Below are positions 1 through 34,904 of a DNA stretch of 34,904 bases, one piece after another. The first letter of the stretch is position 1; each line of letters starts with the position of its first letter. Below the pieces are notes generated by a model. It was not told the DNA's origin and searched no databases. It saw only the letters and a program-made list of their open reading frames with translations. Position numbers and translations under genes: made by a program. The DNA comes from a virus. The stretch spans positions 1 through 34,904 of the IMG/VR virus record IMGVR_UViG_3300049629_000056; one strand, written 5' to 3'.

Positions 1-249
1 TAGGGGATGTACCACAAATATCCACACACAGACGCTACCCCCTCCCCCCCCCATACATCTCACCACCTAGGGTTTCTACCTAAGGGTTTCTACCTACTCG
101 TTTACCCTATTAGGGTTTGCCCTTAATGGCCACAGATGCGAATGATTCTCATTTAGGTTTCATGCAGTGTAAGAAGCGGATGCACCTTTTTGGGTAGTCT
201 TACTTTTCTAAGTGTTAACCCTATCCTATCCATCCCTTAGTGTTTACCC
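1..249. other. Non-coding left end, rich in AGGGTTT/CCCTA repeats
   Basis: No convincing gene is visible on either strand. The stretch holds a polypyrimidine run (five C, one T, nine C at about 38-52), a 14-bp tandem repeat, an inverted repeat ACCCTA-T-TAGGGT at 104-116, and two direct copies of AGTGTTWACCCT at 211-222 and 239-250. If the molecule is circular or circularly permuted, this region lies just upstream of the small terminase gene at the other end, a usual place for a packaging signal or control region. Either role, or a replication origin, is inference. Confidence 0.5.
69..96. repeat. Tandem 14-bp direct repeat AGGGTTTCTACCTA
   Basis: Two exact copies of AGGGTTTCTACCTA abut at 69-82 and 83-96. 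The first 11 bases recur at 526-536, and the core AGGGTTT occurs again at 112-118 and 541-547. Function is unknown; iteron-like binding sites for a replication, packaging or regulatory protein are possible. Confidence 0.75.
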
Positions 250-477
250 TTACCTTTGATCCTCTGTTTGGGGCTGTTGTTTATCTGCGACAATATTTAA
301 AATACTCATTTCCATATCAGGGCGAAACCCTTGATTGTGGGCATAGTGGTATAAATCCAACACTGTTTCAAACCCTCGGCAAATATTGCCCTTACCCGCC
401 GAAAGCAAGATGATCCTCTCTGGGTCTGTCAGTGTCCTTTGGAAATATCGGGTATTAGGTTTTGAGGGTCTGCCCAT
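250..477 (-). CDS. Small basic protein with AT-hook-like N-terminus (hypothetical)
   Basis: A 75-residue protein of unknown function. It begins Met-Gly-Arg-Pro-Ser-Lys-Pro, a GRP motif like that of AT-hook DNA-binding peptides, and residues 12-50 look helical. A good ribosome site (GAGG, five bases before ATG) supports the start at 477. It is the only gene in the left-end repeat region and reads toward position 1, so on a circular map it would lie upstream of the small terminase in the same direction. A 16-bp palindrome sits 17-32 bases before its start, which would suit autoregulation. A small regulator is a guess from the motif and the place. Confidence 0.6.
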   Translation of the reverse strand: MGRPSKPNTRYFQRTLTDPERIILLSAGKGNICRGFETVLDLYHYAHNQGFRPDMEMSILNIVADKQQPQTEDQR

Positions 478-493
478 TTTTTCCTCACAATTT

Positions 494-509
494 AATTATT
501 TAAATAATT
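494..509. promoter_or_regulatory. 16-bp perfect palindrome AATTATTTAAATAATT, candidate operator
   Basis: The sequence is perfectly self-complementary with no spacer and lies between the leftward 75-aa gene (start 477) and the rightward promoter at 582-610. On the minus strand it overlaps a possible -10 region about 17 bases downstream of a TTGGAA hexamer. A dimeric repressor site is plausible; it could also be chance in AT-rich DNA. Confidence 0.45.
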
Positions 510-581
510 GTAAACCATAGTTCCAAGGGTTTCTACTGATAGGGTTTTGGAGGGGTCTTATAAATCAACAACTTACGAGAG

Positions 582-610
582 TTGGCACGATTCTATTATG
601 CTTATATAGT
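582..610 (+). promoter_or_regulatory. Sigma70-like promoter for the rightward early cluster
   Basis: TTGGCA at 582-587 and TATAGT at 605-610 are separated by exactly 17 bases, and each hexamer matches the sigma70 consensus at five of six positions. Transcription would start near 616-618, about 55 bases before the protease gene at 673. This is the best host-type promoter seen in the window and suggests the cluster is read by host RNA polymerase early in infection. Confidence 0.7.
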
Positions 611-672
611 GAGAGGGTAGATTTTTAGCTCTCTCTTTCTTATCAACATTTATTAAAAGGCGTGAATTCAAA

Positions 673-1245
673 ATGACTAATACCCGTGAACAATGGCTTG
701 CAAACGCAACCACAGAGCTTAGAAGCCTCTTTAAAGCCAATGGGGTAGAGCTACCCTTAGAAGTGCGCTCAAGCTGTGGCTTCCCCTCAAAATCGGCTCT
801 CTCAAATAAGAATCGGAGAATCGGAGAATGTTGGTCTGCTAGAGCATCAGCAGATAGCCATGCGGAGATTTTTATCTCTCCCACGATCAGCGACAGCATG
901 AGGGTTTTGGACATCTTGGCGCATGAGCTTGTTCATGCTTGTCACCCTAACGATGGACATGGGAAGCTGTTTAAACGCACCGCTTTGGCTATTGGCTTAG
1001 AGGGCAAAATGACCGCCACAGTTGCGGGTGAGAAATTCAAGCTCTGGGCGACACCTGTTTTGGAAAGGCTTGGCATTTATCCCCATGCTGACTTGATCCC
1101 CTCAAATGCTCAAAAGAAACAATCAACCAGAATGTTGAAATGTGTTTGCCGTGATTGTGGTTATACAGTGCGAGTGGCGGGTAAGTGGCTCAATGACATG
1201 GGCGCACCACATTGCCCAGATCACGGAGAGATGGCAATCTCTTAA
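673..1245 (+). CDS. SprT-like zinc metalloprotease
   Basis: A 190-residue protein with a SprT/Spartan-type zinc site: HELVH at residues 84-88 (His84, Glu85, His88) and a third ligand candidate His96 in DGHGKLF, followed by a helical segment. A C-terminal zinc-ribbon-like part has Cys157, Cys159 and Cys162, then Cys181 and His184. SprT-family proteins bind DNA, and the eukaryotic relatives cut DNA-protein crosslinks. It is the first gene behind the strong promoter, so it should be made early and might act on host proteins bound to DNA; that role is inference. An AAGG lies 12 bases before the ATG, a rather wide spacing. Family assignment is fairly firm. Confidence 0.85.
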   Translation: MTNTREQWLANATTELRSLFKANGVELPLEVRSSCGFPSKSALSNKNRRIGECWSARASADSHAEIFISPTISDSMRVLDILAHELVHACHPNDGHGKLFKRTALAIGLEGKMTATVAGEKFKLWATPVLERLGIYPHADLIPSNAQKKQSTRMLKCVCRDCGYTVRVAGKWLNDMGAPHCPDHGEMAIS

Positions 1246-1277
1246 CAGCTTAGAGGGAAGCTCGAAAGGGCTTTTCT

Positions 1278-1303
1278 GTGCGCTGTTGCACTATATCGAA
1301 AGG
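1278..1303 (+). promoter_or_regulatory. Leader hairpin plus ribosome site, copy 1
   Basis: GTGC (1278-1281), loop GCTGTT, GCAC (1288-1291), then a ribosome site AAAGG at 1299-1303 in front of the gene at 1313. The same layout with different but still paired stem bases occurs at 1852 and 2269. A separate 5-bp hairpin, AGCTT-N6-AAGCT, lies upstream near 1245-1265. Confidence 0.5.
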
Positions 1304-1312
1304 CGTGATTTT

Positions 1313-1585
1313 ATGATGGCAAACACAAAACCAGTGTTAACTTTTAACTTAGTTGAAAAGGTTGACCCAGAGACTTATCTGGTAACTTTTTTGGTTGTTA
1401 ACTTTGAGGGTGAGATTTTTAATTCTTTCGCTGACCATGAGGGCAAAAAAGCGTTTGACGTTTGGATGTCCTATTTGACTCAGGATGAGAAAACCCAGTG
1501 GGATAACTACATTCTTAAATGCGAAGCTCAAGATGAGGTTTGGAATGAGCAACAATGCGAACGTATGCACTTTTCATACAACTAA
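1313..1585 (+). CDS. Hypothetical 90-aa protein
   Basis: Not recognised. The open frame continues upstream to 1142, but that part overlaps the protease gene; the start at 1313 (or the adjacent ATG at 1316) is set by the AAAGG nine bases before it. The protein is acidic, with alternating hydrophobic residues in its first half (beta-like) and an aromatic-rich C-terminal half. It is one of a string of small rightward genes that probably share the promoter at 582. It may be a host-takeover protein, which is only a guess from position. Confidence 0.7.
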   Translation: MMANTKPVLTFNLVEKVDPETYLVTFLVVNFEGEIFNSFADHEGKKAFDVWMSYLTQDEKTQWDNYILKCEAQDEVWNEQQCERMHFSYN

Positions 1586-1606
1586 ATAAACTTAAAGGCT
1601 TAAATT

Positions 1607-1813
1607 ATGTCAGTAATCACTAACCCAGATCACATCGAACAAATGCGCCTCTTGACCTTGCGTCAAGCTCTCAAGCTCGAAATGATGGGCATGAAAAAGA
1701 GAGGAAAGAGCGCTTATGCAATATTGAATCAAGAGGGCTTCAAAGGCACTAAGCAAGAGATATTCGATCAACTCTCAGAGCTTCGCATTCAGTGGCTTGG
1801 TGAGAGCGTTTAA
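1607..1813 (+). CDS. Hypothetical 68-aa helical protein
   Basis: A short, mostly helical protein with a basic middle (MKKRGKSAY, residues 29-37). Ribosome site AAAGG lies eight bases before ATG. Its stop codon is inside a GTTTAAAC palindrome (GTT-TAA-AC at 1808-1815). Short phage proteins with this LRxALKLE...GxxRRGxSAY pattern seem familiar, but I cannot name a family or function. Confidence 0.7.
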   Translation: MSVITNPDHIEQMRLLTLRQALKLEMMGMKKRGKSAYAILNQEGFKGTKQEIFDQLSELRIQWLGESV

Positions 1814-1826
1814 ACAGTTTCTCTTG

Positions 1827-1876
1827 AGCCACTGTGACAGAGTGGCTTGGGATGCACTGTTGCATTATTTGAAAGG
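1827..1876 (+). promoter_or_regulatory. Tandem leader hairpins plus ribosome site, copy 2
   Basis: A 7-bp stem AGCCACT (1827-1833) / AGTGGCT (1841-1847) with loop GTGACAG is followed by the recurring small hairpin ATGC (1852-1855), loop ACTGTT, GCAT (1862-1865), and then AAAGG at 1872-1876, eight bases before the ATG at 1885. Relative to copy 1 the outer stem pair changed from G-C to A-T on both sides, so pairing is kept. Confidence 0.55.
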
Positions 1877-1884
1877 CTTTAAAA

Positions 1885-2112
1885 ATGACTTACGATTTTG
1901 AAAACATGGTTCAGGCTTCCCGTTGGAATGCTCTACACAATGCGGCAAAGACTATGCGTGAGCATGGCGGTGGCTTTGCGGGTTCTATGGCTGAGGCTTG
2001 GCAAAAGGCAGACAAAACAAACAAAACCAGAATTGAGGAGGCTTTCCCTGATCTGTTTTTCAGATTTATGAGTGAGGCTGATCGTTCTTACTTTGGCGAC
2101 AAAATTCACTGA
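1885..2112 (+). CDS. Hypothetical 75-aa protein
   Basis: Not recognised. The protein is mainly helical, with a Gly-Gly-Gly hinge (residues 28-30) and an acidic, aromatic C-terminal half. The start is supported by AAAGG eight bases upstream and by the shared leader hairpin. A GTTTAAAC palindrome lies five bases after its stop codon. Confidence 0.7.
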   Translation: MTYDFENMVQASRWNALHNAAKTMREHGGGFAGSMAEAWQKADKTNKTRIEEAFPDLFFRFMSEADRSYFGDKIH

Positions 2113-2127
2113 AAGCGTTTAAACATT

Positions 2128-2232
2128 ATGTCTAATTTCAAAGAAACTCTGCTCGATGTCTTAACCTGTATCGGATTGGGGCTTGCCCTCTGTTGGGGTC
2201 TGTTGGCTTATTTCGATATATTGGTAAAGTGA
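2128..2232 (+). CDS. Small membrane protein, 34 aa
   Basis: A short frame from ATG 2128 to TGA 2230-2232. Residues about 10-31 form one hydrophobic segment (Leu, Cys, Ile, Gly, Ala, Trp), flanked by a polar N-terminus and a C-terminal Val-Lys, as expected for a single membrane helix. It begins four bases after a GTTTAAAC palindrome and has no strong ribosome site. It fills the otherwise empty gap between the genes at 1885 and 2303. Phage early regions often encode such peptides; function unknown. Confidence 0.45.
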   Translation: MSNFKETLLDVLTCIGLGLALCWGLLAYFDILVK

Positions 2233-2268
2233 AATTCCAACGGGTAGGCTCACGGGTTGGGTCTATTC

Positions 2269-2294
2269 GGTGCAATGTCGCATCATTTAAAAGG
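2269..2294 (+). promoter_or_regulatory. Leader hairpin plus ribosome site, copy 3
   Basis: GGTGC (2269-2273), loop AATGTC, GCATC (2280-2284) can form five pairs, one of them G-U, followed by AAGG at 2291-2294 and a GTG start eight bases later. Geometry matches the copies at 1278 and 1852 despite changed stem and loop bases. A CCAAC/GTTGG pair lies just upstream. Confidence 0.5.
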
Positions 2295-2302
2295 TGTCAA
2301 TC

Positions 2303-2776
2303 GTGAACAATCCATTAGCGCAAACAATTTGCCAAGCCTTCGACCAAAATCAATACTACTCAAAGTGTTTAAACACTGCCAGAGCCAATGCCCAAGCCAT
2401 GTTATCAGGGCGCACCCATTACGTTGATGATTCAACCTTGCGTTACTTCAACAGTCGCATAACATCGGCTCAACCTTCGACCTTTGGCTTGTTCTTTCTC
2501 ATAACCGAATCGGTGGGAAAAGAAAGTTATGGTGGAAAACGTGGTTTTAGAACTGTCCTCTTTGACATTAACGGACAAGTTGTCTATCGCCCAAGTCTTG
2601 AAGAATTAGAAAACACTTCGACCAAAGCGCAGAAAACTTTTTACGCTTGGTTTGAGTCTTTCAATGCTGAGACTTACTACAAAGACCAAATCAAAGAGAA
2701 GATCATTAAAACCAACAGACAAGCGAGTTATCTGGAAGAGTGTTTAAACGCACTAAATGAGGCGGTTTCAGTATGA
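2303..2776 (+). CDS. Hypothetical 157-aa protein
   Basis: No recognised family. I place the start at GTG 2303, not GTG 2294, because 2294 is the last base of the AAGG ribosome site and the eight-base spacing equals that of the genes at 1607 and 1885. The middle (about 60-100) looks like beta strands and the C-terminal third is helical and charged. The gene carries GTTTAAAC at 2367 and 2742 and overlaps the next gene by ATGA. Confidence 0.7.
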   Translation: MNNPLAQTICQAFDQNQYYSKCLNTARANAQAMLSGRTHYVDDSTLRYFNSRITSAQPSTFGLFFLITESVGKESYGGKRGFRTVLFDINGQVVYRPSLEELENTSTKAQKTFYAWFESFNAETYYKDQIKEKIIKTNRQASYLEECLNALNEAVSV

Positions 2777-3015
2777 ATAAATACACAATCACTCACGGCT
2801 CAATCGCTTCTGTTCAATATGTTACCTTACCCGATGGGCAAAAGGTAATTGTGACCGACGCACAAGATGGCTCAGAAACAGAATTGCCGAAATTACCTAT
2901 GGAGGTGCAAGCCTATGTTAATCGTCAGTTTGGTATTGTTTTTTATTTGCCTTACGAAAGCCGACAAGAATTTATTGATAACTCCATTCCTTTTGAAATA
3001 AAGGTGAAGCCATGA
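2773..3015 (+). CDS. Hypothetical 80-aa protein
   Basis: Not recognised. The first half alternates hydrophobic residues around a PDGQKVIV turn (about 21-28), suggesting a small beta-rich fold. It starts within the stop of the preceding gene (ATGA) and ends in an ATGA overlap with the next, so it is probably translationally coupled on both sides. Confidence 0.65.
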   Translation: MNKYTITHGSIASVQYVTLPDGQKVIVTDAQDGSETELPKLPMEVQAYVNRQFGIVFYLPYESRQEFIDNSIPFEIKVKP

Positions 3016-3218
3016 GAAACCCTCCAAGTGGCTTCAAGCCAAGATCATTTGACGAGCGCATTTGTGATCTCGACCATTTGCAATTCACGCACAAGAAACG
3101 AGCTAAACGAGGGTTTTATTATTGGTCAGAGAAAAGCCCAGACCAAATATTGCACGAGTTTCATTTGTCAGACTTTGCCAAGTGCAGAGCGTTTAAACAA
3201 CTTAGGGTTCAATCATGA
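3012..3218 (+). CDS. Hypothetical 68-aa basic protein
   Basis: Not recognised. It is rich in Arg, Lys and His, with a basic patch THKKRAKRGF (26-35). Both ends are ATGA junctions with neighbours. A GTTTAAAC copy lies at 3191-3198, near its end. Another overlapping frame (3028-3261) was discarded because it breaks this coupling. Confidence 0.6.
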   Translation: MRNPPSGFKPRSFDERICDLDHLQFTHKKRAKRGFYYWSEKSPDQILHEFHLSDFAKCRAFKQLRVQS

Positions 3219-3403
3219 CCAAACAAGATATTCAAGAGCTTGCAGAAAATGCTTTGCATGAGGCTTGCCGACACATTCAAGACGCTTTAGGCGTGAAAAC
3301 TGGAGACACTGCGGGTATGTTTTTCTGCGGTCAACAAGAGGACGAAATACACCAAATTTTTTGTCGATATATTGAAACTGAGTTAATGTTTAAAACAGAA
3401 TGA
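3215..3403 (+). CDS. Hypothetical 62-aa phage protein
   Basis: The segment ALGVKTGDTAGMFF (24-37) followed by an acidic helix looks like a small conserved phage protein I recall from other phages without a function. It starts in an ATGA overlap. A degenerate motif copy, GTTTAAAA, lies near its stop. Confidence 0.65.
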   Translation: MTKQDIQELAENALHEACRHIQDALGVKTGDTAGMFFCGQQEDEIHQIFCRYIETELMFKTE

Positions 3404-3416
3404 ATTGGAAAACAAA

Positions 3417-3587
3417 ATGACACAATTACAAGCACTCACACAATGCCTAGTTTTGGCAATAACTGCACCAGATGACCACAAAGCTAAACGAGCAAGCGAA
3501 TTAGCGGAAGAAATAGCTAGAGGGTTATCGGTTGACCAAGTAGAAGATTGCAAGGCGCAAGCTCTTGAATTGGTGGAGGCATTATGA
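3417..3587 (+). CDS. Hypothetical 56-aa phage protein
   Basis: A small helical protein; the pattern LAITAPDDHKAKRASELAE (residues 14-32) is of a kind often seen in short phage proteins without function. I prefer ATG 3417 because GGAAA lies upstream; an in-frame TTG at 3405 has no ribosome site. The end overlaps the next gene (ATGA at 3584-3587). Confidence 0.65.
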   Translation: MTQLQALTQCLVLAITAPDDHKAKRASELAEEIARGLSVDQVEDCKAQALELVEAL

Positions 3588-3760
3588 CTTTTAGAACTTT
3601 TCTCATTGAGTTTTACCCATACCCTGATTGTGTTCACGCTGAGTACGATGAAACAAGCGCAGAATCTTTAGAGGATGCGGTGGCTGAACTTAAAAAGTAT
3701 CACCCAGAAGCTGAGATTTTGAACACCTATATACACACAGCGTGTTTAAACGGCCTATGA
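3584..3760 (+). CDS. Hypothetical 58-aa acidic protein
   Basis: A short frame beginning in the ATGA overlap at 3584. The N-terminus alternates hydrophobic and aromatic residues (FRTFLIEFYPYP), followed by an acidic helix. GTTTAAAC at 3744-3751 lies inside the last codons. The stop overlaps a further 17-codon frame. Not recognised; tight coupling and full use of the space support it being real. Confidence 0.6.
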   Translation: MTFRTFLIEFYPYPDCVHAEYDETSAESLEDAVAELKKYHPEAEILNTYIHTACLNGL

Positions 3761-3810
3761 TTTATGCTTGCATTGCCCTAGTTCTGCGAATACTTGGCGG
3801 GAAACGCTAA
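3757..3810 (+). CDS. Possible 17-aa leader-like peptide before the terminator
   Basis: ATG at 3757 overlaps the previous stop (ATGA) and the frame runs 17 codons to TAA, ending eight bases before the terminator stem. The peptide is hydrophobic with a basic end (GGKR). It could be a tiny membrane peptide, or its translation could affect the terminator. The frame is very short and may be chance. Confidence 0.3.
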   Translation: MIYACIALVLRILGGKR

Positions 3811-3818
3811 ACCCTCAG

Positions 3819-3839
3819 ACCCTCTCAGGAGGGTTTTTT
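3819..3839 (+). terminator. Rho-independent terminator of the rightward early cluster
   Basis: ACCCTC (3819-3824), tetraloop TCAG, GAGGGT (3829-3834), followed by a run of six T ending at 3839. It stands between the last rightward gene and the convergent leftward nuclease gene ending at 3882. Confidence 0.85.
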
Positions 3840-3881
3840 CTTGTCTCACGTAGGTTGGGATGGGCAAGCCCCTAAAAGAGG

Positions 3882-4172
3882 CTAGAAAGGGCTTTTAGAG
3901 CCTTTGGTGGGCATTTCCTCGCATAATCTGCGGATGGTTTCGTTCAATGCCTCTATCTGATCCATTTTAGCAATCGACCACGCTCTACGTTGCCCATGCC
4001 ATCCCATTACAGGGTTGCGGTGGCAATCGACACACAAAGCGATGCAAGTGTATTGAAGCCCTTGTTTGTAATGGTGGGCTTCGCTTGGTGGTGGTGCTTC
4101 ACAGACTGAACACGGCAAAGACTTGACCCTTGCAAGGTGTAGCCTCTCCTTTGCGTTCAGCTTGTTGTTCAT
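3882..4172 (-). CDS. Ref-like HNH nuclease (RecA-dependent nuclease type)
   Basis: A 96-residue zinc-finger HNH protein: Cys21-x2-Cys24, Ala-His33-His34, then Cys47-x2-Cys50-His51 and a Trp-His59-Gly sequence. This order resembles the C-terminal nuclease domain of phage P1 Ref and related phage HNH proteins, which cut DNA at RecA-made joints. It is the last gene of the leftward replication cluster, coupled to the preceding one by ATGA. A nick or cut during recombination-dependent replication is inference; DUF968-type HNH proteins are the alternative. Confidence 0.7.
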   Translation of the reverse strand: MNNKLNAKERLHLARVKSLPCSVCEAPPPSEAHHYKQGLQYTCIALCVDCHRNPVMGWHGQRRAWSIAKMDQIEALNETIRRLCEEMPTKGSKSPF

Positions 4173-4492
4173 TGGGTGGCTTTTTGCTCAATACGGGCAG
4201 AGTATTGCTCTGTGCGCCACACCTCAATTCTTGCTTGTGCCGCAGTCATAAGCCAGCGAAAACGCTCCTCCCTCTCCACGGCTTGCCTGATTCCTTCTAA
4301 GATTTCGATGTAGTCGGCATGGGCATAAGCAAAGGTTTCCTGTTTTCCAAGAACTTCTGTTCCCGCTTGACTCGCCAGTTGAGCCTTGCGTGATTTGCGA
4401 AACTCCTCTAAATACATTCTGTCGGCCTTCGCTTTTGCATACAAAGGCGCAGTGTCAATTAGAAACTGGATTGCTTTGGTGGGTTCGTTCAT
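4169..4492 (-). CDS. Hypothetical 107-aa helical protein
   Basis: Not recognised by function. The protein is almost wholly helical and charged, with long amphipathic stretches around 12-38 and 62-100, so it may form a coiled coil. It lies between a 77-aa orphan and the Ref-like nuclease and is joined to both by ATGA overlaps, so a helper role in nucleic-acid metabolism is possible. Confidence 0.75.
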   Translation of the reverse strand: MNEPTKAIQFLIDTAPLYAKAKADRMYLEEFRKSRKAQLASQAGTEVLGKQETFAYAHADYIEILEGIRQAVEREERFRWLMTAAQARIEVWRTEQYSARIEQKATQ

Positions 4493-4722
4493 ACATCCTC
4501 GGTTTTATAGTTCAGTTTGTGATGCTGAAACCGCATTGCAGCTTCACACTCCAACTCTTTAAAAGACTCATCGCTAAACAAACCGATGCAGTTGCGACCC
4601 TCAAACCAAACCTCACGAATTGACTCGTTAAAGGTGGAATCTAGGTCTTGCTCGTATTCGTAAACTACTGTCACCACTTCGCTACCCGCACCTACTGTTG
4701 TGTCAAATTCCCATGTATTCAT
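4489..4722 (-). CDS. Hypothetical 77-aa acidic protein
   Basis: An acidic protein with a beta-like N-terminal part (TTVGAGSEVVTVVYEY) and a helical end. AGGAG seven bases before ATG is a strong start signal, used again after a 59-base gap that holds an inverted repeat, so a promoter or processing site may lie there. Function unknown. Confidence 0.75.
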   Translation of the reverse strand: MNTWEFDTTVGAGSEVVTVVYEYEQDLDSTFNESIREVWFEGRNCIGLFSDESFKELECEAAMRFQHHKLNYKTEDV

Positions 4723-4774
4723 AATTGGACTCCTGTTAAAAATTAAATATTATCAAATTGTTTGCGTAATACCA

Positions 4775-4789
4775 TAGGGACTTACCCTA
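4775..4789. promoter_or_regulatory. Inverted repeat TAGGG-N5-CCCTA, copy 1
   Basis: TAGGG (4775-4779), ACTTA, CCCTA (4785-4789). The stop codon of the VRR-NUC gene lies inside it, and it stands just before the gap upstream of the gene starting at 4722. The identical 10 arm bases with the same 5-base spacing recur at 7557-7571. A dimer-binding operator is likely; the binding protein is not known. Confidence 0.55.
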
Positions 4790-5048
4790 ATGTTTGAATC
4801 ATTCTTAAAGCGGCTTCTGGGTTATCAATTCTGCACAAAGTACTTCCCGACCAATTCTCAAAAAAGTCTGTTTGTAGCTTGGTAAAACGCTTTTTAGAGT
4901 TTGTTTTGATCTCTACCAGAAAGGTGTGACCCTTGTAGCCAACTAGCAGATCAACTGGTAATCCAATGATCCAGACGTAAGCACCTGCAGCCCTTAATGC
5001 GGACACAATTTGCTCTTGGTTAGCATCAACTCTAGCGGCATATCTCAT
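4782..5048 (-). CDS. VRR-NUC domain nuclease (PD-(D/E)XK superfamily)
   Basis: An 88-residue single-domain protein with the VRR-NUC core: Asp33 in GLPVDLLVG, Glu46-Ile-Lys48 in FLVEIK, and Gln59 in the helix after TKL. Phage VRR-NUC proteins are small structure-specific or Holliday-junction-type nucleases. Its place between replication and recombination genes suits processing of replication intermediates, which is inference. The start forms an ATGA overlap with the HNH gene upstream. The usual length of stand-alone phage VRR-NUC proteins is similar, so it appears complete. Confidence 0.85.
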   Translation of the reverse strand: MRYAARVDANQEQIVSALRAAGAYVWIIGLPVDLLVGYKGHTFLVEIKTNSKKRFTKLQTDFFENWSGSTLCRIDNPEAALRMIQTLG

Positions 5049-5530
5049 AGAAGTGTCCCATCTCTTGTGTATTCGCCATGATGTAGTTGAAGGTGGCTTT
5101 TATATGCCTGTTTTGCATCTTCTAATGATTCAAATCTTCCGATATGTATCTTTTTATTTTTAGCCCTAAGTTGAGCAAACCATTTTTTATGCGCCTTATC
5201 CCAAGTTACACCTTTTACACCGCTACTACCTAATTTGGTTTTCATATTCCATGCGTTTTGGAAAGATGTAACTTCTCTTAAATTTTCAATTCGGTTGTCA
5301 TCTCTGATTCCGTTTATATGGTCAAGTATTTTTGGTAAATACCCATGATGGTATAAAAATATAGCTCTATGGCTATAAATGTATTTGTAGTTTATTTGAA
5401 TATGCTCATAACCATTTTTACACTTTGAACCAGCTTTTTTACCTTTACATTTTTTTGTAAATCTATCTACTTTCCAATATAAATTTCCATCCTTGTATTC
5501 AAACAATTCATGCAATTCTTCTTTGGTCAT
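5045..5530 (-). CDS. HNH homing-type endonuclease with AP2 domain, copy 1
   Basis: A 161-residue protein with an HNH_3-type domain (Asp70-His71, Asn79, Asn83 in RIENLR, Asn92) and a C-terminal AP2/ERF-type DNA-binding domain (about 104-150; GVKGVTWDKAHKKW). These are free-standing mobile endonucleases that invade phage genomes. Base use supports recent entry: 5101-5160 has about 27% G+C against about 52% at 4201-4260. It sits neatly between two genes through ATGA overlaps at both ends. A relative lies at 8640-9143, with a shared layout but only moderate similarity. Confidence 0.9.
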   Translation of the reverse strand: MTKEELHELFEYKDGNLYWKVDRFTKKCKGKKAGSKCKNGYEHIQINYKYIYSHRAIFLYHHGYLPKILDHINGIRDDNRIENLREVTSFQNAWNMKTKLGSSGVKGVTWDKAHKKWFAQLRAKNKKIHIGRFESLEDAKQAYKSHLQLHHGEYTRDGTLL

Positions 5531-5739
5531 AAAAGTTGTCCTTCTCTCATTTGTTGCATATAAAAACGGATTCTGTCCCTTGCACCTATGCCGTAGATTC
5601 GTTCTGCTCTCTCAAGTCTGGCACGAATAAGGTCTCTGTTTTTACTTCCTTCCCAATTACGATAGAGTTCCCTAGCTTCGGCTTGCTCAAGGATTACTCT
5701 ATCGCTTGGGCCTTGAATGTTTCTTCTACTCCAAGTCAC
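5527..5739 (-). CDS. Hypothetical 70-aa Arg-rich helical protein
   Basis: Starts at GTG 5739 with GGAG seven bases upstream, 14 bases inside the preceding 29-codon frame. It is rich in Arg and Glu and predicted helical, with the repeated pattern RARLERAERIYG (39-50). No family is recognised. It is the gene directly upstream of the inserted HNH endonuclease, and probably adjoined the VRR-NUC gene before that insertion. Confidence 0.7.
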   Translation of the reverse strand: MTWSRRNIQGPSDRVILEQAEARELYRNWEGSKNRDLIRARLERAERIYGIGARDRIRFYMQQMREGQLL

Positions 5740-5815
5740 CAGTTAACTCCAATGCTTTGTTTATCAGGTGTATCGGAAATGGTACGCCTTCACGCACCTT
5801 GTCTAATAGTCTCAT
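5726..5815 (-). CDS. Possible small protein, 29 aa
   Basis: ATG at 5815, stop at 5726-5728. The peptide (one amphipathic helix, VREGVPFPIHLINKAL) fills the 90-base gap between two leftward genes, and its 3' end overlaps the next start by 14 bases. The ribosome site is poor. Short phage proteins of this pattern seem familiar, so I keep it at moderate confidence. Confidence 0.45.
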   Translation of the reverse strand: MRLLDKVREGVPFPIHLINKALELTGDLE

Positions 5816-5829
5816 AGCTTGAAAATAAT

Positions 5830-6066
5830 TCAAAATACCTGCTCCTTATCGTCATACCACTGAGCAACAGTTTTTACCTTCAGTTCTGGTAAATCAGAAA
5901 AAATGCGTTTCTTTTGCGGTGTGTCATTAGCCCATTGATGTTTAGAGCATTTAGGCTTATCGCCATCAGCCCTAACTGCCCATAAGTACCCACATCCATC
6001 AACTGAGCAATATGTTGAATATTCAAAGTCATCTTTTTGTTTTGCGTCTGGTTTAGCGAATGTCAT
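5830..6066 (-). CDS. Hypothetical zinc-binding protein, 78 aa
   Basis: Cys20 and Cys25 (YCSVDGCGY), then Cys40 and His43 (PKCSKHQW), make a plausible treble- or ribbon-type zinc site. The C-terminal half is charged. It starts in an ATGA overlap with the replication protein gene upstream, so it may assist it. I do not recognise a family. Confidence 0.7.
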   Translation of the reverse strand: MTFAKPDAKQKDDFEYSTYCSVDGCGYLWAVRADGDKPKCSKHQWANDTPQKKRIFSDLPELKVKTVAQWYDDKEQVF

Positions 6067-6869
6067 TTTGCGTATTTCCCATCAATAATTTTTGCGAAGT
6101 TTGTGGCATTTGTAATCCACTCCAAATCTGGCAACCAAGTTCTGTCTTTGGTTTTAAATCCGTTTGCCAAAGAAGAATCATTTGCTATGTAGCCAAAGAA
6201 TGAGTCCCACCACTTCAACCCATCTTCTTTAGTTTTGTAGCCTTCAGGAGAGTAGTTCGATGGCTTGGCAGCTTGAATCCATCTTGACTTTAAAACTACC
6301 TGCCGATTACCTTCCCAAACTCTTGGCTGAGTAAGGTGTGGTAAATGCTTTTTGTAAAGCAAAAGAATATCTTGATGTGGACAAGTTGGCAGACCCTCTG
6401 CCGACAAAGATACTTTAGTATCTTGTTTCTTAATTGAAGATATAGGTGAAGGTGAAGGTGAAGGTGAAGGTGATGTGCCATCTGCCGAGCATACCTCCAA
6501 GTATGCTTCATCTATGCTTGGAGCATTTTTATCCTTCCATCTAGCCTCAGCCCCAGCCTTCCCACGATTAACATTTACTTGTTTATTGTGTTGAGCTTTA
6601 ACCATCTCTGATTCAATTCGAGGTTGAATCCATAAGCCATCTTCTACTTGAAAGAATGCTTTAAGCATAGTCCGAGCATTGCTCCAAGCATCGGGAGATA
6701 GTTTTGTTATCTGTGCAAGAACTTGGTCATTGTCAGGCGGTGCGCCATTTTTCCAATAATCCATGATAAGCAACAGGTATGCACCATGCTGTTCTGTGGT
6801 CAACCTAGAGGTTGCAGAAAGGTAATCCGCTATGTATAGCGGCATCCAAATATCGACTTTGGTAGCCAT
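6063..6869 (-). CDS. DUF1376-type phage replication protein
   Basis: A 268-residue protein. I start at ATG 6869, preceded by GAGGA with good spacing, not at the upstream ATG 6911. Residues 1-100 carry the DUF1376 pattern (WMPLYIADYLSATSRLTTEQ, then an RGKAGAEARW motif), typical of phage proteins that act as replication initiators or helicase loaders. A Ser-Pro linker of four repeats near residue 135 leads to a C-terminal part (WWDSFFGYIA...LPDLEWITN) also found in phage replication proteins. With no polymerase or helicase here, it presumably recruits host machinery. The linker is coded by hexamer repeats that could vary in number. Confidence 0.8.
   Translation of the reverse strand: MATKVDIWMPLYIADYLSATSRLTTEQHGAYLLLIMDYWKNGAPPDNDQVLAQITKLSPDAWSNARTMLKAFFQVEDGLWIQPRIESEMVKAQHNKQVNVNRGKAGAEARWKDKNAPSIDEAYLEVCSADGTSPSPSPSPSPISSIKKQDTKVSLSAEGLPTCPHQDILLLYKKHLPHLTQPRVWEGNRQVVLKSRWIQAAKPSNYSPEGYKTKEDGLKWWDSFFGYIANDSSLANGFKTKDRTWLPDLEWITNATNFAKIIDGKYAK
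6445..6474. repeat. Hexamer repeat GGTGAA encoding a Ser-Pro linker
   Basis: Four exact GGTGAA units (6445-6468) and one variant GGTGAT (6469-6474). Read on the minus strand they give alternating Ser and Pro between the two domains of the replication protein. Gain or loss of a unit would keep the frame and change linker length. Confidence 0.9.
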
Positions 6870-6936
6870 AATTTTTCCTCGCTCTGTCCTCCCTCTTACA
6901 AAAAGAAACAATGGAAGGAGGGGAGGCTCTCTTTTC

Positions 6937-6958
6937 GATAAGGTAGCTACCCCTTATC
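6937..6958 (-). promoter_or_regulatory. Hairpin in the leader of the replication gene
   Basis: GATAAGG (6937-6943) pairs with CCTTATC (6952-6958) across an 8-base loop that is itself partly palindromic (GGTAGCTACC). It lies in the 112-base gap upstream of the replication protein start at 6869. There is no T-run, so it is not a normal terminator; a control element or protein site is possible. Confidence 0.4.
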
Positions 6959-6985
6959 TATCCATGCTTCAAAACATTGTATCAA
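6957..6985 (-). promoter_or_regulatory. Possible promoter for the replication gene
   Basis: Reading leftward, TTGATA (6980-6985, five of six to the -35 consensus) and GATAGA (6957-6962, weak -10) are 17 bases apart, with the hairpin at 6937-6958 partly overlapping the -10. The weak -10 makes this tentative. Confidence 0.25.
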
Positions 6986-7344
6986 ATAAATTGATTGTTG
7001 GTAATTTCATTTGTTGGTTTTCTGCCAAACAAACGAACAGCCTGTGCGTTCATAGAAGCATATTCAGACTTAGTGAAGATGCCTTTTGCGTTTCTGATGT
7101 CAAACGGGTTTAGCAGATCACGAGGCTCTTCTACCTTTTCAGCCTCAATCATGTGTGGCTCTAGGGTGTACTGAGAAACCCAAGAACGACCCAACTTAAT
7201 TTTCCCAATTTTTAGCTTCTTCTTGTAGCTCATCTTTGTGCAACAAGCTGCAATAGATAGTCTTGGAATGCCAGTTAAATCCTCTATTTGGTAGGAAGTA
7301 AGTGGGCCGTTTTGTAATGCTCTGATAACTGCTTCTTGGGTCAT
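6982..7344 (-). CDS. Winged-helix-like DNA-binding protein
   Basis: A 120-residue protein. Residues 1-60 resemble a winged helix (ALQNGPLTSYQIEDLTGIPRLSI as helix-turn-helix, then a two-strand wing around KIGKIKLGRSWVSQYTL). The C-terminal part is variable and polar. It is the second leftward gene after the divergent control region and thus could act on it, including on the TAGGG-N5-CCCTA repeat; that link is inference. A second winged-helix-like protein is encoded at 9689-10021. It could instead be a replication accessory protein. Confidence 0.65.
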   Translation of the reverse strand: MTQEAVIRALQNGPLTSYQIEDLTGIPRLSIAACCTKMSYKKKLKIGKIKLGRSWVSQYTLEPHMIEAEKVEEPRDLLNPFDIRNAKGIFTKSEYASMNAQAVRLFGRKPTNEITNNQFI

Positions 7345-7520
7345 TTGTAAAGGTTCTCTAGGTTGATTGTTCGGTTTAGATGGAGTTCTAGCGTTCTGGC
7401 AAGCAAAGCTGTTACAGCCGCATCAAAGTCCTCTGGTTCGGTTGTATAAGCATCTGCCATTGTTTGAGAGTACCCAAGCAAGGCTTCAGCGCATCTTTTT
7501 TCAAGTATTTCAGTTTTCAT
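7341..7520 (-). CDS. Hypothetical 59-aa protein, first leftward gene
   Basis: ATG 7520 to TGA 7341-7343, 59 residues, with an ATGA overlap with the winged-helix gene. The protein is helical, with a mid-section rich in Ala and acidic residues (EPEDFDAAVTALLARTLEL). A weak TTAGG lies about 9 bases before the start. It fills the gap up to the divergent control region, so it would be the first gene on that transcript. No family recognised. Confidence 0.65.
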   Translation of the reverse strand: MKTEILEKRCAEALLGYSQTMADAYTTEPEDFDAAVTALLARTLELHLNRTINLENLYK

Positions 7521-7643
7521 GCGAGTAGCCTAACATGATAAAAAAGTTGCGTAAATTAGGGAAAACCCCTATGTAAATTCAGGAAACTGTGTGGCACATT
7601 ATCGGTGTGGGCAAACAGTAACCCACGCTTAACAGGAGTAAAT
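7521..7643. promoter_or_regulatory. Divergent control region with weak promoter candidates
   Basis: This gap separates the leftward replication genes from the rightward recombination genes. Rightward, TTGCGT and TATGTA are 17 bases apart and flank the inverted repeat at 7557-7571; each hexamer matches only three consensus bases. A second pair of arms, GTGGG (7607-7611) and CCCAC (7622-7626), could form a leader hairpin just before the AGGAG ribosome site. Leftward, TATCAT near 7536 could be a -10 without a good -35. Confidence 0.4.
7557..7571. promoter_or_regulatory. Inverted repeat TAGGG-N5-CCCTA, copy 2
   Basis: TAGGG (7557-7561), AAAAC, CCCTA (7567-7571), identical in arms and spacing to 4775-4789. 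It lies in the middle of the divergent control region, between possible -35 and -10 elements, a typical operator place. Confidence 0.6.
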
Positions 7644-7844
7644 ATGCCGATTCTTAATGGAAAAAAGGTCATTGACCTAGAGATAGATGGAGTAGATAGC
7701 AGTGATTATCCAGACTTCTGTAACGCCTACTTCTCAAGTGGATGCTACGAAGATGGAACACCATTGACAGACGATGAGTTGAACAAACTTACTGATCTAG
7801 CTGGTGATGTTGTGTGGGAAATGGCTTTCGATAGTCTCACATGA
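7644..7844 (+). CDS. Hypothetical acidic protein, 66 aa
   Basis: The start at ATG 7644 is fixed by AGGAG at 7634-7638; the frame extends upstream to 7605 but without a ribosome site. The protein is very acidic (many Asp), with a pattern like DGVDSSDYPDFCNAYF (residues 16-31) and a DGTPLTDDELNKL helix. Similar short acidic proteins are common in phages; function unknown. It ends in an ATGA overlap. Confidence 0.75.
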   Translation: MPILNGKKVIDLEIDGVDSSDYPDFCNAYFSSGCYEDGTPLTDDELNKLTDLAGDVVWEMAFDSLT

Positions 7845-8029
7845 AAACACTATTCCAAACCTATGTGTCAGAGTTCTCAGACATACACTACTGCCCCTAT
7901 TGTTTGACAATCAAAGGGGATAAAATAGTTTGCTGCCAAGAAGCAGACTTTATCGAGTTCAAGGATTTATATCCTGAACAACAAAAAGAGATTATTCAAC
8001 AAGAGTTAAACGAAAATCAAAGGAGTTAA
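7841..8029 (+). CDS. Hypothetical 62-aa Cys-containing protein
   Basis: Cys18 and Cys21 (HYCPYC) and a Cys-Cys pair at 31-32 make a small zinc-binding site likely. The C-terminal part is an acidic helix. It starts in an ATGA overlap and is followed immediately by the annealing-protein gene, so it may assist recombination. Not recognised. Confidence 0.7.
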   Translation: MKTLFQTYVSEFSDIHYCPYCLTIKGDKIVCCQEADFIEFKDLYPEQQKEIIQQELNENQRS

Positions 8030-8030
8030 T

Positions 8031-8639
8031 ATGTCAATAGAAGCGTTACTTAAAAAAGATGTCAATTCTCATACAGAGAAGAAAAACAACCTGACCTACC
8101 TATCGTGGGCTTGGGCATGGGCAGAAGCTCTTAAAGCTGATCCTACCGCTACCTACAAAGTAGAGATGTTTGGCGACAAGTGTTTCATGGACATAAATGG
8201 TACGGCAATGGTGTTTGTTACCGCGACCATGTTTGGCAAGCCAATGACCTGTCAATTGCCTGTGATGGACTACAGAAACAAGGCCATCCCTACTCCCGAT
8301 GCGTTTGCGGTAAACACTGCCATCATGCGTTGCATGACAAAGGCTTTGAGTCTGCATGGCTTGGGTCTATACATCTATGCGGGTGAAGACTTACCTGAAG
8401 AGGGCAGATCAGTAGTGATTACACCTACTCAAGGCGCACAAAATGACGTTCCAATTGAGGAACTAAGGTATCTTGAAGAAGTGGCAATAGAATTGATTGC
8501 CATGTGTGAGCAAGGTGATCCAAGGGCAGCCTTGGTTAGGTTGGATGAAGAGAACTTAGATAACGAGCAAAAGATCGCTCTATGGACTCTCATGCCTAGT
8601 AAAGTGCGTTCAGCTTTGAAAAAGGCTAAGGAGTTATAA
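8031..8639 (+). CDS. Single-strand annealing protein, Sak3/DUF1071-like
   Basis: A 202-residue protein. The first 125 residues have the pattern I associate with DUF1071/Sak3 phage recombinases: NNLTYLSWAWAWAEALK near the start, a beta-rich middle, then FAVNTAIMRCMTKALSLHGLGLYIYAGEDLP (residues about 93-123; only key parts matter). Such proteins anneal single-stranded DNA and drive phage recombination. The C-terminal 70 residues are helical and variable. Downstream lie an HNH endonuclease and the SSB-like gene, a usual recombination context. AAAGGAG precedes the start. Length fits the family. Confidence 0.8.
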   Translation: MSIEALLKKDVNSHTEKKNNLTYLSWAWAWAEALKADPTATYKVEMFGDKCFMDINGTAMVFVTATMFGKPMTCQLPVMDYRNKAIPTPDAFAVNTAIMRCMTKALSLHGLGLYIYAGEDLPEEGRSVVITPTQGAQNDVPIEELRYLEEVAIELIAMCEQGDPRAALVRLDEENLDNEQKIALWTLMPSKVRSALKKAKEL

Positions 8640-9143
8640 ATGCTTACGCAAAAAGAAGCGCAAGAATGTTTTGATTACAAAGATGGAATTTTGTATTGGA
8701 AATTTAGAGCAGCCAATCGTATAAAAGTCGGTAGTCCAGCAGGATCAATTGATCCATCAACTGGATATCATAAAACATACGTTTATGGGAAGTTTTATAA
8801 AACACATAGAGTTATATTTTTGTATCACCACGGCTATTTTCCAGAGTTTGTTGACCACATTGATGGCAATAAAATTAACAACAAGATTGAAAATTTAAGG
8901 CCAACTACAAAGTCTCAAAACGCTATGAATCAAAAAGTTCGTGCAGACAATAAGAGTGGAACAAAAGGAGTTAGATGGCATAAAAGAGATAAAAAATGGT
9001 TAGTACAGTTAAAAGTCAATTCAAAGAGTCATAGTTTTGGATATTTTGAAGACAAAGAGTTAGCAGAGTTAGTAGCAATGGAGGCAACAAATAAGTTGCA
9101 CAAAGAGTTTTCAGCATACAAAGGAGTGTTAAATGGAAAATGA
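8640..9143 (+). CDS. HNH homing-type endonuclease with AP2 domain, copy 2
   Basis: A 167-residue protein with the HNH_3 core (Asp72-His73, Asn85 in KIENLR, Asn94) and an AP2-type domain (about 108-150; GTKGVRWHKRDKKW). It starts at the base after the annealing-protein stop, and its last 11 bases overlap the SSB-like gene, whose ribosome site AAAGGAG lies inside it. That fit suggests a mobile endonuclease gene inserted between recombinase and SSB genes without disturbing either. It has low G+C like the copy at 5045 and the same domain order, but many differences, so they are not a recent duplication. Confidence 0.9.
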   Translation: MLTQKEAQECFDYKDGILYWKFRAANRIKVGSPAGSIDPSTGYHKTYVYGKFYKTHRVIFLYHHGYFPEFVDHIDGNKINNKIENLRPTTKSQNAMNQKVRADNKSGTKGVRWHKRDKKWLVQLKVNSKSHSFGYFEDKELAELVAMEATNKLHKEFSAYKGVLNGK

Positions 9144-9381
9144 TCGACAAAATCGGGATAACAGTGGCGTACTTTTTCGCAATGACAAACGTGAGAACGA
9201 GAAAGCTCCAAATTACAAAGGCAACATAACTGTTGATGGCAAAGACTATTGGCTCAGTGCATGGGTAAAAGAAGGCAAGTCAGGCAAATTCATGGGTCTA
9301 GCAGTATCACCCAAAGAAGACTATCAGCCCAAACAAGCCCCTAAGAAGGCAAGTTTTGAAGATTCTGACCTGCCCTTTTAG
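9133..9381 (+). CDS. Small SSB-like protein with acidic C-terminal tip
   Basis: An 82-residue protein. A polar N-terminus is followed by a short beta-rich segment (NYKGNITVDGKDYWLSAWVK, residues 27-46; GKFMGLAVSP), then a Lys/Pro linker and the C-terminal tip Ser-Asp-Leu-Pro-Phe after acidic residues. Bacterial SSB proteins end in Asp-Asp-Ile-Pro-Phe, the docking tail for many repair enzymes. It is half the usual SSB length, so it may be a minimal OB-like protein or only a carrier of the tail. The neighbouring annealing protein supports a recombination role. Confidence 0.65.
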   Translation: MENDRQNRDNSGVLFRNDKRENEKAPNYKGNITVDGKDYWLSAWVKEGKSGKFMGLAVSPKEDYQPKQAPKKASFEDSDLPF

Positions 9382-9390
9382 GAGAAACAA

Positions 9391-9600
9391 ATGAACTATT
9401 ACCCTGAACCAACTCCAGAACATAGGGCAATTTTGGCTAGTGCACAAAGAATTGACCACAATCCAACTGTAGAGGAAAACCTTGACGAGAGGATTCGTTA
9501 TCTTGAATCAGAGTTAAAGCGAGTGAAAGAATCAAAAGAAAGTCTTGGCCCATTGTTGAAGATGCGGATTCGAGACATTCGACAGGCAATGGATTTCTGA
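9391..9600 (+). CDS. Hypothetical 69-aa coiled-coil protein
   Basis: Residues about 28-62 form one charged helix with heptad spacing (LDERIRYLESELKRVKESKESL), a likely coiled coil. GGAGAAACAA precedes the ATG. Function unknown; it follows the SSB-like gene by nine bases and ends just before the structured RNA at 9615-9670. Confidence 0.75.
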   Translation: MNYYPEPTPEHRAILASAQRIDHNPTVEENLDERIRYLESELKRVKESKESLGPLLKMRIRDIRQAMDF

Positions 9601-9614
9601 GTTAATATAAACCC

Positions 9615-9670
9615 GAGGGGAGAGCTGTGCAAAGGATTTTCCTAGCTTGCAGACGAGCAGTTTTCCCCTC
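9615..9670 (+). ncRNA. Structured RNA leader upstream of the winged-helix gene
   Basis: An outer stem pairs 9615-9627 (GAGGGGAGAGCTG) with 9658-9670 (CAGTTTTCCCCTC): 13 continuous pairs, two of them G-U. Inside, TGCAA (9628-9632) pairs with TTGCA (9647-9651), and AGGA (9633-9636) with TCCT (9640-9643) around a three-base loop, leaving AGC as a bulge. There is no T-run, so it is not a classic terminator. It ends 15 bases before the next start and may be a cis-regulatory RNA, an RNase III site or a small RNA. Confidence 0.55.
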
Positions 9671-9688
9671 ACCCAATAGGAGTCAATG

Positions 9689-10021
9689 ATGAGAGATATT
9701 TTTAACAACATGAAAGATTCGATGGAGAGATTCTTTGGTACAGAACCATTTAAGTTGGTCAGAAACCAAGACCCCACAACGAGCCATCAAGCGGCTCAAG
9801 CAGTAGATAGCACCAAGCTAGAACAAATGGTCTACGAGGCCATTAAGAGCCATCCAGAGGGGTGTATATCAGACGAGATACTAGAGATGTATCCAAACTA
9901 CCCATATTCCTCAATAACAGCAAGGTATCGTGCTTTGTTGGACAAGGATTTAATTGAAGTAACGGGTGTCAAACGTGGCAAATTTGGCAGAAATCAACGG
10001 ATTATGCGGGCCACAAAATGA
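9689..10021 (+). CDS. Winged-helix-like protein
   Basis: A 110-residue protein. Two adjacent ATGs (9686, 9689) follow AGGAG; I use the second for its spacing of six, though either may serve. Residues about 32-108 (TSHQAAQAV, then EGCISDEILEMYPNYPYSSITARYRALLDKDLI and a basic wing) look like a winged helix of the kind phages encode beside replication genes. It is preceded by the structured RNA and ends in an ATGA overlap with the next gene. DNA binding is likely; the target is unknown. Confidence 0.65.
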   Translation: MRDIFNNMKDSMERFFGTEPFKLVRNQDPTTSHQAAQAVDSTKLEQMVYEAIKSHPEGCISDEILEMYPNYPYSSITARYRALLDKDLIEVTGVKRGKFGRNQRIMRATK

Positions 10022-10797
10022 CACCTAACATAATGAAAGCCGTTAAGGATGTCTACACTCAAGGCGACCCAATGGACTACACATGGGTTGATCTTGGTGA
10101 GTTTGACCATATGGAAGATGCTAAATACGATAAGGTAATGAACGCTATTCCTGATTTATTTAACTCTGACCCAAAAGACTTGATGTTGCCCTTTGAGCAG
10201 ATGGGGATAGTTCGTGTGTCATCTTCTGTTGGTAAGCCCATTAGTATTACTCTTGATCGCACAGATAGTGAGTTGATAGCGAGATTGCGTAGTGCTTCTG
10301 GCGATTGCGGTGCAATACGCAGTACAGGTAAAGAGCATTTTGTTTCTTTGCCACCAAACCAAACTGCCGAAAACGTAATTCAACTCATACGGGATGGAGG
10401 CATGGAATGTTCCACAGAAGGCATGACTGCTGAGCGTTATGTATTTGAAATATGGAGTTCAATGGTCAGCCATCAGTATGCGGAATATATGCGTAAAGCA
10501 ATGGACATGCACGAGAGAACCCGTGTTTACAAAGCATTACCATCAGCATCCAACAGTAAGCGCATCCGCAGAAACAAGCAGCCATTGTTTGAGTGGAAGG
10601 TTATTGACGTTACTGCCAAACCAGCGACACACGACATTGTGGCTACTGGGAATGGTCGCAATAGCCCTAGACAACACAAAAGACGTGGACACTTTAGGCA
10701 ATACAAGGATGGGCATAGAAGTTGGATACCTGAGTCCTTGGTCGGCAAAATAGAGTTTGGATATATTTATCACAGTTATACAACGGAGAAACATTAA
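10018..10797 (+). CDS. Hypothetical 259-aa protein with basic C-terminal motif
   Basis: A large orphan of the rightward cluster, with no domain I can name. The N-terminal 50 residues are acidic, the middle mixed alpha/beta. Residues about 210-245 carry a basic segment (RQHKRRGHFRQYKDGHRSW) ending in IPESLVG; I recall this RxHxRRGHxR...W pattern from unnamed proteins of other phages and mobile elements. It is ATGA-coupled to the winged-helix gene and overlaps the next gene by one base. DNA or RNA binding through the basic part is possible. Confidence 0.7.
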   Translation: MTPNIMKAVKDVYTQGDPMDYTWVDLGEFDHMEDAKYDKVMNAIPDLFNSDPKDLMLPFEQMGIVRVSSSVGKPISITLDRTDSELIARLRSASGDCGAIRSTGKEHFVSLPPNQTAENVIQLIRDGGMECSTEGMTAERYVFEIWSSMVSHQYAEYMRKAMDMHERTRVYKALPSASNSKRIRRNKQPLFEWKVIDVTAKPATHDIVATGNGRNSPRQHKRRGHFRQYKDGHRSWIPESLVGKIEFGYIYHSYTTEKH

Positions 10798-10982
10798 TGT
10801 TAGAAAAACCACCTTATTCAAAGATTAGCTATCCTTCAGTGGCAAACAAAGAATTTAAATGGTCTACAGGATCAGATGTCCAGGCACTTTGGAGAAAGCA
10901 TGGATGGACTCCACCTTCAGAGAAGATGCTGCCACCACCACCTGAGAAGCCTCAAGAGTTTCCTCTTCGCAGGGTAAGATAA
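10797..10982 (+). CDS. Hypothetical Pro-rich protein, 61 aa
   Basis: Starts in a TAATG junction with the preceding gene. A conserved-looking SDVQALWRKHGWTPPSE segment (26-42) is followed by a proline-rich, basic tail. The WRKHGWTPPSE pattern recurs in short phage proteins I remember but cannot name. Function unknown. Confidence 0.65.
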   Translation: MLEKPPYSKISYPSVANKEFKWSTGSDVQALWRKHGWTPPSEKMLPPPPEKPQEFPLRRVR

Positions 10983-11213
10983 ATGGGCATTATCAGAACA
11001 TGGCTCAATGACCATGAATTCATTGATAGACCAGACCGAAACGAAGTGCTAGAGGAGGTTGCCAAGGAGTTCGACAAGATGAAAGCCTTTGGTGACACTG
11101 CACAGAGTTTTGCTACCTTTGTGAGGGATATGAAGTCTTGCCCACCCTGTCATGGGAACTGTTACCAAGGCAGAACCTGCCCCAAAAGGGACAAATGTCT
11201 AATAAGCCTATAA
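10983..11213 (+). CDS. Hypothetical protein with C-terminal cysteine cluster, 76 aa
   Basis: The N-terminal 55 residues are helical and charged; the last 25 carry six cysteines (CPPCHGNC, then TCPKRDKC, residues about 54-73), suggesting one or two bound zinc ions. It follows the previous stop directly. It is the last gene of the rightward cluster and faces the leftward late genes, whose last stop is two bases away. Function unknown. Confidence 0.7.
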   Translation: MGIIRTWLNDHEFIDRPDRNEVLEEVAKEFDKMKAFGDTAQSFATFVRDMKSCPPCHGNCYQGRTCPKRDKCLISL

Positions 11214-11214
11214 G

Positions 11215-11358
11215 CTACTTAGCCAATAGGTAAAGACCTATATTTGAACTAGCGTAACCTGCATAGACAATCGCCATGTGCGGGTTACCTTTCAAAAACT
11301 GCTCTACCGCTATGTAAGCGTAGATCAAGCCTGTCAAAGCAATCAACCAAGCACTCAA
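11215..11358 (-). CDS. Small two-helix membrane protein with TTG start, 47 aa
   Basis: The frame starts with TTG at 11358, overlapping the stop of the phosphoesterase gene (TTGA), with AGGTG seven bases upstream, and ends at TAG 11215-11217. Two hydrophobic segments (about 3-23 and 28-46) are joined by a short polar turn (FLKGNPHMA). Small phage membrane proteins of this shape, with the turn followed by IVYAGYA, are familiar to me, without function. It could be holin-like, but it is far from the endolysin gene. No ATG start fits except an internal one at residue 28. Confidence 0.65.
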   Translation of the reverse strand: MSAWLIALTGLIYAYIAVEQFLKGNPHMAIVYAGYASSNIGLYLLAK

Positions 11359-12341
11359 AATGCACCTACATCAATCACTTCGCCTCTAAACTCAATCTGA
11401 TTCTCATCAAATTTATGGACGAGTTCAGGCCATAAAAGCTGACCATTGAAGAAGTTTAACACCGCAAAGCCCGATCTGTGATTAGCAGGGTTTATCTCAG
11501 CATAAGTAAATTGTGGGCCATCTGTCTCAGCCAAAGTGCCTGTATCTACCCCAAAACGATTGCCGTTATAGTCAGCAAATGGCGTGACCTTTAAGGAATG
11601 TAGATGACCCGTCACAATACTAACACCCGCATTGATAGTGTTGTTGTGAGTGGCATGAACACCACCCTTATATCGGTGCTTGATAATACATTGTTCGGTA
11701 GGCCATACCGCCCAACAAAACTCCCAATCAAGAAAGTGGTCTGTCAGCTTAAAACCTAATACTTCTTTGTATTGTGGTGCGTGTTGCGCTAAACGATTGC
11801 CGAATCTAACATCGTGATTACCCCATGTCCACAGTAGCTTTACATTATGTCGGACAGACTTTGCAATCTCCTCTATTTCGTTAAGCGCACCCTGACAGGC
11901 TTTTAACTCTTGAATAACAGTAGTCGCTGGTTGTTCAGTTACGTCATGGCGAGAGATAGAAGCCCCATCAAACGCATCTCCGTTACAGATGATGGCTTTG
12001 GGTTTGAACTCTTGGATAGCCCATAGAAGCCCTTTAAATGCTGTTGTTCGTTGACCAGGTATGAAGTGAGCATCAGAGAAGACAATGACAGTCCCATCTA
12101 GGATGCCAAGTTCTATTTGCTTTAAAGGAGAGAAAGACTTGGGTCTGTTTTTGTTATACAAATCACCTCGATGGTCTTTCGCATTGAGGGTCATGTTGTA
12201 TTCTTTTTCAATCCACCTTCTGCGTAAATGGACTGCCCTGTTATTTATACCAAGGTGTTCTGCCATTCTTTGTGCAGATTGAAGTTGACCCCATAACTGG
12301 ATGAACTCCATGTCGGTACAGGTTTCATTATGTGCGCCCAT
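11355..12341 (-). CDS. Calcineurin-like metallophosphoesterase with N-terminal HTH-like domain
   Basis: A 328-residue protein with the five metallophosphoesterase motifs: Asp90-Ala-His92, Gly121-Asp122, Gly174-Asn-His-Asp177, His229/His232 and Gly245-His-Leu-His248. These bind two metals and cleave phosphoester bonds. Residues 11-45 resemble a small helix-turn-helix (AQRMAEHLGINNRAVHLRRR). Phage relatives are often annotated as exonuclease/phosphoesterase without a known substrate. It overlaps the metalloprotease-like gene by 14 bases and lies at the far end of the late region. Confidence 0.85.
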   Translation of the reverse strand: MGAHNETCTDMEFIQLWGQLQSAQRMAEHLGINNRAVHLRRRWIEKEYNMTLNAKDHRGDLYNKNRPKSFSPLKQIELGILDGTVIVFSDAHFIPGQRTTAFKGLLWAIQEFKPKAIICNGDAFDGASISRHDVTEQPATTVIQELKACQGALNEIEEIAKSVRHNVKLLWTWGNHDVRFGNRLAQHAPQYKEVLGFKLTDHFLDWEFCWAVWPTEQCIIKHRYKGGVHATHNNTINAGVSIVTGHLHSLKVTPFADYNGNRFGVDTGTLAETDGPQFTYAEINPANHRSGFAVLNFFNGQLLWPELVHKFDENQIEFRGEVIDVGAF

Positions 12342-12702
12342 TGGAATCCTTAGACAGTAACTTTTCTAAAAGGTTAATGACTCTATGCTCTTGCATTTCC
12401 ACTTCATCTTGAGATGATTTAGGGTCTTGCGCCACAGTCATTAAATCGTGCAGAAACACATGAAGCAACTCATGTAAAGCAGTCTGATCCAGAGACTCTG
12501 GTGTGATCTTCTCAGCACCAAAATCACCTAGTCTATAAGTAGCCAATCGAGCAGAAGTATTAAACTCAACAGAAGCCATAGCAGCCTTTGCTGGTTTACT
12601 TCCTTTTTCAATTCTCCAATCACCCAAACTAAGCACTTGTTGCCACTTTCTGACACTTTGTGCGAAAAGTTTTGCATCTTCTGGTGTAGGAATGTTAGGC
12701 AT
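12328..12702 (-). CDS. HExxH metalloprotease-like protein
   Basis: A 124-residue protein with HELLH at 77-81 and a further His at 85 within LHVFLHD. This is a zincin-type motif, here in a helix at about residues 73-90; preceding segments look like beta strands (MASVEFNTSARLATYRL). It does not look like the SprT-like protein at 673. AAGGTG precedes the ATG well. It lies between lysis genes and the phosphoesterase. Proteolytic activity is likely but the target is unknown. Confidence 0.65.
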   Translation of the reverse strand: MPNIPTPEDAKLFAQSVRKWQQVLSLGDWRIEKGSKPAKAAMASVEFNTSARLATYRLGDFGAEKITPESLDQTALHELLHVFLHDLMTVAQDPKSSQDEVEMQEHRVINLLEKLLSKDSNGRT

Positions 12703-12737
12703 TTCAACACCTTATAGCAGAATTGTTACAGTTTAGT

Positions 12738-13337
12738 TTAAGAAGCCAACACAAGTAAAGCGTGATCTATGTGCTTTATGCGGTCTTCCAAGCCTATAAA
12801 ACCGCCATTTATCTTCTTTGTTAGGGTTCTGTAGTCCTTGGAATCGGCATATTGGTTCAGCTTTTGGACATCCCAGAACCACCCCGCAGTAAGAGCCGCA
12901 TACATTGGAGTCGCTACCAACTCAGGTTGCATCACAAAATCCACCCCTAGAGCCTGACCTGCATGGAAATAGTTTGCATGGCCTGTCAATTGGATACATC
13001 CTCGGCCTCGGAAACGATAACCATCCCCAGAAGCCTCATCCCTGTTGCCCATCCGATTAGAGTAAACAGTATTGGCAATCAACTTGGGATTACGAGCGCA
13101 AGCCTGTGCCTTGGCAGCATCAAACCTTTTAGGCCATAACTTCTGCAAAGCCTCTGCACGATAGTTCAAATTCTCTTCAAGGATTCTGAAGTTCCCACAT
13201 TCATGCCCACATTGACCAATGAAAGCCGCCTTTCTAAGGGGATTCATAATGTCAAAACGCTCAAAAGTGGCATTCAGGGCATCTACCCATTCCTCACCAA
13301 TATGAAGTTGTCGGAGTTGTTCTTTATTTACTGACAT
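12738..13337 (-). CDS. Endolysin, glycoside hydrolase family 19
   Basis: A 199-residue chitinase-like lysozyme. The family pattern GHECGNF (catalytic Glu46), the following EENLNY, and the RFRGRGCIQLTGHANY segment (about 108-123) are clear. GH19 endolysins cut the glycan strand of peptidoglycan at the end of infection. There is no signal peptide or membrane anchor, so a holin is needed for export. It overlaps the Rz-like gene by 14 bases, giving a holin, spanin, endolysin order. Length is normal for phage GH19 enzymes. Confidence 0.92.
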   Translation of the reverse strand: MSVNKEQLRQLHIGEEWVDALNATFERFDIMNPLRKAAFIGQCGHECGNFRILEENLNYRAEALQKLWPKRFDAAKAQACARNPKLIANTVYSNRMGNRDEASGDGYRFRGRGCIQLTGHANYFHAGQALGVDFVMQPELVATPMYAALTAGWFWDVQKLNQYADSKDYRTLTKKINGGFIGLEDRIKHIDHALLVLAS

Positions 13338-13821
13338 TTAGTAAATCTCTCATCTGATTGTACGAATCCACACAAGCATTAAGTGCGACAGTATTCTTAT
13401 CCCCTTGGGCGACTATTTCTGCGATGGCATCGATTGTTGCTCTTTCGGCATCAGAAGGTTCATTAGTCGGTCTGTCAGATTCACTGGTTGCTTTTGAATC
13501 TGTGGAGGTAATGGAGGTATTTGTGGGGGTTTGTACGTTACTTGTGGGGCAGAGGCGCAACTTGCCAGCACGATTGGCAACAGCAAGAGCAGTAGTTTTT
13601 TTGTTGATAGCATCATTGGCTTCCTGTAGTTTGGCAGATTGTTGAGAAAGTTTTTCAGTCATGTTTTGCTCGATCTGACGAGCTTCATCATTCTTTTTGG
13701 CAATAGCGATCTTCATGTCTCCATCACGCTCTAGCCATCCATAGTGGTGTCCAACTCGGTATGTACCAAAGAGAGATACCAAAACACCCACAATAAGCCA
13801 CGGGAGAGGTATTGGGAACAT
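13324..13821 (-). CDS. Rz-like inner-membrane spanin
   Basis: A 165-residue protein with one N-terminal membrane helix (about 6-21) and a long coiled-coil periplasmic part (about 40-85, rich in Glu, Gln, Lys), then a Thr/Ser-rich stretch and a helical end. i-Spanins join an outer-membrane partner to fuse the membranes in the last lysis step. The partner Rz1-type gene lies wholly inside this one in another frame. It starts at the stop of the holin-candidate gene (shared base 13821). Confidence 0.85.
   Translation of the reverse strand: MFPIPLPWLIVGVLVSLFGTYRVGHHYGWLERDGDMKIAIAKKNDEARQIEQNMTEKLSQQSAKLQEANDAINKKTTALAVANRAGKLRLCPTSNVQTPTNTSITSTDSKATSESDRPTNEPSDAERATIDAIAEIVAQGDKNTVALNACVDSYNQMRDLLNVSK
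13413..13616 (-). CDS. Rz1-like outer-membrane spanin lipoprotein, nested in Rz
   Basis: A 67-residue frame wholly inside the Rz-like gene. It has a lipoprotein signal: basic MMLSTKK, then Leu-rich core and lipobox Leu-Ala-Ser-Cys (Cys19), and a mature part rich in proline (PPQIPPLPPQIQKQP), the hallmark of Rz1. AGGA lies just before the ATG. Fully nested Rz1 genes are known in lambda-like phages. I am confident that this is a real overlapping gene. Confidence 0.88.
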   Translation of the reverse strand: MMLSTKKLLLLLLPIVLASCASAPQVTYKPPQIPPLPPQIQKQPVNLTDRLMNLLMPKEQQSMPSQK

Positions 13822-14330
13822 TATTCAGCCTCTTTTCTAGCTTGTGCTAATTCTTCACGCTCTTGGTCATCTTCTAAGTGGTCAGGAGGGGTAGTCGGAG
13901 GAGGGCCAGGTGTCCAAGATTCATCCAACTCTGGATTCTTCCAAACAGGCATAGCACCAAAAGGTTGACTAGGCAAACCATACGCAGATTGCGGAGGTGC
14001 ATAGGACGAGTTAAAACCGCCCTGAGAGCCTCCATAGCCCATTGGTTGACACATTGGTTGCGTTGGAGGATTAAACGCCCTAGAAGCACTGGACATAGCC
14101 CGTTTACCAATAACGCCACCGATACCGCCCACGATCAGCAGAACAATGTCGTTCAGCATCTTGGTATAGGCTTGGTCAATCGGGGCCATACTCTTGATTG
14201 GCTGAGTGACAAAAGTCACCGAATAGAGCAAAGCACCAACAATAAACATGAGGATAAGTGTGACTGCAACCACAACAAACCCCCAAATTCTTACTTCTAT
14301 CTCTTCAGTTGTTAGGTTTAACTTCGTCAA
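13821..14330 (-). CDS. Holin candidate, two membrane segments
   Basis: A 169-residue protein with two hydrophobic segments (about 15-38 and 62-77) and a long polar, Pro/Gly/Gln-rich C-terminal tail ending in charged residues. Its place directly before the spanins and endolysin makes it the best holin candidate, of a two-helix type with an unusually long tail. The second segment is Gly-rich (IVGGIGGVIG). It could instead be a virion or membrane protein. It overlaps the small lipoprotein gene by 26 bases. Confidence 0.6.
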   Translation of the reverse strand: MTKLNLTTEEIEVRIWGFVVVAVTLILMFIVGALLYSVTFVTQPIKSMAPIDQAYTKMLNDIVLLIVGGIGGVIGKRAMSSASRAFNPPTQPMCQPMGYGGSQGGFNSSYAPPQSAYGLPSQPFGAMPVWKNPELDESWTPGPPPTTPPDHLEDDQEREELAQARKEAE

Positions 14331-14502
14331 TCTTTTTCTCCAATATTGGTGCTACTAAGTATTCAGGACAAGTCTGAGTAAATTGGCATCTAGGTTTTTG
14401 ACATTGTTCAGCATGGAAATTGTCTGGATTTTGGCAAAAATAACGATATTTCTCATCACATCCATGTAGCATAAAAGCTACAAATACAAGTAAGTACTTC
14501 AT
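14305..14502 (-). CDS. Small Cys-rich lipoprotein
   Basis: A 65-residue protein with a lipoprotein-type signal (MKYLLVFVAFMLHGC, Cys15) and then a Cys-rich part (Cys23, Cys34, Cys39, Cys45). The KYRYxCQxPxN pattern after the lipid cysteine occurs in small conserved lipoproteins of other short-tailed phages as I remember them; function unknown. Coupled by ATGA to the gene upstream. Position near the lysis genes suggests a role in lysis or in superinfection exclusion, which is inference. Confidence 0.75.
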   Translation of the reverse strand: MKYLLVFVAFMLHGCDEKYRYFCQNPDNFHAEQCQKPRCQFTQTCPEYLVAPILEKKIDEVKPNN

Positions 14503-14654
14503 TTACCAAGACCAACCTTTCCAAGTAGAAGATTGACAATTCTGTCAGACAGATCATCAGGTAAGAACTTCAGAAAACCCAAGAAATACAAAGCCACTAA
14601 TCCGTAAACGAATATCTTGAGGCACAAGTCAAAGGTCTTTTGATACTCATTCAC
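14499..14654 (-). CDS. Small membrane protein with GTG start, 51 aa
   Basis: GTG at 14654 overlaps the stop of the gene upstream (GTGA), with AAGG eight bases before it; the stop overlaps the lipoprotein start (ATGA). One membrane helix is predicted (residues about 13-31, IFVYGLVALYFLGFLKFL), followed by an amphipathic C-terminal helix. The double coupling and exact fill of the gap support it. It could be a second holin or antiholin; no family recognised. Confidence 0.7.
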   Translation of the reverse strand: MNEYQKTFDLCLKIFVYGLVALYFLGFLKFLPDDLSDRIVNLLLGKVGLGK

Positions 14655-15148
14655 CGACCACACCTTCTTGTTGCTTCACAGAATGTCATCAACTCATTGA
14701 CACCAACGAAAACTAAGAACAAAACAAAGCAAATTCCACCTATTGCCAAACCAATCTCTAGTTGTTCTTGCTCTTTCTGTTTAGCTTCTTTCTCTGCCTT
14801 CTTTAGTGCGCTTATTTCTTTAGCATCTGCCAAGTCCATCTCTGCTTGACGGGCTTTAATCTTGTTCCAAACGTCAATCTTTCCTGTCTGCATGAAGAGC
14901 ATCTTTAACTCTTCCTCAAATGCTCTGGCTTGCTCTAGTGCCATCTCAATCTGCAAAGCCGTACCCATGTTTGAGCCTTTACCAGACTGTTTAGCCTGAA
15001 GCATGGCTTTTGTAGCTACAGACTTAGCGTCAAATAGCTTACCAATCATGGGCGCAAGTGAGCCTAGGTCATTGGCAACATTAGCCGCCTTCTTGACCAT
15101 CGAAATAGCTGACTGTATGCCAGCTAGAGCCGTAATAGGATCGATCAC
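14651..15148 (-). CDS. Helical phage protein with C-terminal membrane segment
   Basis: A 165-residue protein. I place the start at GTG 15148, overlapping the stop of the small gene upstream, with GGGAG upstream; an ATG at 15211 would overlap that gene. The start MIDPITALAGIQSAIS and the later ALEQARAFEEELKMLFMQTG belong to a protein type common beside tail and lysis genes of short-tailed phages, function unknown to me. Residues about 125-160 have a Lys/Glu helix, then one membrane segment (IGLAIGGICFVLFLVFVGV). A virion or membrane role is possible. Confidence 0.75.
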   Translation of the reverse strand: MIDPITALAGIQSAISMVKKAANVANDLGSLAPMIGKLFDAKSVATKAMLQAKQSGKGSNMGTALQIEMALEQARAFEEELKMLFMQTGKIDVWNKIKARQAEMDLADAKEISALKKAEKEAKQKEQEQLEIGLAIGGICFVLFLVFVGVNELMTFCEATRRCGR

Positions 15149-15258
15149 TTCTTTCTCTCCCACTTGAGACAGACTACTTTGCGATTGTAAACATCGCCAG
15201 TCCAAGTCCATTTAATACATCGGTACTCTATGGTTGCCGCCAAGAGAAAGGCGATCAC
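15145..15258 (-). CDS. Micro-ORF, 37 aa, GTG start
   Basis: GTG 15258 overlaps the stop of the 30-aa frame upstream, and its stop overlaps the GTG of the next gene (GTGA at both ends). A short hydrophobic start is followed by a YRCIKWTWTGDVYNRKVVCL segment (residues 12-31) with two cysteines. I remember this CxKWxWTGDV pattern from other phage genomes as a small unnamed protein, which is the main reason to accept it. Confidence 0.65.
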   Translation of the reverse strand: MIAFLLAATIEYRCIKWTWTGDVYNRKVVCLKWERKK

Positions 15259-15347
15259 GGAAATGCCCAAACAATAATATAACTACAGAAAATTACAAAA
15301 CAAAGAAGAAGGGTTGCTACTGAGATAGCAAACAGCCCGTCTTTCAT
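15255..15347 (-). CDS. Micro-ORF, 30-aa membrane peptide
   Basis: ATG 15347 shares its A with the stop codon of the large gene upstream (TAATG), and the stop overlaps the next GTG. After MKDG the peptide is almost wholly hydrophobic (about residues 5-28), so it should be a single membrane helix. Coupling on both sides supports expression. Confidence 0.55.
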   Translation of the reverse strand: MKDGLFAISVATLLLCFVIFCSYIIVWAFP

Positions 15348-18097
15348 TACTGAACCATTGGGGTATATTGATAAGAAGACTCAGGTTCTGGAGCTATCAC
15401 CTCGCTTGGTGAAGCCGCAACAGAACCGCCCAAATATCCAGTACGCATGACAGACATACCCAATGAATTTGCAAAGTTAGACAAATCACCAGGTTTAACA
15501 AAGTCTGACAACTCTACCTCTTGACCTTTTTTGTTTATCAAACGGGTAGATGCCTTAATAACGCCATCCAAACCACCCTTGTCCATAAATAGCTTTCTGT
15601 GAGCCTCTTTGGTAGCGTCATCTATGTTTTTCTGACCAACCGCAGCCGCAATACGGAAACCTTTGTTAAACACGCTAGCAATCTGGTTAACCAAGATTGC
15701 AGATACTCGTTTGGGATCAACACCACCTAAAAGGCGTTGTAAAGTACCCATTTCTTTAATAGCCGCTTGATCTAAAGGAAGACTATTGACATCTATCTTT
15801 GTTGCCAAACGCTGTACATCAGCCAATGAAGACAAATTATCAAAATGTTGCTTGCCAAATAGACGAACAAACGCATCCTTATTTTTTTCCAAATAAGCAA
15901 ACGGGTTTTGACTGTCTAACATCTTTGTAACCAAAGCGTTTTGAACCGCTAAAGTAGTGTTAGTTTGGTCATCAGGAGACAATTTCTTTAGATCATTAAA
16001 GAACTTAGTTTGATAGCCTTTACCAGTAGATCCAAGCATACGACTTGTTATTGCATCAACTCCACCAGTTTCATAGTTTGCCAAGAATGAATCGCCAATC
16101 CTAATTCTTTCTGCTTTTGCTGCGTCATCTAACGCAACCCGTTCAGAGGAAAGAATGTTTGCCCTATTAGTAACATCATCAAGGCGTGATTTAAGACCAG
16201 GCAATTGAGCAAGAATATCGCTATAACCACCATTGTTGCTTGTTTTTGTAATCAAGGCATTCAGTTTGGTTGGGTCAATATAACCATCTTTGTCCAAAGC
16301 AGAGTTATATAACTTAGACATAACCGCTTTTTCAGCCAATGGCATACCTTCGTCACCAGCAACCTTCAAGAATTGAGTCATTGCAGTAGGACTTTTTGCT
16401 AACTGAGGAGCAATTCGTTCCGCATACTCTTGTGAGCCAATCTTCTGAATAGCATCGGCATCCTTAAATGGAATTCCTACTTTGTTGTAGTAATCCAAAT
16501 CAAGTTGTGACATCGCATTGCCGAATGTTGTCTTCTCACCACGGAAATTAACATTGATATCACCACTAGTGTTTTGGACTCGATCAAGAGCTTCGTCTAC
16601 ACGCTGTTGCAAAAGGATCAATTTATCCTTAGTTGCATCATTTTTAACAGAACGAATATCAGCCGCTACTCTTCGCTTTAAAGAATCAAGGCTGGTAATG
16701 TCCATGCCAATAGACAAATCTACTGGAGGGGCTTGACCAGGCACTGCGGGTAATGTTGTGTCTACTTGACCTTGCTTTCTCATGCGAGAAAACTCACCAG
16801 ATTGTTTCTGCACTAGTTTTAACAAGTCAGATTGACGACCCCAAGGGTCTTGCATAAACAAGTCTTTTGCCGTGTTTAACAATGCTTGAGTTTCATTGGC
16901 TGGCAAAATAGCACCTAATTGTGATGCTTGCTTCTTAACGCTCTCATACTCTGGCGACAAAGCATTTCGGGCGGCTGCTTCTTGTGCCAAAACAACACCC
17001 TGAATTGGTTTGCCAATATCAACTGGAGAAATATTGCCCGCAAGGTTAAGGGATTGTGTAAGTTTTGCTTGTTGGTCAGATAAAGCCTGAAGTCTTTTTA
17101 CATAATCAATTTCTACTTTTCCAATTTGTGTTGATGCTTTTGGAATTTCAACACTAGGTTGTGGGTACAACTCAGTAGCCTTTGTGCGAACAGCAGTCTG
17201 CAAATCTTTGTAAATTATTTCTAAGTCATTTGCAATTTTTGCATCTTTAGTTACTAAATCTTTTAAACCTGTTTCCAAAACTTTATTGTCAATAGCTCCA
17301 GCAGCCAAGATGTCAGGTTTACCACCAACAAAGGCAATCTTTTTACGAATGTCTTCTAATCGTTTTGTTAAGTTAGGATCAGCATCTAATGCTCGTTTAA
17401 TTAAATCTTGGGCCTGAGAAGTTCCTTCTACACCAGCCAAGTCTTCTACATTAAAGTCTTTAAGGTTAACTCTGTTTTTGGCTTCTGCCATTAGACCAAC
17501 ACCTTTTGTAGCACCTGCACCTGATAGTAGAGCAAACAAAATACCGCCTGTTACTTGACCAGTAACTCCACCCACTTGTTTACCAACTTCACCACCAAAC
17601 TCACCACCAATACCCGCCATAGTAGAACCAGCCCCAAGAGCCAAACGACCTGCTGTAGTAACTGGCAAACCAATCAAATTAGTAGGGTCTGCCAAAGCCT
17701 CTACACCTGCCGCCAAATATCGTTGTGTGCCTGTTGCAGGGCGAATGCCTGTGTCTACTCCCATGCCTCTTTGAACACTCTCTGTTGTGATGGGTTCTAA
17801 TTCAGGTTGAGTAGGAAACGCACCAGCGAATGTGCCTGTTTGCATGGCACTACCTGCTGTAGCCCTAGCAAATGGTTGTGTAACACCCTTCTTTACACTT
17901 TCATACAGTAATTCGCCAAGCCCTGTAGCGGCTCTCGCTTTGCCTTCAGCAGTAGGGCCACCTTGAAGACCTCGACCGCCACCAGCACCATCTGGGCGAA
18001 GTCGTGTAGCTATTTCAGCTAACTTTTGTGCATCCTCAACATTGCCCTCTGCATCTGCTTTACGCAAGGCTTCCATTGCTTGTTCATAAGTTGCCAT
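15347..18097 (-). CDS. Putative internal virion / DNA ejection protein, 916 aa
   Basis: The largest protein of the window. It begins with a short helical repeat-like segment (YEQAMEALRKADAEGNVEDAQ), has Gly/Ala-rich hydrophobic helices at about 150-205, and is otherwise long helical, partly coiled-coil. Three consecutive large genes of this kind between fibre and lysis genes match the layout of short-tailed phages, where they encode proteins ejected with DNA to form a channel. No lytic transglycosylase motif is apparent. The exact role is inferred from size, order and composition. Confidence 0.65.
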   Translation of the reverse strand: MATYEQAMEALRKADAEGNVEDAQKLAEIATRLRPDGAGGGRGLQGGPTAEGKARAATGLGELLYESVKKGVTQPFARATAGSAMQTGTFAGAFPTQPELEPITTESVQRGMGVDTGIRPATGTQRYLAAGVEALADPTNLIGLPVTTAGRLALGAGSTMAGIGGEFGGEVGKQVGGVTGQVTGGILFALLSGAGATKGVGLMAEAKNRVNLKDFNVEDLAGVEGTSQAQDLIKRALDADPNLTKRLEDIRKKIAFVGGKPDILAAGAIDNKVLETGLKDLVTKDAKIANDLEIIYKDLQTAVRTKATELYPQPSVEIPKASTQIGKVEIDYVKRLQALSDQQAKLTQSLNLAGNISPVDIGKPIQGVVLAQEAAARNALSPEYESVKKQASQLGAILPANETQALLNTAKDLFMQDPWGRQSDLLKLVQKQSGEFSRMRKQGQVDTTLPAVPGQAPPVDLSIGMDITSLDSLKRRVAADIRSVKNDATKDKLILLQQRVDEALDRVQNTSGDINVNFRGEKTTFGNAMSQLDLDYYNKVGIPFKDADAIQKIGSQEYAERIAPQLAKSPTAMTQFLKVAGDEGMPLAEKAVMSKLYNSALDKDGYIDPTKLNALITKTSNNGGYSDILAQLPGLKSRLDDVTNRANILSSERVALDDAAKAERIRIGDSFLANYETGGVDAITSRMLGSTGKGYQTKFFNDLKKLSPDDQTNTTLAVQNALVTKMLDSQNPFAYLEKNKDAFVRLFGKQHFDNLSSLADVQRLATKIDVNSLPLDQAAIKEMGTLQRLLGGVDPKRVSAILVNQIASVFNKGFRIAAAVGQKNIDDATKEAHRKLFMDKGGLDGVIKASTRLINKKGQEVELSDFVKPGDLSNFANSLGMSVMRTGYLGGSVAASPSEVIAPEPESSYQYTPMVQ

Positions 18098-19350
18098 TAT
18101 TTCTTCTCCACAGGACGATACTTGTTTATCAAGGCATCATCACTTGATGTTGATGAGGGTGCGCTTTCCCCTTTTTTTACAAGTTTAAACTGAGCAAGTT
18201 GACTGTCAATGTTTCTTAGAGCAACCTTATAGTTTGGAGATTCTGTATAACCAAACTCTTCTGCTGCCGACTCTAGCTTCCTCTTGCGCTCAATCAATGC
18301 ACCACGATAAAGAGCAATAGCAAACTTCTCTGCTTGATCTTTCTTAACTTCAGTTGTTCTACCAGTAAAGAACTTTACAGCATCTTGTGCTAAACGATCA
18401 TCAAGTCCACCAGTACGGGCAAACCTGTCGACATCAGCATTTGACATATTCTTGCCTTGACCTGTCAACAATGCTATTGAAGTTGGCAAAGAAGCAGCCG
18501 CAAAATCATTGCCTCTTGAGTTTCTAATAATTTCAATAGCACTTGGTGCATCAGAAAGAATTGTAGAAGTGCGCTGCATTATTGGGTCACTACTCAAAAC
18601 CTTTTGGGTAAAGTCCATCCAATCTTTTGTAGGTACTGGCTGACCAGGCAAAATAGTTTTAGGAGCACCTTTTTCAGCTTTTGTACCTTCTTCATCTTCT
18701 AGACGCTTATTAACAATTGCTTTTTCTTTTGGTGTAAGGTCTTTAAATGATCTGTTGTCAAACATTTCATTAGAAACTGCTTCTCTTTTTTCTCCAGAAC
18801 GTAGGTTCTCAGGTTTTTCTGGTTTTTCGTATAAGACTAAATCCGAAGGTTTACCCGTTATTTCATACTCTGCAAGACTTGCAGGGGTATATTTACCTGA
18901 TTCCACTAATCTTTGGAATGGATCAGCTTGAGCACGCTCACGTTTTGACGCAGCCAAAGATGCTTGTCCTGCCGCCAAACGCTGTTGTTGTTCAGCAATT
19001 TGAACTTGAGCCTTACGAGCAAAATCAGCCAATGCAAAAGCACCCTGTTGGTCGCCCATTTGAGCAAGAGTTTTAGCTCCATTTAACAAAGAAGTAGGAT
19101 CAGATTGATCTAGTTGACCTAAAACCTGTTGTCTAGCACTAATTAACTTCAACTGAGGGTCTTCTATGCCTAAAGCACCGCCAATAGCACCAGTAAGACC
19201 TCTAGCACCCGCATAGGTCATTGCCGCACCCGCTTCACCAGGAGTCAGTTTGGCAAGGTCAATACCCTCACGCAAAGCACTTCTACGTTGTTGCTCACCA
19301 TACATTTCAGGGGTCAGCCCGAACAGACCCGCTACGATATTTTCTGCCAT
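18097..19350 (-). CDS. Putative internal virion protein, 417 aa
   Basis: N-terminal region with Ala/Gly-rich helices (AAMTYAGARGLTGAIGGALG, about 42-61), then a Gln/Ala-rich coiled coil around 110-150 (IAEQQQRLAAGQASLAASKR) and a charged C-terminal half. AAGGA supports the ATG at 19350. It overlaps the 916-aa gene by one base. By position it is the second of three likely ejection-type proteins. Confidence 0.6.
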   Translation of the reverse strand: MAENIVAGLFGLTPEMYGEQQRRSALREGIDLAKLTPGEAGAAMTYAGARGLTGAIGGALGIEDPQLKLISARQQVLGQLDQSDPTSLLNGAKTLAQMGDQQGAFALADFARKAQVQIAEQQQRLAAGQASLAASKRERAQADPFQRLVESGKYTPASLAEYEITGKPSDLVLYEKPEKPENLRSGEKREAVSNEMFDNRSFKDLTPKEKAIVNKRLEDEEGTKAEKGAPKTILPGQPVPTKDWMDFTQKVLSSDPIMQRTSTILSDAPSAIEIIRNSRGNDFAAASLPTSIALLTGQGKNMSNADVDRFARTGGLDDRLAQDAVKFFTGRTTEVKKDQAEKFAIALYRGALIERKRKLESAAEEFGYTESPNYKVALRNIDSQLAQFKLVKKGESAPSSTSSDDALINKYRPVEKK

Positions 19351-19359
19351 GATGATTCC

Positions 19360-21495
19360 TTACAAATATAAACCGAGGTCTTGGCTACCATAATAGTTAC
19401 CAGTACCAAATGTGGTTGCTGGTGCGCTCATAGCCGTTGTTGCTGGAACACCACCAAACAATCCACCTACTACTTGACCAAACAAAGGATTAGCCGCTGC
19501 TCCAGACAATGCAGAAGCGTATGGGTTTCTAGTGGCATCTGCACCAGTTGCCAAGGCTACGCTTTGACCCGCACCCGTTAAGCCTAAACGACCTACGTTG
19601 TAACCTGCTGTAGACATTTCTTTACCAAGACCAACGCCCAATTGGAAGGGTTGCTGACCTGCCGCTTCCAAGGCTTGCATCTGACCAAAAGCACTTGTAA
19701 ATGGTGCATAAGCCGCTTGTTGACCACCATAGTATTGACCCATAGTCTGTGCGCCTGTACCAAGCAATCCCGCACCAAACTGGACTTGTTGTTGACCAAA
19801 CTGTTGAGCATTAGCCGCCAATTGAGCCTCTTGTTGCGCTCTAGCGTTATACAAAGCCTGTAGTTCAGGAGTAGTAGCACCCAAAGTACCACCTTGAGCC
19901 ACAGACAGACCACCACGGCCTTGTTGTTGGAGTCTGTTTTGCAGATTAGCAAGTTCAGTCTCTCTGCCTGGTTGCAACAAAGCCATCTGCTGATTGAGAT
20001 AGTTCTGTGCAACGTCTTGAGGTGATTGAGCAATATATTGATTGCCAAGGTTAAACAAGTTCTGTGCGCCTGTTTGTAAAGGAGCAAACTGTTGTTGGGC
20101 TTGTTCTGCTTGTGTTAAACCTGCACCCGCCAAAGTAAGGAAGCGGTCTTGAGCATTCTTAGCTTCAGGACTTAGTGTGTATCCTGCGCTAGTAAGTTGA
20201 CCTGTTACTGGATCGACTTGGAATTGTGAAGTACCAAAACGAGTGGTCATTCCAATAGGACGGAAAGCAGCCGCTTGTTTAGCAGCAGCAGTCTCAGCAT
20301 CAATCATTGCTTGCGCTCTTTGAGCCGCTTCACGAGATGTTTGTTGTTGGAGAAGACCACTAGCAGTAGTAGCCCCTGACTGAACTAGATTACCAATGTT
20401 TGTAGGAGTCAAAAGTTTATTGACTGCTGTTGGAATCAATGATGTAGCCGCTGAAGTAACTATCGGAGGAATTACTGCAGGAGGAATTATAGGAGGCAAT
20501 CCAGTTGTAGGAACTACTGAAGGAAGTGTCGTTGGAGGAACAACAGGTGGGACTACAGGAGGTACTACAGGAGGTACTACTGTTGGAGTAACCACAGGAG
20601 GTGTAACTACAGAAGGTGTTAGCAATCCAGTTGTAGTTAATGCCGATTGTGCAGCCGCATCTGCCGCTAATTTAGCCGCCACAGATTCAGCAGTAATACC
20701 ACCTGCCGCACCAGTAAGAACACCACTACCGCCTGTTAAAGAAGTTACTGTTGGAACAGCCGCACCAGTAGTCAAAGCAGCCGCAAGTTGTGTTGCACCA
20801 GTAGTGCCACCCACCCCGCCAAGGGCAATATCATAAGCAGCCAACTCAGCCGCAGTTAAACCAGTAGTGCCAACAGTAGCCGCAGTTCCCGCAGTTCCTG
20901 CACCACTTAACAAACCCTCAAAACCACCTAAACCATAAACTGCACCTGCCAATGCCGCCAGTTTAAGAACATCATTCTTTAAAGTGCTAGAAGATGCACC
21001 TTGTGTGTAAAAAATAGGCTTACCAGATTCGTCAAAGTTAACACCAAAACCTGTGTTACCTTTTCCTTCGTATGATCCAGACCAAAGGTTTCCACCAGTT
21101 CTTTCACCATAACCAGAGACTAACTTCTCGCCTGTCATAGCGTTAACAATGCCAGTATCAGTTTTAGTGATCTGTTCAATGTTTGTAACACCACTCTTAG
21201 CTAAATCACTTGCCATATACAAGGCAGCTTTTTCAGGCGGTAATCCACCTGTCCATGCTTCAGTTGTACCTTGTGCAAGAATCTGACTAGCTAAATTATT
21301 AATATTTTCAGCAGTTTCAGTGCTAGGTGCAGCCGCAATATATCTCTCTTTAACGGCTTCAACGGGTAAGTTAACTGCGGCAGCCATCATTGCGGGCGTG
21401 ACACTGAATTCTTGCATAGCCGCAGCAATCTGGGCATCCGACATATTCGGATTAGCAAGAAGAAAATCTACAATTTGTTGACTGGTCACTGCCAT
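19360..21495 (-). CDS. Putative internal virion protein with Pro/Val-rich linker, 711 aa
   Basis: An N-terminal helical part (SDAQIAAAMQEFSVTPAMMA, 19-38) is followed by a domain to about 180, a Gly/Ala/Thr-rich stretch, and a low-complexity linker of Val-Pro-Pro repeats (about 285-345). The C-terminal half is rich in Gln, Ala and Gly (AQQQFAPLQTGAQNLFNLG). GGAG precedes the start. Similar Gln/Ala-rich proteins occur beside ejection proteins in short-tailed phages; function is inferred from position. The repeat region may vary in length between relatives. Confidence 0.6.
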   Translation of the reverse strand: MAVTSQQIVDFLLANPNMSDAQIAAAMQEFSVTPAMMAAAVNLPVEAVKERYIAAAPSTETAENINNLASQILAQGTTEAWTGGLPPEKAALYMASDLAKSGVTNIEQITKTDTGIVNAMTGEKLVSGYGERTGGNLWSGSYEGKGNTGFGVNFDESGKPIFYTQGASSSTLKNDVLKLAALAGAVYGLGGFEGLLSGAGTAGTAATVGTTGLTAAELAAYDIALGGVGGTTGATQLAAALTTGAAVPTVTSLTGGSGVLTGAAGGITAESVAAKLAADAAAQSALTTTGLLTPSVVTPPVVTPTVVPPVVPPVVPPVVPPTTLPSVVPTTGLPPIIPPAVIPPIVTSAATSLIPTAVNKLLTPTNIGNLVQSGATTASGLLQQQTSREAAQRAQAMIDAETAAAKQAAAFRPIGMTTRFGTSQFQVDPVTGQLTSAGYTLSPEAKNAQDRFLTLAGAGLTQAEQAQQQFAPLQTGAQNLFNLGNQYIAQSPQDVAQNYLNQQMALLQPGRETELANLQNRLQQQGRGGLSVAQGGTLGATTPELQALYNARAQQEAQLAANAQQFGQQQVQFGAGLLGTGAQTMGQYYGGQQAAYAPFTSAFGQMQALEAAGQQPFQLGVGLGKEMSTAGYNVGRLGLTGAGQSVALATGADATRNPYASALSGAAANPLFGQVVGGLFGGVPATTAMSAPATTFGTGNYYGSQDLGLYL
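20534..20581. repeat. 12-bp tandem repeats encoding Val-Val-Pro-Pro units
   Basis: Four 12-base units abut: GGAGGAACAACA, GGTGGGACTACA, GGAGGTACTACA and GGAGGTACTACT. On the minus strand they code for the proline-valine linker of the 711-aa protein. Changes in unit number would keep frame. Confidence 0.8.
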
Positions 21496-21500
21496 GATGT

Positions 21501-21641
21501 TTACTCCGCTTCTTTAGGAACTTGCGCTATTGCTTGTTCTTCTATTTTTTTCCAAAGCACATAGGCGTTGGAACTTGTTGGTAATTGACCAAGCACATTC
21601 ATAATGAATTGAACTTCGTTTGCGTCTAACTCTAGCTTCAT
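21501..21641 (-). CDS. Small phage protein, 46 aa
   Basis: ATG 21641 overlaps the stop of the gene upstream (ATGA) and the frame ends with TAA at 21501, six bases before the next start. The sequence has a helix (ELDANEVQFIMNVLGQLPTS, residues 4-23) then an amphipathic helix. This VxFxxNVLGQLPTSS pattern is familiar from small proteins beside tail genes in many phages; function unknown. Confidence 0.75.
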   Translation of the reverse strand: MKLELDANEVQFIMNVLGQLPTSSNAYVLWKKIEEQAIAQVPKEAE

Positions 21642-21931
21642 GCCGCACTCCAAGGCACACCCGTTGATGTAACAGGGTTCTTTTGCAAAGCAATATTAGC
21701 CGCCAGAGCATCTTCTGTGGCTTGTTTATCAACAGATTCCCATACCCAATTTAATACTTCAGCTTCAGTAACTGAGGAATAAGGGATTGTGGGTGTTCCT
21801 GCTTGCCAAGATGCTGTGGAGTAGATAGAAGCCGTGTAGTCTCCATCAACCGCAGTTGCAGTCCAGTGGGCGGTTGTGATGAAACCATCTGAGGTTAGAT
21901 AGTCGGTCTGGGTGATTTTCCAAGTAATCAT
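21638..21931 (-). CDS. Small beta-rich phage protein (DUF7936-like), 97 aa
   Basis: Pattern: MITWKI start, HWTATAVDGDY strands, then an IPYSSVTEAEVLNWV helix, and the end NPVTSTGVPW. I associate this with a family of small phage proteins placed near fibre genes (DUF7936 as I recall), with no known function. It is ATGA-coupled to both neighbours. A tail-fibre accessory or chaperone role is possible from place only. Confidence 0.65.
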   Translation of the reverse strand: MITWKITQTDYLTSDGFITTAHWTATAVDGDYTASIYSTASWQAGTPTIPYSSVTEAEVLNWVWESVDKQATEDALAANIALQKNPVTSTGVPWSAA

Positions 21932-22176
21932 GGCGTTGTGCTTTCTTGAGCCGCTTGATAAGCCGCAATCACTTCAGCAGTCCAAGCAGTATTGCAGATT
22001 GCAACAACATTAGCGGGAACACCTGTCAGGTCTTGTGCGGGTGTGAGGCTTGAACGATGGTAGGTTTGGCTGATTTGATTGCCATCTTCCATAATGCGTG
22101 TTGCTTCACGATATAGAATGATGCCGTTTTCGTTTACTGTGATTTGGTCTACTGCGGTTGTTTTAGTAAGTGACAT
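21928..22176 (-). CDS. Hypothetical 82-aa protein beside the fibre gene
   Basis: A beta-like N-terminal half (TKTTAVDQITVNENGIILYR) is followed by polar and helical parts (TGVPANVVAICNTAWTAEV). The gene is preceded by AAGGAAAATC and overlaps the next by ATGA. Such proteins are common downstream of phage fibre genes; function unknown. Confidence 0.65.
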   Translation of the reverse strand: MSLTKTTAVDQITVNENGIILYREATRIMEDGNQISQTYHRSSLTPAQDLTGVPANVVAICNTAWTAEVIAAYQAAQESTTP

Positions 22177-22200
22177 GATTTTCCTTTGGTTAAGTGTCCG

Positions 22201-22220
22201 ATTAGCAAATCCATGCTAAT
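22201..22220 (-). promoter_or_regulatory. Hairpin between fibre gene and next gene
   Basis: ATTAGCA (22201-22207) and TGCTAAT (22214-22220) are perfect 7-bp arms around a 6-base loop, starting in the fibre stop codon. There is no T-run after it, so it may be an mRNA-stabilising or processing element, not a strong terminator. Confidence 0.35.
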
Positions 22221-24655
22221 TAAGTTGAGGTAAGGTATGAAACTGTGAAAACAATTCCACCCGCTGTATCTATTGGCACAGTTGTTGATGCGCCACCACC
22301 GACAGGATATTGGTCAACAACACATTCAGTTGAATTTGCAAGCGTGTATGCCGTAAGCACATTATTTGCTGTTAGTGCGATGTTGTGGTTATAACCAACA
22401 GCAACACCACCTAAATTAGCACTAGCACTCAGGGTTGCAAAAGGCAAACCTCCTAGTCTCATACCTCCAGTTCCAGTATGAGCCGACCATTCAACATACG
22501 ATGTAGCCGTTACCATGTTGCCAACTTTTGTATAACGCCCATTTTGCGAGCTATATGTTCCAGTCCCTGCTGTCGTTGCCCCAACAATAATAGGTGTCCA
22601 AGTCCCCTCCTCATAGTCATCCAAAGTATTAGCGTCTGATGATGCTGATTGAGTTGCGGGAAAGGTGATGCCAGCACCGCTTGATGATGGGGTTGCATCG
22701 CCAACTGAAATGGTTGTTTTTGTTTGGAAACCACCTGCGGCTAAAAATCTAGCTCGTTCTGTGTCGTTAGTACCAAGCAACAAGGGTGTTGAACCTTGCG
22801 AAAGCAAAGCAGTTTCAGCAGTTGAAGCCCTCAACTTTGCTCTTATGCCTCCATTGCTGTAAATGCTAATGAAAGGGGTGTTGTCAGTTGTTGTTGCAAA
22901 CCTTCCAACTTCACCGCTTCCTGAAATGCTTGTGTGAAGTATTGCCGCTGGCGAAGTTGTACCAATACCCAAATTCCCACTTGCCCCCAGAGTCATCGCC
23001 TGAGTAAAGGAGATAGCGTTTCCTGCTGTGCCTGATGCGGCTGTTAACCAACGATGCTCTCCAGTAGTCTGTTGGTATGCGGTAGCAAATCCCGTAGTCA
23101 AATAAATATTTGCAGGGGTGTTGTCGGTGTAATAATTGTCGCCAATCAATGTACTGCCACTACCGCTTGCAATTGAACCCGTAGTGCCAAACTGGAAAGC
23201 CTTGCGGGAACTCCACCAAGCACTCGGAGCAACTCCCAAGCCTAGATTGCCTGACGCATCAAGCAACATTTTGTCTGAGCCATTTATTTGATGGGAAATA
23301 GTAGAGCCACTTATTGCAAGTGTTTTATATAAGCCCGCACTTCTATCATAAGAATTTAAATATGTTGTTGTTTGTGCGGGTACATAATAAAGTTCACCAC
23401 CCGCACCAGTTGATGGAACTGGAGTGTAATTTGATGACCGAATAAATCCCGCAACCGCAAAACTTCCATCGTAAGTAACATTTGAGCCAGTAGCCAATGC
23501 ACTTGAAGACGATGCGTACACCACACCGCCTGATGTGAATGATGTTAGATTAGTACCGCCATTGGCAGTAGGTAGTGTTCCTGTCACTCCAGTTGTCAAA
23601 GGCAAACCAGTTAAGTTGGTTGCAGTACCGCTAGATGGCGTACCAAGCACACCACCATTAACTAATGGCGCACCAGATGAGCCTACATTGACCGCTAGAG
23701 CCGTTGCTACACCAGTTCCTAGACCTGATACACCTGTAGCAATAGGAAGACCTGTAGCGTTCGTTAAGGTTGCACTAGTAGGTGTTCCAAGGATAGGTGT
23801 TACTAGGGTAGGAGAGGTAGCAAATACTGCTGAACCGCTACCTGTTTCATCTGTCAAAGCACCCAAAAGGTTAGCAGAACTAAATGAACCCAAAGAGGTA
23901 GCATTGCCAACAGAAGTGATTGCACCTGTTAAGTTAGCGTTAGTAGTGACGTTACCTGCAGTCAGACCTGAAGCAGTACCTGTGATGTTTGTGCCTACCA
24001 AAGCAGATGGAGTACCAAGAGCAGGAGTAACTAGAGTAGGGCTATTGGCAAACACCAAAGCACCTGATCCTGTTTCATCAGTAACGGCAGAAGCCAAGTT
24101 AGCAGATGATGGTGTACCCAAGAAGGTAGCTACACCAGTACCCAAACCACTTACGCCAGTTGAGATTGGCAATCCTGTGGCGTTTGTCAAAGTACCAGAA
24201 GCAGGAGTTCCCAATGCGGGAGTCACCAAAGTAGGACTATTTGACAGAACAACAGAACCTGTACCAGTAGAAGAAGTTACACCAGTACCACCATTGGCAA
24301 CAGGAAGAGTTCCTGTGATGTCAGAAGTAGAAAGGCTTACCGCATCCCATGTAGCGTTAGTGCCATCAGTCTGGAGATACTTGTTTGCATTGCTTGTTTG
24401 GCTAGGCAAGAGGTTATTCAGAGCAGCAGTAGCCGTAGAAGCACCTGTACCGCCATCAGCAACTGCTAAGTCTGTGATACCAGTAATCGTACCGCCCGTG
24501 ATTGCAGCAGACGCATTGTCTGTCTTAGTCGCAATGGCAGTAGCAATGTTGTTGTACTCAGTATCAATCTCAGTACCTCGCACGACCTTGAGTGGATCGC
24601 CAGGCGTGAGGTTGTCTTTGGTAGCAAAGTTAGTGGATTTTGTATAGTTACTCAC
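22220..24655 (-). CDS. Tail fibre / host-recognition protein with collagen-like triplet-poor repeats, 811 aa
   Basis: A conserved-looking N-terminal virion-attachment segment (LTPGDPLKVVRGTEIDTEYNN) is followed from about 70 to 385 by many degenerate repeats of TGLPISTGVSGLGTGVA, SSANLASAVTDETGSGALVF and SPTLVTPALGTP, typical of beta-rich phage fibre shafts. The C-terminal part (about 430-811) has no repeats and should be the receptor-binding end. No S74-type self-cleaving chaperone motif is visible at the C-terminus. It is ATGA-coupled to the nozzle gene. The nucleotide repeats make it prone to recombination. Confidence 0.85.
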   Translation of the reverse strand: MSNYTKSTNFATKDNLTPGDPLKVVRGTEIDTEYNNIATAIATKTDNASAAITGGTITGITDLAVADGGTGASTATAALNNLLPSQTSNANKYLQTDGTNATWDAVSLSTSDITGTLPVANGGTGVTSSTGTGSVVLSNSPTLVTPALGTPASGTLTNATGLPISTGVSGLGTGVATFLGTPSSANLASAVTDETGSGALVFANSPTLVTPALGTPSALVGTNITGTASGLTAGNVTTNANLTGAITSVGNATSLGSFSSANLLGALTDETGSGSAVFATSPTLVTPILGTPTSATLTNATGLPIATGVSGLGTGVATALAVNVGSSGAPLVNGGVLGTPSSGTATNLTGLPLTTGVTGTLPTANGGTNLTSFTSGGVVYASSSSALATGSNVTYDGSFAVAGFIRSSNYTPVPSTGAGGELYYVPAQTTTYLNSYDRSAGLYKTLAISGSTISHQINGSDKMLLDASGNLGLGVAPSAWWSSRKAFQFGTTGSIASGSGSTLIGDNYYTDNTPANIYLTTGFATAYQQTTGEHRWLTAASGTAGNAISFTQAMTLGASGNLGIGTTSPAAILHTSISGSGEVGRFATTTDNTPFISIYSNGGIRAKLRASTAETALLSQGSTPLLLGTNDTERARFLAAGGFQTKTTISVGDATPSSSGAGITFPATQSASSDANTLDDYEEGTWTPIIVGATTAGTGTYSSQNGRYTKVGNMVTATSYVEWSAHTGTGGMRLGGLPFATLSASANLGGVAVGYNHNIALTANNVLTAYTLANSTECVVDQYPVGGGASTTVPIDTAGGIVFTVSYLTST

Positions 24656-26196
24656 GATATTTTCCCGTTCTTAGATTGGATCTCAATCTTCTGAATTGAC
24701 AGTTGAGTGCCGTTGATAGTGGTTTCGTAACCTGTTTGAACAATTTTACCCGCACCAGACGCATTTACATCTAGTGTCTTAATCAAGAGTCCACCTGAGT
24801 ATTCTGCTGTGCCGTATTCAGCTAGGCCGTACTCATAGTTCTGTTGTTCAGGGATAAAAGCATTGCCTGACAAATAGTTGGCAGCAAAGTCAAAGCCCCA
24901 CTTAATCGTAACAGTCTGGTTAGACCCACCAATGATGATTGTTTTGATTCGCTTCAGAATAGAAATCTGATTCTCATTACCAAGGTCTGCATGGTTAGTA
25001 AAGTAGCTCAATCGGTAAGTAGAAGTGTTATCTAAGAAACTTCCATACTTGCCAATAAAGCCACTCTTACCAATATACAGATCACCATTCCTGAGTGAGT
25101 ACAGAGCAGTAGGCGTAATAGAGTCCCACTTAGTTACTCTAAAAGCACCATCTTGCAATTGCATTTTTGTATCAAAGCAGAAGACTTGACCTGTTACTGG
25201 AAGAGTCAGCAAGTAAAAGGCATTCTTCTCTGAGTAAACAGACTTCAGATTAGCCAAAGTCTCTACCGCCAAAGATGAAATAAGGTCAGAACGCACATTC
25301 TTGGACAAGTCTCTCAGGGGTGCAGACTTCTCTTGGATTGTCCTCATCAGTGAACGAACACCTGAGTCAGACAAGAAAATCACATCTGTACCAATTGACT
25401 GAATAGTGTCTCTAGCAATGCACCCAATAGAGCCTACTGTGTCTGACAGAACCAAGGATGCGGGAGTAGAAGCACCAGAATAAACAAGAATTTGCCGTTT
25501 ACCAAAGATGAAAAAGAAATCATTGTGAGCCGCTAGACCCATGATCTCATCAGCACCATTAGGCCATACCCTAGAAACATCCAATGTTCCTGAAGTACCA
25601 CCAGACCATACATGACCCGCAATCAGATCAGAGAAGGTAATAGTGACCTTATCTGTGGATGTATTAGCCACCCACAAGCGACCAAAAGCTGAGATAGCAA
25701 TGTTTGCTTGAGGAACAGTAGCCACATAACCTGATTTCTCAGACACTCTGCGATAAGTAGTTGTACTTACTGCGGGGTCAAAGATGAGTGGATCGTGACC
25801 AGTTTGGAAGAAATAAGCTATGCCATTCAAAGATGCACATTGCCAATTAGATGCTGTGATAGTAGGGGCAGAACCTCCACCACCATAGGTCAACTCAGTC
25901 ACTGCGTTAGAAGTACCAAGTTTGAATAGCTTGTTGTTTCCCGCAAACAGAACAGTCAAAGTGCCATCAGTTTGGACTAACTCATGGATTACACCCACAT
26001 TGTTAGAGCCTAGATTGCCTGATGAGGCGTTAACAAGTGTGTATCCCTTGCGTGCGCCAATACGACCAAATTGGTCAATCACGCAGTTATAAGCAGTTAA
26101 AGCAAAGCCAGAAGATAAATCTAGGGGCGAGTCTTGCGTGTTCAGGCCATAGAAGCCTGGTGCGCTAATGCTTTGACTTTGTAGAGGAGCTGCCAT
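24652..26196 (-). CDS. Tail nozzle / tail tubular protein B-like, 514 aa
   Basis: A beta-rich protein beginning with GFYGLNTQDSPLDLSSGFALTAYNC-like sequence (residues 14-38; only the start is typical), followed by propeller-like repeats (GRIGARKGY, GRLWVANTSTD, FGKRQILVYSG). It fits the nozzle proteins of short-tailed phages (T7 gp12 or P22 gp10 class). It follows the tube-A-like gene with a TAATG junction and precedes the fibre. The family assignment is by layout and pattern. Confidence 0.7.
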   Translation of the reverse strand: MAAPLQSQSISAPGFYGLNTQDSPLDLSSGFALTAYNCVIDQFGRIGARKGYTLVNASSGNLGSNNVGVIHELVQTDGTLTVLFAGNNKLFKLGTSNAVTELTYGGGGSAPTITASNWQCASLNGIAYFFQTGHDPLIFDPAVSTTTYRRVSEKSGYVATVPQANIAISAFGRLWVANTSTDKVTITFSDLIAGHVWSGGTSGTLDVSRVWPNGADEIMGLAAHNDFFFIFGKRQILVYSGASTPASLVLSDTVGSIGCIARDTIQSIGTDVIFLSDSGVRSLMRTIQEKSAPLRDLSKNVRSDLISSLAVETLANLKSVYSEKNAFYLLTLPVTGQVFCFDTKMQLQDGAFRVTKWDSITPTALYSLRNGDLYIGKSGFIGKYGSFLDNTSTYRLSYFTNHADLGNENQISILKRIKTIIIGGSNQTVTIKWGFDFAANYLSGNAFIPEQQNYEYGLAEYGTAEYSGGLLIKTLDVNASGAGKIVQTGYETTINGTQLSIQKIEIQSKNGKIS

Positions 26197-26840
26197 TAGA
26201 CCGCCACAAAGTTATCTTCAGGGTAACGAGTGCTTTCCAATGCAATAGCGTCAGATAGCATTCCACGGAACAAAGCGTACGCCTCATTAGAAGCAGTGCC
26301 TCCATCCTCACCACGCTCAATCAAACCACGGGCATAGGCACTTTGAGTCACCAAGTAGTCCAATACCTTGACAGAAGTGCCATCAGCAGACAGATTAGCC
26401 TGTGGGACAGTTACATCAAACTTCAGTGTATAGACCCCATCAGGAACGGGAAATAAATCAATCTTTGTGTCGCCATTGTTATCTACACCACTAAAGCAAA
26501 ACTCGCTCGGAATAGACTGTGATGGTGTACCAAAGTTTAACTTTCGGTTCATGTCCGCAGTCGTGGTGTTGTCTAAGGTAATAACACTGGTGGTGTTAAT
26601 AGCATCGTTAACACGGAACTTCTGACCTGCACCTGTCAAAGCGTATGAACTTGTGCCACTGGTAGTAGTAACTGTAATTGTTTGTCCTAAGACATTCCAG
26701 TTATAAGAATCTTCAATCTGACGCTTGGCATCATTGACAAACTTGCCAATTAATGCGGAATAGGAGGTTTCTGAGACTGTAGAAACATTAGTCTCACGCA
26801 AACGGGTGAGAACATCATTTACAAGTTCTAAGTAGGTCAT
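26196..26840 (-). CDS. Tail tubular protein A-like / head-tail adaptor, 214 aa
   Basis: N-terminal helices (LELVNDVLTRLRETNVSTVS, residues 4-23; DAKRQIEDSYNWNVL) and a beta-rich middle fit the T7 gp11-type tube/gatekeeper family. The ending (AYALFRGMLSDAIALE, TRYPEDNF) is typical too. It lies directly between small head genes and the nozzle gene, as in short-tailed phages. Confidence 0.75.
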   Translation of the reverse strand: MTYLELVNDVLTRLRETNVSTVSETSYSALIGKFVNDAKRQIEDSYNWNVLGQTITVTTTSGTSSYALTGAGQKFRVNDAINTTSVITLDNTTTADMNRKLNFGTPSQSIPSEFCFSGVDNNGDTKIDLFPVPDGVYTLKFDVTVPQANLSADGTSVKVLDYLVTQSAYARGLIERGEDGGTASNEAYALFRGMLSDAIALESTRYPEDNFVAV

Positions 26841-27172
26841 GTTCGTTGCGCTCCCTGAACCTCAAATGTTGCAATAAAACTAAAGGTACTGCCCGCTTCA
26901 GTAGTAATTTGAAGCCTATCGCCTTCTTCTAAAACGATGTAAGCCGTACCATCAAATTGAAGGTACTGCTTAGTAGTTAAATTGTAAGCAGTAAGGATGT
27001 CTAAAGTAGATGAAGCACTTGCGTCATACCATTGAACTGTGATGTGCTTTGTATTTCCACCAGTGTTGTGGATGTACATGACAGTAAATTTGGCGTAATA
27101 ACCCGTAGGAACTGTATAAACAGTTGTCAGCGTATTGGCTACAGGGCTAATTCCGACAGATACTGGTCTCAC
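26837..27172 (-). CDS. Small beta-rich virion protein, 111 aa
   Basis: The sequence alternates strands (TTVYTVPTGYYAKFTVMYIHN, about 16-36; HITVQWYDASASSTLDIL; DRLQITTEAGSTFSFIATFEV) and looks like a beta sandwich. ATGA junctions with both neighbours place it between head and tail genes, suggesting a neck, decoration or fibre-joining role. Not named. Confidence 0.65.
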   Translation of the reverse strand: MRPVSVGISPVANTLTTVYTVPTGYYAKFTVMYIHNTGGNTKHITVQWYDASASSTLDILTAYNLTTKQYLQFDGTAYIVLEEGDRLQITTEAGSTFSFIATFEVQGAQRT

Positions 27173-27462
27173 TTCATATTCCTCTTAGAGATCGCTTTAG
27201 CTTTTGCTTTAGCGTCTTCCTTGGACGTTGCGCCCCAAGCTCTAAGAGAAAGTAAAAGTCGGGTAGGCTTTCCATCTTTCATCTCAGCGCCAGGCATATT
27301 GCCCATTCGTGCTAAAAAGGATGCCCTACGAGGGTTATCTCCCGACTTGACTGGTGGTTTTAAATTCCCACCTGTTTCTGCATTATACGATGCTCTTCCT
27401 TTGGCATTCAAGCCCCCAGAAGCAGATTTCCCCTCTTTTCTTTGCCAAACAGGAGATTTCAT
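27169..27462 (-). CDS. Basic DUF6321-like phage protein, 97 aa
   Basis: The pattern WQRKEGKSASGGLNAKGRAS (6-25), then NPRRASFLARMG and LLLSLRAWGATSKEDAKAKA, matches what I recall as DUF6321, a small basic phage protein of unknown role found among virion genes. It is strongly positive. ATGA overlaps on both sides. DNA contact during packaging is possible but not shown. Confidence 0.75.
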   Translation of the reverse strand: MKSPVWQRKEGKSASGGLNAKGRASYNAETGGNLKPPVKSGDNPRRASFLARMGNMPGAEMKDGKPTRLLLSLRAWGATSKEDAKAKAKAISKRNMK

Positions 27463-27605
27463 TTCTTCTTTGCGGTCTTAGCCGCAGCCTTAAATGCCGC
27501 CTCAGTAGGAGCACCTTTAGAACCAACCTTACGCATCTTTTCCTTAGAACCCGCTTTGATGCGTTCTTGTTTGGCATTGATGTTAGCGTAGAGACCTTGT
27601 TTCAT
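27459..27605 (-). CDS. Small very basic protein, 48 aa
   Basis: ATG 27605, stop 27459-27461, ATGA overlaps at both ends. The pattern KQGLYANINAKQERIKAGSK (2-21) followed by KMRKVGSKGAP and an Ala/Lys tail is frequent in phage head regions as I remember. About 14 basic and 3 acidic residues make it histone-like in charge. Function unknown. Confidence 0.75.
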   Translation of the reverse strand: MKQGLYANINAKQERIKAGSKEKMRKVGSKGAPTEAAFKAAAKTAKKK

Positions 27606-27769
27606 TTCTTCTTCCTCATAGGTTTGCTCATGCCAGCAGAACTTAAAGCAATCGCAACCGCTTGTTTAGGATTCTTGACAACAGGGCCGCCTTTACCAGA
27701 GTGAAGCGTTCCTGCCTTAAACTCTTTGTAGACCTTAGAGATTTTGGCTTCTGCTTTGGTCTTTTTCAT
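27602..27769 (-). CDS. Small basic DUF6496-like protein, 55 aa
   Basis: ATG 27769, stop 27602-27604, ATGA overlap with the next gene. The core KVYKEFKAGTLHSGKGGPVV (12-31), then KNPKQAVAIALSSAG, matches my memory of DUF6496, a short basic family of phages and bacteria without known role. It ends in RKKK. Confidence 0.75.
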   Translation of the reverse strand: MKKTKAEAKISKVYKEFKAGTLHSGKGGPVVKNPKQAVAIALSSAGMSKPMRKKK

Positions 27770-27770
27770 A

Positions 27771-28055
27771 TCAGTACATGATCTTGGCTGTGATAGTGCC
27801 AGTTACATAAGCTGTGACATTGGCTCTTAGATACTTAGGCGCATTTGCAATAGTAATCATGCCATCACCAGTTAAGGCTGTACCAATGGTTGCGTATGTT
27901 GTGCCATCCAGACTTCCTTGCAAAGCAACAGTAGCACTTGTGATGCCTGAAACTTGTAGGAATGCGGGTTGACCAGCATCAGCTTGAACTGCTTTAGAAG
28001 CACCAGTAGCAGTAACGTCACTCAGGAGCGTAACGGGAGAAGTTAAAGATGACAT
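27771..28055 (-). CDS. Small beta-rich virion protein, 94 aa
   Basis: A Thr/Ala/Val-rich protein: VTLLSDVTATGASKAVQAD, VALQGSLDGTTYATIG, then YLRANVTAYVTGTITAKIM. This is the pattern of small head-surface or decoration proteins in many phages. It starts in a TAATG junction. Decoration is inferred from fold-like pattern and location. Confidence 0.65.
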   Translation of the reverse strand: MSSLTSPVTLLSDVTATGASKAVQADAGQPAFLQVSGITSATVALQGSLDGTTYATIGTALTGDGMITIANAPKYLRANVTAYVTGTITAKIMY

Positions 28056-28240
28056 TATTTACCTCGTCCAGACTTTTTCATCATGTTAGTAGCAGTACGA
28101 CCACCACGGGTAGGCATACCTTTAGGCTTACCAATAGCAATCATTACAGTAACGGGCATAGATTTCTTCTTGCCATACTCTTTGGCTTCTTTCTCGCCTT
28201 TTTCTGTGTATGGGAATTTCTTGTTTCCAACTTGTGGCAT
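28055..28240 (-). CDS. Small basic protein, 61 aa
   Basis: Basic protein with KFPYTEKGEKEAKEYGKKK near the N-terminus (8-26) and a Gly/Arg/Lys tail (GRTATNMMKKSGRGK). AAGGA precedes the ATG. It is the first in a row of four tiny basic proteins in the head region (with 27602, 27459 and 27169). Function unknown. Confidence 0.7.
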   Translation of the reverse strand: MPQVGNKKFPYTEKGEKEAKEYGKKKSMPVTVMIAIGKPKGMPTRGGRTATNMMKKSGRGK

Positions 28241-28248
28241 ATAAATCC

Positions 28249-28452
28249 TTATCGAACTAGCTTGGTTGCAATGAAAGAAATGATACCGCCAACAACAGAG
28301 GCGATAGCCATTCCAACGAAAAAGCCACCTTTAGATTTGTTAGCCATCTCTAAAAGGGTTTTAATATCTTGGCGAAGTGCATGGACTTCTGCTTGTAGAG
28401 CCTCAACTTGGGCTTCCAACTTACCAAATTCTCTTGGATCAATTTCCGACAT
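28249..28452 (-). CDS. Small coiled-coil membrane protein, XhlA-like layout, 67 aa
   Basis: Start at ATG 28452 with AGAGG upstream; the frame goes on upstream but only by overlapping the next gene. Residues 8-40 form a coiled coil (LEAQVEALQAEVHALRQDI), followed by one membrane helix (about 45-63, VGMAIASVVGGIISFIATK). The order coiled coil then C-terminal membrane helix recalls XhlA-type holin partners, but the gene lies among head genes. Function unknown. Confidence 0.65.
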   Translation of the reverse strand: MSEIDPREFGKLEAQVEALQAEVHALRQDIKTLLEMANKSKGGFFVGMAIASVVGGIISFIATKLVR

Positions 28453-28615
28453 TTGAAACCTCTTTTTTTGGTCTGCCCAACTTAGGTTTGTCTTCAACTT
28501 TCTTTGGAGTTTCCTCAACAAGGACGTATCCCTCGTGACCTTTCATGCTATCAATATCATGCTGATAGGTGAAAGTAACCAATGTTCCAGATTTTAAGCA
28601 ACGAAAAGTAGCCAT
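28439..28615 (-). CDS. Small protein with C-terminal GRPKK, 58 aa
   Basis: ATG 28615 with GGAG five to eight bases upstream; ends at 28439, overlapping the next gene by 14 bases. The start ATFRCLKSGTLVTFTYQHDI (2-21) then MKGHEGY is familiar from phage head regions. The end LGRPKKEV resembles an AT-hook peptide. The ribosome site lies just after the T-run of the terminator at 28625-28651. Function unknown. Confidence 0.75.
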   Translation of the reverse strand: MATFRCLKSGTLVTFTYQHDIDSMKGHEGYVLVEETPKKVEDKPKLGRPKKEVSNVGN

Positions 28616-28624
28616 AAAAACTCC

Positions 28625-28651
28625 AAAAAAAGGGGGGTATTAGCCCCCTTT
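28625..28651 (-). terminator. Rho-independent terminator after the decoration gene
   Basis: Read leftward: AAAGGGGG (28651-28644), a 7-base loop, CCCCCTTT, and T-run to 28625. The stem has eight pairs. It starts two bases after the stop of the gene ending at 28654, with genes continuing downstream, so it is probably partial and lowers expression of the later genes relative to coat. Confidence 0.8.
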
Positions 28652-28653
28652 AA

Positions 28654-28977
28654 TTAAACTGCACGACCTACGATAAGGTTCAATGTAGTTGATGCTAAGT
28701 CTACAGAACCTGCTGTAGGGTTGTAAGTCACGATAGTAACTGTATTAGCGGCTGAAACATAGGCTCTACGAACCAAACCTGCTTCAGAAACGCCAACAGA
28801 CATACCGATAACCATGTCGCCCAAAGCAACGCCTGGAACTGTAACTGTATCTGTAGCGGTTGCAGTAGTAGCTACTGAAGCGCTATCAAGAGTACAGGTA
28901 ACGTCCCAAGTGTCTGTAAATAGACCACGGAACTGGTCATTTCCCCTGCGGGAAGTAACTGCTGTTGCTGCTGCCAT
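28654..28977 (-). CDS. Putative head decoration protein, 107 aa
   Basis: Start at ATG 28977 with AAGGAG; an in-frame upstream ATG at 29010 lies in the coat terminator and is not used. The protein is Thr/Ala/Val-rich and beta-like (DTVTVPGVALGDMVIGMSVG, AYVSAANTVTIVTYN). It follows the coat gene between two terminators, so it is probably made in high amounts, which suits a capsid decoration or head-fibre protein. Not named. Confidence 0.65.
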   Translation of the reverse strand: MAAATAVTSRRGNDQFRGLFTDTWDVTCTLDSASVATTATATDTVTVPGVALGDMVIGMSVGVSEAGLVRRAYVSAANTVTIVTYNPTAGSVDLASTTLNLIVGRAV

Positions 28978-28995
28978 AATAAATCTCCTTGATGT

Positions 28996-29026
28996 AAAAA
29001 ATCCCCCCACCGATTAAGGCGAGGGG
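28996..29026 (-). terminator. Rho-independent terminator after the coat gene
   Basis: Read leftward: CCCCTCGCC (29026-29018), loop TTAATC, GGTGGGGGG (29011-29003), then T-run 29001-28996. Nine pairs, including two G-U. It lies between the coat gene (ending 29039) and the next gene. The ribosome site of that gene follows directly. Confidence 0.8.
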
Positions 29027-29038
29027 AAAAGGCAACTA

Positions 29039-30001
29039 TTAGGCTGGAACTGCTAACGCAAATGCGCTAGAAGACAAAGCTGCACCAGTTGTGGCGGCTG
29101 TACGCATTGCTTTCACACCATACAGTGTGTCAGATGTGAACAAAGTAGCCAAGTAGTCTTGCTTGTACTGAGTCTGTGAACGGATGCCCACTTGCTCAAC
29201 CAAGACCATAGCATCCTTGTGACCCATCAAGCAGATACGATCAGTGGTGGAGTTACCAGCACCAGTATCAGCATTGCTAGATGTGAACACGGGGATACCA
29301 TATAGGTTACCGATTTCACCAGTGCGGATTGCATTGCCATTACCCACAAAAGCCTGTTCTGTGTAACGGGAAAGACCCATCAACGTATTGCGGCTTGAAG
29401 GAGGAATGATAAAGAAGCGACCATCCATAGGAGTGTCGTTGTCATCCAAACGCTGAATGGTTCTACGGATAGCGGCATCAGTCAAAGCAGAAGCATTTGA
29501 AGATGTGCTGTTGTAAGCAGTAGTACCATCACCGCCAATGAAGGCTTTGGTGGTTGTATTGCTTGTTGCGTAGTCGTTAGTACCGACAGTAGCACCATTG
29601 AATGCACGACCCAACTGGATCAAGCTAGTGTCTACTTGCTTGGCAAGCGCATAGCCAGCGTCAGCAGTGTAGAACTGGCGCAAGCTGTTCAAGGCTTGTG
29701 CTTCAACGATGTCCTCAATGAAACGTGAATATTCAAAGTGTTGGTTAATGCTAACCAGAACTTCTGTCTCAGTATCGGCAATCAGAGTAACGGCAGTAGA
29801 TGCCGCTTTTGCTGAAGCTGAACCACGGGTAGGAGCTGGAATGTGAACAGTGTCACCTTTCTTGCCCTTGAAGTTCATCTTCATTACGATGTTAGCCAAT
29901 ACAAGATTTTTCTTGTATGCGGCTACGATTTCATCTGACCAGATTTCTGGGATGAATTTGTCTGCGGTTGTTACTGTTACCGCTGGTGTTGGATATGCCA
30001 T
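29039..30001 (-). CDS. Major capsid protein
   Basis: A 320-residue coat protein. N-terminal FIPEIWSDEIVAAYKKNLVL (17-36), then DTVHIPAPTRG and EFSRFIEDI-like strands (HFEYSRFIEDIVEAQ), are typical of HK97-fold coat proteins of short-tailed phages. The C-terminal part holds PPSSRNTLMG and a Gly/Ala-rich end. AGGAG precedes the start, the scaffold gene is directly upstream, and strong terminators follow, as expected for the most abundant virion protein. There is no sign of a protease gene or cleavage site. Confidence 0.9.
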   Translation of the reverse strand: MAYPTPAVTVTTADKFIPEIWSDEIVAAYKKNLVLANIVMKMNFKGKKGDTVHIPAPTRGSASAKAASTAVTLIADTETEVLVSINQHFEYSRFIEDIVEAQALNSLRQFYTADAGYALAKQVDTSLIQLGRAFNGATVGTNDYATSNTTTKAFIGGDGTTAYNSTSSNASALTDAAIRRTIQRLDDNDTPMDGRFFIIPPSSRNTLMGLSRYTEQAFVGNGNAIRTGEIGNLYGIPVFTSSNADTGAGNSTTDRICLMGHKDAMVLVEQVGIRSQTQYKQDYLATLFTSDTLYGVKAMRTAATTGAALSSSAFALAVPA

Positions 30002-30019
30002 AATTAAATCTCCTAAAGT

Positions 30020-30760
30020 TTAACGAACCCGACCCTCTTGATAGGCTTGCATGATTTCATCACTTAAAGCGTCATATCTGTTTGGGTCTTGCATTTTGAG
30101 CCGAATAAGGTCAGCCCTTCTGTATACTTTCTTTGATGATTCACCAGAACCACCTATATCAACACCTACTGCTTTTAAGTTCTGCTTGCGAGTTACCTCG
30201 CCATCATCACTCGTTTGCTTCTGTTTAACAGAACGTAGCTGTTTATAGGTAGATAGCAATTCATTGGCTGAGTCGAAATCATATCCAGAATCGGCTTGCT
30301 CAAAAATCTTAATGCGAACAGGGCTAGACTTCACCCAATTTGCAAAATCCTGATCTTTAGCGATTTCGCCAAAGTCGGGATGTTCTTGCGCTAACCTTTG
30401 CTGAATTTGCGCCCTTTTCATTTCTAGCGTAACTTGTCGTGCCGCTAGGATGTCAGGGTGATTATCAACAGTCCTTTGAACTGCCTTCTGTGGATTCTCA
30501 AAGAAATCTACTTCAGGCTCTTCCTGTCTAGTTTGTTGTCGTGAACCAAGGTTCTGTTTGATAAGTTCATCAGCAAGCCTACGAACTTCGCCAACTTCTT
30601 GTGCCTGACGACCAATCATTTTTATCTGATCTTGGTGCATCTTCACAACATCTTCAAAACTTTTATTCCTGTAAAGTTCAGGAAGCTCTGAAGTAGGCTC
30701 TGCTTTTAACTCTTCTGCCTCTAACTCACCCAACTCTTGTTTGTCATCATCAATCAACAT
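30020..30760 (-). CDS. Scaffold protein
   Basis: A 246-residue highly charged helical protein: acidic N-terminus (DDDKQELGELEAEELKAEP), coiled-coil segments around 35-70 and 115-150, and a basic C-terminal region (RRADLIRLKMQDPNRYDAL). This composition, with its place between portal and coat genes, fits an assembly scaffold. AGGAAATAAGT precedes ATG. No protease domain is visible. Confidence 0.8.
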   Translation of the reverse strand: MLIDDDKQELGELEAEELKAEPTSELPELYRNKSFEDVVKMHQDQIKMIGRQAQEVGEVRRLADELIKQNLGSRQQTRQEEPEVDFFENPQKAVQRTVDNHPDILAARQVTLEMKRAQIQQRLAQEHPDFGEIAKDQDFANWVKSSPVRIKIFEQADSGYDFDSANELLSTYKQLRSVKQKQTSDDGEVTRKQNLKAVGVDIGGSGESSKKVYRRADLIRLKMQDPNRYDALSDEIMQAYQEGRVR

Positions 30761-30818
30761 ACTTATTTCCTTTTCCTGCCGTCAATCGGTTGTAGGAGAT
30801 TCAACTCGGCATAATTGC

Positions 30819-31046
30819 TTATGAGTTGAGTTTCTGCTCGGCCTTTAATCTATCCAAGTGGCTTCTCTCGAACCTTCCATGCGATGATGGAAACGCTCCA
30901 GACCACCCTTCTAGCTTAAAAGCTGGCGCAGATAAAATGCGATGAGTCTCCTCACCACAATCACACACAAGACTTGTTGTCTCATAATCAACAAATCTCT
31001 CTGTCTTATGCCCGTTTATACAGGCAAATTCATACATTCTTCTCAT
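30819..31046 (-). CDS. FmdB-type zinc-ribbon protein
   Basis: A 75-residue protein: YEFACINGHKTERFVDYE then LVCDCGEETHRILSAPAF. Cys8 with His13 (CINGH) and Cys28/Cys30 form a small zinc ribbon as in FmdB-family proteins, of which phage forms sit next to portal or scaffold genes. ATG 31046 has GAGG six bases before it; ATG 31037 is an alternative. Role in the virion or in regulation is not known. Confidence 0.75.
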   Translation of the reverse strand: MRRMYEFACINGHKTERFVDYETTSLVCDCGEETHRILSAPAFKLEGWSGAFPSSHGRFERSHLDRLKAEQKLNS

Positions 31047-31269
31047 TTAAGTCCTCAAATGCTCTTTCGCTGACTTGTTTCAAGTTTTTCAGCCAAATTA
31101 GTATTGAATACTCGCCTTTTCTGAATTGTAGACTTTTTTCGTCTGCAATTGTTGAGATATTATTCAAAGGCTCTATCATTTTGTCAACATCTTCCATTAA
31201 ATCTATCCACCCTTGAGTGGACATCATGGAAAATCTCTCTTCGTAGTACTTCTGAAGTTCTGGATTCAT
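31030..31269 (-). CDS. Small conserved phage protein after portal, 79 aa
   Basis: MNPELQKYYEERFSMMSTQG start (1-20), then LMEDVDKMIE and LQFRKGEYSILIWLKNLKQV. Such proteins are common directly after the portal gene in short-tailed phages as I remember; no function known. ATGA overlap with portal; its end overlaps the zinc-ribbon gene by 17 bases. Confidence 0.75.
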   Translation of the reverse strand: MNPELQKYYEERFSMMSTQGWIDLMEDVDKMIEPLNNISTIADEKSLQFRKGEYSILIWLKNLKQVSERAFEDLNEKNV

Positions 31270-33239
31270 TGTCTAGTCATCTGCTTTTCAACAATCTTAG
31301 CCTTGTTCTGAATATCAGCTTCTTTAAGCATCAATTCAGCAACTTTGACACGCTTATCAAACTCTCGTGAAGCCAAAGCGTCATCAGTAGGTAGGTTCTT
31401 GGTATTAGCCGCCATACTCTTTGCTTGCAACTCAATAGGCATCAATTGCGCTTCAGTCAATAACTTTTGCGCTTCAGCCTTGTTCTGCTCTGCTTGCGTA
31501 GTTTGGACAGCAATCTGTGCTTGAGCCAGTTGCATAGCCAATTGTTGTTGCATCTGAGCCGCTTGTTGAGCCTGTGGATCAGCAGTAGCCATCTTGTCTA
31601 GCATCTCGATCAACTCAAATCTGTTTGACAGAGAAGAATTAGCCATGATGCCCTTCAAAATGATAGGCAAAACAGGTGTATTAGGGCCAAGAGTCTGGAG
31701 TAGCGCAATGAACTGTTGTTGCTCATGCTCTCTAGCAATGATTCCAAGCGCTGCCGTAGGAATGAACTTCATGTCCACAGTGGGGTAACGCTCTGGATCG
31801 AACTGCATATAGCGGTAGGCGGCTTTGGTGATGAAGGGGATCATAAAATCCTCTTGGAAGTTCACCAAGGTACGCTTGTATTTCTTGATAATCGAGGCAG
31901 TAGCCATAGAAATACCGCCCTGACCCGCATCTCTGGAGACAGCAGTAACCATTCCCTGTGAGTCAAGAGTGCCTGTTGCCATCAAAAGCATACGTTCAAA
32001 CTCTTTGGCAGTTGTCAGGTTAGAACCATCAGTATTGCCAAACTTGAACGGAAACAGAATCTCATTGGGGTTGCCGTTTGTCAGGATAGCTTTACCTGGC
32101 TTTACTTCAAACTTAGCACCACGAGGTAAACGAGTAGCATCCATAGCCATCATTGGGCTAGTTGTCAGGGCTAGTGAATCTAAGTGTGAACGAACTTGGG
32201 CATCTATGGCTTTTTGTGAGTTGTAAGCCTTCTCAACAGTACCACGACCCAACAAACGATTAGGAACTGTATCGTCCTGATAAGCAAGGATTGGGCGATC
32301 CTTCATCATGTATGGGTTCTTTTCTGCTTTCAGAAGAACACCATCATTGGCAATCACTACGATAGCCTCAACCAGATCGGAATACTCATCCTGAATACTG
32401 TCTTCAGGGAACAAGTCTTCTACTTCGCCATCTTCTTCGTTTTCTAGTTGCTCAAGATATTCTCTAGGAACTAAACCATAGTAAGTCAAAAGTTTAACTT
32501 TATCGTCTTCGTACTGGGAGACTTCTTGGGTAGGCTCTAAGTCTGTATCCATAGAGTCAGTGCCGACCTTTACCTTGCGGTAGATGCCTTCTTCTTGACC
32601 TTTTACGATCTTGTGGATAGAGACATACTTCTCGATAGCCACACCCATACAGTCATCAATAGATGTTCCATTGGGGTCAAACAAGAAGTTACGGGGGTTA
32701 ACAGGAACAATCTTGACTGCAATGCGGTCTTGTTCTACTACTCCGATAGCCGCTTGTCCCATTTGACCAGGTATTGCCTGAGTAGCGGGAACAAAGACTT
32801 TCTCTGTTTTGACAACAATCTCACCGATACCCGTACCATAGATTTCAGCAAGTAACTCAATTTGGTCAATAGACTTGCGAATCTTATCTACTTTGAAGTC
32901 TTCCATCAGTTGTGCTTTGATGGCAGCAACATCTAGGGGGCTTCCATTGACATCACGAATATCGTCTTGAATGTCAAAGAACTCACCCTGACCAAAGATG
33001 GCTTCCATGATTTCGGCATGGCGTGTCTCTACGGCTTGTTGGGTAGCGGGGGTAACGATTCTTGAACGCTCAGACTCACGGGTTTTATCTTGGACATCCC
33101 ACTCACCATTGAAGATTCGTTCGTACTCTAGCCAATCATCAAGGCAATTGACATCTCTCCAATCCCTCCATCTATCACAATGGTTGACAACAAAGTTAAC
33201 TATCTCTTTGTCTGAGTCGCTAGGTTCTTGGAATTCCAT
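31266..33239 (-). CDS. Portal protein
   Basis: A 657-residue protein typical of large portals of short-tailed phages: N-terminal WRDWRDVNCLDDWLEYERIF (22-41; family-like), a TPATQQAVETRHAEIMEA segment, a central clip/stem region (PNRLLGRGTVEKAYNSQKAI), and a Gln/Ala-rich C-terminal coiled coil (about 565-620), the barrel. Portals form the 12-mer ring at the packaging vertex. It lies just after the large terminase gene, with only two bases between. Confidence 0.9.
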   Translation of the reverse strand: MEFQEPSDSDKEIVNFVVNHCDRWRDWRDVNCLDDWLEYERIFNGEWDVQDKTRESERSRIVTPATQQAVETRHAEIMEAIFGQGEFFDIQDDIRDVNGSPLDVAAIKAQLMEDFKVDKIRKSIDQIELLAEIYGTGIGEIVVKTEKVFVPATQAIPGQMGQAAIGVVEQDRIAVKIVPVNPRNFLFDPNGTSIDDCMGVAIEKYVSIHKIVKGQEEGIYRKVKVGTDSMDTDLEPTQEVSQYEDDKVKLLTYYGLVPREYLEQLENEEDGEVEDLFPEDSIQDEYSDLVEAIVVIANDGVLLKAEKNPYMMKDRPILAYQDDTVPNRLLGRGTVEKAYNSQKAIDAQVRSHLDSLALTTSPMMAMDATRLPRGAKFEVKPGKAILTNGNPNEILFPFKFGNTDGSNLTTAKEFERMLLMATGTLDSQGMVTAVSRDAGQGGISMATASIIKKYKRTLVNFQEDFMIPFITKAAYRYMQFDPERYPTVDMKFIPTAALGIIAREHEQQQFIALLQTLGPNTPVLPIILKGIMANSSLSNRFELIEMLDKMATADPQAQQAAQMQQQLAMQLAQAQIAVQTTQAEQNKAEAQKLLTEAQLMPIELQAKSMAANTKNLPTDDALASREFDKRVKVAELMLKEADIQNKAKIVEKQMTRQ

Positions 33240-33241
33240 TC

Positions 33242-34501
33242 TTATACCCCACTAATAATATCTACAGGTTGCCAATCCTCGCTATCATCTTCTTCCATGT
33301 AAGATGTAACAGCCAGTTGGTCAATGTAACTGAGGGAGTCAGGCAAGTCATCATGGACTCCTTGAGCAGGGAACAGGATTAACTGGTCTACAAACTCATC
33401 CCAATCTTCTTCCGAATTTAACACAATTCTGCCATGCTCGAACCTACCTTGTAAAGCCCAGATGATTCGATCCGCTTTTTTTCTATTCCCGTGGGTCAAA
33501 TCTATGATGTGAGCATAGGTGTTGTTCTTACGCATCAAGTCACTAAGATACGGCAAAACAGCGTTCTTTAACGCCCCCCTCTCTATGCCTACACTCAAAG
33601 GGCGGTAGTCTCTAATGGCTATCAGTATCTTAGAAGCAGTCTCACGGATGTCCCATCTTCCGTGTTCAATCTTCTCAACAAACCACTTCCCATCGTCTGT
33701 CACCTTCACGATTGAGATAGCAGACTCGTCCAGACGTTTCTTAGAATTAGCTGCTTGTTTGGCAACCTCCTCGAACCCTGCTAGGTCAACAGCAATGTAA
33801 TAGCTCCCATGTTCAGGTTTAACCCCGTATTTAATCCACTCTTCCTTAAAGATGTCAGAACCCGCATTGGTAAAGGAAGCCATAAACTCTTGCTTAAAAG
33901 CGAAGGAACTCAGGGTCTTTTTAGCGGAATCTATCTCTGCTTGGTCAATCAAGGGGTTATCAGCAGTGGTAAAGTGCCACGACTTCCAATCAGGGTCATC
34001 TTCTGACTCGCCCAACTTAAAGGTATCGTAGAACCAGTTGCGTCCTTTGGGAGTGCCAATAAAGAGTGCTCTCCCCCGTTTATCAGATAGAGAGGCACGA
34101 ATGACCTGTTCCCATGCTTCTGGCTTAATGTCAGCAACCTCATCGAGAACGGCATAGGTCAATGAGACACCACGAAGGGTATCAGGTCTATCCGCACCAC
34201 GAACGTATATCCTAGCCCCGTTTATCAGGGTAATGTCTAGATTGTTTACGTGACTACTCTGAATAACCTCTCTACCAAGGTCTAGCAGTAAGTCCCAGAC
34301 GATTTGCCTCGACTGCCCCATTGTTGGCGAAACATAGAGTACTGCCGAACCAGGTGGGCACTTCAATCCCTCTATTAGCAAGGTAACGGCAGCCATCCTA
34401 GACTTACCGCACCGCCTACCAGCCGCAACAACCTTGAATCTCGTTTTGTCGGCAAAAACTGTCTGTTGCCACGGCAGTAAGGAGAAATTGAGATCAGCCA
34501 T
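33242..34501 (-). CDS. Terminase large subunit
   Basis: A 419-residue packaging motor. ATPase: Walker A A27-GRRCGKS-34, Walker B YAVLDE (Asp120, Glu121), and a GTPKG motif (149-153) after it. Nuclease (RNase H fold): Asp239 in IAVDLAG, Glu307 in GIERG and Asp384/Asp388 in VHDDLPDSL. It overlaps the small-subunit gene by eight bases. Length and motifs appear complete. Confidence 0.95.
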   Translation of the reverse strand: MADLNFSLLPWQQTVFADKTRFKVVAAGRRCGKSRMAAVTLLIEGLKCPPGSAVLYVSPTMGQSRQIVWDLLLDLGREVIQSSHVNNLDITLINGARIYVRGADRPDTLRGVSLTYAVLDEVADIKPEAWEQVIRASLSDKRGRALFIGTPKGRNWFYDTFKLGESEDDPDWKSWHFTTADNPLIDQAEIDSAKKTLSSFAFKQEFMASFTNAGSDIFKEEWIKYGVKPEHGSYYIAVDLAGFEEVAKQAANSKKRLDESAISIVKVTDDGKWFVEKIEHGRWDIRETASKILIAIRDYRPLSVGIERGALKNAVLPYLSDLMRKNNTYAHIIDLTHGNRKKADRIIWALQGRFEHGRIVLNSEEDWDEFVDQLILFPAQGVHDDLPDSLSYIDQLAVTSYMEEDDSEDWQPVDIISGV

Positions 34502-34871
34502 ACTTTGCCTCTACGTCTTGGGGTTGTTCAGTATTCTCAACAATAACTGGTTCAGCACCAATCCCTGTTATGTTAATCGTCACTGCTGACCTTTGGGACT
34601 TATCCTTTTCAAACAAAGAAACAGGAAGAGTCCTATCAAGACACATCTTCAAAGCTACTAATTGATGGGGATGCTCATCATTAAGGGCTATCTCAATAAC
34701 CTTCTGAGCCACATCCTTACCTCCAGACCTAATCATTAGCTCTTTAAGCTCCTTGAGACGTTGATGGTCTGTCTTAGGTAGTACAAGGGGTGGATTGTCA
34801 GCAAACCTCTGTATGGTCATCTTGACGCTTCCCTTGGGTCTTCCTCTTCCACGCTTTAGAGTCGTTTCCAT
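34494..34871 (-). CDS. Terminase small subunit, putative
   Basis: A 125-residue protein, starting at ATG 34871 after AAAGGA. The N-terminus has an AT-hook-like RGRGRPKG (7-14), the middle is helical (HQRLKELKELMIRSGGKDVA, 37-56; AQKVIEIALND), the end acidic. Position directly upstream of the large subunit with an 8-base overlap makes this the DNA-recognition subunit. Its recognition site may lie in the repeat-rich end at 1-249. Only 33 bases remain to the window edge. Confidence 0.75.
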   Translation of the reverse strand: METTLKRGRGRPKGSVKMTIQRFADNPPLVLPKTDHQRLKELKELMIRSGGKDVAQKVIEIALNDEHPHQLVALKMCLDRTLPVSLFEKDKSQRSAVTINITGIGAEPVIVENTEQPQDVEAKYG

Positions 34872-34904
34872 GTTGTCCTTTCAATTTAGCTTTTTCGGTA
34901 TAGG

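Follow-up and report, generated by a model that had tools for sequence, protein, structure and literature searches.

Here we describe an 8-bp palindrome, GTTTAAAC (referred to below as the word), whose copies are strictly associated, across phages of very different hosts, with a gene for a SprT-like metalloprotease. The word was studied in a viral DNA of 34,904 nucleotides (IMG/VR record IMGVR_UViG_3300049629_000056, the whole of which is called the window), where it is concentrated in the rightward early genes. From comparison of sequences, we hold with somewhat more confidence than doubt that GTTTAAAC is the site on DNA of a phage system that is linked to SprT and regulates itself, the likeliest reader being the SprT-like protein. 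To our knowledge, phage SprT-like genes are common, and their annotation has gone no further than 'protease' or 'transcription elongation protein'. Through a link to one 8-bp palindrome that is strict, holds in both directions and agrees with the SprT tree, the family gains a first concrete function that can be tested cheaply, and the link points to a metalloprotease regulator addressed to DNA.

Copies of the word in the window

The word is present in the window at positions 969, 1808, 2117, 2367, 2742, 3191, 3744 and 18183, with about one copy per window expected. Dinucleotide shuffles of the whole window gave a mean of 0.96 copies and a maximum of 4, compared with the 8 observed, and between 600 and 3800 the word ranked first by count among 8-mers. 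The seven palindromes previously described at 969-3751 are all exactly placed, the single copy elsewhere being that at 18183. The features of the region are listed below.

582-610, + strand: TTGGCA-N17-TATAGT, inferred by eye from the sequence to be a likely early promoter in front of the operon that bears the words
673-1245, + strand: SprT-like zinc metalloprotease of 190 amino acids, with an HELVH motif and a C-terminal zinc ribbon (KCVCRDCGY...HCPDHG); proposed reader of GTTTAAAC
729-736, + strand: CTTTAAAG, a degraded form of the word at SprT codons 19-22; in most relatives this position reads GTTTAAAC
969-976, + strand: word 1, within the SprT-like gene (codons ...L-F-K-R...); many SprT relatives have the word at the same intragenic position
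1607-3760, + strand: short rightward early genes, cassette-shuffled among relatives and carrying words 2-7
1808-1815, + strand: word 2, at the stop codon (AGC GTT TAA) of ORF 1607-1813
2117-2124, + strand: word 3, in the gap that follows ORF 1885-2112 and precedes the ATG at 2128
2367-2374, + strand: word 4, at codon 25 of ORF 2294-2776
2742-2749, + strand: word 5, close to the 3' end of ORF 2294-2776
3191-3198, + strand: word 6, close to the 3' end of ORF 3012-3218
3744-3751, + strand: word 7, close to the 3' end of ORF 3584-3760, with which the cluster ends

The copies had been said to sit at gene ends and even to supply a stop codon. The stop codon was confirmed, word 2 giving GTT TAA, and the words at 3744, 3191 and 2742 each have a stop codon no more than about 35 bases away, while that at 2117 is intergenic; the word at 969, however, is inside the SprT-like gene and that at 2367 is near the start of its gene, so the tendency holds for only part of the set. 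The shared flanks (AGCG or GTG before, CA after) are roughly correct, but are better written as R-A-G-Y before the word and a purine after it, and the copy at 18183 is without them. Five copies are wholly intragenic, compared with a mean of 1.14 after synonymous shuffling within genes (P 0.0016) and 0.51 in synonymous draws from pooled codon usage (P < 2e-4), so the intragenic excess remains under codon-aware control. The link to the SprT-like gene, which is the main point here, was not among the claims of the preliminary description.

Site architecture and selection on the DNA

The core of the site is a perfect palindrome and sits in a partial, weak dyad, (A/G)NNN(C/T)GTTTAAAC(A/G)NNN(C/T), with dyad-symmetric flank preferences that span about 18 bp. 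Because the word occurs in this dyad, in every reading frame and between genes as well, selection acts on the DNA. Synonymous constraint is seen among relatives at SprT codons 19-21 (CTG in 41/66, TTT in 65/66 and AAA in 61/62), and in relatives of ORF 2294-2776 word 4 is present in 7 of 7 that are SprT-positive and 0 of 4 that are SprT-negative. Among held-out window-type sites, 75% fitted better in the forward orientation, with a core that is itself symmetric, and the spacings between words showed no helical phasing (R 0.06). Judged from its sequence context, GTTTAAAC is a genuine, selected, binding-site-like element.

Identity of the SprT-like protein

The protein scored 23.9 bits (E 3.9e-05) against the Pfam SprT-like family (PF10263), for which the cut-off is 25.6, and matched phrog_6361 at E 4e-50; its relatives carry the GenBank annotation SprT-like protease. 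The HExxH zinc-binding motif is present as HELVH, with H84, E85 and H88 invariant in SprT groups A1 and A5, and the cysteines of the C-terminal zinc-binding domain (C157, C159, C162 and C181) are invariant in group A1, with variants in sister clades. Fold comparison, which covered mainly residues 1-135 with the ribbon outside, ranked SPRTN first and second (6mdx, Z 8.7, 97 residues at 22% identity; 6mdw, Z 8.6), followed by abylysin/selecase. A PDB sequence search with the SprT alignment gave nothing at E 0.1, SPRTN being indicated by the fold comparison alone. When genome contigs were searched with the same alignment for a host or prophage, 86 stretches fitted the pattern and none was confirmed.

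Association of the word with SprT across phages

Absence of the word from relatives had been named beforehand as evidence against a recurring element; instead, arrays were found in 80 of 80 loci of close SprT relatives (529 copies, compared with 15.7 expected from dinucleotides and 34.9 from a third-order Markov model). In a second SprT group arrays were present in 78/78 (861 copies vs 44.8 expected), and by SprT-group counts GTTTAAAC ranked first among the 256 palindromic 8-mers. Terminase relatives without SprT (n=77) had 18 copies vs 16.0 expected, which is chance level. When the ribbon-helix-helix (RHH)-like ORF 250-477 was used as an anchor, SprT-positive contigs carried 5-10 words per 4.5 kb and SprT-negative contigs 0-2, with the exceptions L145/L146, in which a weak match to the ORF (30%) lies away from SprT. 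This ORF was rejected as the reader, being present in close array-less relatives and absent from many array phages. A different repeated palindrome was looked for in the SprT-negative relatives and none was found.

GTTTAAAC is also carried by distant SprT phages that differ in backbone and infect other hosts, among them Dinoroseobacter, Pseudanabaena, E. coli, Klebsiella, Pseudomonas and Burkholderia; it offers a simple marker of a regulatory system common to phages of very different hosts, including those of E. coli. Other phages have 4-25 copies genome-wide (among unrelated phages, 17 in R5C, 16 in Pan1 and 4-7 in each of eight Jilinvirus-type phages), while the window has 7 in its early operon. 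Loci with CGY/CP-ribbon SprT (n=181) contained 1359 words vs 31.6 expected, and those with CGC-ribbon SprT (n=23) contained 0 vs 2.5. The sister clades (CGC ribbons, actinophages) are without the word, which is therefore not general to SprT, and no substitute palindrome was found in them or in other word-free clades by ungapped 8-mers or simple gapped palindromes, which leaves room for a weaker or non-palindromic site. On a SprT tree of 74 rows, presence of the word changed 4 times, compared with 20.5 when shuffled, and 0/500 shuffles were as low.

Starting from the word, SprT was found in 35 of 52 word-rich contigs (28 in the fetched stretch and 7 elsewhere on the record) and in 0 of 17 control loci with two words, the chance level. 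Alignment search left 17 word-rich records with no detectable SprT, or 16 when a single Pfam match is accepted; most of them are short fragments, although two have lengths of 23-30 kb. The contigs L185/L186 keep a few words and have no SprT. Among 31 diverse word-bearing genomes, SprT was the only gene common to all, the runner-up being present in 16. The association is two-way and coherent with the SprT tree, and suggests that GTTTAAAC is read by SprT, or by something inseparable from SprT, as a means of controlling phage genes. No description of the link was found in the open-licence literature, where searches for GTTTAAAC with phage, or for SprT-like with phage and palindromic, gave cloning or unrelated papers only; the R5C papers mention neither GTTTAAAC nor SprT.

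Promoter positions and proposed mechanism

The SprT gene or the 120 bp upstream of it carries the word in 179 of 191 loci, compared with 68 expected from local density. At all eight Jilinvirus-type SprT promoters a -10-like hexamer lies 6-8 bp before the word, which falls at the predicted transcription start. In L247 the word falls in the spacer of a predicted promoter, with a -35-like box on one side and a -10-like box on the other, and in L329-L342 it separates the Shine-Dalgarno sequence from the start codon (AAGGAG-GTTTAAAC-ATG); in the window group the early promoter itself is without the word. As the site is on or inside the SprT gene in many phages, SprT is probably self-regulated through GTTTAAAC.

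Among the roles suggested in the preliminary description, that of a protein-binding site is the one supported, by the dyad motif, the intragenic synonymous constraint, the operator-like promoter positions and the strict link to one family. We propose that GTTTAAAC in its weak dyad would be recognised as double-stranded DNA by a phage system with one constant gene, that of the SprT-like zinc metalloprotease. The likeliest reader would be the SprT-like protein, which may bind directly, as a dimer contacting the palindrome through the C-terminal zinc ribbon, the putative counterpart of the DNA-binding part of human SPRTN. It may regulate its own gene through sites at the transcription start, in the promoter spacer, ahead of the ATG but after the Shine-Dalgarno sequence, or within the coding region. 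At further sites, over the early operon in the window or over the whole genome in other phages, bound protein may act as a stoperator-like roadblock that represses the early genes; alternatively, these sites may load the protease onto phage DNA, with a possible role for proteolysis. If true, this would be a self-tagging protease-plus-address system that has spread among unrelated phages whose bacterial hosts are very different. That a family of phage SprT-like metalloproteases consists of self-regulating, sequence-specific zinc-ribbon readers of GTTTAAAC, with the sites as stoperators or protease-loading points, and spread across unrelated phages, we consider about evenly balanced on present sequences. 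The zinc domain of SPRTN binds DNA (PMC12279946). As far as is known, it binds single strands with no known sequence specificity, and the related ArdC binds single-stranded DNA non-specifically (PMC7213743), so sequence-specific reading of double strands would be new for the fold.

Alternative explanations

Another trans-acting factor, either a regulator of the host or a small protein of the phage that has escaped recognition, might bind GTTTAAAC, with SprT as a member of the regulon or as an antagonist that cleaves the factor; we regard this as a possible but doubtful account. The antagonist variant has a model in the IrrE/ImmA-type proteases, which cleave DdrO/ImmR-type repressors, and SprT-type proteins act on DNA-bound proteins. 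A word at the SprT promoter is what would be expected of another regulator's target gene, and some word-rich contigs are without a detectable SprT; however, no second phage gene is common to the 31 word-bearing genomes, and the words are under synonymous constraint in phages, which would not be expected of sites that serve a hostile factor. The hosts range over cyanobacteria, Roseobacter and Enterobacteria, so a reader of host origin would have to keep one 8-bp site throughout; a host protein with such conservation, from cyanobacteria to Enterobacteria, could be the reader.

It is rather unlikely that the words, instead of being transcriptional operators, are sequence-specific points at which a SprT-like protease loads so as to rid phage DNA of host or defence proteins, in an anti-restriction-like manner. 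SPRTN-type proteases need DNA to act, and the words are spread genome-wide with spacing more even than random in Pan1 (P 0.003) and R5C (P 0.03), while in early arrays spacings below 100 bp make up 3%, compared with 19% under uniform placement. Against this, the words of the window group are confined to one operon, SprT sites that overlap promoters suggest transcriptional control, and the anti-restriction effect of ArdC is independent of its protease centre (PMC7213743). The probability of this alternative overlaps that of the favoured explanation, because SprT reads the word in both.

The suggestion that the word is a module border, promoting cassette exchange in the early region by short homology or a recombinase, fits the relatives in part: the stretches between words recur among them as units in shuffled order, L085 is missing exactly the 309 bp between the words at 1808 and 2117, and 19% of breakpoints, compared with 7% of random positions, lie within 10 bp of a word (about 2.7 times enriched). 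The shuffling breakpoints nevertheless follow gene junctions with or without the word, those at ~1248, 3000-3011 and 3581 being wordless and as frequently broken, while the words inside the 2294-2776 gene have almost no breakpoint. Cassette-border recombination was rejected as the main function on this ground, and is very improbable. It leaves the promoter positions unexplained, and in Pan1, R5C and the Jilinvirus-type phages the words are dispersed among genes for replication and structure. An integron-like arrangement, with breakpoints at the repeated site and a recombinase in all carriers, was not found, SprT alone being common to the 31 genomes; no recombinase family was present in the window genes scanned or common to the word-bearing phages. 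Least probable of all is action in RNA, as the RNA-processing boundary once suggested or as a translation signal beside start and stop codons, since the words that abut Shine-Dalgarno and start codons (L329-L342) or overlap stops, and the better fit of one orientation in window-type arrays, are outweighed by the dyad symmetry of the flanks, by a core that pairs with itself and leaves no hairpin loop, and by the word of L247, which is outside that predicted transcript because it lies in the -35/-10 spacer.

Comparison with known systems

MetJ, Arc and similar proteins are ribbon-helix-helix dimers that read short palindromic operators, some of them in arrays. GTTTAAAC is likewise a short palindromic site in arrays, but the ribbon-helix-helix-like ORF 250-477 does not co-occur with it. 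T4-type phages reportedly have promoter-early-stem-loop cassettes, in which short repeated elements lie between shuffled early genes (a description said to be that of Arbiol et al. in 2010). GTTTAAAC is similarly short and repeated among shuffled early genes, but it is palindromic, is often intragenic and is accompanied by neither a conserved -35 box nor a loop.

The stoperators of L5 and other cluster A mycobacteriophages are many dispersed short sites, often at gene junctions, which are bound by one phage protein and thought to stop transcription (PMC9283540). GTTTAAAC resembles them in having many dispersed copies of one site tied to one phage-encoded protein. L5 stoperators, however, are asymmetric and are bound by the monomeric helix-turn-helix repressor of temperate phages, whereas GTTTAAAC has a palindromic core and accompanies a metalloprotease gene. 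Integrase and immunity repressor families were not detected in the window genes scanned, which are part of the ORFs of a possibly incomplete record.

The window protein shares with SPRTN/Wss1-type proteins and E. coli SprT an HExxH metalloprotease domain followed by a C-terminal zinc-binding domain. Unlike the proposed reader of GTTTAAAC, SPRTN recognises DNA structure and not sequence, and the literature searched gave no report of a target word. As in ArdC, a SprT-like metalloprotease domain is carried on a mobile genome, with DNA binding putative here, but in ArdC a separate N-terminal domain does the binding, which is non-specific and to single-stranded DNA (PMC7213743). Some phage homologues are annotated 'antirestriction'.

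Copies and shape of the palindrome

The 8-bp palindrome GTTTAAAC (the word) was located at positions 969, 1808, 2117, 2367, 2742, 3191 and 3744 of the window, so that all seven copies previously described within 969-3751 were present, and once more at 18183. It is the commonest 8-mer in 600-3800; the expectation for the entire window is 0.96, and the maximum in 100 dinucleotide shuffles was 4. Five of the seven early copies are wholly intragenic, and the clustering withstood the codon-aware shuffling proposed in the preliminary description: 1.14 intragenic copies were expected after within-gene synonymous shuffling (P 0.0016) and 0.51 with synonymous draws from pooled codon usage (P <2e-4). 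Copies occupy each of the three frames as well as intergenic DNA, so a protein motif is not what is constrained. The window, an IMG/VR virus record, comes from a tailed phage encoding terminase, portal and major head protein along with a primosomal/O-like protein, a Sak-like annealing protein and an endolysin; the window genes that were scanned showed no integrase or immunity repressor family.

The consensus of 119 non-redundant sites in window relatives was (C/G)A-N-A-G-(C/T)-GTTTAAAC-(A/G)-N-(C/T)-N-T, with mirror-image flank pairs (-5 A/G with +12 T/C; -1 C/T with +8 A/G). Unrelated phages show comparable dyad preferences, C(-1)/G(+8) in the R5C/Pan1 group and R(-5)/Y(+12) in the Jilinvirus-type group; in a further large group (A4-type) the core and a Y/R step are the main features retained. 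The word itself is 46-fold above expectation, compared with at most 5.4-fold for single-base variants, of which only GTTTACAC (5.4-fold; complement GTGTAAAC 2.0) and GTTTAAAT (2.7-fold) were noticeable. Dyad symmetry with no loop suggests a site in double-stranded DNA and a symmetric reader. In relatives, GC-rich TTCG-loop hairpins often lie immediately 3' of intergenic copies.

Features referred to below are:
250-477 (-), RHH-like ORF, 75 aa (GRPSKPNTRYFQRTLTDPERIILLSAGKGNICRGFETVLDL...), with a ribbon-helix-helix-like pattern
673-1245 (+), SprT-like zinc metalloprotease (SprT)
5045-5530 (-), HNH endonuclease with AP2 domain, 161 aa

Association of the word with SprT

The array was found in 80/80 loci retrieved with SprT (protein identity 73-99%). 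Relatives retrieved by terminase, sharing the backbone (terminase mostly 88-99% identical) and the RHH-like ORF, served as internal control; those lacking SprT had 0-2 words per 4.5-kb early region, and 18 words versus 16.0 expected over 724 kb. In a set of ten further phage records, SprT alone occurred in all array genomes and in none of those that were SprT-negative or array-free. The word at +73 of the 2294-2776 early-operon gene was present in 7/7 SprT-positive and 0/4 SprT-negative relatives, which is supportive but not independent evidence because the sequences are related.

A reverse scan ignoring SprT, for two words 298-328 bp apart, gave at least 80 loci, a few of them already fetched through SprT searches, and 80 were analysed. 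Among the matches listed, an SprT-like gene lay in the fetched stretch of 28 of 52 word-rich loci (at least 5 words) and elsewhere on the record for seven more (one with an internal stop codon) and an eighth known by Pfam match only; the word-rich records remaining were mostly short fragments. None of the 17 two-word loci listed had SprT, 16 having been searched across the whole record.

Named phages with SprT at 34-51% identity were also examined. Pseudanabaena phage Pan1 carries 16 words and Dinoroseobacter phage R5C 17 (GC 61-63%), against a hand-estimated expectation of about 0.35 based on base composition, and the reversed control pattern had no copies in either. Eight Jilinvirus-type phages (of Escherichia, Enterobacter, Klebsiella, Pseudomonas, Achromobacter, Burkholderia and Serratia) have 4-7 words apiece; five actinophages and two Bordetella/Pseudomonas phages have none, and in most of these phages the C-terminal zinc ribbon is altered or missing. 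Of 236 SprT loci surveyed, those with the CGY/CP ribbon held 1359 words versus 31.6 expected (170/181 individually enriched), and 23 loci with CGC types held 0 versus 2.5. On the SprT tree (74 rows; many forks open, bootstrap not fully settled) the distribution of the word takes 4 changes, compared with 20.5 when labels are shuffled. Occurrence of the word thus tracks the SprT lineage rather than the phage backbone. Sister SprT clades (L246, L249, L255, L279-L294) and actinophage loci L209, L210, L215 and L217, with ribbon types CGCVVRMTRKWL...CACGG and EGSGY, lack GTTTAAAC and show no obvious palindrome in its place; these may read another word or none.

The word is almost certainly a DNA site under selection, with a functional tie to the CGY/CP-type SprT lineage. 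It is somewhat more likely than not that SprT itself is the reader, with a regulatory role. It was the only gene family in all 31 divergent word-bearing genomes (runner-up, 16); these were partly fragments picked for carrying SprT, and families were matched by BLAST, so the comparison might miss a small, rapidly evolving phage protein, which could be the reader. A host protein could fill that role only if it were shared by bacteria as distant as cyanobacteria and Enterobacteria.

SprT as a probable target gene, and possible mechanisms

The word lies in the SprT gene or within the 120 bp upstream in 179/191 enriched loci, versus 68 predicted from local density. With promoter elements called by eye, the SprT promoter region of 8/8 Jilinvirus-type phages shows, in order, a terminator, a -10-like hexamer (TATAAT, TAAAAT, TATTAT, TACAAT and similar), 6-8 bp, GTTTAAAC, a ribosome site and ATG; in locus L247 the word sits between TTGACA and a -10-like hexamer, and in L329-L342 it fills the AAGGAG-to-ATG gap. 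SprT codons 19-21 are nearly invariant (CTG TTT AAA), whereas the gene's other Leu, Phe and Lys codons vary. Self-regulation by SprT would be the natural reading of this arrangement.

The protein keeps HExxH and the four-cysteine ribbon. Its model (pLDDT 88.7) best matched SPRTN (6mdx; Z 8.7, 97 residues, 22% identity), with archaeal minigluzincins ranking lower, in a comparison covering residues 1-135 that hardly tests the ribbon. The SPRTN zinc-binding domain binds single-stranded DNA (PMC12279946), as does, non-specifically, the SprT-related ArdC (PMC7213743); sequence-specific reading of double-stranded DNA by phage SprT would be novel for this fold. SprT at the word might act as a stoperator-like transcriptional roadblock with autoregulation, or might be loaded there as a DNA-dependent protease acting on phage DNA; the roadblock is favoured by the sites that overlap promoters or lie in the early operon. 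Words are more evenly spaced along the genome in Pan1 (P 0.003) and R5C (P 0.03), and spacings under 100 bp are rare in early arrays (3% versus 19%), which fits either. Neither dispersed binding sites in phages nor SprT proteases are new; no description linking the SprT family to the word was found in the open-licence literature searched, and a categorically new reading could follow if sequence-specific binding by the protease were shown.

Possible cassette borders and other features

The proposal that the words mark module borders held in part. Among relatives, inter-word stretches reappear as units in shuffled combinations; precisely the 309 bp separating words 1808 and 2117 are missing from L085, and 19% of alignment breakpoints, versus 7% of random positions, are no more than 10 bp from a word. 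Breakpoints in the window, however, fall at gene junctions whether or not a word is there, and hardly ever at the intragenic words (2367, 2742) of 2294-2776, so a border role would be at most a by-product.

A leader, TGC(A/G)(C/T)TGTTGCA(C/T)TATTTGAAAGGC, frequently preceded by a small hairpin, recurs before several early genes (about 1280-1310, 1845-1875 and 2268-2295). Left of the early operon, non-coding AGGGTTTCTACC / TAGGGTTT repeats lie at 60-130 and 520-560; words similar to TAGGGTTT also occur in array-free relatives. The RHH-like ORF, divergent from the early operon, matched no Pfam or PHROG family and lies upstream of terminase in many relatives (42-99% identity). On L012 (contig shared with L103), SprT, this ORF and terminase are side by side, so the phage genome probably has window ends 1 and 34904 joined, through circular permutation or a circular map. 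IMGVR_UViG_3300043446_000617 (68,218 bp; L057, L059), with two terminase matches 34 kb apart, probably represents a 34-kb genome assembled twice over as a concatemer. The HNH/AP2 protein is probably a free-standing homing endonuclease. In the terminase relative L029, GGACCAAC and CCAACAGG each occur fourteen times in 11324-12971, where a structural gene may contain a collagen-like repeat.
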